Source of the DNA: Kiritimatiellia bacterium
GTDB lineage: Bacteria; Verrucomicrobiota; Kiritimatiellia; RFP12; UBA1067
Length of the DNA: 46,616 nt
Assembly (NCBI GenBank): GCA_016284515.1
Contig: JAEEOY010000023.1
Span: 1-46,616 of the forward strand
Reading direction: 5' to 3'
Shown here: one piece after another, positions 1 to 46,616 of the stretch
How positions within the stretch are numbered: the stretch's first letter is position 1
Layout of the letters: each line of letters begins with the position of its first letter
Notes under the pieces: generated by a model
Told to the model about the DNA's origin: nothing
Databases searched by the model: none
The model's input: only the letters and a program-made list of their open reading frames with translations
Position numbers and translations under genes: made by a program

Positions 1-1
1 T

Positions 2-1618
2 GCCACGTCGCGCGCTGGCGAGAGCTGGTATTCGCGCGACGGCGCGAACTGGCGCGACCTGCGACACTTCAATGAAACGGCGAATTTCTGCGTCAAGGCG
101 TACACGAAGTACGGCTCCGACGGAGCCACGCCTGCAGACCCCATTGCGTCCGCAAGTCCGGACGGATCCGTGAAGATGCGCGTCGGCGAGACGGCGAATT
201 TTTCCGTGTCGCTGGCGGAGGGGATGGAAAACCCCGAGTTCGACTGGACCTTCAACGGCGTTCAGCTGGATGAAGACGGCGCGTCGCTTGCGTTTACGCC
301 AGCTCCGCAGCAGCACGGACACGGCGTTCTCGTATGCCGCGCGACCTGTGGCGACGCGGTTGGGATGCGTTCGTGGAGCGTCGATGTAAGTGCAACGCTG
401 CGCGTTTCGGACGAAGTCGAATTCCGCGATGCGCTCGACTGCGCCATTCCGGGCGACGTCGTCTCCGTCGCGCCCGGAACATACTGCCTTTCCGTGGTCG
501 CGCCGTCCGCGCAGATTGAGATCGTCTCGGAGGAGGGCCCTCTGCGGACGACCATCGACGCGGCCGGCGGACAGTGCTACAACGGAAGGTTCTCACCGGA
601 GACTCTTCTCTCCGGCTTCACGCTCAAGAGCGGATACGCCGACTACGGCGGCGGGGCGAAATCCGCAACGCTGTCGAACTGCGTGATCACCACCTGCTCT
701 GCCAAGTACGGCGGCGGCGCGTACGACTCGCAGCTTACCGACTGCGTCGTGTCGAACTGCAGCGCATCCCTGTACGGATGCGGGCTTTCGCTCTCGACTG
801 CGACGAACTGCCTTGTCGTCTGCAGCCCCGGCGAGAAAGCCTCCGGCGTGGACTGCAGCGACCTCTCCGGCTGCACGCTGTACGAGTGCGGTGCGGAATT
901 CTCCGACCTCGTGAACACTATAGTCGACGCGGAGGAGTCCGATTTCGTAGATGCGGCGAACGGAGACTTCAGGCTCTCGCCGCGCTCGCGCTTTGTCGAC
1001 GCAGGAGACGACGACGCGGTGCTCTCGCAGCGCGACCTCGCGGGGAACGCGCGCGTGTTTGGTCCGCGCGTCGACCTCGGATGCTACGAGCGCTGCGAGT
1101 TTCCGTCCGGCTGGGCTGTCCCGCAGATGGCGTGCGGCGCATCCGCCGCGGAGGAGCGCGCCGCGGTCGCATCCGCGCTGGAGGCAACTGGGGTGCGCGG
1201 CGAATGCGCCGCGCACGTCGGGACGGTGGCGCAGTACGGCGCGCTCGCAGGCTGGGCGTCGTCGCGCGGCATATCCGCCGCGGCGCTTTCCGCCGCCGCC
1301 GCGCCGCTTCTCTCCGCTGCGCTGGACGCGAACGGGCTTCTCGCCTTTGGCGGCGGGGGCTTCGCGGTTTCGGCGTTCTCGCTCGAGGAGGACGGCTCTG
1401 CGCTGATGTCCGTTGGCGTGGAAGGCTACGAAGCATCGCGCGTGGACTCAAGGCTCCTTTCCGCAGCCGTCGGCGCGGTGTGGTCCGAGACTCTCCGCGG
1501 CGCATTTGCCGCGGACGGGTTGTCGGTCGAGGCAACGCCAGGCGAGGAATCCGTAGAGATCCGCGCTGTCCCGCCGCAAAACGCGGACAGCGGATTCTTC
1601 CGCGCCGTGGTCCGATAG
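2..1618 (+). CDS. Secreted beta-helix protein, 3' part (N-terminus outside window)
   Basis: The frame is open from the left edge of the window, so this is the C-terminal ~538 residues of a larger protein. The first residues (SWYSRDGANWRDL, then NFCVKAYT) look like the end of the lectin-like domain found next to papain-type peptidases in secreted bacterial proteins; this is inference. Next comes an Ig/PKD-like module (VGETANFSVSL to WSVDV), then a right-handed parallel beta-helix of the pectate-lyase type with repeated short turns such as GGGAKSATLSNCVI and GGGAYDSQLTDCVV, ending at LDLGCYE-like text typical of such helices. About 150 alanine-rich residues follow. The protein ends SGFFRAVVR, a terminal strand resembling the ends of two other secreted proteins here (37850-39862 and 40099-43725). 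Probably cell-surface or extracellular; substrate unknown. Confidence 0.75.
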   Translation, partial: ATSRAGESWYSRDGANWRDLRHFNETANFCVKAYTKYGSDGATPADPIASASPDGSVKMRVGETANFSVSLAEGMENPEFDWTFNGVQLDEDGASLAFTPAPQQHGHGVLVCRATCGDAVGMRSWSVDVSATLRVSDEVEFRDALDCAIPGDVVSVAPGTYCLSVVAPSAQIEIVSEEGPLRTTIDAAGGQCYNGRFSPETLLSGFTLKSGYADYGGGAKSATLSNCVITTCSAKYGGGAYDSQLTDCVVSNCSASLYGCGLSLSTATNCLVVCSPGEKASGVDCSDLSGCTLYECGAEFSDLVNTIVDAEESDFVDAANGDFRLSPRSRFVDAGDDDAVLSQRDLAGNARVFGPRVDLGCYERCEFPSGWAVPQMACGASAAEERAAVASALEATGVRGECAAHVGTVAQYGALAGWASSRGISAAALSAAAAPLLSAALDANGLLAFGGGGFAVSAFSLEEDGSALMSVGVEGYEASRVDSRLLSAAVGAVWSETLRGAFAADGLSVEATPGEESVEIRAVPPQNADSGFFRAVVR

Positions 1619-1667
1619 ATTGCAGGAGAAAGTGTTGTCATCTCCTCGCCACCTTTCCGTCGCGATG

Positions 1668-1676
1668 TGGTATAAT
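1668..1676 (+). promoter_or_regulatory. Extended -10 promoter for the LRAT-like gene
   Basis: TGGTATAAT lies in otherwise GC-rich sequence 85 bp before the start codon. No good -35 hexamer sits at 17 bp, so the TG extension probably compensates. Confidence 0.7.
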
Positions 1677-1760
1677 ATGAATGTGATACAACATATGCAG
1701 ATGAAGCAGGGTGCCAGCGCGAGGTGATCGAGAAGCTGCGGCGCGGGAACGGAGGACAGG

Positions 1761-2465
1761 ATGGGTGATTCAAATTCAGACTGGCTTGACATTGCCGGAA
1801 AGGTCGCGCTCGGCGTCGGCGGGGCTGCGCTTGCCGCCGCCGGAGTGCTCATGGCGAAGAGCGGCGTGATGCAGAGCGCGGCTGCAAAGATGAGGCGAAA
1901 CGGCGACGGGCGTCTTGTCGATGCGCCGAGGGCGGGTGTTCCGCTTCTCGTGTCGCTCGCGGGCATCGCCGAGCACAGCGGAATTTTCCTCGGACGGAGC
2001 CGTGTTGCCGAGCTGAACGGAAACGGACGACTCATGGAAGTCTCGTTGAGCGAGTTCGTTAACGGACAGCCTGATGCAAATTCGAACATGCGATGGGGGA
2101 CGCGCATATTCGCCGCCTGCGACGACGCGACTGGACGGCCGCTCGAGTCGCTCAGGGTCGCGCATGCGGCGCGGGCTCTCATAGAAAAGATAGGCCGCGT
2201 AAAGTACAACGTCTTCAGCAACAACTGTCACATGTTTTCCGCGTCCTGCGTCCGCGGCGATTTTGCCGAAGGCAAGTCGCTGGACGAATGGCTCAGGGAA
2301 GGGACTTTCTCCATAGACCGTCTGGAGTCCGTCATCAGCGAATTCATGAACGGGGGGCGTCCAATCGCCTGGCTCGGCGTGCGCGCGCCGACGAGGTTCT
2401 TCAACTATGTCCTCGCGGACGAGAAGATCGCCCGTCTGCGCAGAGAGGGCAGGCTACAGCAATAG
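1761..2465 (+). CDS. LRAT/NlpC-P60-like domain protein
   Basis: A 234-residue protein. Residues 12-34 are a small-residue-rich hydrophobic stretch, a possible membrane or glycine-zipper segment. The rest resembles the permuted papain-like LRAT/YiiX fold. H72 in EHSGIFLG corresponds to the first catalytic histidine, and C156 in NNCHMF to the nucleophile position (NCEHF in the family). Family members are acyltransferases or thiol hydrolases acting on lipids or peptides; the substrate here is unknown. The start is supported by GGAGG at 1751-1755, five bases before ATG. It heads a run of small accessory genes (DUF1232, TerB-DnaJ, macrodomain). The fold call is by motif only. Confidence 0.65.
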   Translation: MGDSNSDWLDIAGKVALGVGGAALAAAGVLMAKSGVMQSAAAKMRRNGDGRLVDAPRAGVPLLVSLAGIAEHSGIFLGRSRVAELNGNGRLMEVSLSEFVNGQPDANSNMRWGTRIFAACDDATGRPLESLRVAHAARALIEKIGRVKYNVFSNNCHMFSASCVRGDFAEGKSLDEWLREGTFSIDRLESVISEFMNGGRPIAWLGVRAPTRFFNYVLADEKIARLRREGRLQQ

Positions 2466-2497
2466 CCCGCGATGACGGCTGCTTCCGCCGCGGGAAG

Positions 2498-2542
2498 TTT
2501 TGGAGTTGTGGAGACATCCTCCCATTCTCCCAAACTCCAAAA
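2498..2542. repeat. Inverted pair of octamer arrays (hairpin) after the LRAT-like gene
   Basis: TTTTGGAGTT (2498-2507) pairs with AACTCCAAAA (2533-2542). A 2x2 mismatch follows, then GGAG/CTCC (2510-2513 with 2527-2530), with a 13-nt loop. Each arm is a run of 8-nt units (forms of AACTCCAA). No T-run follows, so it is a poor intrinsic terminator. It resembles the other short-unit arrays in the window. Confidence 0.6.
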
Positions 2543-2580
2543 CCCCTTGCGGCGAAAGCGATAAACGAGCAACTGGAATA

Positions 2581-2589
2581 TGATATAAT
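2581..2589 (+). promoter_or_regulatory. Extended -10 promoter for the DUF1232 gene
   Basis: TGATATAAT. The expected transcription start is near 2596, two bases before an in-frame ATG at 2598. The better-looking start is further down, at 2661. Confidence 0.65.
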
Positions 2590-2660
2590 ATGCCCAGATG
2601 CAGGGCCGTTGCACCATCTGGATGATGCGGCTTGGGAATGACGACGAAAGCGAGGACATC

Positions 2661-3086
2661 ATGGCAGAAGAGCACAAGACTGGCATAAGCGAAGAGGAGG
2701 CCGCAGAGGAGGCGAAGAAGTACTCGCGCAAGGTGAGCGAGGACGATGTCGCGGACATGGTCGGCAAGGAAGACAAGATGAAGGGCTTCTTCAAGAACGT
2801 CGAGGTCCTGAAGAAATACTGGGATGACGTATGTGACATCTTCGAACTGCTCAGGGATCGTGTCACGGGCAGGTATACCGAAACCCCGTGGAGCACAATC
2901 GCCGCGCTGACGGGAGCGCTGCTGTATGTGCTGACTCCGCTTGACGTGATATCGGATTTCATTCCTATTGCAGGATTTATCGATGACGCAGCCGTTATTG
3001 CGGTGGTGCTGAAGCTTTCCGGAGGGGATCTCGCCCGCTATCGCGCATGGCGCAAGGAACAGGAGAACACTATCGACGTGGCGTGA
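2661..3086 (+). CDS. DUF1232 (YkvA-type) membrane protein
   Basis: A 141-residue protein. An acidic, lysine-rich N-terminal half (likely helical) is followed by the DUF1232 core: PWSTIAALTGALLYVLTPLDVISDFIPIAGFIDDAAV, with the typical P-x-D-x-I-P-D/GF-DD pattern and a hydrophobic hairpin. The function of the family is unknown; it is often found beside stress or envelope genes. I chose ATG 2661 because GAGG lies five bases upstream and family proteins usually begin with a short charged segment. ATG 2598 is in frame, adds 21 residues and would give a nearly leaderless start. Confidence 0.75.
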   Translation: MAEEHKTGISEEEAAEEAKKYSRKVSEDDVADMVGKEDKMKGFFKNVEVLKKYWDDVCDIFELLRDRVTGRYTETPWSTIAALTGALLYVLTPLDVISDFIPIAGFIDDAAVIAVVLKLSGGDLARYRAWRKEQENTIDVA

Positions 3087-3147
3087 GCGCGTCAACTGAG
3101 TCCGGTGTGAACGGCCACGCGGGAATCAAAATAGAAAGTAGGGCACA

Positions 3148-3966
3148 ATGGGCTGGATAGGCGCGAGTCTAGGCGTGATTCTGGGAGGTCGCAGGGGGAG
3201 TATCCTCGGCGCCATAATCGGTGCCGTGGTAGGCAGTTGGATCGAGAACAAGGTCCGCGGAGGGGCGAAGTCCGCAGGCAGGGGCGCGGGGCGGCAGGCC
3301 AGCGAGTCGGAGCTTCTGGTGCTTGGCGCGATCGCCGCGATGATGTCGAAGATGGCGAAGGCCGACGGACTCGTCACGTCCGACGAGATACAATACTGTG
3401 AAAAGGCGTTCGAGAGGCTTGGGCTCTCGGGCGAGAAGCGCGAGTACTGCATCCGCGTGTTCCGCCGGGCCAAGGGCGATTCTCACACGATCTACGAGTA
3501 TGCCGACTCCTTTTCCGACACGCATCCTGCGCAGAGCGTCCGCGATATCGTGTACGACATACTGTGGGACGTCGCATGCGCGGACGGAACGGTGTCGCCA
3601 GAGGAACTTGAGATACTGCAGCGCATCACCGCGAACCTGCGGGTGCCTCCCATGCAGTTCGTGTGGCAGAGCACGCGTCGCGGGGTTGGCGGACGGCGCG
3701 GCGGATCCCGCCGTCGCGACGAATCGCGGCGTTCCTCGTCCTCTTCCGGTTCGGGCGCGCCGGATCCCTACGAAGTGCTGGGAGTCAGCCGCAGCGCAAG
3801 CGACGAGGAGGTCCGGAAGGCCTACCGCGAGAAGGCGAAGGCGCTGCATCCCGACATGCTCCGCTCCCAGGGGCTTTCGGAAGAGCTCATGGGCAAGGCC
3901 AACGAGCAGATGGCGAGGGTCAACGAGGCATGGTCCGAAATCAAGCGCGCCCGCGGCATGCGATAG
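3148..3966 (+). CDS. TerB-like/J-domain co-chaperone (DjlA-like)
   Basis: A 272-residue protein with three parts. Residues 1-35 are a glycine-rich hydrophobic segment (GASLGVILGGRRGSILGAIIGAVVGSW) that could anchor it in the membrane. Residues ~50-170 are a TerB-like helical domain (KADGLVTSDEI and CADGTVSPEELEIL, the two acidic repeats of that fold). After a serine/arginine linker, residues ~205-272 form a J-domain with the HPD motif at H234-D236. This is the DjlA domain order. J-domains recruit and stimulate DnaK. It belongs to the same accessory run as the LRAT-like and DUF1232 genes. Confidence 0.85.
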   Translation: MGWIGASLGVILGGRRGSILGAIIGAVVGSWIENKVRGGAKSAGRGAGRQASESELLVLGAIAAMMSKMAKADGLVTSDEIQYCEKAFERLGLSGEKREYCIRVFRRAKGDSHTIYEYADSFSDTHPAQSVRDIVYDILWDVACADGTVSPEELEILQRITANLRVPPMQFVWQSTRRGVGGRRGGSRRRDESRRSSSSSGSGAPDPYEVLGVSRSASDEEVRKAYREKAKALHPDMLRSQGLSEELMGKANEQMARVNEAWSEIKRARGMR

Positions 3967-4010
3967 CCGGTGGCGTAATCAGTTTTTGAACCGATGGTGA
4001 AATCTTTAAG

Positions 4011-4032
4011 TTTTGCAGCACCTGATGCAAAA
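4011..4032. repeat. Short inverted repeat upstream of the macrodomain gene
   Basis: TTTTGCA and TGCAAAA are separated by 8 nt, about 30 bp before the start codon. This could be an operator or a weak hairpin; nothing else supports a function. Confidence 0.4.
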
Positions 4033-4062
4033 TGGTCTTATGCACTGAAAGGATAATCAACT

Positions 4063-4764
4063 ATGATCAAGATAATCCAAGGCGACATAACGACGCTGGC
4101 GGTGGATGCCATCGTCAATGCGGCGAACCAGGTGATGCTTGGTGGAGGCGGTGTTGACGGCGCGATCCACCGCGCCGCCGGGCCGGAGCTTTACAAGGCG
4201 TGCCTCAGGGTGCCGGAGGTGAGTCCGGGCGTTCGCTGCCCGACGGGCGAGGCGCGCATCACGCCGGGCTTCAGGCTGCCCGCGAAGTACGTCATCCACA
4301 CCGTCGGTCCAGTCTATCGCGACGGTCTTCACGGAGAACCAGAAAAGCTCGCGGCTTGCTACCGCAACTCGCTCGCCCTTGCATCGGAGAACGGCTGCAA
4401 GTCCATCGCCTTCCCCTGTATCTCGACAGGCGTCTACGGCTATCCGATTGAAGATGCCGCGAAGATTGCAGTGCGGGAGGTGAGGGATTATCTCACGCAG
4501 AGTTGCAGAGAGGCGGAGGTCGCAGAGGAGGAATCTGGTAGGTATCCCCCAGCCGGAGGCTGTCCGCGAAGCGGATGCCCTAGCAGGGGTGCGCGATCAC
4601 CGGTATCACCTGAACGCAGTGAGCCGCGTAAGCGGTCGCTAGAGGTGTGCGCGCCGCCGCAAGACAGGGGGGCGGTCGCTCCGCGACCGCCTATTGAAGT
4701 GATCTTCTGCTGCTTCTCGGAACGGGATGCGTCGGTGTATAAGCGGCTTCTGAATATGATATAA
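4063..4764 (+). CDS. Macrodomain (ADP-ribose-binding) protein with an in-frame repeat insertion
   Basis: Macrodomain of the YmdB/MacroD type: GDIT near residue 7, NAAN at 19-22, [10 protein letters not shown] at 27-36 and the phosphate loop STGVYGYP at 121-128. Such proteins bind ADP-ribose and usually remove mono-ADP-ribose or O-acetyl-ADP-ribose. The fold is interrupted after the last helix (VRDYLTQ). Residues ~147-210 are low-complexity, Pro/Arg/Ser-rich sequence encoded by hairpin repeats, before the final strand and helix resume ([20 protein letters not shown]). Without the insert the protein would be ~169 residues, the normal size. The insert falls on a surface loop, so activity may survive. 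AAGGA lies before ATG. Confidence 0.9.
4501..4692 (+). repeat. 192-bp hairpin-rich insertion inside the macrodomain gene
   Basis: A chain of small perfect hairpins: CAGCC/GGCTG (4550-4562, loop GGA), TCCGC/GCGGA (4563-4575, loop GAA), CCCT/AGGG (4578-4588), CCGC/GCGG (4624-4635, loop GTAA) and a final REP hairpin (4671-4691). It begins with GCAGAG-type short units. Its length is a multiple of three and it has no stop in the host frame. The boundaries are inferred from where macrodomain-like sequence stops and resumes. Confidence 0.7.
4671..4691. repeat. REP hairpin copy A (core CGC-TCC-GCG)
   Basis: Perfect 9-bp arms GGCGGTCGC/GCGACCGCC around loop TCC, preceded by a G-run. It has the same core and loop as the two copies at 46213-46245 and 46288-46320. 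Confidence 0.75.
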
Positions 4765-4765
4765 T
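4757..4765 (+). promoter_or_regulatory. Extended -10 promoter overlapping the macrodomain stop codon
   Basis: TGATATAAT; the TAA at 4762-4764 is also the stop of the macrodomain gene. The predicted transcript begins near 4772 and reads through the structured leader into the helicase gene. Confidence 0.7.
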
Positions 4766-4771
4766 ATCTCC

Positions 4772-4975
4772 GTCGGCCTGAAGGTATAGGGGTTCAATAA
4801 ACCCAGTAGGGCGGCCATCGGAAATGATGCTGATTTACCTGCAGTGAGGAGAGTCCTGGAGCCAAGGCGTCGAAGGGGCGAATCTGCAGGGCCGTAGGGC
4901 AGCCGAGGCAGGGGCAATTCAACCAGCGGGGAGGAACCGCGAGGGGTTACTGCTGGATTATCTTGAATTGTCACT
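4772..4975 (+). ncRNA. Structured RNA leader of unknown family upstream of the helicase
   Basis: The segment between the promoter and the helicase start has several nested perfect helices. Hairpin GGGTT/AACCC lies at 4790-4804. Helix 4811-4815 with 4891-4895 (one G-U pair) encloses helix CCTGCAG/CTGCAGG (4838-4844 with 4884-4890). A long 3' rod has CAATTCAA/TTGAATTG (4915-4922 with 4963-4970), CCAGC/GCTGG (4923-4927 with 4952-4956) and AACC/GGTT (4935-4938 with 4945-4948). There is no ORF and no poly-U end. It could be an independent small RNA or a cis-regulatory leader. I cannot assign a known family with confidence; its size and multi-helix form make the raiA motif one model to test. Confidence 0.65.
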
Positions 4976-4987
4976 TGAGGTTGTTGT

Positions 4988-7906
4988 ATGGGCATGAAAC
5001 TTACCGATGAGCAGCGGCTGGTTGTCGAGATTGACGCGGGGAGTCATCTTGTGCTTGCGCCGCCCGGATCGGGGAAGACCGAGATTCTGTCGCAGCGAAT
5101 TCTTTACGCCATGCGCACGGGCGTAAACCCGGAGCGCATGCTCTGCGCGACGTTCACTAACCGCGCGGCGTACGAGATGCGCGCGCGCGTGGAGGCGCAG
5201 GGCGCTGGCATCGCACTGCCCGAGGTGGGGAATCTCCACCATTTCTGCTTCCGCTTTCTTCGCTCGGTCGGCAGGCTCTCTCCCGCGAAGCATGTTCTGG
5301 ACGACTGCGAGCAGCTTTCGTTCGCGAAGGAGGTCGTCGATGTGCTGAGGGCGGAGCTGAAGATCGGGAAGCAGTGCGGGAAGGAAACGCGCGGCGTGAC
5401 GGTGCTGCGTTCCGTCAAAGGCGTGGTAAAGGAGCCGTCGGGGCCAATCAACGAGCTTCGCGTCGCGCATCTCCACGGGCTTCTCGAGGAATACTTCGCG
5501 AGCTGCGCGGAGAAGGACCGCTCTCCCTATCCCGCCATACTCTCCGCGATGCTGATAGCGCATCAGCGCAGGATGGGGATTCCGTTGCGCTACCTCCGGG
5601 CGATGCCTCCCGAGCTCTACGAGCTTGACGGCGAAGGCGTGGTGCGTGCGCTTTCCGGATGCTACGCCGCGCTCAAGCGCAGGTTCTGCAGCGTTGACTT
5701 CGACGACCTGATCAACGAAGCCTATCTTTATCTGGAGAAATCGCCACTGCCCGATGAGCGCAGGTTCCGCTGGGTGATGATCGACGAGGTGCAGGATCTG
5801 AATCCGCTCCAGTGGCAGATTGTGCGCGGCTTGACTTCGAAGGAGGCTGTGAGCGTCTACTTCGGCGACGCCGAGCAGGCGATATTCTCGTTCCTCGGCG
5901 CGTCGGAGGAGAGCTTCGCTTCCGCAGTGCGCGGCTGCGAGCGACACTTCTTCAGGAGGAATTTCCGCGCGACGCCTCATCTTCTGGAGATACTGATGCG
6001 GTATTCGCTCGACGCCCTGCGCTCCGAGTGGGAGTTTCTTCCTCATCCCGCTGATGCGCATCAGGCAAACGGAGTCGTTGGCGCCTGCAAGTCGACGTCG
6101 GGCGCGGAAGTCATGCAGCATGTGCGCTGGCTCGTCGATTCAGGGACGGCGTCGAACGTGGCGATTCTCGTGAGGCGCAACATTGAGGCCGATGCGCTCG
6201 AGGCGAAGGTGCGCGAACTCGGGTTCCGCTATTCGAAGGTCTCGGGGATCGACCTCTTCTCGCTTGCCGCCATGCGCGATTTCCTGGCATACGTCTCCGT
6301 CGTCGTCGGGACGGCGTCCCGTACTGACTGGGCGCGGCTGCTGCGCCGCTTTGCCCTCGGCGTGCATTCGCACAGCGCGGCGAGGTATCTTGTGCGGGGG
6401 ATGTTCGCGGCGGGGTATGATCCGGCGAAACTGTGGGACGACCCTAATCGCATTCCGCTTCTGCCCAATCCCCGCAGCCGCCGCATGATGTGGGCATGGC
6501 GAAACCGCAGGAAGCTGACGTCGTTTCGCGACGTTCTGAAGGATGCGATCTCGGAAGGCCGGAAGTGCCTGTGCGGGAATTCGACGGTCCGCGCGCTCTT
6601 CGAGATATTTGCGGACGCTGCATTCGGCGTGGCGGGGAGGTATTCCCTGCGCGAGCTGTGGCCGGAGGCGGGAAGGTGGCGCGACGAGCTGGACCCGGCG
6701 GCGCGAAAGGCGGCGGAAGCCCATTCGCGCGAGAGGATCGGGAAGTTCCTGCGGTATGTCGAATTCGCCTGCGGCGGGAAGGGCAGGAGCCTCGGCGAGG
6801 TGCTTGCGGAAGAGTGGGGCCGGCTGCGGCAGCTCAAGGAGGCGGATCTTCTCGTCGGCGACGAGAAGGTCGTACTGTCTACGATCCACAAGGCGAAGGG
6901 GCGTCAGTTCGACGCCGTGGTGATTCCCGACGTGTCGGATGTGCTGGATTGCGCAGGTGGGTCGTCCGGCGAGGCAGATCGCCTGCTGTATGTCGCCATG
7001 AGCAGGGCGAAGCGTCACCTGATGCTCTTCGGCTGTCCCGACACGCCCGTTTTCAGCCGCCTTGGGCCTTGCTTCGAAAAGGGGTACGTCAACTACTATC
7101 TGCGGAAGGCGACGGGAAGCGTTGCAAAAGGTGACTGGTTGGCGGAATGGGAAAGGCTCGCAGAATTGAACGAGGCGGGGCGCTGCGACGGCGAGTTGGC
7201 TTCGAAGGCTGTCGAATCGGGAAATGGACCAATCGTGCGAATGGCTTTGAAGGTCATGCGGCATGATCTGGACCGCGCATCTCTGCGGCGAAGATATCTT
7301 GAGATGGCGCGATCGCTTGCGGTGCCGTTCGATTGCCTTGAGACGCTTGTCGACTGCCTGTCTGATTGCTTTGGGCGCGACCTTGAGGTTCTCGGGGTGA
7401 TTCGCATGCTGGCGCGGGCGTCGGCGCGGAGCGACGTGTGCGGCGCTGCATTGCGCTATGCCTGTTCTTCGGCGGAAGAAGACTCGCTGAGGGCCGATGC
7501 AATGGCTGCCATGGGCGACGCGCTGTACTGCCGCTCGGCCGAAGTGCGCGTTGCGGCGGCGACCGCGCTCTTTGATCTTGGCGAAGGGCGCTGGGCGGGT
7601 GCCGTAAAGGGAACCGCGGGCGACTTCGAGCGGCTCGGCAGGATCGCTGCGCCGTCGCATGACGCCGCGCTGCGGGAGATCATCGCCGCGGCAGAACGCA
7701 ATGGCGACAGCGCGTATGCCAGAAAGCTGAGGCGAGTGGTGTTTCTGAGGGCGGCGCGAGTTGGATTGGCAACGCAAGCGTTGCCATCAGGACAGGGGCA
7801 AGCGTTGCCATCAGGACAGGGGCAAGCGTTGCCATCAGGACAGGGGCAAGCGCTGTCGTCGGGGCGGGGGCTGGCGCTGCCGTCGGGGCAGGGGCAGCGC
7901 TGGTAG
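4988..7906 (+). CDS. UvrD/Rep-family helicase with C-terminal helical-repeat extension
   Basis: A 972-residue superfamily 1A helicase. Walker A is APPGSGKT (residues 24-31); motif II is VMIDEVQDLNP; motif III region is YFGDAEQAIFSFLGA; later motifs are STIHKAKGRQFDAVVIPDV and LLYVAMSRAKRHLMLFG. It is expected to unwind DNA 3' to 5' in repair or restart. After the helicase core (~residue 700) comes about 230 residues of alanine-rich helical repeats, HEAT-like (AEVRVAAATALFDLG), not usual in UvrD. The last ~45 residues are tandem QALPSGQG units encoded by REP repeats. TTGAGG is a weak ribosome site seven bases before ATG 4988; ATG 4994 is an alternative. It is preceded by a structured leader. 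Confidence 0.88.
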   Translation: MGMKLTDEQRLVVEIDAGSHLVLAPPGSGKTEILSQRILYAMRTGVNPERMLCATFTNRAAYEMRARVEAQGAGIALPEVGNLHHFCFRFLRSVGRLSPAKHVLDDCEQLSFAKEVVDVLRAELKIGKQCGKETRGVTVLRSVKGVVKEPSGPINELRVAHLHGLLEEYFASCAEKDRSPYPAILSAMLIAHQRRMGIPLRYLRAMPPELYELDGEGVVRALSGCYAALKRRFCSVDFDDLINEAYLYLEKSPLPDERRFRWVMIDEVQDLNPLQWQIVRGLTSKEAVSVYFGDAEQAIFSFLGASEESFASAVRGCERHFFRRNFRATPHLLEILMRYSLDALRSEWEFLPHPADAHQANGVVGACKSTSGAEVMQHVRWLVDSGTASNVAILVRRNIEADALEAKVRELGFRYSKVSGIDLFSLAAMRDFLAYVSVVVGTASRTDWARLLRRFALGVHSHSAARYLVRGMFAAGYDPAKLWDDPNRIPLLPNPRSRRMMWAWRNRRKLTSFRDVLKDAISEGRKCLCGNSTVRALFEIFADAAFGVAGRYSLRELWPEAGRWRDELDPAARKAAEAHSRERIGKFLRYVEFACGGKGRSLGEVLAEEWGRLRQLKEADLLVGDEKVVLSTIHKAKGRQFDAVVIPDVSDVLDCAGGSSGEADRLLYVAMSRAKRHLMLFGCPDTPVFSRLGPCFEKGYVNYYLRKATGSVAKGDWLAEWERLAELNEAGRCDGELASKAVESGNGPIVRMALKVMRHDLDRASLRRRYLEMARSLAVPFDCLETLVDCLSDCFGRDLEVLGVIRMLARASARSDVCGAALRYACSSAEEDSLRADAMAAMGDALYCRSAEVRVAAATALFDLGEGRWAGAVKGTAGDFERLGRIAAPSHDAALREIIAAAERNGDSAYARKLRRVVFLRAARVGLATQALPSGQGQALPSGQGQALPSGQGQALSSGRGLALPSGQGQRW
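7768..7906 (+). repeat. REP palindrome plus 24-bp tandem repeat array, translated as helicase tail
   Basis: It starts with a perfect palindrome, GGCAACGC-AA-GCGTTGCC (7768-7785). Five 24-bp units follow (7774-7797, 7798-7821, 7822-7845, 7846-7869, 7870-7893); the first three are identical and the last two diverged. A partial unit then contains the stop codon. Because 24 is a multiple of three, the array is read as repeated QALPSGQG. Confidence 0.9.
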
Positions 7907-7940
7907 TTGGAATTGTGATGAAAAGAGAAAGGTGTTGATC

Positions 7941-8966
7941 ATGAGGTTGAGAGAAAAGAAGGAGATTCGCAGGTACAGGCGGTTTAACGGGTATGACTAC
8001 ACCCGGGGAGCGGCGCTGTTCATTACGATCGTTACAAACCCTCGGCGGCGGCTGTTCGGGGAAATCGTCGACGCCCGGCTTCGGAGAACTGCGCTGGGGC
8101 TTGCCGTCGAAAGCAGGTTGGCCGAGATGGCGCAGATGCCCGGCGTCTGCCTCTTCAACTTCGTTGTCATGCCTGACCATGTCCATCTGCAGCTCCATCT
8201 CCGCGCGGGGCTGCAGGATCCGCTTGTTGTGCTAGGGCGGGCGATAGGCGCGTTCAAGAGCCTCTGCGCGAAGGACTTCCACGAGCTGACGGGCGAGAGT
8301 GGCCCGCTCTGGCAGCAGGGCTACCACGACTGGATATGCGTGTCGGAGAAAATGATAGCCGCGGTCAACCGCTATATCGACTACAATCCGCTGAAGTTCG
8401 AGCTGCGCTACAACCAGCCCGAGTTCCTTGCGATTCGCGAGCCGATAGCGGCATGGCGGCTTCCGTCCGAAGAATTCTGGCGCGGCATAGGCGCGGTCGA
8501 TCTCCTTGACGGAGACGCGCCTTTCCTCGCGCTGCGCATAAGCCGCAGACTCTCTTCGCGGCAGATCGCCGAGGCGGTCTCGCACATTCGCCGCCGCGTC
8601 GGCGACTATGTCTTCGTCGGCGGGTGGATAAGCCCGGGCGAGAAGGCGGTGCGCGACATGCTGCTTGCAGAGCCGCGGGGGAGGATCGTGCAGATACTGC
8701 CCTCGGCGATGCCGCACGACTACAGGGTGGGCAGCATGTGGCTCGAGGCGGTGCGCGACCGACGCGCGGCGATCATCGCGCGCGGCAACAGCGAGGTCGA
8801 GTTCTCCCGCGCGGCGTGTCTGGAGGTCAACGAGGTGGCGGCGGAATTGGCAGCGCAAGCGCTGCCATCAGGACAGGGGCTGGCGCTGCCATCGGAGCGG
8901 GGGCTGGCGGCGGCTTGCGGCAAGGCGGTGTACTGGCTGCCGGAGGGGCCGAGGCTTGTTTCTTGA
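7941..8966 (+). CDS. REP-associated tyrosine transposase (RAYT, IS200-like Y1)
   Basis: A 341-residue protein. The HUH motif is H80-V-H82 in VVMPDHVHLQLHL. The catalytic tyrosine is most likely Y128 in LWQQGYHDW, followed by the family-typical NRYIDYNPLKFEL. RAYTs nick single-stranded REP hairpins and are held to spread them. It is longer than most RAYTs (~150-250 aa): residues ~165-300 form an extra C-terminal domain (RISRRLSSRQIAEAVSHIRRR, perhaps helix-turn-helix-like). The extreme C-terminus carries translated REP units (AAQALPSGQG). GAAAGG lies before ATG 7941; the open frame further upstream only overlaps the helicase tail. Confidence 0.88.
   Translation: MRLREKKEIRRYRRFNGYDYTRGAALFITIVTNPRRRLFGEIVDARLRRTALGLAVESRLAEMAQMPGVCLFNFVVMPDHVHLQLHLRAGLQDPLVVLGRAIGAFKSLCAKDFHELTGESGPLWQQGYHDWICVSEKMIAAVNRYIDYNPLKFELRYNQPEFLAIREPIAAWRLPSEEFWRGIGAVDLLDGDAPFLALRISRRLSSRQIAEAVSHIRRRVGDYVFVGGWISPGEKAVRDMLLAEPRGRIVQILPSAMPHDYRVGSMWLEAVRDRRAAIIARGNSEVEFSRAACLEVNEVAAELAAQALPSGQGLALPSERGLAAACGKAVYWLPEGPRLVS
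8849..8902 (+). repeat. REP copy inside the RAYT gene
   Basis: Perfect palindrome GGCAGCGC-AA-GCGCTGCC (8849-8866), then two 24-bp units (8855-8878 and 8879-8902) of the same type as at 7774-7893. Relative to 7768-7785 the arms differ at one position each, A/T changed to G/C on both sides, so the stem is kept. Confidence 0.88.
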
Positions 8967-8967
8967 C

Positions 8968-8985
8968 GACACCGCTTGCGGTGTC
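8968..8985 (-). repeat. Inverted REP palindrome directly after the RAYT stop
   Basis: GACACCGC-TT-GCGGTGTC, an 8-bp perfect hairpin starting two bases after the stop codon. Read on the minus strand it has the same CGCAAGCG core as the two upstream copies. Confidence 0.7.
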
Positions 8986-9144
8986 CGTTTCGGGAATCGA
9001 CTCCAAGGTTGGCTTTTGCGGCTTGGCACGGAAGTTGCTATCTGTTTGGCATGAAGCAGAACATGACATTGCAGAAGCGAGGAGACAAGACATGCCGGCT
9101 TGAACTTTCCCGCAACACGGTGCGGAAGTATTTGCAGGAAAATA

Positions 9145-9153
9145 TGGTATAAT
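9145..9153 (+). promoter_or_regulatory. Extended -10 promoter giving a nearly leaderless mRNA
   Basis: TGGTATAAT ends nine bases before ATG 9163, so the transcript should start about three bases before the start codon. Confidence 0.75.
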
Positions 9154-9162
9154 AGCGGCGCT

Positions 9163-10554
9163 ATGGGATTCTTCAAGGCATACGACATGCGCGGCACATT
9201 TGCCGCGGACTTCGACCTGGACACCGTCTACAGGGTGGGGCTCGCCCTGCCGAAGGTGGTGAAGGGAAATCGCTGGCTCGTCGGACGCGACTGCCGCACG
9301 ACTAGCGACGCCGTTCACGACGCGCTCGTGAAGGGGCTAGCCGAGGCGGGCGCCGAAGTGAGCGACCTCGGACTCTGCACGACGCCGATGGTCTACTACT
9401 TCACGGCCGCCGACGGATTCGACGGCTCGGTGATGATAACGGCGTCGCACAATCCGCCGTCCGACAACGGACTCAAGGTCTCCAAGGCGACGGCGCTTCC
9501 CGTCGGATACGCCAACGGACTCAACGAAGTCGAGAAGCTGGTCGGGCAAGACGAGAGACGCGTGACGTCAGACGAGAGTTCCGCGTCTCACGTCTCACGT
9601 CCCGTGTCAGGAGCTCTCGACCGCTACGTCGCCTGGCAGAAAGAGCGCTGCGGCGACTTCTCGGGCCTTAGGTTCGCCGTCGACTGCTCCAACGGAATGT
9701 CCTCGCTCTTCGCGCGCGAGATGTTCCCGGGCGCGGTGCTGCTGAACGACACGCCTGACGGGACCTTCCCGAACCACTCGCCGAATCCGCTTAAAAGCGA
9801 CGCGCGCGAACAGCTTGCGAAGGTCGTGCGCGAGAAGAGGCTCGACTGCGGCGTAATCTTCGACGGAGACGCGGACCGCGCGATGTTCGTGGACGAAAAA
9901 GGTGAGTTCGTCCAGCCCGACTACCTCGTTCCCATCGTGGCTCGCGCAACGCTCGGTCACCCAGCCACCCAACCACCTAACCACCTAACCACCCAACTAC
10001 CTAACCACCTTAAGATCATCCACGACGTGAGGACTTCGCGCGGCGCAATCGAGACGCTGCGCGAGGACGGATTCGAGCCGGTGATGGTTCCGGTGGGGCA
10101 TGCCTTCGCGAAGCCGATCCTGCGCGAGTGCGGTGCGCTGTGCGGAGGCGAACTCGCCGGCCACTACTACTTCAGCGAGTTCTTCGGATGCGACTCGGGC
10201 CTTCTCGCCGCGACGCGCATACTCTCCGAAGTCGCGAAGGCGAAGGCCGCGGGAAAGACGTTCTCCGAGATGATGAAGCCCATCGTCTCGCGCTACGCGA
10301 ACTCGGGGGAGCTCAACTTCAGGGTCGAGGACAAAGACGCGGCGATCGCGCGCGTCCTCGCGGCGGCGGCGAAGCTTGCGCGCGAGACGGGCAGGAGCGA
10401 GATGGACGGCGTCCGCCTCGAGTTCGACGAGGGCTGGATAAGCGTGAGGAAGTCCAACACCGAGCCGTATCTACGTCTTCTCGTGGAGTGCCGGACGAAG
10501 GACATGCTGGAAAAGTGGGTGAAGATTCTTTCGGAGGCGATAGAGGCGAAATGA
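9163..10554 (+). CDS. Phosphomannomutase/phosphoglucomutase
   Basis: A 463-residue alpha-D-phosphohexomutase. The active serine loop is TASHNP (93-98, S95), the metal loop DGDADR (234-239), the sugar-specificity loop GGELAGH (328-334) and the phosphate-binding loop RKSNTEPYLRL near the C-terminus. It interconverts hexose 1- and 6-phosphates and feeds nucleotide-sugar synthesis; manA at 28640 acts in the neighbouring step. Two short low-complexity inserts interrupt it in frame: residues ~130-150 and ~266-283, both encoded by short tandem repeats and both absent from typical family members. The start is fixed by the -10 box nine bases upstream. It ends ATGA-overlapped with the PHP gene. Confidence 0.93.
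   Translation: MGFFKAYDMRGTFAADFDLDTVYRVGLALPKVVKGNRWLVGRDCRTTSDAVHDALVKGLAEAGAEVSDLGLCTTPMVYYFTAADGFDGSVMITASHNPPSDNGLKVSKATALPVGYANGLNEVEKLVGQDERRVTSDESSASHVSRPVSGALDRYVAWQKERCGDFSGLRFAVDCSNGMSSLFAREMFPGAVLLNDTPDGTFPNHSPNPLKSDAREQLAKVVREKRLDCGVIFDGDADRAMFVDEKGEFVQPDYLVPIVARATLGHPATQPPNHLTTQLPNHLKIIHDVRTSRGAIETLREDGFEPVMVPVGHAFAKPILRECGALCGGELAGHYYFSEFFGCDSGLLAATRILSEVAKAKAAGKTFSEMMKPIVSRYANSGELNFRVEDKDAAIARVLAAAAKLARETGRSEMDGVRLEFDEGWISVRKSNTEPYLRLLVECRTKDMLEKWVKILSEAIEAK
9550..9611. repeat. Inverted heptamer arrays inside the phosphohexomutase gene
   Basis: Four 7-nt units on the left (GACGAGA, GACGCGT, GACGTCA, GACGAGA), a 6-nt centre, then four units in the opposite sense (CGTCTCA twice, CGTCCCG, TGTCAGG). 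The arms can partly pair. They are read in frame as a polar, non-conserved loop. Confidence 0.7.
9965..10012 (+). repeat. Six-copy octamer array inside the phosphohexomutase gene
   Basis: Six 8-nt units of the CCACCTAA type (CCACCCAA, CCACCTAA, CCACCTAA, CCACCCAA, CTACCTAA, CCACCTTA). The 48 bp encode a Pro/Asn/His/Thr-rich stretch containing PNHLTTQLPNHL. Confidence 0.85.
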
Positions 10555-11405
10555 AGGTAGACTTCCACGTTCATTCGACGGCGAGCGACGGGACGTTCGC
10601 GCCGTCCGAGCTCGTCGAGCAGGCGGAGCGCGGCGCATTTGCCGCGTTCGCGCTGACGGACCACGACAACTGCGACGGCGTCGCGGAGTTCCTTGCGGCG
10701 GAGGCTTCCGTTCCGCGCATCGCGGGCGTCGAGCTTTCCATCGATCCGGGCGAGGGCTTCGACAGGTTCCATCTGCTCGCCCTCGGCGTGGATCCGCGGA
10801 ACGCGGAGCTGAGGGCGTTCCTGCGCAGGATTCTCGAGGGGCGCAACGGACGCAACGAGCGCATCTTCGCGAACTTCCACAGGCTTGGCATCGACATAAA
10901 GCCGGAGCCTCACGGCGAGGTCCTGGCGCGTCCGCACTTCGCGCGGTGGCTCGTCGAGAACGGCTACGCGGCGGACATCCCGTCTGCGTTCGAGAAGTAC
11001 CTCCTCTCCGACTCTCCTGCGGAGACGCGCTGCTACGAGGAGCGGTACCATCCGTCGCAGGAGGAGACGTTCCGCATCGTGCACGCGGCGGGCGGGATAT
11101 GCTTGATGGCGCATCCGAAGTACTGGCGCAGGGAGTGGAAGCGGAGCGGATGCGACTATGCCGCGGCGGAGCGCGAGCTCGCGCGGCTGAAGGAGGCGGG
11201 TCTCGACGGACTCGAGTGCCACTACCAGGCGAACCTGCCGGAGGAGAACATGGAGTTCACGCGCATCGCGGCGAGGCTCGGTCTGCTGAAGTCCGCCGGG
11301 AGCGACTTCCACGGCGCGAACAAGCCGACGATTCCGCTCGGCATGGAGGTGGAGGAGTCGTTCATAGCTCCGCTGATGGAGGCGCTGGGGATCATCCGCG
11401 CCTGA
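10551..11405 (+). CDS. PHP-domain phosphoesterase (RNase AM / YciV-type)
   Basis: A 284-residue PHP metal-dependent hydrolase. DFHVHSTASDG at the N-terminus provides the first histidines (H6, H8). FALTDHDN, AGVELS, LMAHPKYW and AGSDFHG give the other metal ligands in the family order. Homologs hydrolyse 3',5'-nucleotide bisphosphate or 5' ends of small RNAs; the exact substrate is not readable here. It is translationally coupled to the phosphohexomutase (ATGA overlap at 10551-10554). Confidence 0.85.
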   Translation: MKVDFHVHSTASDGTFAPSELVEQAERGAFAAFALTDHDNCDGVAEFLAAEASVPRIAGVELSIDPGEGFDRFHLLALGVDPRNAELRAFLRRILEGRNGRNERIFANFHRLGIDIKPEPHGEVLARPHFARWLVENGYAADIPSAFEKYLLSDSPAETRCYEERYHPSQEETFRIVHAAGGICLMAHPKYWRREWKRSGCDYAAAERELARLKEAGLDGLECHYQANLPEENMEFTRIAARLGLLKSAGSDFHGANKPTIPLGMEVEESFIAPLMEALGIIRA

Positions 11406-11436
11406 CGCGCGGCAGAGAGGAAGACACAGGGGTTTT

Positions 11437-12282
11437 ATGGGAACGGTAGAAAAAATAGCGGGTCTTATCGCTGAGACGAGTTCGTCTCTTCCGAAAGACG
11501 TTGAGAAGGCGCTCGCGGCGGCGCTTCGCAGGGAGGAGCGCGGCGGATCCGCCGCGGTCGTGCTGCGGACGATACTGGACAACGTGGCGACTGCGCGCCG
11601 CGGGGGGTCCCCGCTGTGCCAGGACACGGGGACTCTTGCGTTCTACGTGGACGAGTCGCTCAGGCGCAAGGTGACGCCGGCGGTCATAAAGAAGGCCGTC
11701 GCACTGGCGACGAAGCGCGGGGCGCTGAGGAAGAACTGCATCGACTCCGTCTCCGGGAAGTCGTACGACGACAACTGCGCGGACGGCGCGCCGGTGATAC
11801 ACTACGTCGACTGGATGGAGAAGGGCTGCGTGGAGCTTGTCCTAAAGGGCGGCGGGAGCGAGAACATGTCCCGCCAGTACTCCCTGCCCGACTCCGCGCT
11901 CGGGGCGGGGCGGGACCTCGCGGGGGTGCGGAAGTGCATTCTCGACGCAGTCGTCAAGGCGCAGGGATACGGATGCGCGCCGGGGATTCTCGGCGTGTGC
12001 ATCGGCGGTGACCGCGCGACGGCGTACGAAGTCGCGAAGGAGCAGCTGCTCAGGCCGCTGGGCAAGGAGGGCGATTCCGCCGATCCGACGCTGCGCAGGC
12101 TGGAGAGGCAGGTCCTGAAGGACGCGAACTCGCTTGGGATAGGTCCGATGGGGCTTGGCGGGAAGACGATCCTGCTCGGCGTCAGGATCGCGTCGCGTCC
12201 CCGCGTGCCGGCGTCGTTCTTCGTCACCGTCGCCTACATGTGCTGGGCGTGCAGAAGGAAAGTCGAAAAGTTGAAAGGTTGA
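11437..12282 (+). CDS. Fe-S fumarase/tartrate dehydratase-type hydro-lyase, alpha subunit
   Basis: A 281-residue class I Fe-S hydro-lyase catalytic subunit. Cluster-type cysteines are seen in PLCQDTGT (C61) and YGCAPGILGVCIGGD; GSENMSRQYSLPDS and the glycine motif GIGPMGLGGKT are characteristic. With the beta subunit directly downstream it should reversibly hydrate fumarate to malate, or act on tartrate. The last ten residues (CRRKVEKLKG) and the stop are encoded by a heptamer repeat, so the native C-terminus has probably been replaced or extended. Confidence 0.88.
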   Translation: MGTVEKIAGLIAETSSSLPKDVEKALAAALRREERGGSAAVVLRTILDNVATARRGGSPLCQDTGTLAFYVDESLRRKVTPAVIKKAVALATKRGALRKNCIDSVSGKSYDDNCADGAPVIHYVDWMEKGCVELVLKGGGSENMSRQYSLPDSALGAGRDLAGVRKCILDAVVKAQGYGCAPGILGVCIGGDRATAYEVAKEQLLRPLGKEGDSADPTLRRLERQVLKDANSLGIGPMGLGGKTILLGVRIASRPRVPASFFVTVAYMCWACRRKVEKLKG

Positions 12283-12285
12283 AGG
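12257..12285 (-). repeat. Heptamer array forming the end of the hydratase alpha gene
   Basis: On the minus strand it reads as CCTTCAA/CTTTCAA-like units, the same motif as in the proS-trxA gap (14592-14621) but in the opposite orientation. The alpha-subunit stop codon lies inside it. Confidence 0.6.
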
Positions 12286-12292
12286 GCACGGT

Positions 12293-12868
12293 ATGAAAAA
12301 GCTTGAATATCCATTTGACGAGGGGCAGGTGCGCGCGCTGAAGGCGGGCGACGCGGTGAGCCTGTCGGGGCTGGTGCACACGGGGCGCGACAAGTTCCAC
12401 AAGTTCTTCGCGGACGGCGGGAAGATCCTGGTGGACTTCCGCGACGGCGCGCTGTACCACTGCGGGCCGGTGTGCGTAGCGGACGGCGCGTCGGGGTGGC
12501 GCGTCGTGTCCGCCGGGCCTACGACGTCCGTGCGGGAGAATCCGTACGAGCCGGCGTTCATAGAGTCGTCCGGCGTTAGGATCATAATCGGGAAGGGCGG
12601 GATGGACGCGGCGACGCTTGCGGCGATGAAGCGCTGCGGCTGCGTCTACGTGCAGGCCGTCGGGGGCGCGGGGGCGCTGTATGCGGCGTCCGTGAAGCGC
12701 GTCGCTGGCGTGGATCTCCTGGAGGAGTTCGGCGCGGCGGAGGCGTGCTGGCATTTCGAGGTGGAGGATTTCAGGGGCGTAGTGGCCATGGATGCGCACG
12801 GAAATTCCCTTTTTGCAGAAGTTGCCGCCGAGTCGCGGGCCAAATTTGATATAATATCCCAATCATGA
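12293..12868 (+). CDS. Fe-S fumarase/tartrate dehydratase-type hydro-lyase, beta subunit
   Basis: A 191-residue beta domain: LSGLVHTGRDKFHKFF, LYHCGPV and SAGPTTSVRENPYEP are the family's substrate-binding signatures, followed by GKGGMDAAT and VGGAGALYA. It pairs with the preceding alpha subunit, 10 bp away. Its last codons contain the proS promoter, and its TGA overlaps the proS ATG. Confidence 0.9.
   Translation: MKKLEYPFDEGQVRALKAGDAVSLSGLVHTGRDKFHKFFADGGKILVDFRDGALYHCGPVCVADGASGWRVVSAGPTTSVRENPYEPAFIESSGVRIIIGKGGMDAATLAAMKRCGCVYVQAVGGAGALYAASVKRVAGVDLLEEFGAAEACWHFEVEDFRGVVAMDAHGNSLFAEVAAESRAKFDIISQS
12847..12855 (+). promoter_or_regulatory. Extended -10 promoter for proS inside the beta-subunit gene
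   Basis: TGATATAAT is read as codons for Asp-Ile-Ile of the hydratase beta subunit. It ends nine bases before the proS ATG, so proS mRNA from this start would have a leader of about three bases. Confidence 0.75.
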
Positions 12869-14583
12869 AATGGACCAAGTCTCTCATCCAGACGCTCCGG
12901 GAGAATCCCGGTGACGCAGAAATCGACTCTCACAAGCTCCTTATCCGCGCGGGGCTCGCGCGCAAGGTGGCGGGCGGGCTCTATGCCTACCTGCCGCTCG
13001 GGATGCGTTCGCTGAGGAAAATACAGCAGATAGTCCGCGAGGAGATGGACCGCGCGGGCGCGCTTGAGATCGTCTCGCCGATCCTCCAGCCGGCGGAGCT
13101 GTGGCGCACCACGGGGCGCTGGGACACGATGGGGCCGAACATGTTCAAGCTCCGCGACCGCGGCGAGCACGAGTTCGCGCTTGGTCCGACGGCCGAGGAG
13201 GTGTTCACCGACCTCGCGAAGTCGCTCATCAGCTCCTACCGCCAGCTGCCGGTCACAATCTACCAGATCCAGTGGAAGTTCCGCGACGAGACGCGTCCGC
13301 GCTTCGGCCTCATGCGCTCCAAGGAGTTCCTCATGAAGGACGCCTACTCCTTCGACGTCGACGCCGAGGGGGCTGACAAGAGCTACTGGAACATGTACCA
13401 CGCCTACGAGCGCATCTACGAGCGCTGCGGGCTCAAGGCAGTGCCCGTGCAGGCCGACGGAGGCGACATGGGCGACTCGATGACGCACGAGTTCCACGTT
13501 CTCGCCGACGCGGGAGAGGACGGCATCGCGTTCTGCGAGGGCTGCGGCTACGCGGCGAACCTCGAGAAGGCGGAGCGCAGGGTCGCTCCGCGCGCGGACG
13601 CCGAATGCCCCTCATACGAGGAGGTCCACACGCCTGGCGCGAAGACGATCGAGCAGGTCGCGGCGTTCATGGGCCTTTCGGGGTCCGCGTTCGTCAAGTC
13701 GCTCATCTACTCCGCCGACGGAAAGCCCGTCATGGTGTGCGTCGAGGGTGATCGCGACGTCAACGACGTGAAGCTCAAGCGCTTCCTCGGCGCGAAGAAG
13801 GTCGAGCTCGCGGACTTCGAGACGGTGCTCAAGGCCTCCGGCGCGAACGCGGGGTCCGTCGGGCCCGTCAAGCCGGCGGACGCCTCGCTCCGCATCGTGT
13901 GCGACATCGCGCTCAAGGGCGCGAGGGGCTGCATCGTCGGCGCGAACAAGGACGACTACCACCTCAAGAACGTCGACCTTGCGCGCGACTGCAATATCGC
14001 GGACGCCGACTTCGCGGACCTCGTCATCGCGAGAGAAGGCGACATCTGCGCGAAGTGCGGCAAGCCGATGGCGATCAAGCGCGGCATCGAGGTCGGGCAG
14101 GTCTTCAAGCTCGGCACGAAGTACTCCGCCGCGTTCAACGCCGTCTACAAGAACGACAAGCTCGAGGAGCACGTGATGATCATGGGCTGCTACGGCGTCG
14201 GCGTTAGCCGCACCCTGCAGGCCGTCATCGAGCAGAGCCACGACAAGGACGGAATCGTCTGGCCCGCGTCCGTCGCGCCGTACCAGGTGATCGTCGAGAA
14301 CCTCGATCCCGACAAGGAGGAGGTCACGAAGGTCGCGGACGAGCTGGAGTCCGCGCTCGAGGCGAAGGGAATCGACGTTCTTGTCGACGACCGCGCCGAG
14401 AGGCCGGGCGTCAAGTTCAAGGACGCGGACCTTATCGGCTTCCCCGTGCGCGTCGTCGTAGGCGCGAAGGGGCTCGCGAACGGAGGCGTCGAGGTGAAGC
14501 GCCGTGACGAGGACAAGTCGAAGACGCGCATCGTCGCGCCCGCAGAGGCCGCCGCGCTCGTCGCGGAAGTCCTGTCCAAGTAG
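12865..14583 (+). CDS. proS: Prolyl-tRNA synthetase, bacterial type with editing domain
   Basis: A 572-residue class II synthetase that charges tRNA-Pro. Visible parts are the N-terminal catalytic segment (motif 2 region QWKFRDETRPRFGLMRSKEF), the inserted YbaK-like editing domain (~residues 250-380, VGANKDDYHLKNVD at its end), the return of the catalytic core with motif 3 (GCYGVGVSRTLQAVIEQ) and the anticodon-binding domain (PYQVIVENLD onward). The length matches the bacterial ProS form. The promoter spacing and the ATGA overlap with the upstream gene fix the start. Confidence 0.96.
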   Translation: MKWTKSLIQTLRENPGDAEIDSHKLLIRAGLARKVAGGLYAYLPLGMRSLRKIQQIVREEMDRAGALEIVSPILQPAELWRTTGRWDTMGPNMFKLRDRGEHEFALGPTAEEVFTDLAKSLISSYRQLPVTIYQIQWKFRDETRPRFGLMRSKEFLMKDAYSFDVDAEGADKSYWNMYHAYERIYERCGLKAVPVQADGGDMGDSMTHEFHVLADAGEDGIAFCEGCGYAANLEKAERRVAPRADAECPSYEEVHTPGAKTIEQVAAFMGLSGSAFVKSLIYSADGKPVMVCVEGDRDVNDVKLKRFLGAKKVELADFETVLKASGANAGSVGPVKPADASLRIVCDIALKGARGCIVGANKDDYHLKNVDLARDCNIADADFADLVIAREGDICAKCGKPMAIKRGIEVGQVFKLGTKYSAAFNAVYKNDKLEEHVMIMGCYGVGVSRTLQAVIEQSHDKDGIVWPASVAPYQVIVENLDPDKEEVTKVADELESALEAKGIDVLVDDRAERPGVKFKDADLIGFPVRVVVGAKGLANGGVEVKRRDEDKSKTRIVAPAEAAALVAEVLSK

Positions 14584-14591
14584 CGATTCGA

Positions 14592-14621
14592 CTTCCAACC
14601 TTCAACCTTTAACCTTCAACC
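14592..14621 (+). repeat. Heptamer array in the proS-trxA gap
   Basis: Four 7-nt units (CTTCCAA, CCTTCAA, CCTTTAA, CCTTCAA) plus CC. It fills nearly all of the 47-bp spacer up to the trxA ribosome site (AGGCGG at 14622-14627). Confidence 0.85.
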
Positions 14622-14630
14622 AGGCGGATT

Positions 14631-14942
14631 ATGGAAATTGAACTTAACGCGGTGAATTTCGAGGCGGAGGTCGAGAAGTCGGCCACTCCGGTTCTTGTGG
14701 ACTTCTGGGCGACGTGGTGCGGTCCGTGCATGATGCTCGGCCCCGTCGTCGCCGAGATCGCGTCCGAGCGCGAGGGCACGCTCAAGGTCGGCAAGGTCAA
14801 CGTCGACGAGAGCCCGGAGCTGGCGGCGCGCTTCGGCGTGATGTCGATTCCGGCCGTGTTCCTCTTCAGGGACGGCAAGGTGGCGAAGCAGGCCGTCGGA
14901 TACATGCCGAAGGCCGACCTCCTCGCCGCGCTCGGTCTTTAG
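14631..14942 (+). CDS. trxA: Thioredoxin
   Basis: A 103-residue thioredoxin with the WCGPC active site (29-33) in LVDFWATWCGPCMM and the cis-proline motif SIPAVFLFRDGK. It reduces disulfides in cytoplasmic proteins. AGGCGG lies four bases before ATG. No separate promoter is seen, so it is probably co-transcribed with proS. Confidence 0.95.
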   Translation: MEIELNAVNFEAEVEKSATPVLVDFWATWCGPCMMLGPVVAEIASEREGTLKVGKVNVDESPELAARFGVMSIPAVFLFRDGKVAKQAVGYMPKADLLAALGL

Positions 14943-14975
14943 TCCGCAAACAACGAAAAATCCACTGCCAATACC

Positions 14976-16970
14976 ATGAAAATGAAATTCAGGCTGACTG
15001 CGGCGTGCGCTGTTCTTGCGCTTGCCGGATGCATCTCCTTCACTTCCGTCGAATATCCGTCGGCGATCGACGAGGGGTTCGTCGAATGCGAGTGCGTAGG
15101 GGCTCTCGACGACGCGGTCGCGTCGGGCGGGAACTTCGTCGCGCGCTTCGAGTTCCTTCCGGGCGACGGTGCGGCGTCCGGCGCGATGCTCCCGGCTCTC
15201 AGCGACAACGTGGGCAGGCAGATCTGGGGCAAGGACAAGAACTTCGCCGGGAACGGAAGCTACGTGCGCAAGGCGGGCATGTGGAATTTCGAGGAGGTGC
15301 GCGTCGTTGACGGAGAGCTCGAGGTGATGCTGAACGGCTACGTCGTGACGAGGGCGAAGAAGGGCGAGTTCGTTCCGGGCGTCACGCGCTGGATCGGCTA
15401 CGCCGGCGGCGAGCAGGTGAGGAACCTCCGCATCAGGAGGCTTCCGTCGTCCGCGACGATGGACGGCAGGGAGGGCGCGACGCGCGGACCTGCGAAGGGC
15501 GACGGCGAGGGCTGGGTCGCGTGCTTCGACGGAGACGAGAGCGACCTCGGCGAGTTCTGGAAGGGCGTGACGACAGAGGAGAAGTTTGACAATCCGATTG
15601 TGCGCCAGGCCGCGACGCCGGAGAAGCGCGCCGTCATGCAGGAGAAGGCGGACAGGGATCGCGACGCGCACTGGACGGTCAGGAACGGGGCGCTCCACTT
15701 CGACGGATTCAAGGGCGGCTACTCGCTCGCGACGAAGGAGGACTACGAGGACTTCGAGATGTGGGCCGACTGGCGAATCCTCTCGATCACCGGCGACTCG
15801 GGGCTGTATCTGCGCGGATCGCCGCAGGTGCAGATATGGGACGCGCACAACCAGTGGCACATCGGCTCCGGCGGACTCTACAACAACGAGCGCAATCCGT
15901 CGAAGGCGCTCTCCATCGCGGACGCGAAGGTGGGCGACTGGAACCGCTTCCACGTGATCATGCGCGGCGACAAGGTGACGGTGTGGCTCAACGGCGTGCT
16001 GGTCGTGGACAACGTCACGCTTGAGAACTACTGGGACAGGAAGCGTCCGATCTTCTTCAAGGAGCAGATCGAGCTGCAGTGCCACGGCGACCCGACCGAG
16101 TGGCGCAACATCTTCATCCGTCCGCTGCCCGTGCGCACCATTTCCTCGGACCGCGTCGGCGTGTGCAGCTGGAGCTGGCGCAAGCCGCTCCGCGAGGTTG
16201 CTGCGGCGATGGACTCCGCCGGGGTGAGGGGAATCCACCTCGCGCTCGGGCCGTTCATCAGCCCCGACGGGCGCCACGGAGAGGGCGAGAGCAAGGAGAC
16301 GTGGGATTTCGTCCGCCGCCAGGTTACGTCCGGCAGATGGAAGCTCATGTCCACGATGATAGGCACGATCGGCGAGGACTACTCGTCGCTGGAGACCATT
16401 CGGAAGACTGGCGGAATCGTCCCCGACGAGCATTGGGAGGCAAACAAGAAGATCGTCACGGCCGGCGCGAGGCTCACCCAGCAGCTCGGATGCCGCTACA
16501 TGTCGCTGCATGGCGGCTTCCTGGACGAGAGCGACCCGAAGGCCTTCGCGAAGTACGTCGAGCGCATCGAGTGGATCCGCGACGAGGCGAAGAAGTACGG
16601 CGTCACGATACTGCTCGAGTCCGGACAGGAGACGGCGGAGGATCTCGCCCGCTTCCTCGAGAAGGTGCCCGGCGTCTACGTCAACTTCGACCCTGCGAAC
16701 ATGATCCTGTACGGAAAGGGCGAGCCTCGCGAGGCCGTGAAGCTCCTTGCGCCGTGGATCCGCCAGGTGCACGTAAAGGACGCGCTCTTCACGCAGAAGC
16801 CCGGGACGTGGGGCGAGGAGGTTCCGTGGGGCGACGGCGCAGTCGGTGCGCGTTCGTTCATCAACGACCTCGAGTCGCTTGGCTTCACGGGCAACTACGT
16901 GATCGAACGCGAGGCGGGAGACTGCCGCGCGAAGGACATCCGCCTCGCGGCGGAGCGCATCATGAAGTAG
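14976..16970 (+). CDS. Lipoprotein: DUF1080 (3-keto-disaccharide hydrolase) fused to sugar epimerase-like TIM barrel
   Basis: A 664-residue protein. A lipoprotein signal with lipobox LAGC ends near residue 19. Residues ~30-160 form a divergent DUF1080/LamG-like beta sandwich. Residues ~170-388 are a clear DUF1080 domain (GWVACFDGDE, SGLYLRGSPQVQIWD, NRFHVIMRGDKVTVWLNGV). Residues ~390-664 are an AP-endonuclease-2/xylose-isomerase-like barrel (LHGGF, ILLESGQ, VNFDPANMILYGKG, QVHVKD, ending YVIEREAGD). DUF1080 enzymes cleave 3-keto-glycosides, and barrels of this type isomerise sugars or keto-sugars. A single envelope protein doing consecutive steps of 3-keto-sugar breakdown is a reasonable inference. 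A beta-galactosidase lies next door. Confidence 0.85.
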   Translation: MKMKFRLTAACAVLALAGCISFTSVEYPSAIDEGFVECECVGALDDAVASGGNFVARFEFLPGDGAASGAMLPALSDNVGRQIWGKDKNFAGNGSYVRKAGMWNFEEVRVVDGELEVMLNGYVVTRAKKGEFVPGVTRWIGYAGGEQVRNLRIRRLPSSATMDGREGATRGPAKGDGEGWVACFDGDESDLGEFWKGVTTEEKFDNPIVRQAATPEKRAVMQEKADRDRDAHWTVRNGALHFDGFKGGYSLATKEDYEDFEMWADWRILSITGDSGLYLRGSPQVQIWDAHNQWHIGSGGLYNNERNPSKALSIADAKVGDWNRFHVIMRGDKVTVWLNGVLVVDNVTLENYWDRKRPIFFKEQIELQCHGDPTEWRNIFIRPLPVRTISSDRVGVCSWSWRKPLREVAAAMDSAGVRGIHLALGPFISPDGRHGEGESKETWDFVRRQVTSGRWKLMSTMIGTIGEDYSSLETIRKTGGIVPDEHWEANKKIVTAGARLTQQLGCRYMSLHGGFLDESDPKAFAKYVERIEWIRDEAKKYGVTILLESGQETAEDLARFLEKVPGVYVNFDPANMILYGKGEPREAVKLLAPWIRQVHVKDALFTQKPGTWGEEVPWGDGAVGARSFINDLESLGFTGNYVIEREAGDCRAKDIRLAAERIMK

Positions 16971-16999
16971 TCGCTTCGCGCGGGTATACTTTCGGGTGA

Positions 17000-17028
17000 T
17001 TGAAGACCTAGTCGGCTTTTGGTAAAAT
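17000..17028 (+). promoter_or_regulatory. Promoter for the beta-galactosidase gene
   Basis: TTGAAG, a 17-bp spacer, then TAAAAT, with a TG extension before the -10. Confidence 0.65.
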
Positions 17029-17062
17029 TTATTAAAAATACAACAAGAACAAAGGAGCTACA

Positions 17063-19879
17063 ATGCAGAACATAAGACTTGCGGCCGTTTCCGCGATGGT
17101 TCTGGTCGCCGCTGCGGCGGGGGCAAAGGAGGTCTGGCGCGATCCGGGCGTGACGCAGCGGAACAAGATGCCCGCGCGCGCCATCATGGTGCCGTGCGAA
17201 TCGAAGGCCATGGCGCTCGCCGTGGCGAAGGGCGAGAAGCCGCGCATTGAGTCGAAGTGGCTCAAGTCGCTGAACGGCGAGTGGGACTTCAGCTGGAAGC
17301 ACGACTTCTACGCGAAGGAATGGGAGAAGACGGCCAAGATCGCCGTCCCCGGATGCTGGCAGCTCCAGGGCGAGTACGATCCCGCGCTCTACACAAACGT
17401 GACGTATCCGATCGTCGGCTGGAAGGAGGGCGATCCCTACGCCGAGCCGCCGGAGTGGTTCACCAGCCGCTACTTCCGCAACCCGGTCGGGCTCTACAAG
17501 CGTTCGTTCACCGTTCCCGCCGACTGGAAGAACCGCCGCGTCGTCATCCACTTCGGCGGCGTGTCGTCCGCGATGTTCCTCCGCATCAACGGCAAGGAGG
17601 TCGGCTACTCGCAGGACAGCCGCCTGCCGGCGGAGTTCGACGTCACCCCGTTTCTGAAGGACGGCGAGAACGCGCTCGAGGTCGAGGTTCTCAAGCACTG
17701 CGACGGAACGTTCCTTGAGGACCAGGACTTCTGGCGCCTCTCGGGAATCTTCCGCGACGTGTGGCTCGTCGCAGAGGGCAAGGATGCGCCGTACGACCTC
17801 ATCGTGGATGCGCAGCTCTCAGACGACTTCAAGACTGGTACGCTTGTCGTGCGTGACGCGGAGGGGAAGGCGCTTCTCGAGAAGAAATACGAGAATCCGA
17901 AGCTCTGGAGCTGCGAGGCGCCGAACATGTACTACGAGACGGTTTCCGCGGGCGGGGCGGTGTATCCCGTCGCATTCGGATTCCGCAAGGTCGAGATCAA
18001 GGATTCGGTCATCTACATCAACGGCAAGAGGGCGCTCTTCATGGGCACCGACCGCCACGAAATGGAGCCTGCGACCGGCTATTCCGTCACGCTCGAGGGC
18101 ATGAAGCGCGACATCGAGATCTTCCACGACCTCAACATCAACGCCGTCAGGACGTCGCACTATCCGAACGACCCCACGTGGTACGAGCTCTGCGACCGCG
18201 AGGGCATCTACGTCGTCTGCGAGGCGAACATCGAGTCCCATGGCGCAGGCTTCGGCGAGGGTTCTCTTGCCAAGAACGCGCTCTACCACGACGCGCACGT
18301 CGAGCGCGGCTCGAACATGGTCAAGACGCTCCGCAACCATCCGTCGATCGTCATCTGGTCGCTGGGCAACGAGGCGGGCGACGGACCTAACTTCGCCGAC
18401 GAGTACAAGGCGATGCGTGCGATTGATCCGACGCGTCCGATCCAGTACGAGGGCGCGCAGGATTCCGACCACAGCGACGTGAAGTGCCCGATGTACGCCA
18501 AGCCCTGGCACGCCGAGAACTACGTGAAGAACAATCCGAAGAAGCCATTCGTCCTCTGCGAGTACACGCACGCGATGGGCAACTCCAACGGCGACATCCA
18601 GGACTACTGGGACCTCGTGAGGAAGTATCCGTCCATGCAGGGCGGCTTCATCTGGGACTTCGTCGACCAGGCGCTCTGGAAGACCGACGACCGCGGGACG
18701 TGGCTCGCCTACGGCGGCGACTTCGGCGACAAGCCGAACGACGACAACTTCAACTGCAACGGCTTTGTCGCTGCGGACCGTACGTACCATCCGGGCGCCT
18801 ACGAGATCAAGCACGCCTACCAGCCCGTACACGTCGACTCGTGGGACTGGGAGACGAAGACCGCGAAGATATACAACGCCTACCGTTTCTCGACGCTTGA
18901 CCACCTCAACGCCCACTGGATCGTCACGAAGGGCGGGAAGATCGTCAAGGACGGACTCCTCGACGTCAAGGGCTTCGAGCCCGACACCGTCAAGGAGATC
19001 AAGGTCGCCGATGTTCCGGACGGGGACGCGATTACGTTCCTCTTCGTGCGCGGAGAGTTCGACCTTGACGAGGACGGACGTCCCGATGTCGCGGCGATGG
19101 ACCAGTTCACGAAGCCGTTCGAGCCCGTCGCGGCGCCTGCCGCAGGCAAGGCCGTGGCTGACCATCCGTTCAGGATGAACTTCTGGCGCGCGCCGACAGA
19201 CAACGACCGCGGGTGGAACATGCCCAAGAACTGCGCCGCGTGGAAGGGCGCGACGGAGACGCAGAAGCTTCCCGAGGGATGCACGGCTGACTTCAAGGTC
19301 TCCAAGGTCGAGAAGGGCTACCTCGTCGAGCTCAAGGTTGTCATCGGCGAGAAGCAGCAGCCCGTCCCGCGCATCGGCGTGACGTTCACGATCCCGAAGG
19401 AACTGACGAACGTCGAGTGGTACGGAATGGGCCCGTGGGAGAACTACTCCGACCGCCGCACCGCCGCGCTGCTGGACGTCTGGAAGGCGTCCGTCGGACT
19501 CGTCAGCGGCCTTGCGTGCGAGGACGGATACATCGACTATCCGGAGTTCCGCCTCAACCCCGACAACTACTCCGAGCCGGGCGAGCAGGGCTACCGCACG
19601 GACTGCCGCTGGATCTCCTTCGGCGACGGGAAGGGCAAGACCGTCAAGGTCACGGCGCTCGGCGCGCCCGTCGGCTTCAACGCGTGGCCCTACTCGCAGT
19701 CCGCGCTCGAGAGGGCGAAGCACCAGTGGGACCTCTCCGTTGAGGACGAGATCACCGTCAACGTCGACGCGGTCCAGATGGGCGTCGGTGGTGACGACAG
19801 CTGGGGCGCGAGGCCCCATGGCGACAACATGGTCGGCAAGGGCGAGTATAGCCTGAGCTTCCTCGTCGAGGGACTGTGA
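17063..19879 (+). CDS. Exported GH2 beta-galactosidase
   Basis: A 938-residue protein with a Sec signal peptide (cleavage near AAAGAKE, residue ~21) and the full LacZ-like layout: jelly-roll domain (RSFTVPADWKNRRVVIHFGGV), Ig-like domain, TIM barrel, then the C-terminal galactose-mutarotase-like (Bgal_small_N) domain with FWRAPTDNDRG. The acid/base is E437 in SLGNEAGDG and the nucleophile E500 in LCEYTHAMGNS. It should hydrolyse beta-galactosides outside the cytoplasm. AAGGAG precedes ATG. It is coupled by GTGA overlap to an EamA-type transporter. Confidence 0.93.
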   Translation: MQNIRLAAVSAMVLVAAAAGAKEVWRDPGVTQRNKMPARAIMVPCESKAMALAVAKGEKPRIESKWLKSLNGEWDFSWKHDFYAKEWEKTAKIAVPGCWQLQGEYDPALYTNVTYPIVGWKEGDPYAEPPEWFTSRYFRNPVGLYKRSFTVPADWKNRRVVIHFGGVSSAMFLRINGKEVGYSQDSRLPAEFDVTPFLKDGENALEVEVLKHCDGTFLEDQDFWRLSGIFRDVWLVAEGKDAPYDLIVDAQLSDDFKTGTLVVRDAEGKALLEKKYENPKLWSCEAPNMYYETVSAGGAVYPVAFGFRKVEIKDSVIYINGKRALFMGTDRHEMEPATGYSVTLEGMKRDIEIFHDLNINAVRTSHYPNDPTWYELCDREGIYVVCEANIESHGAGFGEGSLAKNALYHDAHVERGSNMVKTLRNHPSIVIWSLGNEAGDGPNFADEYKAMRAIDPTRPIQYEGAQDSDHSDVKCPMYAKPWHAENYVKNNPKKPFVLCEYTHAMGNSNGDIQDYWDLVRKYPSMQGGFIWDFVDQALWKTDDRGTWLAYGGDFGDKPNDDNFNCNGFVAADRTYHPGAYEIKHAYQPVHVDSWDWETKTAKIYNAYRFSTLDHLNAHWIVTKGGKIVKDGLLDVKGFEPDTVKEIKVADVPDGDAITFLFVRGEFDLDEDGRPDVAAMDQFTKPFEPVAAPAAGKAVADHPFRMNFWRAPTDNDRGWNMPKNCAAWKGATETQKLPEGCTADFKVSKVEKGYLVELKVVIGEKQQPVPRIGVTFTIPKELTNVEWYGMGPWENYSDRRTAALLDVWKASVGLVSGLACEDGYIDYPEFRLNPDNYSEPGEQGYRTDCRWISFGDGKGKTVKVTALGAPVGFNAWPYSQSALERAKHQWDLSVEDEITVNVDAVQMGVGGDDSWGARPHGDNMVGKGEYSLSFLVEGL

Positions 19880-20754
19880 CGTCCGACAGGAACAAGGGCA
19901 TACTCTGCATAGTTGCGAGCGCCTTCGGCTTTGCGCTGATGGCGCTCTTTGTGCGTCTATGCGATGATTTCGGAGGGAGCGTCTCCTGTTTCCAGAAGAG
20001 CTTCTTCCGAAACGTCATCGCGCTCGCGATCGCAGTGGCGGTGTTCATGAAGGGGGGACGCCATCCATCATTCGTAATTCATAATTCATCATCAATAATT
20101 CACCATCCCCTCCTGCCCCTTGTCCTCCGCTCGGTGTTCGGCACGGTCGGCATCTTCGCCAACTTCTATGCGCTGTCGAGGATTCCGATCGGCGAGGCGA
20201 TGACGCTCAACAAGACGGCGCCGTTCTTCACAGTCTTCTTCTCGTGGCTTTTCCTGGGCGAGAGAGTTTCGCGCCGCCAGGTGCTGTGCCTCGTCTTCGC
20301 CTTTGTCGGCGCGATGCTGGTGATGAAGCCGGGATTCTCCGGAGATGACGCGCTGGCGTCGGCGCTGGCGCTCACGGGCGGACTCGGCGCGGGGCTTGCA
20401 TATGTGTGCGTTCACCAGCTCGGACGCATGAAGGTCGACGGCGCGCTTATCGTGCTCTTCTTCAGCGCGTTCTCTTGCCTCGCGTCGCTTCCGTTCGTCG
20501 TAGCGGACTACTCTCCGATGACGTGGAGCCAGGTCGCGATCCTGCTTGGCGCAGGCGTTGGCGCGGCGATAGGCCAGTTCGGCGTAACTGCAGCGTACCG
20601 CTACGCGGAACCGCGCTCCATAGCGGCTTTCGACTACACGAACGTCATCTTCACGGCGCTCTTCGGCTTCATGTTCTTCTCGCAGGTTCCGGACCTCCTC
20701 TCCGTCGCCGGATTCGCCGTGATTCTCCTCGCGGCGCTGCGTCTGCGCTCGTAG
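19876..20754 (+). CDS. EamA/DMT-family transporter
   Basis: A 292-residue, ten-helix drug/metabolite transporter with two EamA repeats (GEAMTLNKTAPFFTVFFSWLFLGER in the first; YAEPRSIAAFDYTNVIFTALFGF in the second). It starts at GTG 19876, overlapping the beta-galactosidase stop. The substrate is unknown. Residues ~63-79 (SFVIHNSSSIIHHP) sit between helices 2 and 3 and are encoded by an AT-rich heptamer array, an atypical loop insertion. Confidence 0.88.
   Translation: MTSDRNKGILCIVASAFGFALMALFVRLCDDFGGSVSCFQKSFFRNVIALAIAVAVFMKGGRHPSFVIHNSSSIIHHPLLPLVLRSVFGTVGIFANFYALSRIPIGEAMTLNKTAPFFTVFFSWLFLGERVSRRQVLCLVFAFVGAMLVMKPGFSGDDALASALALTGGLGAGLAYVCVHQLGRMKVDGALIVLFFSAFSCLASLPFVVADYSPMTWSQVAILLGAGVGAAIGQFGVTAAYRYAEPRSIAAFDYTNVIFTALFGFMFFSQVPDLLSVAGFAVILLAALRLRS
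20070..20110 (+). repeat. AT-rich heptamer array inside the transporter gene
   Basis: Units ATTCGTA, ATTCATA, ATTCATC, ATCAATA, ATTCACC and then ATCCCC. Its base composition is very unlike the GC-rich surroundings, yet it is read through in frame. Confidence 0.8.
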
Positions 20755-20787
20755 CCGTTCGGACGGCGCCCCGCATCCGCTCGGTTT

Positions 20788-20796
20788 TGGTATAAT
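20788..20796 (+). promoter_or_regulatory. Extended -10 promoter for holB
   Basis: TGGTATAAT, 46 bp before the TTG start codon. No convincing -35. Confidence 0.7.
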
Positions 20797-20842
20797 ATAG
20801 CAAGCTGCAATGACATGATGCGCAATCCAAAGGAGATGCCAA

Positions 20843-21658
20843 TTGACTGTTGACGAGGCTTTTTCGCTGATAGACCGCGCGGTGGAGACCGGACGCGCGG
20901 CGCACGGCTATCTTGTGTGCGGCGACCTGCGCGGGTCGTGCGACGTGCTTGCGGACAGGGTGCTGCGCCGCCTGTTTCCGGACCAGACCGTGCAGATCGA
21001 GCAGCGCTGCCATCCCGACGTCGCCTGGCTCGAGCCCGAGGGCCGCTCGCGCACCATCCACGTGAAGTCGATACGCGAACGCATCGTTGAGCCGATGTCC
21101 GCCACCGCGTTCTCTGGCGGATGGAAGGCGGGAGTCGTCGTGGGGGCGGACAGGATGGAGGAGGAGGCCGCGAACGCTTTTCTGAAGACGCTCGAGGAGC
21201 CTCCGCCGAAGACGATGTTCCTTCTGCTCACGGACCAGCCGGACGCCGTGATGCCCACGATTGTGTCCCGCGCGCAGCGCATCGACCTTCCGCTTTCCGA
21301 GGGAGTGCTCGAAGGCGACGCATACGACGCGGTGGCGGAGGTGCTCGAATCCCGTGGCGTCGAAGGCGTCTACGCGAAGGCGCAGGCCGGGAAGCGCCTG
21401 GCAGAGATTCTCGGAGAGGTGAAGGACGCAGCTGAGGACGAAGATGTCGCTATCGCGCGCAAGGCGTTCTACAAGACTGTGATGGGGTTTGTGCGCGGAT
21501 GGATGGTAGGCGGGCTCGTTCCGCGCTTCCAGGCGTTCCGCAACGTGGCGGCTGTGGAGGATGCGTTCCGCCAGAGCGAGAGGTACCTGCCGGACGAAGC
21601 GGTGCTGAGCCTGATGGCCGACCGCCTCGTGTGGCCGCGGAAAGAGGCGGAAGAATGA
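20843..21658 (+). CDS. holB: DNA polymerase III, delta' subunit-like clamp-loader protein
   Basis: A 271-residue protein with the delta' pattern: HGYLVCGD in place of a working P-loop, HPDVAWLEPEGRSRTIHVKSIRE, VVVGADRMEEEAANAFLKTLEEPPP and TIVSRAQRIDLPL (the SRC motif region). The N-terminal zinc cysteines are reduced. It opens the sliding clamp together with delta and tau/gamma; delta (holA) lies three genes downstream. The start is TTG with AAGGAG eight bases upstream. Confidence 0.87.
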   Translation: MTVDEAFSLIDRAVETGRAAHGYLVCGDLRGSCDVLADRVLRRLFPDQTVQIEQRCHPDVAWLEPEGRSRTIHVKSIRERIVEPMSATAFSGGWKAGVVVGADRMEEEAANAFLKTLEEPPPKTMFLLLTDQPDAVMPTIVSRAQRIDLPLSEGVLEGDAYDAVAEVLESRGVEGVYAKAQAGKRLAEILGEVKDAAEDEDVAIARKAFYKTVMGFVRGWMVGGLVPRFQAFRNVAAVEDAFRQSERYLPDEAVLSLMADRLVWPRKEAEE

Positions 21659-22599
21659 AGCTGTCGCTTTCAACGAACTGGTGCAACAGGCGCATTGAGG
21701 ACGGACGCGCCATCGCCGACAAGGCGCTTGAGCTCGGTTTCAGCGAACTCGAGCTCGGCTTCCACACAACGCTCCGCCAGGTCGAGGGCTTCAAGGCGAG
21801 GCTCGACCAGATTCCGGTCGGAAGCGTCCATGCCTTCTGTCCCGTTCCGCTTTCCGCCCCGCAGGGCTATCCCGAGCTCTACCAGCTCGCGAGCCTCGAC
21901 GAGGAGGCGCGCAAGATGGCGGTGCTGCAGGTGACGCGGAACATCGAGTTCGCGGCGGACATCGGGGCGGACACGGTGGTGCTCCACGCCGGAAGGGTTC
22001 CGTTCGGAAGGATCTTCGACAGAATCGACTCGGGCTCGCTGCGCCAGGCCCGCTCGGACAACGAAGGCGGCGTGAAGTCTGCCGCGTACGAGAAGATGCT
22101 CCGCCGCGCGATGGACCGCCGCTGGAAGCGCGGCATGAAGACTCTGGACGCGTTCAGGAAGACGCTTTCCGCGCTTGTGCCGCTGCTGACGAAGAAGGGC
22201 GTGACGCTCGCGCTGGAGAACCTTCCGTACCTGGAGGGCTTCCCCGCGGAGTGGGAACTTCAGAAGATTATCTGCGAGTTCGGATCCTCGGGCGTGAAGG
22301 GCTGGTTCGACACTGGACACGACCGCGTGCGGGAGATGTACCGCTGGCGCGGGGAGGTCAAGGTGGCGAACCAGGCGGAGTACGCGCGACTCCTATTCGC
22401 GGGGATGCATCTCAACGACGTCGAGGACTTCAACGACGACCACTTCGCGCCGGGCGACGGCAAGGTGGACTTCGCCGCGCTGAAGGACTTTGCCGCGAAC
22501 GTGCGGCACGTCGTCTTCGAACCTTCGCAGCTGGTCGAGGAGGAGCGACTCCGGGCCGGTATCGCGCATATCCGCAAGCTTTGGGGCGCTGCCGGATGA
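21655..22599 (+). CDS. Sugar phosphate isomerase/epimerase-like TIM-barrel protein
   Basis: A 314-residue AP-endonuclease-2/xylose-isomerase-like barrel: KLSLSTNWCNRR, ELELGFH, VVLHAGRVPFG, TLALENLPY, GWFDTGHDRV and GMHLNDVED contain the metal-ligand pattern (Glu, Asp, His). The substrate cannot be told from sequence. It overlaps the holB stop (ATGA), so it is translationally coupled. Confidence 0.8.
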   Translation: MKLSLSTNWCNRRIEDGRAIADKALELGFSELELGFHTTLRQVEGFKARLDQIPVGSVHAFCPVPLSAPQGYPELYQLASLDEEARKMAVLQVTRNIEFAADIGADTVVLHAGRVPFGRIFDRIDSGSLRQARSDNEGGVKSAAYEKMLRRAMDRRWKRGMKTLDAFRKTLSALVPLLTKKGVTLALENLPYLEGFPAEWELQKIICEFGSSGVKGWFDTGHDRVREMYRWRGEVKVANQAEYARLLFAGMHLNDVEDFNDDHFAPGDGKVDFAALKDFAANVRHVVFEPSQLVEEERLRAGIAHIRKLWGAAG

Positions 22600-22615
22600 A
22601 GCCACCCCGGACGCC

Positions 22616-22644
22616 TTGCAGAACACACGTGGAAATGATATTAT
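22616..22644 (+). promoter_or_regulatory. Promoter for the BatD/DUF4381-like gene
   Basis: TTGCAG, a 17-bp spacer, then TATTAT with a TG extension. The -10 ends seven bases before ATG 22652, so the mRNA should be almost leaderless. Confidence 0.6.
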
Positions 22645-22651
22645 TGACGAC

Positions 22652-23557
22652 ATGAACATTCCGCTTCTCATTGCTGTCATAGTCCTGGAGACGAGCCAGA
22701 ACGGCATCGACCTCAAGATCGACGCCGACCGCACGGTGGTCGATCCCGGCAGGAGCGTTTTTCTCACCGTGACGATGAAGACTCCGGCCGACGTGAAGGC
22801 GTCGCTTCCCGACCTGCGCGAGCGCGTGCGCGGGTTCTCGCTTGCGGAGGAGTACGCAGGGAAGCCCGTGAAGAACGCGGACGGCTCGCTCGTCGAGACG
22901 TTCAACTGGAAACTCGTCCCGGAGCCGTGCGCGGAAGTCTACAAGATCGCGCCTTTCGCCGTAAGCGCGTCGCCGAAGCTCCTGTCCTCGCGCGACGACG
23001 ACGGGAAGTTCTCCTTTGTCGCGGGGCCGGTGGTGTTCGAGAATCCGCCGCCGCGCGAGACGGTGACGGGAGGAATGGAGGCGGATCCGAAGAAGGACCT
23101 TCCTCCGCTCTCGTGGAAGCTCGTCGGATGGTGCGCCGCGCTTGCGCTCGCGGCGGCGTGCGTGCTCGCAGGCGTGTGGTTCCTGCTGCGCTACGTCGCG
23201 CGGCGCGTCAAGGAGCATCGCATGAGCCCGATCGAGCGCGCGTGGGTCGAGCTGGACAGGCTGCTCAGGAAGGGGCTTCCTGGGCGCGGACGCTACAAGG
23301 ACTTCTACGTCGAGCTCACGATGGTCGTCAGGCGCTACGTGCAGCGCAAGTACGGCATCAAGGCGCCGCACCTCACGACGGAGGAGTTCTTCGAGGAAAT
23401 CGGCGCGCGCGGGATGAAGAGCGAGCACCTGAGGAGGTTCCTCGAGTCCGCCGACCTCGTGAAGTTCGCAGGCGTGCAGGCGACGCCGGAGATGGCGGAC
23501 GAGGCGACGGACAGCGCACGCGGCTACCTCAAGGGCGACAGCGCGTCCGCGATTTGA
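22652..23557 (+). CDS. DUF4381/BatD-like membrane protein
   Basis: A 301-residue protein. A short hydrophobic N-terminus (MNIPLLIAVIVLE) acts as signal or anchor. An extracytoplasmic beta domain (KIDADRTVVDPGRSVFLTVTM) follows, resembling the start of BatD repeats. One transmembrane helix spans ~156-180, then a cytoplasmic tail (IERAWVELDRLLRKGL to YVQRKYGIKAPHLTTEEFFEEI) typical of DUF4381 and related proteins of the MoxR/Bat cluster. No moxR or batA/B genes are in view. The start is set by the promoter position. The stop TGA is also the first three bases of the next promoter. Confidence 0.72.
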   Translation: MNIPLLIAVIVLETSQNGIDLKIDADRTVVDPGRSVFLTVTMKTPADVKASLPDLRERVRGFSLAEEYAGKPVKNADGSLVETFNWKLVPEPCAEVYKIAPFAVSASPKLLSSRDDDGKFSFVAGPVVFENPPPRETVTGGMEADPKKDLPPLSWKLVGWCAALALAAACVLAGVWFLLRYVARRVKEHRMSPIERAWVELDRLLRKGLPGRGRYKDFYVELTMVVRRYVQRKYGIKAPHLTTEEFFEEIGARGMKSEHLRRFLESADLVKFAGVQATPEMADEATDSARGYLKGDSASAI

Positions 23558-23563
23558 TATAAT
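23555..23563 (+). promoter_or_regulatory. Extended -10 promoter for holA, overlapping the upstream stop
   Basis: TGATATAAT; its TGA is the stop codon of the preceding gene. AGGAGG at 23573-23578 precedes the TTG start. Confidence 0.7.
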
Positions 23564-23586
23564 ATTCCCGACAGGAGGCTATTCAG

Positions 23587-24597
23587 TTGGCGCAGGTGCA
23601 TGTCATAATCGGCGAGGACGAGTATCTCGTCTCGGAAGCCGCGAAGAGGATCGTCGGGGACGGTATCGGACTCGAGACGGTCGACTCCGCCAATTCCTCG
23701 AACGCCGAGGCGCAGCTGAAGGACATCCGCGAGGCGGAGGCCTCGCTTATGACGCCTCCGTTCCTCGACCCGAAGAAGACGACATGGTGGCGCAACGTCG
23801 GTTTCCTGCCGCAGGGCGGGAAGGGCGCGCCGAGCGAGGAAGTGAAGGAGGCGCTCGAGAAATTCGCCCAGAAGCTGGCCGCGGCGAATCTGCCGGAGAA
23901 CCAGCACTTCATCCTCTCCGGTCCGCGCCTGATGCAGACCTCGATCTTCGCGAAGACATTGAAGGCGTCCGTGGAGATGGCTGTCTTCGCGGCCGGAAAG
24001 CCGTCCGAGCAGGCCCGCAACGCCGTCGTTCGGGCGGTGGATTTCGCCGCGGAGATGGGGTTGAAGTTCGCGCCCGGCGCGGCGGAGGCGTTCGTCGCGC
24101 ACGTGGGGCCGGACTCCCGCTCGCTGATGTCCGAGCTCGGCAAGATGCGCGACTACCTGGGACCCAAGAAGAACGTGATTTCGGAGTCCGACATCGCCGA
24201 GATAACCTCGCAGGGCGCGGGCGTGGAGCCTGCGGTGTGGTCGATAACCGACGCGCTCGGCGAGCGCAACCTCAAGAAGGCGCTCGAGGCGGTTTCGCGC
24301 TTCGAGGGCGAGAACGGATTCGCCGTTCTCGTCTCGACGGTCGCGGAGAAGTTCTTCCGTCAGCTCGCGGAACTCAAGGACGCGCAAGCGCGCGGCGTGC
24401 TGCGCGAGGCGACTGAGGGAATGGCGCCCTGGATGGCGCGCAAGACGGAGTCTCAGCTCGGCAACTGGTCGCTCAACGAGCTGCGCGCGGCGCACTACCG
24501 GTTCCAGGACCTCCGCGAGAGGGCGGTCTCGTCGCAGTCCGCGGAGGCGCTCGTGGTGCCGCGCATCGTGCAGGCGTGCAGAAGGAGGCGGGCATGA
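23587..24597 (+). CDS. holA: DNA polymerase III, delta subunit
   Basis: A 336-residue protein with the HolA layout: HVIIGEDEYLVSEAAKRI at the N-terminus, the AAA+-like fold without a P-loop, MSELGKMRDYLG (the ELEKL-like motif of delta), then SITDALGERNLKKALEAV and the C-terminal collar domain (RFQDLRERAVSSQSAEALVV). It is the clamp-opening wrench of the replicase clamp loader. The start is TTG with a strong AGGAGG nine bases upstream. Confidence 0.9.
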   Translation: MAQVHVIIGEDEYLVSEAAKRIVGDGIGLETVDSANSSNAEAQLKDIREAEASLMTPPFLDPKKTTWWRNVGFLPQGGKGAPSEEVKEALEKFAQKLAAANLPENQHFILSGPRLMQTSIFAKTLKASVEMAVFAAGKPSEQARNAVVRAVDFAAEMGLKFAPGAAEAFVAHVGPDSRSLMSELGKMRDYLGPKKNVISESDIAEITSQGAGVEPAVWSITDALGERNLKKALEAVSRFEGENGFAVLVSTVAEKFFRQLAELKDAQARGVLREATEGMAPWMARKTESQLGNWSLNELRAAHYRFQDLRERAVSSQSAEALVVPRIVQACRRRRA

Positions 24598-25307
24598 ACT
24601 TCAGGCAGATGCTCAATCTCCGCCAGGCCGCGGAACACGTCCACATGGATCCGAACGAGCTCAAGCACGTCGCGCAGCGCGGCGAGATCGCGCACGACAT
24701 ACACGGCGGGGACTTCTGGTTCGAGCACCGTGCGCTCGACGAGTGGGCGCAGCGCAACCTTCTCGCCTCGTCCGCGCGCGAGCAGATGCGCCAGCACAAG
24801 GTGATACTCGAGGAGAACCGCAGGGCGAACATGGCCGACTGGCGCGTGTGGAGCCTCTTCCGCGTGGAGGGAATCCTGCTCGGCGTCGCCGGCAAGGCGA
24901 AGGCGGGTATACTGCGCGACATGACGGACCTTGCGGACGCCACGGGGCTCGTATACGATCCGGACGCACTTTTCAAGGAGCTCGTCGCGCGCGAGGCGAT
25001 CGCGTCCACGGCAGTAGGCGAAGGCGCGGCGTTCCTGCATCCGCGCTTCCACGATCCGTACATGTTCGAGGAGACCTTCATCGCCTACGGAAGGAGCGAG
25101 AGGCCGGTCTTCTTCGGCGCGGCGGACGGACAGGGCACGCGGCACTTCTTCCTCGTGTGCTCGACGGACCACGAAATGCATCTTCACATACTCTCGCGTC
25201 TCGCCGTGATGGCGCACGCGACGGAATTCCTCGCACGCCTCGACGAGGCGGCGTCCGCGGAGGATGTCATTGCCGCCATACGCGAGGCGGAGGAGGGGAT
25301 CGTCTGA
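24594..25307 (+). CDS. HTH (excisionase/MerR-type) - PTS EIIA fusion regulator
   Basis: A 237-residue protein. Residues 1-60 form a winged-helix domain of the excisionase type (LNLRQAAEHVHMDPNELKHVAQRG, then FWFEHRALDEWAQ). Residues ~95-237 are a type-2 (fructose/Ntr) EIIA domain, with H149 in GEGAAFLHPR at the phosphorylated position and HLHILSRLAVMAH as the second family signature. A phosphorylation-responsive DNA-binding or PtsN-like regulatory role is inferred; no PTS sugar permease is nearby. ATGA overlap with holA. Confidence 0.82.
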   Translation: MNFRQMLNLRQAAEHVHMDPNELKHVAQRGEIAHDIHGGDFWFEHRALDEWAQRNLLASSAREQMRQHKVILEENRRANMADWRVWSLFRVEGILLGVAGKAKAGILRDMTDLADATGLVYDPDALFKELVAREAIASTAVGEGAAFLHPRFHDPYMFEETFIAYGRSERPVFFGAADGQGTRHFFLVCSTDHEMHLHILSRLAVMAHATEFLARLDEAASAEDVIAAIREAEEGIV

Positions 25308-25945
25308 TGAAGAGACTGTGGTTCTTCGACTTGGACGGTACGCTTGCCGACACGGACCGCGACATTCGCGAGTCGTGGAAGGCCGCGATGCGCGACATGG
25401 GGCTTTCCTGTCCGAACTTCGAAAGGGACTTCGTGGCGGGGCCGCCGATCGAAGAGATGGCGCGCGCGCTTTTCCCGGATTCCTACACGCCCGAGCTTGG
25501 TGCGGAGCTTCGCCGCCGGTTCGGCGAGCACTACGACAATGACGGTTTCCCCTACACGGTGGAGTATCCGGGAATCCTCGACCGCGTGCGTGCGCTCAAG
25601 GCGTCCGGCGCGACCGTCGTCATCGCGACGAACAAGCGCTATGTCGGCGCAAAGCTGATGGCGGAGAAGTTCGGGTGGTACGATGTCTTCGACGGCATCT
25701 ACGCAGGCGACATGTACCGCGACGATCCCTCGATTGGAGCCCTCAAGAAGTCCGCGCTCCTCGCGCTCCTCATCGCGCGCTACGGCGCGAAGAGCGAGGA
25801 ATGCGCCATCGTCGGCGACACGAAGAGCGACTTCCTCGCAGCGAAGGAGAACGGAATCGAATCCGTTGGCGTGCGCTGGGGTTATGGCACGCCGGAGGAG
25901 CTTGCCCTCGCCACGCGCGTCGTCTCGTCTCCGGACGAGATCTGA
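25307..25945 (+). CDS. HAD-family phosphatase (Gph-like)
   Basis: A 212-residue HAD hydrolase. Motif I is FDLDGTL (D8, D10), motif II is VVIATNK, the motif III lysine is in ALKKSALLALLI, and motif IV is CAIVGDTKSDFLAAKENG. The alpha-helical cap lies between motifs I and II. The domain order is that of phosphoglycolate/pyrophosphate phosphatases; the substrate is uncertain. The ATG overlaps the previous TGA by one base. Confidence 0.87.
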   Translation: MKRLWFFDLDGTLADTDRDIRESWKAAMRDMGLSCPNFERDFVAGPPIEEMARALFPDSYTPELGAELRRRFGEHYDNDGFPYTVEYPGILDRVRALKASGATVVIATNKRYVGAKLMAEKFGWYDVFDGIYAGDMYRDDPSIGALKKSALLALLIARYGAKSEECAIVGDTKSDFLAAKENGIESVGVRWGYGTPEELALATRVVSSPDEI

Positions 25946-25961
25946 CGGGCGAAATTCCCCA

Positions 25962-25990
25962 TTGCGGAGTCGGTCGGATTATGACATAAT
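25962..25990 (+). promoter_or_regulatory. Promoter for the M3 peptidase operon
   Basis: TTGCGG, a 17-bp spacer, then CATAAT with a TG extension. A leader of about 95 nt follows; I see no clear structure in it. Confidence 0.6.
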
Positions 25991-26090
25991 ATAGATAGGC
26001 GTGAGGGTTTCGTGTCTTGGCGGTCTGCGGTCAAAGGGTGGCCGTGGCGTTGTGCCGCGCGGGCGACGATCCTCTGCCAAGGAAGGGAAG

Positions 26091-27983
26091 ATGACAAAGC
26101 AGAAGTTTCCAGATTGGTCGAAGTTCAACCCAGAATCCGCCGCGGCGGATTTGCCGCGGCTTCTCGCGGAGGCGGAGAAGGGCGTGGCGGAAATCGAATC
26201 GCTTGAGCCGCAGACGTTCGAGGAGCTCAACTGGCGCCTCAACGACGCAGTGCGTCCGCTCTGGGACGCGTGGGGAATGCTCTCGCACATGACGTCCGTG
26301 ATGAATTCCGACGCCTGGCGCAAGGTAGAGGAGGAGTTCCAGCCGAAGATCGTCGAGATCTCGCTAAGGATATCGCAGTCGAAGCGGCTCAACGAGATCG
26401 CTAAGAACGTGCTGCAGCGCATCTCGTCGTGCGGGGGCGCCTCCCAAAACGCGACGCGCATCAGGATACTCAAGAAGTCCATCCAGGGCGCGGAGCTGTC
26501 GGGCGTTTCGCTCGAGGGCGAGAAGAAGGAGCGCTTCAACGAGATAGCGAAGAAGCTCGCGAAGCTCTCGATGGACTTCTCGAACTGCGTCCTCGACGCG
26601 ACTAACGCGTTCAAGCTCGAGAAGGACGGGAAGACCTACACGATCGACGACGCGAACTATCCGGAGACGATGAAGCACTGCGCGGACCGCGAGGTGCGCG
26701 AGAAGCTCTTCCGCGCCCGCTCGACGCGCGCGCCGGAGAACGCTGCGCGCATCGACGAGATACTCGCGCTGAGGCGCGAGCGCGCGGCGATACTCGGCTT
26801 CGCGAACCCCGCCGAGGTCTCGCTCGCCACGAAGTGCGCGCCGTCCGTCGCGGCGGTGATGAAGATGATCGACGACCTCGATGCGGCGACGGAGAAGTGC
26901 GCGGTGGAGGAGAAGGCGGAGCTGGAGGCTTCCGCGGACGGCGCGAAGCTCGAGCCGTGGGACCTTTCGTTCTACGCGGAGCGGCTCAGGGAGAAGAAGT
27001 ACGCGTATTCCGAGGAGGAGCTCAAGAAGCACTTCGAGGTGGAGGATGTCGTCGCGGGGCTCTTCAGGATGACGAAGTTCCTGTACGACGTCGACGTGAG
27101 GGAGCTCAAGGGCGGCGAGAAGCCGTCCGTGTGGCATCCGGACGTCAGGTTCTTCGAGGTCTCGGAGGGCGGCAGGCCGATCGCGCACTTCTACTTCGAC
27201 CCCTATGTGCGAAACGGACAGAAGCGCGGCGGCGCGTGGATGAACGAGTTCCGCAACCGCTGCGACAGGCGCGGGGAGCTTCCGCTCGCGCTCGTGTGCA
27301 CGAACTTCCCGAAGCCGGACGAGTCAGGGAAGGCGTACCTCCCGATGCGCGAGGTCGAGACGCTCTTCCACGAGTTCGGGCACGCCACGCAGTGCATGCT
27401 CACGAAGATCGGCGAGGAGGACGCGGCCGGAATCTCGCTCGTTGAGTGGGACGCCGTGGAGGTCGCGAGCCAGTTCAACGAGAACTGGTGCCTCGACGAC
27501 CGCACGGGGATCAGGATCCCCGAGGACCTCAAGAAGAAGGTGCGCGCGGCGAAGAACTACCGCGCGGCGACGGCGTGCCGCCGCCAGCTCGCGTTCGGCA
27601 AGACGGACATGCTCCTGCACCTCGGCGCGGCGAAGGACGGGAAGACGCCGCGCGACGTGAAGACGGAGGTATTCCGCCACTTCGACATGCCGATGACGTC
27701 CGACGACCTGTTCCTCTGCTCGTTCACGCACATCTTCGCCGGCGGATACGCCGCGGGGTACTACGGGTACAAGTGGGCTGAGGTGATGAGCGCCGACTGC
27801 TACGGCGCGTTCGAGGAGGCGGGGCTTGAGGACGACGCCGCGGTGAAGCGCGTCGGCAAGGCGTACCGCGACACCGTGCTCGCGCTGGGCGGAAGCGAGT
27901 CGGCGTACGACGTGTTCCGCCGGTTCCGCGGGCGCGCGCCGGAGATCGACGCGATCCTGCGCCAGCAGGGGCTCAAGAGATGA
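26091..27983 (+). CDS. M3-family oligopeptidase
   Basis: A 630-residue zinc metallopeptidase of the oligopeptidase A/dipeptidyl carboxypeptidase family. The zinc motif is HEFGH (427-431) in LFHEFGHATQCML; the third-ligand region (VEWDAVEVASQFNENW) and the substrate-binding tail (FTHIFAGGYAAGYYGYKWAEVM) are both present. Cytoplasmic; it clears short peptides. The start MTKQKF has a GGAAGGGAAG purine stretch just before it. It is coupled to the CPBP protease by ATGA. Confidence 0.93.
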   Translation: MTKQKFPDWSKFNPESAAADLPRLLAEAEKGVAEIESLEPQTFEELNWRLNDAVRPLWDAWGMLSHMTSVMNSDAWRKVEEEFQPKIVEISLRISQSKRLNEIAKNVLQRISSCGGASQNATRIRILKKSIQGAELSGVSLEGEKKERFNEIAKKLAKLSMDFSNCVLDATNAFKLEKDGKTYTIDDANYPETMKHCADREVREKLFRARSTRAPENAARIDEILALRRERAAILGFANPAEVSLATKCAPSVAAVMKMIDDLDAATEKCAVEEKAELEASADGAKLEPWDLSFYAERLREKKYAYSEEELKKHFEVEDVVAGLFRMTKFLYDVDVRELKGGEKPSVWHPDVRFFEVSEGGRPIAHFYFDPYVRNGQKRGGAWMNEFRNRCDRRGELPLALVCTNFPKPDESGKAYLPMREVETLFHEFGHATQCMLTKIGEEDAAGISLVEWDAVEVASQFNENWCLDDRTGIRIPEDLKKKVRAAKNYRAATACRRQLAFGKTDMLLHLGAAKDGKTPRDVKTEVFRHFDMPMTSDDLFLCSFTHIFAGGYAAGYYGYKWAEVMSADCYGAFEEAGLEDDAAVKRVGKAYRDTVLALGGSESAYDVFRRFRGRAPEIDAILRQQGLKR

Positions 27984-28585
27984 CGTACCGAGCAAAGAAG
28001 AACTTCGCCTCCATTCTCCCGTACGCGGTGTGGATGGTCATGATGATGCTGCTGCCGTCCACGAGCGAGTGCTATGCGGCGCGCACGCTCGTCACGGCGG
28101 TTCTTCTTTTCCCCTGCCTCTTCTACCTCGAACGCCACCACGGAGTCATCCACCGCAACAAGACGCTCTTCCCGGAGCTTGCGTGGGGCTTTCTCGTCGG
28201 AATCGTTGTGCTTGTGGCGTGGGTATGGCCGGAGCAGTTCGAGTGGTATCGGAAGTGGTGCATCTACGGCGACGGCGGTACGAGCACAATCGGCGAGAGC
28301 GACATGGTGCTGAAGCTTGTGAGGCTCGTCGGCAGCGCGTTCGTCATATCGGTCGCCGAGGAGCTCTTCTTCCGCCGCTGGCTCATGCGCTTTGCTGGCT
28401 TCTGGTGGATGGTGGCGCTCTTCGCCGTCGAGCACGACCGCTGGCTCGTCGGGGCGTTCGCGGGGCTTATGTACGGATGGCTCGCGCTCCGCAAGGGCCT
28501 TCTCTCCGCGATAGTCGCGCACGTCGTCACGAACCTCGCGCTCGGGCTCTACGTCCTCGAGACGGGCAACTGGCAGTTCTGGTGA
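27980..28585 (+). CDS. CPBP intramembrane protease, PEP-CTERM-associated CAAX type
   Basis: A 201-residue polytopic protein with all three CPBP motifs: E127-E128-x3-R132 in AEELFFRRW, FxxxH at H152 and HxxxN at H181/N185. Its overall form (start FASILPYAVWMVMMMLLP, end GLYVLETGNWQFW) resembles the CAAX-protease-related family found with PEP-CTERM/exosortase systems. No exosortase or PEP-CTERM tail is seen in this window, so its partner is unknown. It overlaps the M3 peptidase stop by ATGA. Confidence 0.83.
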   Translation: MTYRAKKNFASILPYAVWMVMMMLLPSTSECYAARTLVTAVLLFPCLFYLERHHGVIHRNKTLFPELAWGFLVGIVVLVAWVWPEQFEWYRKWCIYGDGGTSTIGESDMVLKLVRLVGSAFVISVAEELFFRRWLMRFAGFWWMVALFAVEHDRWLVGAFAGLMYGWLALRKGLLSAIVAHVVTNLALGLYVLETGNWQFW

Positions 28586-28602
28586 CGCCATAAGTGGCCG
28601 CT

Positions 28603-28631
28603 TTGAATGCCGCGCGCACTTATGGTATAAT
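28603..28631 (+). promoter_or_regulatory. Strong sigma-70-type promoter for manA
   Basis: TTGAAT, a 17-bp spacer, then TATAAT with a TG extension: the best promoter in the window. The -10 ends eight bases before ATG 28640, so the leader should be about two bases. Confidence 0.8.
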
Positions 28632-28639
28632 TTACAACC

Positions 28640-29446
28640 ATGAACAAGGGTGAGATTCTGAAGTTTGGCCCCAACGTCCATCCGGCGCTGTGGGGCCAGG
28701 AAAGCTGGGAGATTTCGGTGCATCCGGCGGGGCCGAGCCTCGTTGCGGAAGGTGCGCGCGCGGGCGAGTCGCTTGCGGACGTCGAGCCGGGATTCCCGCT
28801 GCTTATCAAGGTAATCGACGCGAAGACGCGCCTCTCCGTGCAGGTGCATCCGAACGAGGAGACGCGAAAGCTCACGGGCGGCGATCCGAAGACAGAGATG
28901 TGGGCGATGCTGGAGGACGGCGTGATATACGCGGGCCTCAAGCCCGGCACGACCCCGGCGGACATCGAGTCGGCCGTGAAGTCCGGCCGCTTCGAGGAGC
29001 TTCTCGTGCGCCATGAGGCGAAGAAGGGCGAGGCGTTCTTCATCCCGGGCGGACTCGTCCACGCAATCGGCGACGGCGCGCTCATCTACGAGGTGCAGCA
29101 GAGCTCTGACACAACGTTCCGCCTCTATGACTGGAACCGCGTCGGCAAGGACGGCAAGCCGCGCGAGCTGCACGTCGAGAAGTCGCTCAAGGCAATCGAC
29201 TATGCGCTTCCGGTGCCAGTTCCGTCAAGGGACGTGAAATGCCCGTTCTTCGACTTCCGCCAGCTCGACCTCGACGGGGAGCTCGAGCTTGAGGCGTCGG
29301 CGGGCTGCACGGTGCTTTTCGCCGCGGACGGTTCGTTCTCCGCGAACGGCGTGGAGGTCGCGAACCGCACTAGCGTTCTCGTCGGACCAGGCGCTCCTGT
29401 CGTCCTGCGCGGGAAGGCCCACGTCTTCGCGACGCGCTACATGTAG
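28640..29446 (+). CDS. manA: Mannose-6-phosphate isomerase, class I, short form
   Basis: A 268-residue cupin-type phosphomannose isomerase. Zinc ligands are Q68 and H70 in SVQVHPNEE, E86 in TEMW and H141 in GGLVHAIG; R161 in TTFRLYDW is the catalytic arginine. It interconverts fructose 6-phosphate and mannose 6-phosphate, supplying the phosphohexomutase at 9163. The length fits the Bacillus-type short enzymes. Confidence 0.93.
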   Translation: MNKGEILKFGPNVHPALWGQESWEISVHPAGPSLVAEGARAGESLADVEPGFPLLIKVIDAKTRLSVQVHPNEETRKLTGGDPKTEMWAMLEDGVIYAGLKPGTTPADIESAVKSGRFEELLVRHEAKKGEAFFIPGGLVHAIGDGALIYEVQQSSDTTFRLYDWNRVGKDGKPRELHVEKSLKAIDYALPVPVPSRDVKCPFFDFRQLDLDGELELEASAGCTVLFAADGSFSANGVEVANRTSVLVGPGAPVVLRGKAHVFATRYM

Positions 29447-29485
29447 TTTCCATCTGAATCAAGTCACATAAAAGAGAACAGGGAC

Positions 29486-30256
29486 ATGAAAAAGCTGATG
29501 ATCATCATTGCCGCCGCGGCGGCGCTCGCCGGATGCGGCGAGAAGAGCGACGGAACGAGGAAGTTTACGGTCGGATTCGACGCCGACTTCCCTCCGTACG
29601 GATTCAAGGAAGGCGCCGAGTACAAGGGCTTCGACCTCGATCTCGCGCGCGAGGTCTGCGCGCGCAAGGGCTGGACGTTCGTCGCGAATCCGATCAACTG
29701 GGACGCGAAGGACATGGAGCTCAACTCGGGCTCGATCGACTGCATCTGGAACGGATTCACGATGCAGGGACGCGAGGAGTCGTACACCTGGACCGTCCCC
29801 TACGTCGACAACTCGCAGGTCGTCCTCGTCAAGGCCGGCTCGCCTATAAAGACGCTCGCCGACCTCAAGGGGAAGATCGTAGGCGTTCAGACCGACACTC
29901 CCGTCCAGAAGGCGCTCTCCAAGGACGGCGACAAGAAGGAACTTGGCGCGACGTTCAAGGAGCTCGTCGTGATGCCGAACTACAACCAGGCCGTCAACGA
30001 GCTCAACATGGGCGGAGTCGACGCTGTGGCGATGGACGTCGGCGTCGCGAAGAAGAAGATGGCCGATCTTCCCGGCAAGTTCGAGATGCTCGGCGAGATC
30101 GTCATGACCGAGACGTACGGCATCGGATTCAAGAAGGGCAACGTAGCCCTCAAGGACGAGGTCGAGGCGACGCTCAAGGAGATATTCGCGGACGGCACGG
30201 GGGCGAACATCGCGGCGAAGTACGGAATCGAACCCAATGCGCTTCTGCTGAAGTAG
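29486..30256 (+). CDS. Amino-acid ABC transporter solute-binding lipoprotein (orphan)
   Basis: A 256-residue family 3 solute-binding protein. The lipoprotein signal has lipobox LAGC. FTVGFDADFPPYGFKE, GFDLDLAREV, NGFTMQGREES and LKGKIVGVQTDT are standard for polar or cystine-type amino-acid binders. Residues like R in QGREE contact the ligand carboxylate in relatives. No permease or ATPase gene lies beside it, so it must share a transporter encoded elsewhere or act as a sensor. A convergent terminator follows. Confidence 0.9.
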   Translation: MKKLMIIIAAAAALAGCGEKSDGTRKFTVGFDADFPPYGFKEGAEYKGFDLDLAREVCARKGWTFVANPINWDAKDMELNSGSIDCIWNGFTMQGREESYTWTVPYVDNSQVVLVKAGSPIKTLADLKGKIVGVQTDTPVQKALSKDGDKKELGATFKELVVMPNYNQAVNELNMGGVDAVAMDVGVAKKKMADLPGKFEMLGEIVMTETYGIGFKKGNVALKDEVEATLKEIFADGTGANIAAKYGIEPNALLLK

Positions 30257-30282
30257 TTCCGGAAGCGCGGAGATTCGCGTGA

Positions 30283-30316
30283 AACGCGGCGGGGCGGGAT
30301 GCTGCCTCGCCGCGTT
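30283..30316. terminator. Hairpin terminator between convergent genes
   Basis: AACGCGGCG (30283-30291) pairs with CGCCGCGTT (30308-30316), extended by a G-U pair and GGC/GCC, loop of 8. It reaches into the stop codon of the minus-strand response regulator. The T-tract is poor on both sides. Confidence 0.6.
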
Positions 30317-30935
30317 ACTGTTTGACTAGGCGCTTTCTCAGCGCGATTGCGACGGCTTCCGTGCGGTTCGCCGCACCGATCTTGGCGAAGAGGGCGATCA
30401 TGTGCTCCTTCACCATGTCGACGCTGATGCCGAGCTGGCGCGAGATGTCGCCGTTGGTGAGTCCGCGAACGAGCGACTCGAGAATCTGCGACTGGCGCTG
30501 GGAGAGCTGCGGGACTGGCGGGTCGTCGGCGAGGATGCGCTCGATCTCGGCGGAGACGTGGCGCACGCCCTCGGCCGTCTCGCGTATCGCGGCGACGATC
30601 TCGTCGAACGGTGCGCTCTTCATTATGGCGCCGATCGCGCCGGCCTCGAGCGCGCGCGCTATGCCGTCCGACGTGCCGAACGTCGTGAGGACTAGCACCT
30701 TCGACTCGGGGCGCTTCTTGAGCAGCTCGCGCGTCGTCTCTGCTCCGTCCATGCCGGGCATGGCGAGGTCCATCACGATGGCGTCAGGCGATAGTTTCAC
30801 GGCCTTCGCGATTGCCGCTTCGCCGCCTGCGGCGTCTCCCACGACGGTGATGTCCGGCTGCGCCCCGAGGAGCGACGCGAGCCCCATGCGGAGCACCGCG
30901 TGGTCGTCTACAATGAGAACCTTGACCTTCTTCAT
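30315..30935 (-). CDS. NarL/LuxR-family response regulator
   Basis: A 206-residue protein. The receiver domain has D10/D11 and phosphoacceptor D56 (IVMDLAMPGMDG), switch Thr in LVLTTFG and K106. The C-terminal LuxR helix-turn-helix (LSQRQSQILESLVRGLTNGDISRQLGISVDMVKEHMIALFAKI) follows. It is encoded three bases after the histidine kinase and is surely its partner. Confidence 0.95.
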   Translation of the reverse strand: MKKVKVLIVDDHAVLRMGLASLLGAQPDITVVGDAAGGEAAIAKAVKLSPDAIVMDLAMPGMDGAETTRELLKKRPESKVLVLTTFGTSDGIARALEAGAIGAIMKSAPFDEIVAAIRETAEGVRHVSAEIERILADDPPVPQLSQRQSQILESLVRGLTNGDISRQLGISVDMVKEHMIALFAKIGAANRTEAVAIALRKRLVKQ

Positions 30936-30938
30936 GTC

Positions 30939-33053
30939 CTACACCTCGTCTTTCTCGGCGATCGATACGACCACCCTGATTTTCGTGCCCTTTCCGGGGG
31001 CGCTGGTTATCTCCATCCCTCCGTTCAGCTGCTGCGCGCGCTCCTGGATTCCGGCGAGGCCGAAGTGGCCCTGCAGGATGCCGGGCGCGGCGTCGGGGTC
31101 GAATCCGCATCCGTTGTCAGTCACGGAGAAGAGGAGCCTGTCTCCGTCCAGCGCGCCGGCGATCTTGACGCGCGTGGCGCCGCCGTGGCGGATCGCGTTG
31201 ACGGTGAGTTCGCGGACGATTCGCAGGACGGCATGCGCCGTGTTGTCGGAGAGGCGGCGGCGAGGCGCGTCGAAGCGCACGTCCACCCTCTTCGCGCCGA
31301 CGTGCGGGGTGAGGGTTCGCAGGATCGCCGAGTTCATGTCCGTCTCCTCAAGCGCCCGGCTGCGGAGGTCCCAGAGGCAGTCCCTGAGTCCGTCGCGGCA
31401 GGACGCGAGCGTCTTCTCGGCGATGTCGAGGTGGCGCGCGGTCTCCTCGGGCGCGTCCTTCTGCATGCGACGGGCCGCGGCGATCTCCATTGCCGCGCCA
31501 GAGACGATCTGGGCGAGCGAGTCGTGGAGCTCGACGGCAAGGCGCGTGCGCTCCTCGGCCTTCAGCGCGGCCTTCGCTCCCTTGAGCTGTGCATGGAGGA
31601 GTGCGCGTCCCCTGCGCTCGGCGGTCCTGTTGAGCATGATGTTCCAGACGAGTATCACCACCAGCGCGACGGCGAGCGAGCCGACGGCGGTGAAGAGGCG
31701 GCGGACGGTCCACCACGGAGCGCGCGCGACGAGCGTGACGTCGGACGGCTTGCGCACGACGACGGCGCAGTCCTCTACGGACGGGAAGGCGCCCTGCGGA
31801 TGCCAGCTCGCGATTTCGGCGACGCATGTCCCCGTTATGTCGACGACGGATCCGGCCGTGATGCCCGAAAGCGCCTCTGGGACGGAGCTGAAGTCGACGG
31901 TCAGGTCGTATCCGCCGTCTTCTATCGAGATGCGCAGCTCCCCCGGCTTTTCGGACGGCATGCGCGCGACGCGTCCCCTGACGGTGACGGCGCGCCCGTG
32001 GTACTTCGCGTCGATCTGACGGCGTCCGTGTCCGTCGGTGAGCAGCTCCTCTGGAGTCATCCGCATCGGCTCGTCCTGGTCCGGAATGTCTGCCTCGGCG
32101 GGACGCCACATGGCGCGCGAGAGGTTGAGGTGGTAGATGTCAGTCTCGGGGAGTCCTACGGCATCCACGACGTCGCCGTAGGCGGGGAGGGTGGAAGTAT
32201 CGGCGAGGATGACGGTGGAGTACTCCTTCTCCCTCCTCACCACGAGCCTGTCCCCGTGCCATACGGCGACGACGCGTCCGCGCACCTTGCGCCGCCTGGA
32301 GACGCCCGGCACCGGGATGTAGGTGTCGCGCGCGGTGCCGCCCAGCATCGGAACGTCGAAGGGGTCGGCCGGGGCGGGCCTCGTGATGCGAATGTCTGCC
32401 AGCGACACGTGCGAGAGGTTGGCGCTCAGCTTGCGCTTCGTGCTGCCCATCCTGTCGCGGATGCAAAGTCCAGTCACCGAGACGCGGGCGTCGATGTATT
32501 TGACCAGGTCGTGCCATTCCACAGACGGCGCAAGGACAGGGACGTAGGCGACCTCCTGGTCGTCTCCGGCGACGACGAAGAAGATGAACCTGATGTCGGT
32601 GTCGTCGCGGAAGACATCCGCCACCATTCCCTCGAAGCGGACGAGCCGGTCGAGGTTGTCGTCCGAGCGAAGCTCCCCCGGCCAGACGAGCGCGGGCGGC
32701 GGCGGCTCGCCGTGGGAGAGTATCTCCGCCTCCTTCAAGTCGGCGCCGTTGTAGCCGATGTCGTTCATGTGCACGATGCCGCGCGCGCGGATTCTGTCGC
32801 CGGTGTGCAGCATCGCCGCGCCGGCGCCCCTCGTGTCCGCGAGGATCGCGCAGGCGTCGCCGTCTGTGACCGCGACGGATCCGCCGAGATCGTCGTCCAC
32901 CTTCGAGACGACGACTTCGACGTCGAACGTGCCGCTGCTGCGCTCCGTGGCGTATATGGCGCGCTTGAGCGTCGCCACGTCGCGTATGTCGTCCGCCCGA
33001 CAGGCGACCGCAAGCGCCAACACGGCGGCAAGGATAATCCGTTTCGATGTCAT
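30939..33053 (-). CDS. HisKA_3 sensor histidine kinase with OB-fold-like extracytoplasmic domain
   Basis: A 704-residue protein with a signal peptide (MTSKRIILAAVLALAVACRA). About 420 extracytoplasmic residues contain several OB-fold-like strands-and-barrel units (GTFDVEVVVSKV, LVRFEGMVADV, RKVRGRVVAVWHGDRLVV, AVTVRGRVARM). One transmembrane helix spans ~448-473. A coiled linker, the HisKA_3 dimerisation domain with H510 in AVELHDSLAQ and an HATPase domain (NAIRHGG, DNGCGFD, GHFGLAGIQERA) follow. The input signal is unknown. The start at 33053 is set by the signal peptide and by the -10 box seven bases upstream; the open frame further upstream is not likely used. Confidence 0.9.
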   Translation of the reverse strand: MTSKRIILAAVLALAVACRADDIRDVATLKRAIYATERSSGTFDVEVVVSKVDDDLGGSVAVTDGDACAILADTRGAGAAMLHTGDRIRARGIVHMNDIGYNGADLKEAEILSHGEPPPPALVWPGELRSDDNLDRLVRFEGMVADVFRDDTDIRFIFFVVAGDDQEVAYVPVLAPSVEWHDLVKYIDARVSVTGLCIRDRMGSTKRKLSANLSHVSLADIRITRPAPADPFDVPMLGGTARDTYIPVPGVSRRRKVRGRVVAVWHGDRLVVRREKEYSTVILADTSTLPAYGDVVDAVGLPETDIYHLNLSRAMWRPAEADIPDQDEPMRMTPEELLTDGHGRRQIDAKYHGRAVTVRGRVARMPSEKPGELRISIEDGGYDLTVDFSSVPEALSGITAGSVVDITGTCVAEIASWHPQGAFPSVEDCAVVVRKPSDVTLVARAPWWTVRRLFTAVGSLAVALVVILVWNIMLNRTAERRGRALLHAQLKGAKAALKAEERTRLAVELHDSLAQIVSGAAMEIAAARRMQKDAPEETARHLDIAEKTLASCRDGLRDCLWDLRSRALEETDMNSAILRTLTPHVGAKRVDVRFDAPRRRLSDNTAHAVLRIVRELTVNAIRHGGATRVKIAGALDGDRLLFSVTDNGCGFDPDAAPGILQGHFGLAGIQERAQQLNGGMEITSAPGKGTKIRVVVSIAEKDEV

Positions 33054-33060
33054 ACCGTGT

Positions 33061-33069
33061 ATTTTACCA
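33061..33069 (-). promoter_or_regulatory. Extended -10 for the two-component operon
   Basis: On the minus strand TGGTAAAAT ends seven bases before the kinase ATG, predicting a one-base leader. Confidence 0.65.
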
Positions 33070-33163
33070 TATTTCCGACACAGAAAGCGGAATGTCTGTT
33101 GGGCGCGCAAGAGATATCGGAGCCCCCCCCCCGTTCGTGGGGGGTGCGGCTTCTCGCGCCGTG

Positions 33164-33172
33164 TGGTAGAAT
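33164..33172 (+). promoter_or_regulatory. Extended -10 for the large propeller protein
   Basis: TGGTAGAAT. A C-run/G-run hairpin (about 33123-33146, CCCCCC/GGGGGG) lies just upstream, in the divergent spacer between the kinase and this gene. Confidence 0.5.
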
Positions 33173-33211
33173 TGTACCGTAAAGTCAATCTCCAGGGAGA
33201 GGACAGGGAAA

Positions 33212-36200
33212 ATGTACTTACTGACAGCGGTTGCAATGCTCGCGGCGGCGGTTTCGGCCGACCCCGTGGCCGTCGAAAAGCGCGCGGACGGCGTAACGGT
33301 CATGAAGGACCTTTCGCACAAGTGGCGCGGGACGTTCGAGACTCCCGTGATGTGGGAGAACGTCGACCTCACCAACTGCAAGCAGCTCACCGACGGCGTC
33401 GAAAGCGGATTCGAGCCCGCATGGACCGTACTCAATCCGCTCGTCAGGAAGGGCGAGGGCTCGAGCGGCGGCATCCAGTACGGCGTCTCCCCCAAGAGCG
33501 GCGTGCGGCACATGCGCTATGCGTTCAAGGAGAGCGTGGAAGTCGGCACCGTGTTCAGCGCCCACGGCGGAACGAAACCCTCCGTCCTCAAGCCGGACGC
33601 CGCCTTTCCGGGCGATCTCGCCGACGACTCGCAGTGGATCTCGGGCGTGCGCATCCTCGCCGACGGACGCGGCTCGAAGGACGTCGACGAGAAGGAGATT
33701 TCGTTCTGGGCGTTCCCCGTCGGAACGAAGACGCGCGCGCTGAGGCTTTCCGAAAACCTCGACGAGACGTCGGGCGCGTCGTGGCAGGGTGGACGCCGCG
33801 CCTCGATCGACGGCATCTACGTCTTCCCCGAGCGCGTAGAGGACATCGCGCGCATGGCGTCGTTCAAGGCGACGAGCGACGAGCGCGAACTACCCAAGAT
33901 GGTCAACCGCAGCATGATCGGATGGGACCGCTGGAACGGCTTCTCCGACAAACCCGTATCCCCGGAGAATCCGCAGGAGATCGTCGCCACCTGGCCGTCC
34001 CCCGTCGCGTTCCAGGGCGTCGGCTTCAACATGCCCGGATTCACCGACGTGGAGATCTACGTCTGCACCGCTCCCGCGAAGACCGCGCCGAACGACGCCA
34101 AGCCGTCGCAGTGGAAGCTCGTCAAGAAGGTGTCCGGCCTGCGCTGCATGTATCCGCAGTCCTTCACCGCGGCCTGGGTCGACCTCGGCGAGACGGTCGT
34201 CACGCGCGGGCTCAAGCTGAAGATCATCGCGCCGATCGTGACGGCGTACGGACGCAAGGAAGGCGTCGTATACGAGTACTGGGAGCATCCGCACGTCGAG
34301 GGGTCGTCGGACGGCGGGAAGAAGGTGTTCCTCAACGGACTCTTCGTCCTCGCGAAGTCGCTCGACCCCAAGGTCAAGGAGCTCAAGTCCGCCGCGCGCA
34401 AGGCCGAGGCCGCCGCGAAGGCGGAGGCCGTCAAGGGGCTCGTTCCGATCTCGTTTGAAATGCCGTATGACGGATTCGCCACCGTCGTCATTGAGGACGA
34501 CAAGGGCAACCGCGTCAAGAACCTCGTCTCTGACACGCCGTTCAAGAAGGGCAAGAACACGATCTACTGGGACGCGACGGACGACCTCGGACGCGACCAC
34601 GACGCGGCGGAGCACGGACTCTACAACGTCCCCGAAAGCCCAGTCGCTCCCGGGACCTACTTCGCGCGCGGACTCACCCACGCGAAGATCACCCCGGTCT
34701 ACGAGTTCTCCATCTATTCGCCCGGCGATCCGCCTTGGTGCACCGCCGACCACAAGGGCGCCTGGCTCGCCAACCACTCCCAGCCCGTCACCGCCTGCTA
34801 TCTCCCCGCGCGCGGAAAACGCGAGAAGGGAGTCGTCGCGCTCGGCGCGAACATCACCGAGGGACCGGACGGACTCATCTTCGTCAATCCGGACACGGGC
34901 GTCAAGGAGGGCGGCATCAAGTGGATCGGCGGCGCGTGGACCGGCGCCAACTGCCTCGCCGTGGACACGGCGGAGGGACGCTGCGCGCGCCATGACTACT
35001 ACGTCGGCTCCATCTGCTGGGACGGACACGGCGGATATGAGTTCCGCCTCACCGCGCTCAAGGAGGACGGTAACGAGGAGCGCCTCGCGCTCATGCCGCT
35101 CAAGGCGACGGACGAGCACGGCGGAAAGCCGTTCATCACCGGCGGACTCGCCGCGTTCGGCGGCAAGGTCGTCGTCGCGCTTACGCCGCACGACAAGCTC
35201 GTCGTCTACGATATGCCCGCGGAGCCGCCGAAGGAGCTTCTGAAGCCGTCGAAGGAAATTCCGCTGACGGCGCCGGGCGGCGTCGCGTTCGGAAGAGACG
35301 GAACGCTCTTCGCCGTCGGCGGCGGAAAGGTCGTGAAGGTTGATCTCGCAAGCGGGATGTCCACGCCCGTCGTCGCTTCCGGGCTCGAGGACCCTACGGG
35401 ACTCGCCGTCGGCGCGGACGGAACGATCTACGTGACGGACCACGGCTCGTCGCAGCAGGTCAAGGTGTTCTCTGCCGACGGACGCCTCCAGCGCGCCATC
35501 GGCAAGGCGGGAGCGTGCGCCTCCGGAAAGTACGATCCGCTGCACATGAACCATCCGTGCGGTCTCGCGCTCGACGAGAAGGGCAGGCTCTGGGTTGCGG
35601 AGAACGACTTCCTGCCCAAGCGCACCTCGGTGTGGAATCCGAAGACTGGCGCGTTCGAGAGGGCTTTCTACGGTCCGGCGAAGTACGGCGCCGGCGGTAC
35701 GTTCGACACGCGCGACGATTCGCTGTTCTACTACGACGAGGGCAACGGGCTCATGGAGTTCAAGGTCGACTGGAAGAGCGGAGAGTCGAAACTCGCGAGG
35801 GTGCTTCTGCGCGGTGATTCCGACAGCGACGTCCAGCAGTTTGCGACGCCTACAAAGAACTTCGCGCCGCCGCAGCGCACGATCTACCTCCCCGCGACCA
35901 ACGCCCCCAAGGGCGTCGAGACAGTGAAGGGCGAGGACGGGAAGACGTACAGGAAGCTTCTCTCCAACAGCTTCAACTCTGATCCCGTCGGCGGCGCGCC
36001 GGTCGCGGTTCTGTGCGGAATCCGCGACGACAGGCTCGTTCCCGTCGCCGCCGTGGGCCACACGAGCATGAACTCGAGCTACGAGGGCAACTACACACCC
36101 GACCTCACCAACGCCGCGTTCAAGGCGAAGTGGGAGGCGCTCAGGGCTGCGGGACACCGCGATAGGCAGGGCTATCCGTATCCGCCCGCGCTCTTCCTCT

Positions 36201-37762
36201 GGAGCGACCTCGACGAGGACGGGAAGTACTCTCCCGACGAAGTCGAGCTCATCCCTGGAGACGGATGGGGCGTAGCGTTCCAGGACGACGGCTCTATCAC
36301 CTGCAACGTCCTTATGGACCGCCAGTACTGCCCGTACACGCCGACGAACAATCCGGCGGTGATAATCCGTCCGAGCCGCATCACGCCGTCCGGCATGCCC
36401 GTCTACGAGGCGAAGGCGATGAAGACGATTTACATGGGCTCCACGCGCAGTCCGTCCACGGGCGGCAACCAGACGCTCGTCGACGCGGAGGGCAACGCGT
36501 TCTCGACCGTCGGGGTATGCCCGCTGCCGAACTACTCCATCACCGGCGGTTCCAACGGAAAACCGACGTGGTCGTATCCGAACCTCTGGCCGGGACTCCA
36601 CGCGGGCCACACGGCGCCGATTCCCGACACGCCCGGACGCGTCACCGCGGCGACGAGGCTCATGGGCGACTTCATCCGTCCGATCGGCTCCAAGGTGAAG
36701 CCCCTCGTCGGCGTCAACGGAAACCACGGCGACTTCTATCTCTTCACGAGCGACGGACTCTTCGCCGCGACCGTGTTCGAGGATGCGCGAAAGGGCAAGC
36801 GCTGGGACATGCCGTCCGTGAGGCGCGGAATGGACATGACGGGAATCTCTCCGTGCGACGAGCACTTCTGGCCGACGCTCAACCAGACGAAGCGCGGGAC
36901 GTACGTCGTCGCGGGCAAGGACTCCTCCAGCGTGGTGAGGCTCGACGGACTCGACACGCTCAGGCCGATCGCGCGCCAGAAGCTCGTCGTAACCGCGAAG
37001 ACGCTCGACGAGATACAGAAGCGCCGCGACGCCAACGAGGCCGCGCGCAGGCTGCGCGAGGGGACGGGCACGCTCCAGCTCGCGCTCGGCGCCGCGCCGA
37101 AGCTCGACGGAGACCTTTCCGACTGGGACGCGGCGACATTCGTCTCCATCGAGAAGCGCGGCGTCGGCGCGTACTTCAACGCCGACAACAAGCCCTACGA
37201 CATCTCGGGTGCGCTCCGCGCGACGAAGACGGACCTCTACGCCGCGTGGCGCACGGAGGGCGTTAACGCGCTCGCGAAGAACTCGGGCGAGAATCCCGAG
37301 TGCCTCTTCAAGACAGGCGGCGCGCTCGACGTCATGCTGTCCGTCGAGGGATACGGCAACATGCGCATCCTCGCCGCGATGGTCGACGGAAAGCCCAAGG
37401 CGATGCTGTACATGCCGTCCGTTCCCGGAACACCGCAGGACAAGCGCGTCAAGTTCTCCTCACCCGTGTCGTCGATATTCTTCGACAAGGTCGAGGACAT
37501 AACGGACAAGGTCGAGCTTGTCGCAGGGAAGGACCAGAAGGGCTGGGAGGCCAACTACGAGCTGCGCATTCCGCTCTCGCTCCTGAAGCTGAAGCCCCTG
37601 CGCGGAAAGAAGATGAAGGGCGACATCGGCGTGCTGCGCGGACAGAACGGCGCGACCGTCGCTCGCGTCTACTGGTCCAACAAGGCCACGGCGATCGTCT
37701 CCGACGTCCCATCCGAGGCGGCGCTCGCCCCGCAGAACTGGGGCGACATCGAGATGAAGTGA
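33212..37762 (+). CDS. Large secreted beta-propeller (NHL/SMP-30-like) protein with C-terminal CBM9-like domain
   Basis: A 1,516-residue protein with a signal peptide (MYLLTAVAMLAAAVSADP). Residues ~20-400 are an unrecognised beta-rich N-terminal region containing GWDRWNGF. Residues ~420-520 hold a FlgD-like Ig module (YDGFATVVIEDDKGNRVKNL, then NTIYWDATDDLGR). Residues ~680-860 carry NHL-type blades (GGVAFGRDGTLFAVGGGKVVKV, PTGLAVGADGTIYVTDHG, PCGLALDEKGRLWVAEND). Residues ~1290-1510 look like a CBM9/DOMON-type sugar-binding sandwich (PKLDGDLSDWDAATFVSIEKRG). A polysaccharide-binding or -degrading surface role is inferred. Purine-rich sequence precedes ATG. Confidence 0.78.
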   Translation: MYLLTAVAMLAAAVSADPVAVEKRADGVTVMKDLSHKWRGTFETPVMWENVDLTNCKQLTDGVESGFEPAWTVLNPLVRKGEGSSGGIQYGVSPKSGVRHMRYAFKESVEVGTVFSAHGGTKPSVLKPDAAFPGDLADDSQWISGVRILADGRGSKDVDEKEISFWAFPVGTKTRALRLSENLDETSGASWQGGRRASIDGIYVFPERVEDIARMASFKATSDERELPKMVNRSMIGWDRWNGFSDKPVSPENPQEIVATWPSPVAFQGVGFNMPGFTDVEIYVCTAPAKTAPNDAKPSQWKLVKKVSGLRCMYPQSFTAAWVDLGETVVTRGLKLKIIAPIVTAYGRKEGVVYEYWEHPHVEGSSDGGKKVFLNGLFVLAKSLDPKVKELKSAARKAEAAAKAEAVKGLVPISFEMPYDGFATVVIEDDKGNRVKNLVSDTPFKKGKNTIYWDATDDLGRDHDAAEHGLYNVPESPVAPGTYFARGLTHAKITPVYEFSIYSPGDPPWCTADHKGAWLANHSQPVTACYLPARGKREKGVVALGANITEGPDGLIFVNPDTGVKEGGIKWIGGAWTGANCLAVDTAEGRCARHDYYVGSICWDGHGGYEFRLTALKEDGNEERLALMPLKATDEHGGKPFITGGLAAFGGKVVVALTPHDKLVVYDMPAEPPKELLKPSKEIPLTAPGGVAFGRDGTLFAVGGGKVVKVDLASGMSTPVVASGLEDPTGLAVGADGTIYVTDHGSSQQVKVFSADGRLQRAIGKAGACASGKYDPLHMNHPCGLALDEKGRLWVAENDFLPKRTSVWNPKTGAFERAFYGPAKYGAGGTFDTRDDSLFYYDEGNGLMEFKVDWKSGESKLARVLLRGDSDSDVQQFATPTKNFAPPQRTIYLPATNAPKGVETVKGEDGKTYRKLLSNSFNSDPVGGAPVAVLCGIRDDRLVPVAAVGHTSMNSSYEGNYTPDLTNAAFKAKWEALRAAGHRDRQGYPYPPALFLWSDLDEDGKYSPDEVELIPGDGWGVAFQDDGSITCNVLMDRQYCPYTPTNNPAVIIRPSRITPSGMPVYEAKAMKTIYMGSTRSPSTGGNQTLVDAEGNAFSTVGVCPLPNYSITGGSNGKPTWSYPNLWPGLHAGHTAPIPDTPGRVTAATRLMGDFIRPIGSKVKPLVGVNGNHGDFYLFTSDGLFAATVFEDARKGKRWDMPSVRRGMDMTGISPCDEHFWPTLNQTKRGTYVVAGKDSSSVVRLDGLDTLRPIARQKLVVTAKTLDEIQKRRDANEAARRLREGTGTLQLALGAAPKLDGDLSDWDAATFVSIEKRGVGAYFNADNKPYDISGALRATKTDLYAAWRTEGVNALAKNSGENPECLFKTGGALDVMLSVEGYGNMRILAAMVDGKPKAMLYMPSVPGTPQDKRVKFSSPVSSIFFDKVEDITDKVELVAGKDQKGWEANYELRIPLSLLKLKPLRGKKMKGDIGVLRGQNGATVARVYWSNKATAIVSDVPSEAALAPQNWGDIEMK

Positions 37763-37768
37763 CGGCGC

Positions 37769-37799
37769 GGCACACCCCCCTGACCGTGGGGGTGTCGCC
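37769..37799 (+). terminator. GC hairpin after the propeller protein gene
   Basis: ACACCCCC/GGGGGTGT (8 bp) extended by GGC/GCC across a one-base bulge, loop of 8, seven bases after the stop. No T-run follows. Confidence 0.5.
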
Positions 37800-37807
37800 T
37801 GTCCCGA

Positions 37808-37821
37808 TATAATGCTACAAT
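37808..37821 (+). promoter_or_regulatory. Two overlapping -10 boxes
   Basis: TATAAT (37808-37813) and TGCTACAAT (37813-37821) overlap upstream of the 670-residue secreted protein. No good -35 is seen. The same TGCTACAAT form precedes the glycine-rich gene at 40099. Confidence 0.55.
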
Positions 37822-37849
37822 GTAGGCACAAGTTCGGGGAACCCAAAAA

Positions 37850-39862
37850 ATGACTTCGACAATGAAAATCAAGACATTGGCATTCATCGCAGCCGCCGTG
37901 ATGACGGGCGCTCTTTTCGGCGAGACGACGGTCGAAGGAATCGGCGTCACGTCCGACGGATTCATCATCAAGAAGGCCTGCCTTGGCGACTTAGCCAGCG
38001 GCGGGCTCGGACAGTTCCCCGACGGCTGCGCGATCCAGTCGATAGAAGATGTGACCAACGCCGTCGAGAAGGGGTATGTGATTTACGATTTCACCCCGCC
38101 GATCACGACGAAGGTCGTTGCCGGATACAACGCGGCGAAGACGGGCCGGTTCAACTTCGACGGTTTTGATTCCGCAACGTACCAGCTCGATCCCCTTGCG
38201 CCCGCGTGCGGCTATCCCCAGGGAAGGTGGGAGCACTCGAGCGCTCCGTACTACCACGCGACGGGCACGATTGTCGTTCCGGCGGCCGGGAAATGGACCT
38301 TCAACGTCGGTGGCAACGAAGGCTCCATCGTGCGCTTTGAAATCGGCGCTGTCGACTTCAGCGCCGAGCGCAGGTACGAGGGCGGAAGCGAAGACATGAT
38401 CTGCGTCGTCGATTTCCCCGCTGCGGGAGAATACGCGGTCGAGATATGGCAGTACAGTGAGATTGGCGACGCATTTCTCGAGTTTTCCGCCGCGAAGGGC
38501 GAGCACGAGAGCTTTGATGCCTCGGCCTTCAACATCGTCGGCGATGCGCTCACCAGCTATGACGTCACATTCAATGTTGCCGGCGGAAGTTTTGTCAACC
38601 CGCAGACCGTGAAGGCGGGGCGTGCGGTCAAGCAGCCTGACGATCCGTTCCTGGACGGATATGCCTTCATCGGCTGGACGCTTAACGGCGAATCCTACGA
38701 CTTCTCTCAGCCTGTAACTTCCGATATGACCCTTTTAGCGACCTGGACGGACAACGTCTCCCCCGAGATCGTCTCTGTCTCCAGTTCCCCCACAAAACCT
38801 GTGATTGACGGAACGTCTGTCGAGGTCGCACTTAATGTCACAGCATACGACGCCGATAACGACGCGCTCGCCTACGCGTGGTCGCTCGTTGGCGAGGCGC
38901 CCGCGGCATATTCGATAGCCGCCGCCGATTCGCCATCCGCGACCGCCACGATCAACGGACCCGGCACCTTCACGTTCAAGGTCGCCGTGTCCGACGGAAC
39001 CGCCACGGTCGAGGAGGCGATCGAGGTCGTCGTCGGCATCTCGCCCAACGCGACGGCGTTCTCCTACGCGGGGTGCGAATACGCTGGCAGCCCGATCGGC
39101 ACACAGGGTACGACGCAGGATCCCGAGCTCGCCGCTTATCACTGGGGTGGGGCCTATCATGACGGATTCAAGGCCGCGTGGCGCTCAACGGCGGCGGGGA
39201 ACAACAACGAAAACGCGCCTGTTCCCGGACGCAAGGACCTGCTCCTCGACGCGAAGCGTCAGAACGCCTACGGACTCGACGGATACATCTTCCCCGGTAC
39301 CTGCGGCAACGGCGACGACACGAGGTCCGACAACGTGACTTCGGGCGTCGCCTACGAGGGCGGACTTGTCGTAAGCAACGTCACGGACTACATCCGGTCT
39401 GTGGAGTTCGTCGACGTGGGGCTTTCCAACGAGCCCGGCATCTACTGGATCGACGATCCTCGCGAGGAGATATCCGAAGACGTCAAGGACTTCAGGCCCA
39501 GCGCGGTTTCCGTTTCCGGGCTGAGCGCCTCGTCGTACAAGACATTTGCCCGCATTCGCTTCAACGGGCACGTGAGGAACCATCCCGTCGTCAGGATAGG
39601 CCTGCTCTCGGGCTATGGCGATGGATTCAAGCCGGACTTTGCAAGCGTAGGCGGCGTTTCCCATGCCTGGGAGGGCAGCGACGAGGGCTATGGACACCTC
39701 ACCTGGATGTTCTTCGACATCACTAACGCGAAGGCCGGCGATGTCGTCGAATGCGCCATCAGCGGCGCTGGTTTCCTGAACATCCACGGAACATGCCGCA
39801 TCGAGGGCATCGTGATCGACTCCATCGAGAAGAAGAGCGGCTTCGCGATCCGCATCCGCTGA
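37850..39862 (+). CDS. Secreted PA14-like/InlB-repeat/PKD-like protein
   Basis: A 670-residue protein; signal peptide within MKIKTLAFIAAAVMTGALFG. Residues ~75-225 resemble a PA14/fibronectin-like sandwich (HATGTIVVPAAGKWTFNVGG). Residues ~232-300 are one InlB/Flg_new beta-grasp repeat (YDVTFNVAGGSFVNPQTV to GYAFIGWTLNGESYDF). Residues ~302-395 are a PKD/cadherin-like module (AYDADNDALAYAW). The C-terminal ~270 residues are unrecognised and end KKSGFAIRIR. A surface adhesin or carbohydrate binder is likely. ATG 37850 fits GGGGA upstream; ATG 37862 is an alternative. Confidence 0.75.
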   Translation: MTSTMKIKTLAFIAAAVMTGALFGETTVEGIGVTSDGFIIKKACLGDLASGGLGQFPDGCAIQSIEDVTNAVEKGYVIYDFTPPITTKVVAGYNAAKTGRFNFDGFDSATYQLDPLAPACGYPQGRWEHSSAPYYHATGTIVVPAAGKWTFNVGGNEGSIVRFEIGAVDFSAERRYEGGSEDMICVVDFPAAGEYAVEIWQYSEIGDAFLEFSAAKGEHESFDASAFNIVGDALTSYDVTFNVAGGSFVNPQTVKAGRAVKQPDDPFLDGYAFIGWTLNGESYDFSQPVTSDMTLLATWTDNVSPEIVSVSSSPTKPVIDGTSVEVALNVTAYDADNDALAYAWSLVGEAPAAYSIAAADSPSATATINGPGTFTFKVAVSDGTATVEEAIEVVVGISPNATAFSYAGCEYAGSPIGTQGTTQDPELAAYHWGGAYHDGFKAAWRSTAAGNNNENAPVPGRKDLLLDAKRQNAYGLDGYIFPGTCGNGDDTRSDNVTSGVAYEGGLVVSNVTDYIRSVEFVDVGLSNEPGIYWIDDPREEISEDVKDFRPSAVSVSGLSASSYKTFARIRFNGHVRNHPVVRIGLLSGYGDGFKPDFASVGGVSHAWEGSDEGYGHLTWMFFDITNAKAGDVVECAISGAGFLNIHGTCRIEGIVIDSIEKKSGFAIRIR

Positions 39863-39875
39863 CGCGCGACTATAT

Positions 39876-39929
39876 GCTGAATACATGATGTGGCAAGGCC
39901 GCCTCGGCCTTGCTGCGTATGTATTCGGC
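39876..39929 (+). terminator. Two-tier hairpin after the PA14-like gene
   Basis: Outer stem GCTGAATACAT (39876-39886) with ATGTATTCGGC (39919-39929, one G-U pair) surrounds inner stem GCAAGGCCG/CGGCCTTGC (39893-39913, loop CCT). It lacks an adjacent T-run (an eight-T run lies 40 bp on). It could be a terminator or another REP-like palindrome. Confidence 0.5.
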
Positions 39930-39996
39930 GGATGCTACACTTTCCGACTGTGCGTAAAACAGACGAATATTTTTTTTGTAAACAGACGCCGTTTGC

Positions 39997-40025
39997 TTGC
40001 CTTCCCCGCGCAGCTATGCTACAAT
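39997..40025 (+). promoter_or_regulatory. Promoter for the glycine-rich protein gene
   Basis: TTGCCT, a 17-bp spacer, then TACAAT with a TG extension, 73 bp before ATG. Confidence 0.65.
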
Positions 40026-40040
40026 TGCGGCGTGAAGTGA

Positions 40041-40076
40041 GGGAACTTTCATAAACAAGGGAACTTTCATAAACAG
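40041..40076 (+). repeat. Tandem 18-bp repeat in the leader of the glycine-rich gene
   Basis: GGGAACTTTCATAAACAA occurs twice head to tail (the last base differs), between promoter and start codon. Confidence 0.85.
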
Positions 40077-40098
40077 GTAAAAAAACGGGGAACAAAAA

Positions 40099-43000
40099 AT
40101 GAAAACACTGCGAAAACTCGTACTGGCTGCCGCGGCCGCGGCGGTAGGCGCGTATTCTGCTCTGGCAGCGCCGGACTCGGAGGACAATCCGTCGTTCGTC
40201 GTGAAGAACACCGTCAACGGGGATACCGGATACACCGGCGCTGGAGAGGTCGCCGTGGAGACGATGCCCGAGATGGACGGCTATTCGGAATACCAGTTCA
40301 CGGTCGGTGCGGCGGAGCCCGCGGCAGACGGCTGGAAGGCCTACACGCCTGGGACAGTCCCTGCGGACGTCATCACGTTCGAGCTTCCGCAGACGCTCGA
40401 CGCAGAAATCTCGGTCACTTGCCATCTCCGCGGCACGGGCAAGACGGACTTCACTGCGACCGACACCATCAAGAGCGCGTACGGCGCGCAGCCTACCGCG
40501 TCGGCAAGTGCACTGTCGCTCGTCATTCCGAACACCTACGACGGCGCCAAGGTCTCTGCAGCGCGCCTTGCCTCGCTCAGCACGTCCACCGACAGCCACG
40601 GCGGAATCGTCTCCGTGACGGCGGAGGACGCGATTGTCCGCGGCGACACGAATCTCGTTCTCACAGTCACCAACCTCGCCGGCAACTCCGCCACCTGCAA
40701 TGTCGCGGTGACGACGACGGTCGCGGGAGGGGCGCTTCCGCCTGGACCGTTCCACACGCTCCTCCACCTCGGCGAGGACTTCAACACCGACGATCTCAAA
40801 CAGGACAGCGGAATCAACCACGACTATCTCGCGAACTTCGGCGGCGAGCTGAACATCCGCCCCTATCCTGGACTGACCTACACGGGGCTGACCACCACCG
40901 ACACCACGCACACGCCCGGAACGCTCGTCTGGACGGCGGCTTCCATCAGTGGCGAGCAGTGGAAGCCCACCCCCGAACGCGACTACTACCTCAAGTATTA
41001 CTACATCTACGTCGTTTCGCCTGACGACCGGGACATCAACTGGCGCTATCAAAGCGACGACGATACGTACGTCTACGTCAACGGCAAGCTGCAGTTCAGC
41101 ACCGGCTATGGCAACGGCACGGCTGCAGGCCATCTCCGGCAGGGCGTCAATTCAATCATGATAAAGTTCCGTGAAGGCGGCGGCGGCGATTACATGTATC
41201 TCGCGCCGCAGTCGACATCCAATCAGACGTTCGACGACCTCACGTACCGTCTCGACCCTGGTCTCCTCATCGTAGATTCCACTACGGGAATCGAGGAGCT
41301 TTCGTCCGGACAGGCCCTGCTCAAGGCCATTCCGCGCGTCGGAGGCTACACGAAGTACCAGGTGTTCCAGGACAACGAGGAGGGCACAGTCGAGCCTGAC
41401 GCGAACAACTGGATCGCGTACGATCCTGACGCACTCAGCACGGCGTCGTTCGGCTACACTCCCCCGGCGAATTTCGGCGACCCCGTGTTCTTCTCTGTCG
41501 TCCTTTCCAACGACGACGGAACCGACACGAAGCGCGAGACGGTGAGGATTGCGACCTCCAACACCTTCGGCTCGATGACGGTCGAACCTTTCGACGTGTC
41601 GGTCAAGGTCGGCGGCACGACTGACGTAACCAGCGGCAACGGCGTTGCGGTGGTGAGCTACGGAATGAGCGCCGACGCGCTGAACGCCAGCGAGACGTTC
41701 AACATCGCAGAGGACGGCACGTTCAGCGGAGAGATCGACGGACTCAAGGAGGGGACCGAATATTTCTACGCGGTAGAAATCCGCACGGGAAGCGTTCCGA
41801 CGGGATACGGCTCCGGAAAGTTCCGCACACTTGAGTTCGAGACATACGGCAACTGCGCGGTCGTCAACGGATCCGCCTCTGCCGACGGAGACAGCGCGGT
41901 CATCTCCTTCACGAGCAACGGACGCATCCGCTTCTCCAACACTGTCCGCGCCGACATCCTTCTCGTCGGCGGCGGTGGCGGCGGTGGTGAAGGCGGATAC
42001 TTCGGCGGTGGCGGCGGCGGAGCCGGCGGCGTCATCTACCAGCAGAGCGTCTTTATCGCAGCCGGACAGTACGATGTCATCGTCGGAAAGGGCGGCGCGG
42101 AAAACATGAAGGGCACTGACACCCTCTTCGCCGGACGCCACGCCTTCGGCGGCGGCGCAGGAAACCACGGATTCAGTGACGCCAACGCGGAATGCGACGG
42201 CGCCAGTGGCGGCGGCGCGTCGGCCGTAAGCGACTACGCCAACCGCTATTCCGGAACAGGCACCGAGGGCATGGGCCATAACGGCGGAAGCTGCCTTCGC
42301 GACACGCTGCTCGCCGACTATGCGGCAGGCAAGATAGAGAGCAATGTCGTAAAGAACGGACAGGGCGACAATACCAATGCCGGCGGCGGCGGCGGCGGCG
42401 CAGGGGCGCCTGGCGGCGGCGGAACTTACACCGTCGGCGAATACAGGACCGAAGGCGGAGTAAACATCCTGTTCACGCAAGACTATTACGCCGGAGTCGG
42501 CGGAGACGGAATCGCCTGCTCGATCACCGGCGAGGAACTCTGGTATGGCGGCGGCGGCGGTGGCGGAAATGGCGGCTGGTACCGCACTGGACTGCTCGCC
42601 GCAGGCGGCAAGGGCGGCGGCGGCAAGGGCGGTGCTGTTGGGGACACTGATAAAATTGACGGCGAACCCGGCGTCAACGGAACCGGCGGCGGCGGCGGCG
42701 GCGGCGGAAGCAGGCATTCTGATATAGCCTCTAAGGGCGGACGCGGCGGCGACGGCATCGTGATCATCCGCTTCGTGCAGACCTTTGCGGACGACTCCAA
42801 GGCGGCGACTGGCGGCAACACCGTCGTCAAGGACAGGGCGAACGGATGGATGATTCACACGTTCACAGAAGACGGGACGTTCGAGATTCCGAACTCCACG
42901 TATGTCGACGTCCTGCTTGTCGGCGGCGGCGGCGGCGGCGGCAACGGATACGGTGCGGGCGGCGGCGGCGGCGCGGGCGGAATGCTCGTCCTTGAGCATG

Positions 43001-43725
43001 TGACGCTCCTCGCCGGAAAGCACCCCGTCACCGTGGGCGCGGGTGGCCGCGGCGGCATCAGAGATCGTGAAGACGGAGAAGACGGCGGCAACACGGTCTT
43101 CAACGGAAGAACGGCTGTCGGCGGCGGCGGCGGCGGCGGAATCTGGAACGGAAAGGGCCGTGACGGCGGTTCCGGCGGCGGCGCTTTCTTCTCTGAGCAA
43201 TGGCAGCGCGACAATGCCGGTGGTCTCGGCACTGCGGGGCAGGGCCACGACGGCGGCTCCAATACCTTTGCCGGCACAAAGGAAGGCGAAAATGTAACCT
43301 ATGCGAATTCCGACTACTTCGGTGCAGGCGGCGGCGGTGCAGGCGAGGCAGGTGTATCCGCCTCCAATGACGGCCCTGGCAAGGGCGGCGACGGCCTTAT
43401 GTGCGACTTCTCCGGCGAGGAGAAGTGGTACGCAGGCGGCGGCGCGGGCGGCGGCAACGGCAATGTCGGCTGGACCATCGCCACTGAAGGCGGCAAGGGC
43501 GGCGGCGGAAAGAGCGGCCATTGGCCGAATGGAGCGTCGACCACGTACGAATCCGACAACGAGGCGTTCGTCGGCCATGCCGAGAATGGAACCGGCGGCG
43601 GCGGCGGCGGCGGTGCAAGGTGGGGCAACGGCAATAACCAGGGTCCCGGCGGCAACGGCGGCAGCGGCATCGTGATCATCCGCTACAAGCTGCGTCGCAC
43701 GGCGTTTACGGTGAAGATCAGGTAA
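40099..43725 (+). CDS. Giant secreted glycine-rich protein
   Basis: A 1,208-residue protein with a signal peptide (KLVLAAAAAAVGAYSALAAP). Residues ~30-600 hold beta-rich modules, including a PA14-like piece (YQSDDDTYVYVNGKLQF) and fibronectin-like segments. Two long glycine-rich domains follow (~residues 610-900 and ~910-1200). Each opens with a strand such as VDVLLVGGGGGGG, continues with polyglycine runs, and each ends GGxGGxGIVIIR. Such modules occur in large surface proteins and probably form polyglycine-type helices or sheets. It ends LRRTAFTVKIR. GGGGAAC lies before ATG. A strong terminator follows. Confidence 0.82.
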   Translation: MKTLRKLVLAAAAAAVGAYSALAAPDSEDNPSFVVKNTVNGDTGYTGAGEVAVETMPEMDGYSEYQFTVGAAEPAADGWKAYTPGTVPADVITFELPQTLDAEISVTCHLRGTGKTDFTATDTIKSAYGAQPTASASALSLVIPNTYDGAKVSAARLASLSTSTDSHGGIVSVTAEDAIVRGDTNLVLTVTNLAGNSATCNVAVTTTVAGGALPPGPFHTLLHLGEDFNTDDLKQDSGINHDYLANFGGELNIRPYPGLTYTGLTTTDTTHTPGTLVWTAASISGEQWKPTPERDYYLKYYYIYVVSPDDRDINWRYQSDDDTYVYVNGKLQFSTGYGNGTAAGHLRQGVNSIMIKFREGGGGDYMYLAPQSTSNQTFDDLTYRLDPGLLIVDSTTGIEELSSGQALLKAIPRVGGYTKYQVFQDNEEGTVEPDANNWIAYDPDALSTASFGYTPPANFGDPVFFSVVLSNDDGTDTKRETVRIATSNTFGSMTVEPFDVSVKVGGTTDVTSGNGVAVVSYGMSADALNASETFNIAEDGTFSGEIDGLKEGTEYFYAVEIRTGSVPTGYGSGKFRTLEFETYGNCAVVNGSASADGDSAVISFTSNGRIRFSNTVRADILLVGGGGGGGEGGYFGGGGGGAGGVIYQQSVFIAAGQYDVIVGKGGAENMKGTDTLFAGRHAFGGGAGNHGFSDANAECDGASGGGASAVSDYANRYSGTGTEGMGHNGGSCLRDTLLADYAAGKIESNVVKNGQGDNTNAGGGGGGAGAPGGGGTYTVGEYRTEGGVNILFTQDYYAGVGGDGIACSITGEELWYGGGGGGGNGGWYRTGLLAAGGKGGGGKGGAVGDTDKIDGEPGVNGTGGGGGGGGSRHSDIASKGGRGGDGIVIIRFVQTFADDSKAATGGNTVVKDRANGWMIHTFTEDGTFEIPNSTYVDVLLVGGGGGGGNGYGAGGGGGAGGMLVLEHVTLLAGKHPVTVGAGGRGGIRDREDGEDGGNTVFNGRTAVGGGGGGGIWNGKGRDGGSGGGAFFSEQWQRDNAGGLGTAGQGHDGGSNTFAGTKEGENVTYANSDYFGAGGGGAGEAGVSASNDGPGKGGDGLMCDFSGEEKWYAGGGAGGGNGNVGWTIATEGGKGGGGKSGHWPNGASTTYESDNEAFVGHAENGTGGGGGGGARWGNGNNQGPGGNGGSGIVIIRYKLRRTAFTVKIR

Positions 43726-43740
43726 CGCCGAAGTCACATA

Positions 43741-43783
43741 GAAAGCAGCCCCGCCCGGATACCGGACGGGGCTGCTTTCTTTT
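43741..43783 (+). terminator. Strong intrinsic terminator
   Basis: An 18-bp stem with a single mismatch (43741-43758 with 43762-43779, loop ATA) is followed by TTTT. It lies between convergent genes and serves the glycine-rich gene. Confidence 0.9.
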
Positions 43784-43811
43784 AGTGCCTGGGGCTGGAG
43801 TAGTCCTAGTC

Positions 43812-44897
43812 CTAACTGCGTTTGCGACCGCGCCAGAGGGCGAGGAAACAGACGAGAAGGACGGAAGCCGCGAGCCAAGCTGCGATTGGCTCCGCGGCGC
43901 TTCCGAACAGATGCGCCGCGCCCGGCGCGAACATCTTTCCGAACGCCTTGAACGCGGGCTTGAAGACGTGGCACATGTAGGCCATGAGCGAGGTCTGTCC
44001 GAAAAGAAGCACGAGCCAGGTTCCCCTGCGGAAGCGCAGAACGTCCGCGATGAAATAGAGCGCGGCGAGAAGGAGCATGCACCATCCCATCGCCTGAGCC
44101 GTGAAGGTCACGGTGTAGATGTGCTTGATCGCCGGTATAAGCGGCGAGGCGACCCATCCGAACGCGAGAAGCCCCGCGCCGAGAGCCGAGAGCCGCGCGA
44201 GGCGCTTGGTCTGCGGAGCGGATTCGTCCATGACGATGTCCGTCGCCGCCATTCCGCATAGCGTCATCACGCCGAACATCGGAATCGTCGCCCACCAGGA
44301 GTAGCCTGGGTCGACCATCTCCAGCGCCTTCGATCCCTCGGGGGTGATTAGCGGAAGTATCCAGCGCTCGAGGCGCGTCGCGGCGTTCCCGTCGATCGTG
44401 TAGTCGCCGCAGAAGTGGAGGAAGACGGTGTATGCCGCGGCAAGGACGAAGGGCGCGGCGATCCGGACGCGCTTCGAGGGAATCGCCAGCACGATGGCGG
44501 CGACGATGTATCCGGCGGCGATGGCCTGGAGCGTGTTGTTGAAGGGGTTGATGAGCATTATGTCCATCGAGAGGAGACGTCCCTGTGCGACCATGCCGAG
44601 AATCCACAGCACGGCTACGCGCGTAAGGACGTGCCGCCAGTAGGGGATTCCCGCTCGTCCGTTCGTCTTGCGTTTCTCGAGCGCGAAGGGCACCGCTGAG
44701 CCGCACATGAAGATGAAGAGCGGCATGATGAGGTCCCAGAGGGTGAATCCGCCCCAGTTGTGGTGGAACTGCCCCATCACGCAGCCGGGAAGGGCCCAGG
44801 CCGAGTTGATTGCTGTAAACATCGGACCGATGACAACAAGCAGGAGCATGTCGAGTCCGCGCAGCAGGTCGAGGGAGTAAAGTCTTTCGGATTTCAT
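43812..44897 (-). CDS. DUF5009/HGSNAT-like membrane acyltransferase
   Basis: A 361-residue polytopic protein with about ten hydrophobic segments. The start RLYSLDLLRGLDMLLLVVIGPM, the loop WGGFTLWDLIMPLFIFMCGSAVPFAL and the terminal GQTSLMAYMCHVF are typical of the DUF5009/heparan-alpha-glucosaminide N-acetyltransferase family, which moves acetyl groups onto sugars across membranes. The acceptor is unknown. The start is at the ATG six bases after the minus-strand -10. Confidence 0.87.
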   Translation of the reverse strand: MKSERLYSLDLLRGLDMLLLVVIGPMFTAINSAWALPGCVMGQFHHNWGGFTLWDLIMPLFIFMCGSAVPFALEKRKTNGRAGIPYWRHVLTRVAVLWILGMVAQGRLLSMDIMLINPFNNTLQAIAAGYIVAAIVLAIPSKRVRIAAPFVLAAAYTVFLHFCGDYTIDGNAATRLERWILPLITPEGSKALEMVDPGYSWWATIPMFGVMTLCGMAATDIVMDESAPQTKRLARLSALGAGLLAFGWVASPLIPAIKHIYTVTFTAQAMGWCMLLLAALYFIADVLRFRRGTWLVLLFGQTSLMAYMCHVFKPAFKAFGKMFAPGAAHLFGSAAEPIAAWLAASVLLVCFLALWRGRKRS

Positions 44898-44903
44898 GCC
44901 GTC

Positions 44904-44912
44904 ATTATACCA
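44904..44912 (-). promoter_or_regulatory. Extended -10, leaderless promoter for the DUF5009 gene
   Basis: On the minus strand TGGTATAAT ends six bases before ATG; the predicted transcript starts at the A of the start codon. Confidence 0.75.
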
Positions 44913-44927
44913 CAATTCGGAATTATG

Positions 44928-44936
44928 TGCTATAAT
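44928..44936 (+). promoter_or_regulatory. Extended -10 for the metallophosphoesterase gene
   Basis: TGCTATAAT, divergent from the DUF5009 promoter; the two -10 boxes are only 18 bp apart. Confidence 0.7.
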
Positions 44937-44974
44937 GATGATGCCTGGCACATTCAATTGAAAGGAATGGCGGT

Positions 44975-46249
44975 ATGAGGAACTTGATTTCCATCTGCAT
45001 GGCGGCGCTTGCGGCATGGGGCGCGTTCGGAGAGGTTTCGCTTCTCGGAACCTGCCCCGCCGAGGATTCCTCGACGGCGCTTCGCATCGTCTGGCATTCG
45101 GACAGCCCGCAGTGTGAACTGCGATTTGGCCCTGATGGCGGCGATGCGCAGGCCGTCGTTGCGGAGAAGACTAAGACGCCTGTCGAGTACACGGGAAAGA
45201 CCGACTACTGGCTGTACAGGGCGGAAGTCAATTCGCTCGAGCCCGGCGCGCGGTACGCATATGAGGTGCGCGGGCCGGACGGAGAGTCCGTCTCGCGATC
45301 GGCAAGGACGGCGCCAAAAGACGGAGGCTTTGAATTCCTGTGGATCGGCGACATCCATTCGACGCCGTCGCATCCGAAGAAGATAAAGTCCGTCGACCGT
45401 CTTCTCTCGTACGCCGAGGAGATGTCCGCGAAGCGCGGCGGCATTTCGTTCGTTCTCTGCACGGGCGACGCGGTGAAGCACGGACAGACCTATGACTGCT
45501 GGAGGGAGTGGGACCGTTCGCGCGTTATGCGGGACTACATGGTGGCGATGATTCCGGGGAACAAGGAATACTACCGCTCCGAAGGCAGGACGCGCTGGCA
45601 CGACAGGTGGTTCGCGTCCGCGCGGAACAATCCGGAGAACGGCGCGCCCGGCCTCGCGGGGACATACTGGTTCCTTTACGGCGGGGTGCTGTTTGTCGGA
45701 ATCGACACGCTCGCGGAGGAGGGGAAGGAGATGGACGACGACGTTCGCCACAGCGCGGACCAGCGTCAGCGCGAGTGGCTTGTGCGCGTCGTCGGGGCGC
45801 AGAAGGGCCGCTACAGGTTCCTCGTCGTGTTCCAGCACTACCCGTATTTCGAGAATGGCGGTCCGTGCAGCTATGGGCGGTACGGATTCTGGCGCGGCAC
45901 ATTCGACGCGCTCGGCGTGGACTTCGCTCTTTCCGGGGACGCGCACGCGTATGTGAGGACGCATCCGCTCCGCGATGGGAAGATGGACGCCGCCGGGACG
46001 GTCTATGTTGTCTGTCCGGAAATCGACTCGCACATGGAGGAGCCACGGCTTGGTGACGGATACGGGGTGGTTGCCGTCTCAGACGCCAACGAATCGTCCT
46101 GCGGCGCCTGCCTTTTCTCCGTGTCCGGGGAGGAGATGACGATGCGCTACATCTCCCCGGCGGGCGTTGTCCGCGACACCGTCAGCGCCAGGCCGCGTCA
46201 AGTCCGCCGCGATGCCCAAGGGGGTCCGTCGCTCCGCGACGGACCATGA
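44975..46249 (+). CDS. Secreted metallophosphoesterase, purple-acid-phosphatase-like
   Basis: A 424-residue protein with a signal peptide (MRNLISICMAALAAWGAFG). Residues ~20-110 are a fibronectin-III-like domain as in purple acid phosphatases. Residues ~115-370 are a calcineurin-like domain: GDIHS, LCTGDAV, PGNKEYY, VVFQHYPYF, SGDAHAY. The usual GNHE histidine is a lysine here (GNKE), so catalysis may be altered. The last ~15 residues (AQGGPSLRDGP) and the stop are encoded by a REP hairpin. AGGA lies before ATG. Confidence 0.85.
   Translation: MRNLISICMAALAAWGAFGEVSLLGTCPAEDSSTALRIVWHSDSPQCELRFGPDGGDAQAVVAEKTKTPVEYTGKTDYWLYRAEVNSLEPGARYAYEVRGPDGESVSRSARTAPKDGGFEFLWIGDIHSTPSHPKKIKSVDRLLSYAEEMSAKRGGISFVLCTGDAVKHGQTYDCWREWDRSRVMRDYMVAMIPGNKEYYRSEGRTRWHDRWFASARNNPENGAPGLAGTYWFLYGGVLFVGIDTLAEEGKEMDDDVRHSADQRQREWLVRVVGAQKGRYRFLVVFQHYPYFENGGPCSYGRYGFWRGTFDALGVDFALSGDAHAYVRTHPLRDGKMDAAGTVYVVCPEIDSHMEEPRLGDGYGVVAVSDANESSCGACLFSVSGEEMTMRYISPAGVVRDTVSARPRQVRRDAQGGPSLRDGP
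46213..46245 (+). repeat. REP hairpin copy B (core CGC-TCC-GCG)
   Basis: 10-bp perfect arms GGTCCGTCGC/GCGACGGACC around TCC, preceded by TGCCCAAGGG. It forms the last codons of the metallophosphoesterase gene. Confidence 0.88.
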
Positions 46250-46287
46250 GAAGCTGCTGAAGTGGGATTCTCAAGAGCCTCGACATT

Positions 46288-46320
46288 GTTCCGCCGCGGA
46301 GCGGCGGAACCCCCTGGGCA
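46288..46320 (-). repeat. REP hairpin copy C, inverted relative to copy B
   Basis: On the minus strand it reads TGCCCAGGGG, then arms GTTCCGCCGC/GCGGCGGAAC around TCC. It matches copy B at 28 of 33 positions. Four of the five differences form two compensatory stem pairs. B and C are 42 bp apart, head to head, like a BIME. Confidence 0.88.
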
Positions 46321-46445
46321 ACAGCGCACGACGGAACATCCGAAACCCTTTCACATCATATTGTCTGTTTCGCTCGCAACGGAGGATTTGAGAATGCCTC
46401 GTTTTTTTAAGATCGGTCCATTTCACGAAGATAAATAATTCCGTA

Positions 46446-46474
46446 TTGCGCGGGAACATTAGGTGTGGTATAAT
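46446..46474 (+). promoter_or_regulatory. Promoter for the gene at the right edge
   Basis: TTGCGC, a 17-bp spacer, then TATAAT with a TG extension. The 280-bp gap before the next gene otherwise holds only the REP pair. Confidence 0.75.
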
Positions 46475-46529
46475 TTAGTTGGAAAAACGGGAATACACCC
46501 CCGAAAGTCCAAATAGGAGGTACTACAAA

Positions 46530-46616
46530 ATGAATGCCACTGACTGTTCCTTCACGGCCTCACGGGCAGTGAGGTTCTTCGTTGCTATCGCCGCCGCCTG
46601 TACGGCGCTGTGCGCA
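46530..46616 (+). CDS. Start of an exported protein (truncated by the window)
   Basis: ATG with a strong AGGAGG at 46515-46520. The 29 codons present encode a polar start (MNATDCSFTASRAVR) followed by FFVAIAAACTALCA, which looks like the hydrophobic core of a signal peptide. Nothing more can be said. Confidence 0.6.
   Translation, partial: MNATDCSFTASRAVRFFVAIAAACTALCA

What the first reader, a model, noticed from the sequence alone, without database searches (positions are those of the whole stretch)
4772..4975. Unassigned structured RNA between a promoter and a UvrD-family helicase
About 200 nt with at least six perfect helices in a nested, pseudoknot-free layout: a hairpin, a two-helix stacked domain closed by 4811-4815/4891-4895, and a long three-segment 3' rod. 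It starts at a clear promoter and has no ORF. Perfect 7- and 8-bp helices (CCTGCAG, CAATTCAA) in nested order are unlikely by chance. It could be a riboswitch, a small RNA or a helicase-linked regulatory leader.
Basis: partly seen in the sequence, partly recalled or inferred. Interest (0 to 1): 0.78.

Follow-up and report, generated by a model that had tools for sequence, protein, structure and literature searches.

The report
RNA leader before candidate defence genes
A folded stretch of RNA at the front of a helicase message in an uncultured bacterium recurs at the front of other, unrelated genes, many of them resembling candidate anti-phage genes, and its shape suggests that it can hide the ribosome's landing site.

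Summary
Window 4772-4955 is a real structured RNA. Fifteen places (type A; one partial) lie in 10 of 114 genomes of the same bacterial family, three of them in this genome. On 11 distinct rows the fold shows compensatory changes (98.4% of pair cells paired; covariation 0.252 against 0.160 shuffled, 0 of 500) and is specific to the + strand. No Rfam family matches.

It is not a helicase-specific leader. The conserved part ends 30-33 nt before the start codon of different genes: ORF6N, RhuM and DUF1016/YhcG proteins (those scanned match PADLOC "phage defence candidates"), a UvrD helicase, or an unknown protein. A distant type B precedes RNA ligases. A ~330-nt type C, found in 22 of 114 genomes and linked to A only through B, precedes ORF6N, RhuM, DUF1016 or transposase genes where read.

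Best reading: a cis-acting leader that controls translation by burying the Shine-Dalgarno. In the window, 4892-4922 is predicted to pair with 4963-4991, covering Shine-Dalgarno and AUG. In type C a conserved CCUAUUCC pairs with the Shine-Dalgarno, and one copy has a compensated change on both sides. In most other type A copies the partner varies, without covariation support. The trigger is unknown; nothing is shown experimentally.

The parts
4757..4765 (+). extended -10 promoter element TGATATAAT; homology with copies at other sites begins about here
   Evidence: Sequence; same pattern in 12 of 15 copies; homology with G100 starts at -200 from the RNA end. No -35 by scan.
4772..4955 (+). conserved structured leader RNA, type A
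   Evidence: 15 places in 10 genomes, one of them partial; covariation; + strand specificity. The 5' end is inferred from the -10 box.
4776..4785 (+). P1 hairpin GCC-UGAA-GGU; NNC-YGAA-GNN in relatives with pair changes
   Evidence: RNAalifold on A1: columns 30/39 CG:8 GU:2 AU:2 GC:1; 31/38 broken in 4 of 13. The single-sequence fold pairs this region differently.
4790..4804 (+). P2 hairpin
   Evidence: Pairs changed on both sides: CG:8 GC:3 and UA:7 CG:4.
4806..4816 (+). 5' strand of the closing helix (GUAG, GGCC)
   Evidence: Pairs with 4945-4953; one-sided changes only; type B keeps it as GUAG/AGUU by my reading.
4838..4890 (+). P4 arm (CCUGCAG/CUGCAGG) with inner helix 4853-4856/4876-4879
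   Evidence: Helices 5 and 6: 2 and 3 pairs changed on both sides; outermost counted pair unpaired in 4 of 11 rows.
4891..4900 (+). P5 hairpin GCC-GUAG-GGC
   Evidence: Invariant in A3, so no covariation; a ~70-nt hairpin-rich insert sits at this loop in G046 (L013).
4902..4915 (+). P6 hairpin GCC-GAGGCAG-GGC, the state that would leave the ribosome site free
   Evidence: Middle pair CG:5 GC:4 AU:2. Its strands are also used in the alternative pairing below.
4923..4953 (+). P7 hairpin and 3' strand of the closing helix, GGGGUUACUGCU
   Evidence: P7 pairs invariant; partly exclusive of the single-sequence fold.
4892..4922 (+). 5' arm of the occluding rod: CCGUA, GGCAGCC, CAGG, GGCAAUUCAA
   Evidence: Predicted to pair with 4963-4991; probabilities 0.85 to 1 at the paired positions from -20 to -3.
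4963..4991 (+). 3' arm of the occluding rod, with the Shine-Dalgarno (UUGAGG, 4975-4980) and AUG 4988-4990
   Evidence: opening the Shine-Dalgarno costs 7.5 kcal/mol with the own leader, mean 3.4 with 18 other leaders, own ranks 2 of 19.
4988..7906 (+). gene behind the leader: UvrD-family helicase, 972 aa (a second in-frame ATG at 4994 matches the start of relatives)
   Evidence: Pfam UvrD-helicase 1.2e-41; PADLOC RTasHel 6.3e-51, GajB 6.8e-38; present in 10 of 114 family genomes.

Best explanation
The element is a cis-acting 5' leader RNA with its own extended -10 promoter. It folds into a branched domain (P1 and P2 hairpins, a closing helix, then P4, P5, P6, P7). The segment around P5 and P6 can instead pair with the ribosome-binding site of the gene behind it. 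When that pairing forms, the Shine-Dalgarno is buried (in the window the AUG too) and translation is low; when P5 and P6 form as local hairpins the site is free. Shown by computation: the conserved fold, the promoter element in 12 of 15 copies, the fixed distance to the start, the recurrence before unrelated genes, and in types B and C a strong predicted pairing between leader and Shine-Dalgarno. Inferred: that the two states interconvert, that translation is what is controlled, and that a trigger (ligand, protein, nascent translation or infection) decides. The leader with the first codons behaves as a portable module that has come to stand before several families of candidate phage-defence genes.
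For: Covariation and strand specificity. 15 type A places, extended -10 in 12, start codon at 30-33 nt in 13. Genes behind them: 7 ORF6N, 2 RhuM, 1 DUF1016, 2 UvrD, 3 of one unknown family. Scanned ORF6N and RhuM proteins score as PADLOC PDC-S05, DUF1016 as PDC-S02. Window: Shine-Dalgarno region paired with probability 0.85 to 1. Type C: 19 of 24 copies with downstream sequence have at least 8 contiguous pairs (G.U allowed) at the ribosome site; L173 has CCGAUUCC against GGAAUCGG, a change on both sides; L085 and L103 keep the pairing through G.U. Chimera test: type C sites cost on average 1.46 kcal/mol to open with type A leaders (77 pairs), 4.19 with other C leaders (110), 4.57 with the B leader (11), 4.91 with their own (11); the single type B site 6.09 with its own, 1.76 with A (7) and 1.67 with C leaders (11).
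Against: No transcript, translation or ligand data. In most type A copies other than the two UvrD ones and L008 the Shine-Dalgarno partner is different or spread out; the chimera test is not specific there (own 6.31, other A 4.71, C leaders 5.36), and a P5/Shine-Dalgarno pairing that I proposed shows no covariation. The own leader ranks first for only 4 of 19 sites and 17th, 14th and 12th for L003, L103 and L161; the script's choice of the 6-nt site there was crude and in several type C copies is not centred on GGAAUAGG. In 2 of the 3 transposase copies (L174, L175) the complement lies far upstream of the ORF, and L167, L168, L183 reach 7 pairs or fewer at the site. Type C copies are close relatives, so counts are not independent; only L173 is a two-sided change. 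L010 lacks the -10 pattern. A and C are not linked by either model, and R1 scores type B (25.5-28.3 bits) hardly above two hits I take as chance (25.3, 23.2). Odds lowered from 0.60 to 0.55 on recheck, for these last two facts and because my odds summed to more than 1.
Confidence: 0.55

Rival explanations
1. A static leader: the fold only damps translation or protects the message, with no switching and no trigger.
For: Opening costs with the own leader are mostly 4 to 8 kcal/mol, which fits constant repression; a consensus fold and an occluding fold are both found, but nothing shows that they interconvert.
Against: Invariant loop positions far from the ribosome site and a mutually exclusive P6 hairpin with changed pairs are more than a simple damper needs.
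Confidence: 0.2
2. A trans-acting antisense leader like phage P1 C4 RNA: the leader is cut from the message and pairs with the start region of this and sister genes.
For: All 13 type A copies other than the two UvrD ones share AATCAG in the start region of unrelated proteins; of the 12 with a complete leader, 10 carry CTGATT; L008 can form 10 pairs by my count. ORF6N is the antirepressor domain type (recalled). Several copies per genome in G000 and G085.
Against: L002 and L012 lack the complement; the two UvrD genes lack the target. No C4 match in Rfam. The shared first codons may only mark a recombination junction.
Confidence: 0.09
3. A DNA-level element: a hairpin end or recombination site of a mobile unit, perhaps moved by Y1 (REP-associated) transposases, that happens to hold a promoter.
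For: Homology between copies at different sites starts near the -10 box and often ends just past the start codon; several copies lie at contig ends; a Y1_Tnp gene follows the window helicase and Y1_Tnp genes stand behind type C in L173 and L175.
Against: The consensus fold is much better on the transcribed strand (-46.3 against -25.8), pairs drift through G.U (53 cells) far more than A.C (4, though the structure was chosen on that strand), and the element has the same orientation to the gene in the copies read. In the other copies scanned the gene directly behind is no transposase.
Confidence: 0.12
4. A ribozyme or the RNA partner of the protein behind it (guide-like or retron-like).
For: Size, conserved loops, and linkage to nucleic-acid proteins.
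Against: The proteins are unrelated, from RhuM to RNA ligase; no reverse transcriptase or known guide nuclease among the genes scanned; no Rfam match.
Confidence: 0.04

Closest known systems
Translational riboswitch / Shine-Dalgarno-sequestering leaders
   Same: conserved folded leader upstream of a start codon, alternative pairing that buries the ribosome site
   Different: genes behind it share no metabolic theme; no ligand known; no Rfam class matches
C4 antisense RNA of P1/P7-type phages (recalled)
   Same: structured leader before an antirepressor-type gene, with complementarity to a start region in most type A copies
   Different: about 77 nt (recalled) against 190-330 nt, no Rfam match, target not present in the window copy
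PADLOC phage defence candidates PDC-S05, PDC-S02, PDC-S23
   Same: scanned downstream genes match these protein models
   Different: these are protein models; my searches found no RNA described with them
raiA motif and other large structured RNAs
   Same: size class only
   Different: cmscan against 4227 Rfam families gives no match to the leader at gathering score, and at E up to 10 only a miRNA model at E 7.1

Membership tests
Riboswitch (any known Rfam class) | matches a curated aptamer model | tested here: not met
   No family at gathering score in the window; best E 7.1, a miRNA model, at 4650-5050; none for the type C leader at E up to 10.
Riboswitch (any known Rfam class) | conserved, covarying leader fold in several species | tested here: met
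   10 genomes.
Riboswitch (any known Rfam class) | expression platform exclusive with the conserved fold | tested here: inconclusive
   Predicted clearly in the window and in types B and C; not supported by covariation in the other type A copies.
Riboswitch (any known Rfam class) | binds a ligand | not testable with these tools
   Needs in-line probing or a binding assay.
C4 antisense RNA | Rfam model match | tested here: not met
   No family matched the leaders; that C4 is among the models is recalled.
C4 antisense RNA | complementary to the start region of the linked gene | tested here: inconclusive
   CTGATT with AATCAG in 10 of 12 complete non-UvrD type A copies; not in L002, L012, the window or G100.
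raiA motif | Rfam model match | tested here: not met
   No match; presence of a raiA model in Rfam 15 is recalled, not checked.
Anti-phage defence gene (window UvrD) | protein model of a defence helicase plus its partner gene | tested here: inconclusive
   RTasHel and GajB models match, but UvrD helicases are widely alike; neighbouring genes were not scanned for partners.
Anti-phage defence gene (window UvrD) | protects against phage | not testable with these tools
   Needs plaque assays.

The most novel reading that the evidence does not exclude
A portable RNA sensor shared by unrelated defence genes: a mobile promoter-leader module that keeps solo defence genes translationally silent and opens on a signal of infection, so that any gene captured behind it becomes infection-inducible.
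Probability: 0.2. Interest if true: 0.92.

Novelty: new variant of a known kind. Interest (0 to 1): 0.65.

Why it matters
If right, one family of structured leaders sits before several unrelated families of candidate anti-phage genes. How such genes, costly when expressed, are kept quiet is an open question, and a shared RNA switch would make it directly testable with reporters. It also gives three leader types as a way to find further genes of the same regulon.

Tried and rejected
Rfam at gathering score and with lax thresholds, on the window, sister loci and type C: nothing on the leaders. The 98 lax hits are nearly all miRNA models, which I take as chance matches in repeats; the other hits in these searches were tRNAs and one miRNA model at E 7.1; two searches gave none. 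Helicase-specific leader: rejected. P5/Shine-Dalgarno pairing across type A: no covariation. Direct A-C homology by covariance models: not found either way. Phage, plasmid and viral collections: no match. Weak R1 hits in G006 and G395 I take as chance: G395 lies inside a 386-aa ORF that I read, from memory, as rlmN; G006 aligns poorly. A 38-nt BLAST match in G456 gave no R1 match. Clustering upstream regions also gave a short promoter-like box GTCAGGAC in 8 loci; not pursued. A gene in L051 that I read as a Y1 transposase has no Pfam match.

Literature: search listings showed no paper on such a leader (listings and abstract starts only; some returned none). Passages of PMC13356809 were read: PDC-S02 and PDC-S05 are counted 2715 and 3275 times in rumen genomes. 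No other paper was opened. Subscription papers are mostly not in the library.

Full report
WHAT IS THERE. On one sequence alone they are not remarkable: z -1.22 for 4772-4985, with 21 of 200 shuffles as stable. The rest comes from relatives. The genome (G000, 292 contigs) has two further copies, at 83% and 77% identity. In the 114 genomes held of the same family, BLAST finds copies in 10. A covariance model built from 12 of them (R1) finds 15 places in these 10 genomes (14 at 144 bits or more, one partial at 66) and weak hits in G035, G039, G030 and G006. In 387 genomes drawn from the phylum, R1 finds nothing outside the family except one weak hit inside a 386-aa ORF of G395. A DNA pattern in the collection of 84,980 species genomes finds 14 loci, by their titles uncultured or metagenome-assembled genomes; names such as RUG (rumen, recalled) and Goat_Omasum point to ruminant guts, and several are labelled Lentisphaerae, Kiritimatiellae or Verrucomicrobia. 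Viral, phage and plasmid collections give none.

IT IS AN RNA. On 11 distinct type A rows the 40 pairs of the structure are formed in 98.4% of cells. Eight pairs have a change on both sides, and the covariation score is 0.252 against 0.160 in shuffles, 0 of 500 reaching it. Sliding the 3' partners by 1-3 columns drops pairing to 32-46%. Because the structure was derived from these sequences, the slide control favours it. The independent check is the consensus energy: -46.3 kcal/mol on the + strand, -25.8 on the - strand, and -21.7 +/- 3.4 for 60 column shuffles. The fold is P1 (tetraloop YGAA), P2, a closing helix formed with the 3' end GGUUACUGC, and P3 to P7. P3, P5 and P7 never vary, so covariation says nothing about them. 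A ~70-nt hairpin-rich insert sits at the P5 loop of the G046 copy, which a structured RNA would tolerate.

IT IS A LEADER. TGN-TA(T/C)A(A/C)T stands just before the RNA in 12 of 15 copies; L010 lacks it, and L016 and L017 are cut by contig ends. Among copies at different sites the homology that reaches furthest begins between about -200 and -229 from the RNA end; L046 and L051 are syntenic and share more, and L006 and L055 reach about -258. The conserved part ends 30-33 nt before the start codon in the 13 copies where one search reports the start there. L009 was reported at 15 nt because of an upstream in-frame ATG, and L014 ends too soon; both have ATGCAAAATCAG at the usual place. The gene differs: UvrD helicase (window, G100), DUF1016/YhcG (L002), ORF6N with or without a PLD-like domain (7 copies), RhuM (2), and a family without Pfam match whose longest member has 454 aa (3 copies: one whole, one with a large internal deletion, one cut by the contig end). 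The proteins other than UvrD share AATCAG in their first codons, so the module includes the start. In G042 the order is leader, shortened gene, a gene that I read as a Y1 transposase but without Pfam match, UvrD; in the window the leader abuts the UvrD homologue and a Y1_Tnp gene follows. Of 10 UvrD homologues in the family, 5 (G091, G095, G081, G038, G035) have quite different upstream sequence. A copy in G085 (genus g1) lies in DNA 92-96% identical to genus g15: recent transfer, or a misbinned contig, since these are metagenome assemblies.

DEFENCE LINK. Of the proteins scanned, ORF6N and RhuM score as PADLOC PDC-S05 (RhuM also PDC-S23), DUF1016 as PDC-S02, and the window helicase resembles RTasHel and GajB; the 454-aa protein, the RNA ligase, L183 and the transposase L173 match nothing at the thresholds used. 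PADLOC calls these candidates; none is tested here. The leader is not general to them: in 12 genomes the searches list 57 ORF6N, 57 RhuM and 29 YhcG stretches. Of the 89 loci fetched from these, 8 carry type A; two more type A copies lie among those not fetched (G046:C7, G085:C64). Whether the share of defence candidates exceeds chance was not calculated.

TWO MORE LEADERS. Type B (L033, L034, L038; G035, G030, G039) scores 25.5-28.3 bits with R1 (E 2.4e-4 to 1.6e-3 per genome), hardly above the hits in G395 (25.3) and G006 (23.2) that I take as chance. The link rests on a 65-nt alignment at 77% at the corresponding place (E 2e-7 in a tiny database) and on the pattern. Type B precedes an RNA ligase twice (for L033; L034 near-identical) and once a protein with a topoisomerase zinc ribbon and a weak 23S-IVP match (L038; its ORF starts 90 nt behind the RNA). 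Clustering 86 upstream regions showed a ~330-nt leader, type C, before 13 ORF6N and RhuM loci. BLAST finds type C in 27 of 114 family genomes, 22 of them strongly (E below 1e-38; five genera). In 387 phylum genomes its model R2 finds six, all of the same family. Its consensus fold has z -6.1 on 20 shuffles, but only 6 of 95 predicted pairs have a two-sided change. Besides ORF6N and RhuM it precedes DUF1016 (L166), Y1_Tnp genes (L173, L175; L174 by likeness) and an unknown protein (L183). B and C share 22 nt at 91% at the corresponding place (E 2e-4); A and C share nothing that a model detects. One superfamily is likely for A and B, and only suggested for C.

HOW IT PROBABLY WORKS. Folding each leader with its start region, the window Shine-Dalgarno region is paired with probability 0.85-1. 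The rod is 4892-4896/4987-4991, 4898-4904/4979-4985, 4909-4912/4974-4977 and 4913-4922/4963-4972. It uses the same bases as the conserved hairpins P5 and P6, so the two states exclude each other. In type C the conserved CCUAUUCC pairs with GGAAUAGG at the Shine-Dalgarno. Of 25 distinct copies listed, 24 have downstream sequence, and 19 of these have 8 or more contiguous pairs at the ribosome site. L167, L168 and L183 have 7 or fewer there; in L174 and L175 the match lies far upstream of the ORF. In L173 the leader reads CCGAUUCC and the ribosome site GGAAUCGG: a two-sided compensatory change. In type B, UAUUCCUG pairs with CAGGAGUA, with probability 0.85-1. Exchanging leaders in silico, type C sites open easily with A leaders (1.46 kcal/mol) but not with C (4.19) or B (4.57) leaders, and the one B site opens with A or C leaders (1.76, 1.67) but not with its own (6.09). 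Type A sites in general show no such specificity (own 6.31, other A 4.71, C leaders 5.36), and the own leader ranks first for only 4 of 19 sites. A P5/Shine-Dalgarno pairing proposed for type A has no covariation. The mechanism is therefore fairly supported for C and B, well predicted for the window, and open for most other type A copies.

WHAT IS NOT KNOWN. No expression data were available. Whether the RNA senses something, acts in trans, or only damps translation cannot be told from sequence. The unrelated genes argue against a metabolite of one pathway and for a general signal, but that is inference.

NOVELTY. No Rfam family matches the leaders and my searches of open literature listed no description. 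Leaders that hide a Shine-Dalgarno are a known kind; a portable one shared by unrelated candidate defence genes is, to my knowledge, a new variant.

Noticed in passing
L091:1107-1450; 22 genomes strongly, 27 in all: A ~330-nt structured leader (type C) before ORF6N, RhuM, DUF1016 and Y1 transposase genes; two places in the window's own genome (contigs C78 and, partial, C265).
   Followed up: partly
window 7821-8963: Y1_Tnp (IS200-like) gene directly behind the helicase; in L051 a gene that reads like one, without Pfam match, lies between leader and helicase.
   Followed up: partly
window about 7765-7906 and 8870-8966: Repeated ALPSGQG-type codons at the C-terminal ends of both the helicase and the transposase ORFs, suggesting a short DNA repeat that has spread into gene ends.
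   Followed up: no
window 4063-4764: Macro-domain gene (Pfam PF01661, 9.3e-49); its stop codon overlaps the -10 box of the leader.
   Followed up: partly
L003, L011, L017: ORF6N proteins behind the leader share one C-terminal half with different N-terminal halves, as if domains are exchanged between copies.
   Followed up: no
L078, L087, L088, L095, L101, L110, L113, L122: A third shared upstream block before ORF6N and RhuM genes of genus g15: a -10-like box followed by GTCAGGAC.
   Followed up: no
L081, L164, L167, L170, L171, L172: A short cysteine-rich ORF (M-D/E-QICPKCATG...) follows the type C leader, before a RhuM (L170, L171) or ORF6N (L081) gene where read.
   Followed up: no
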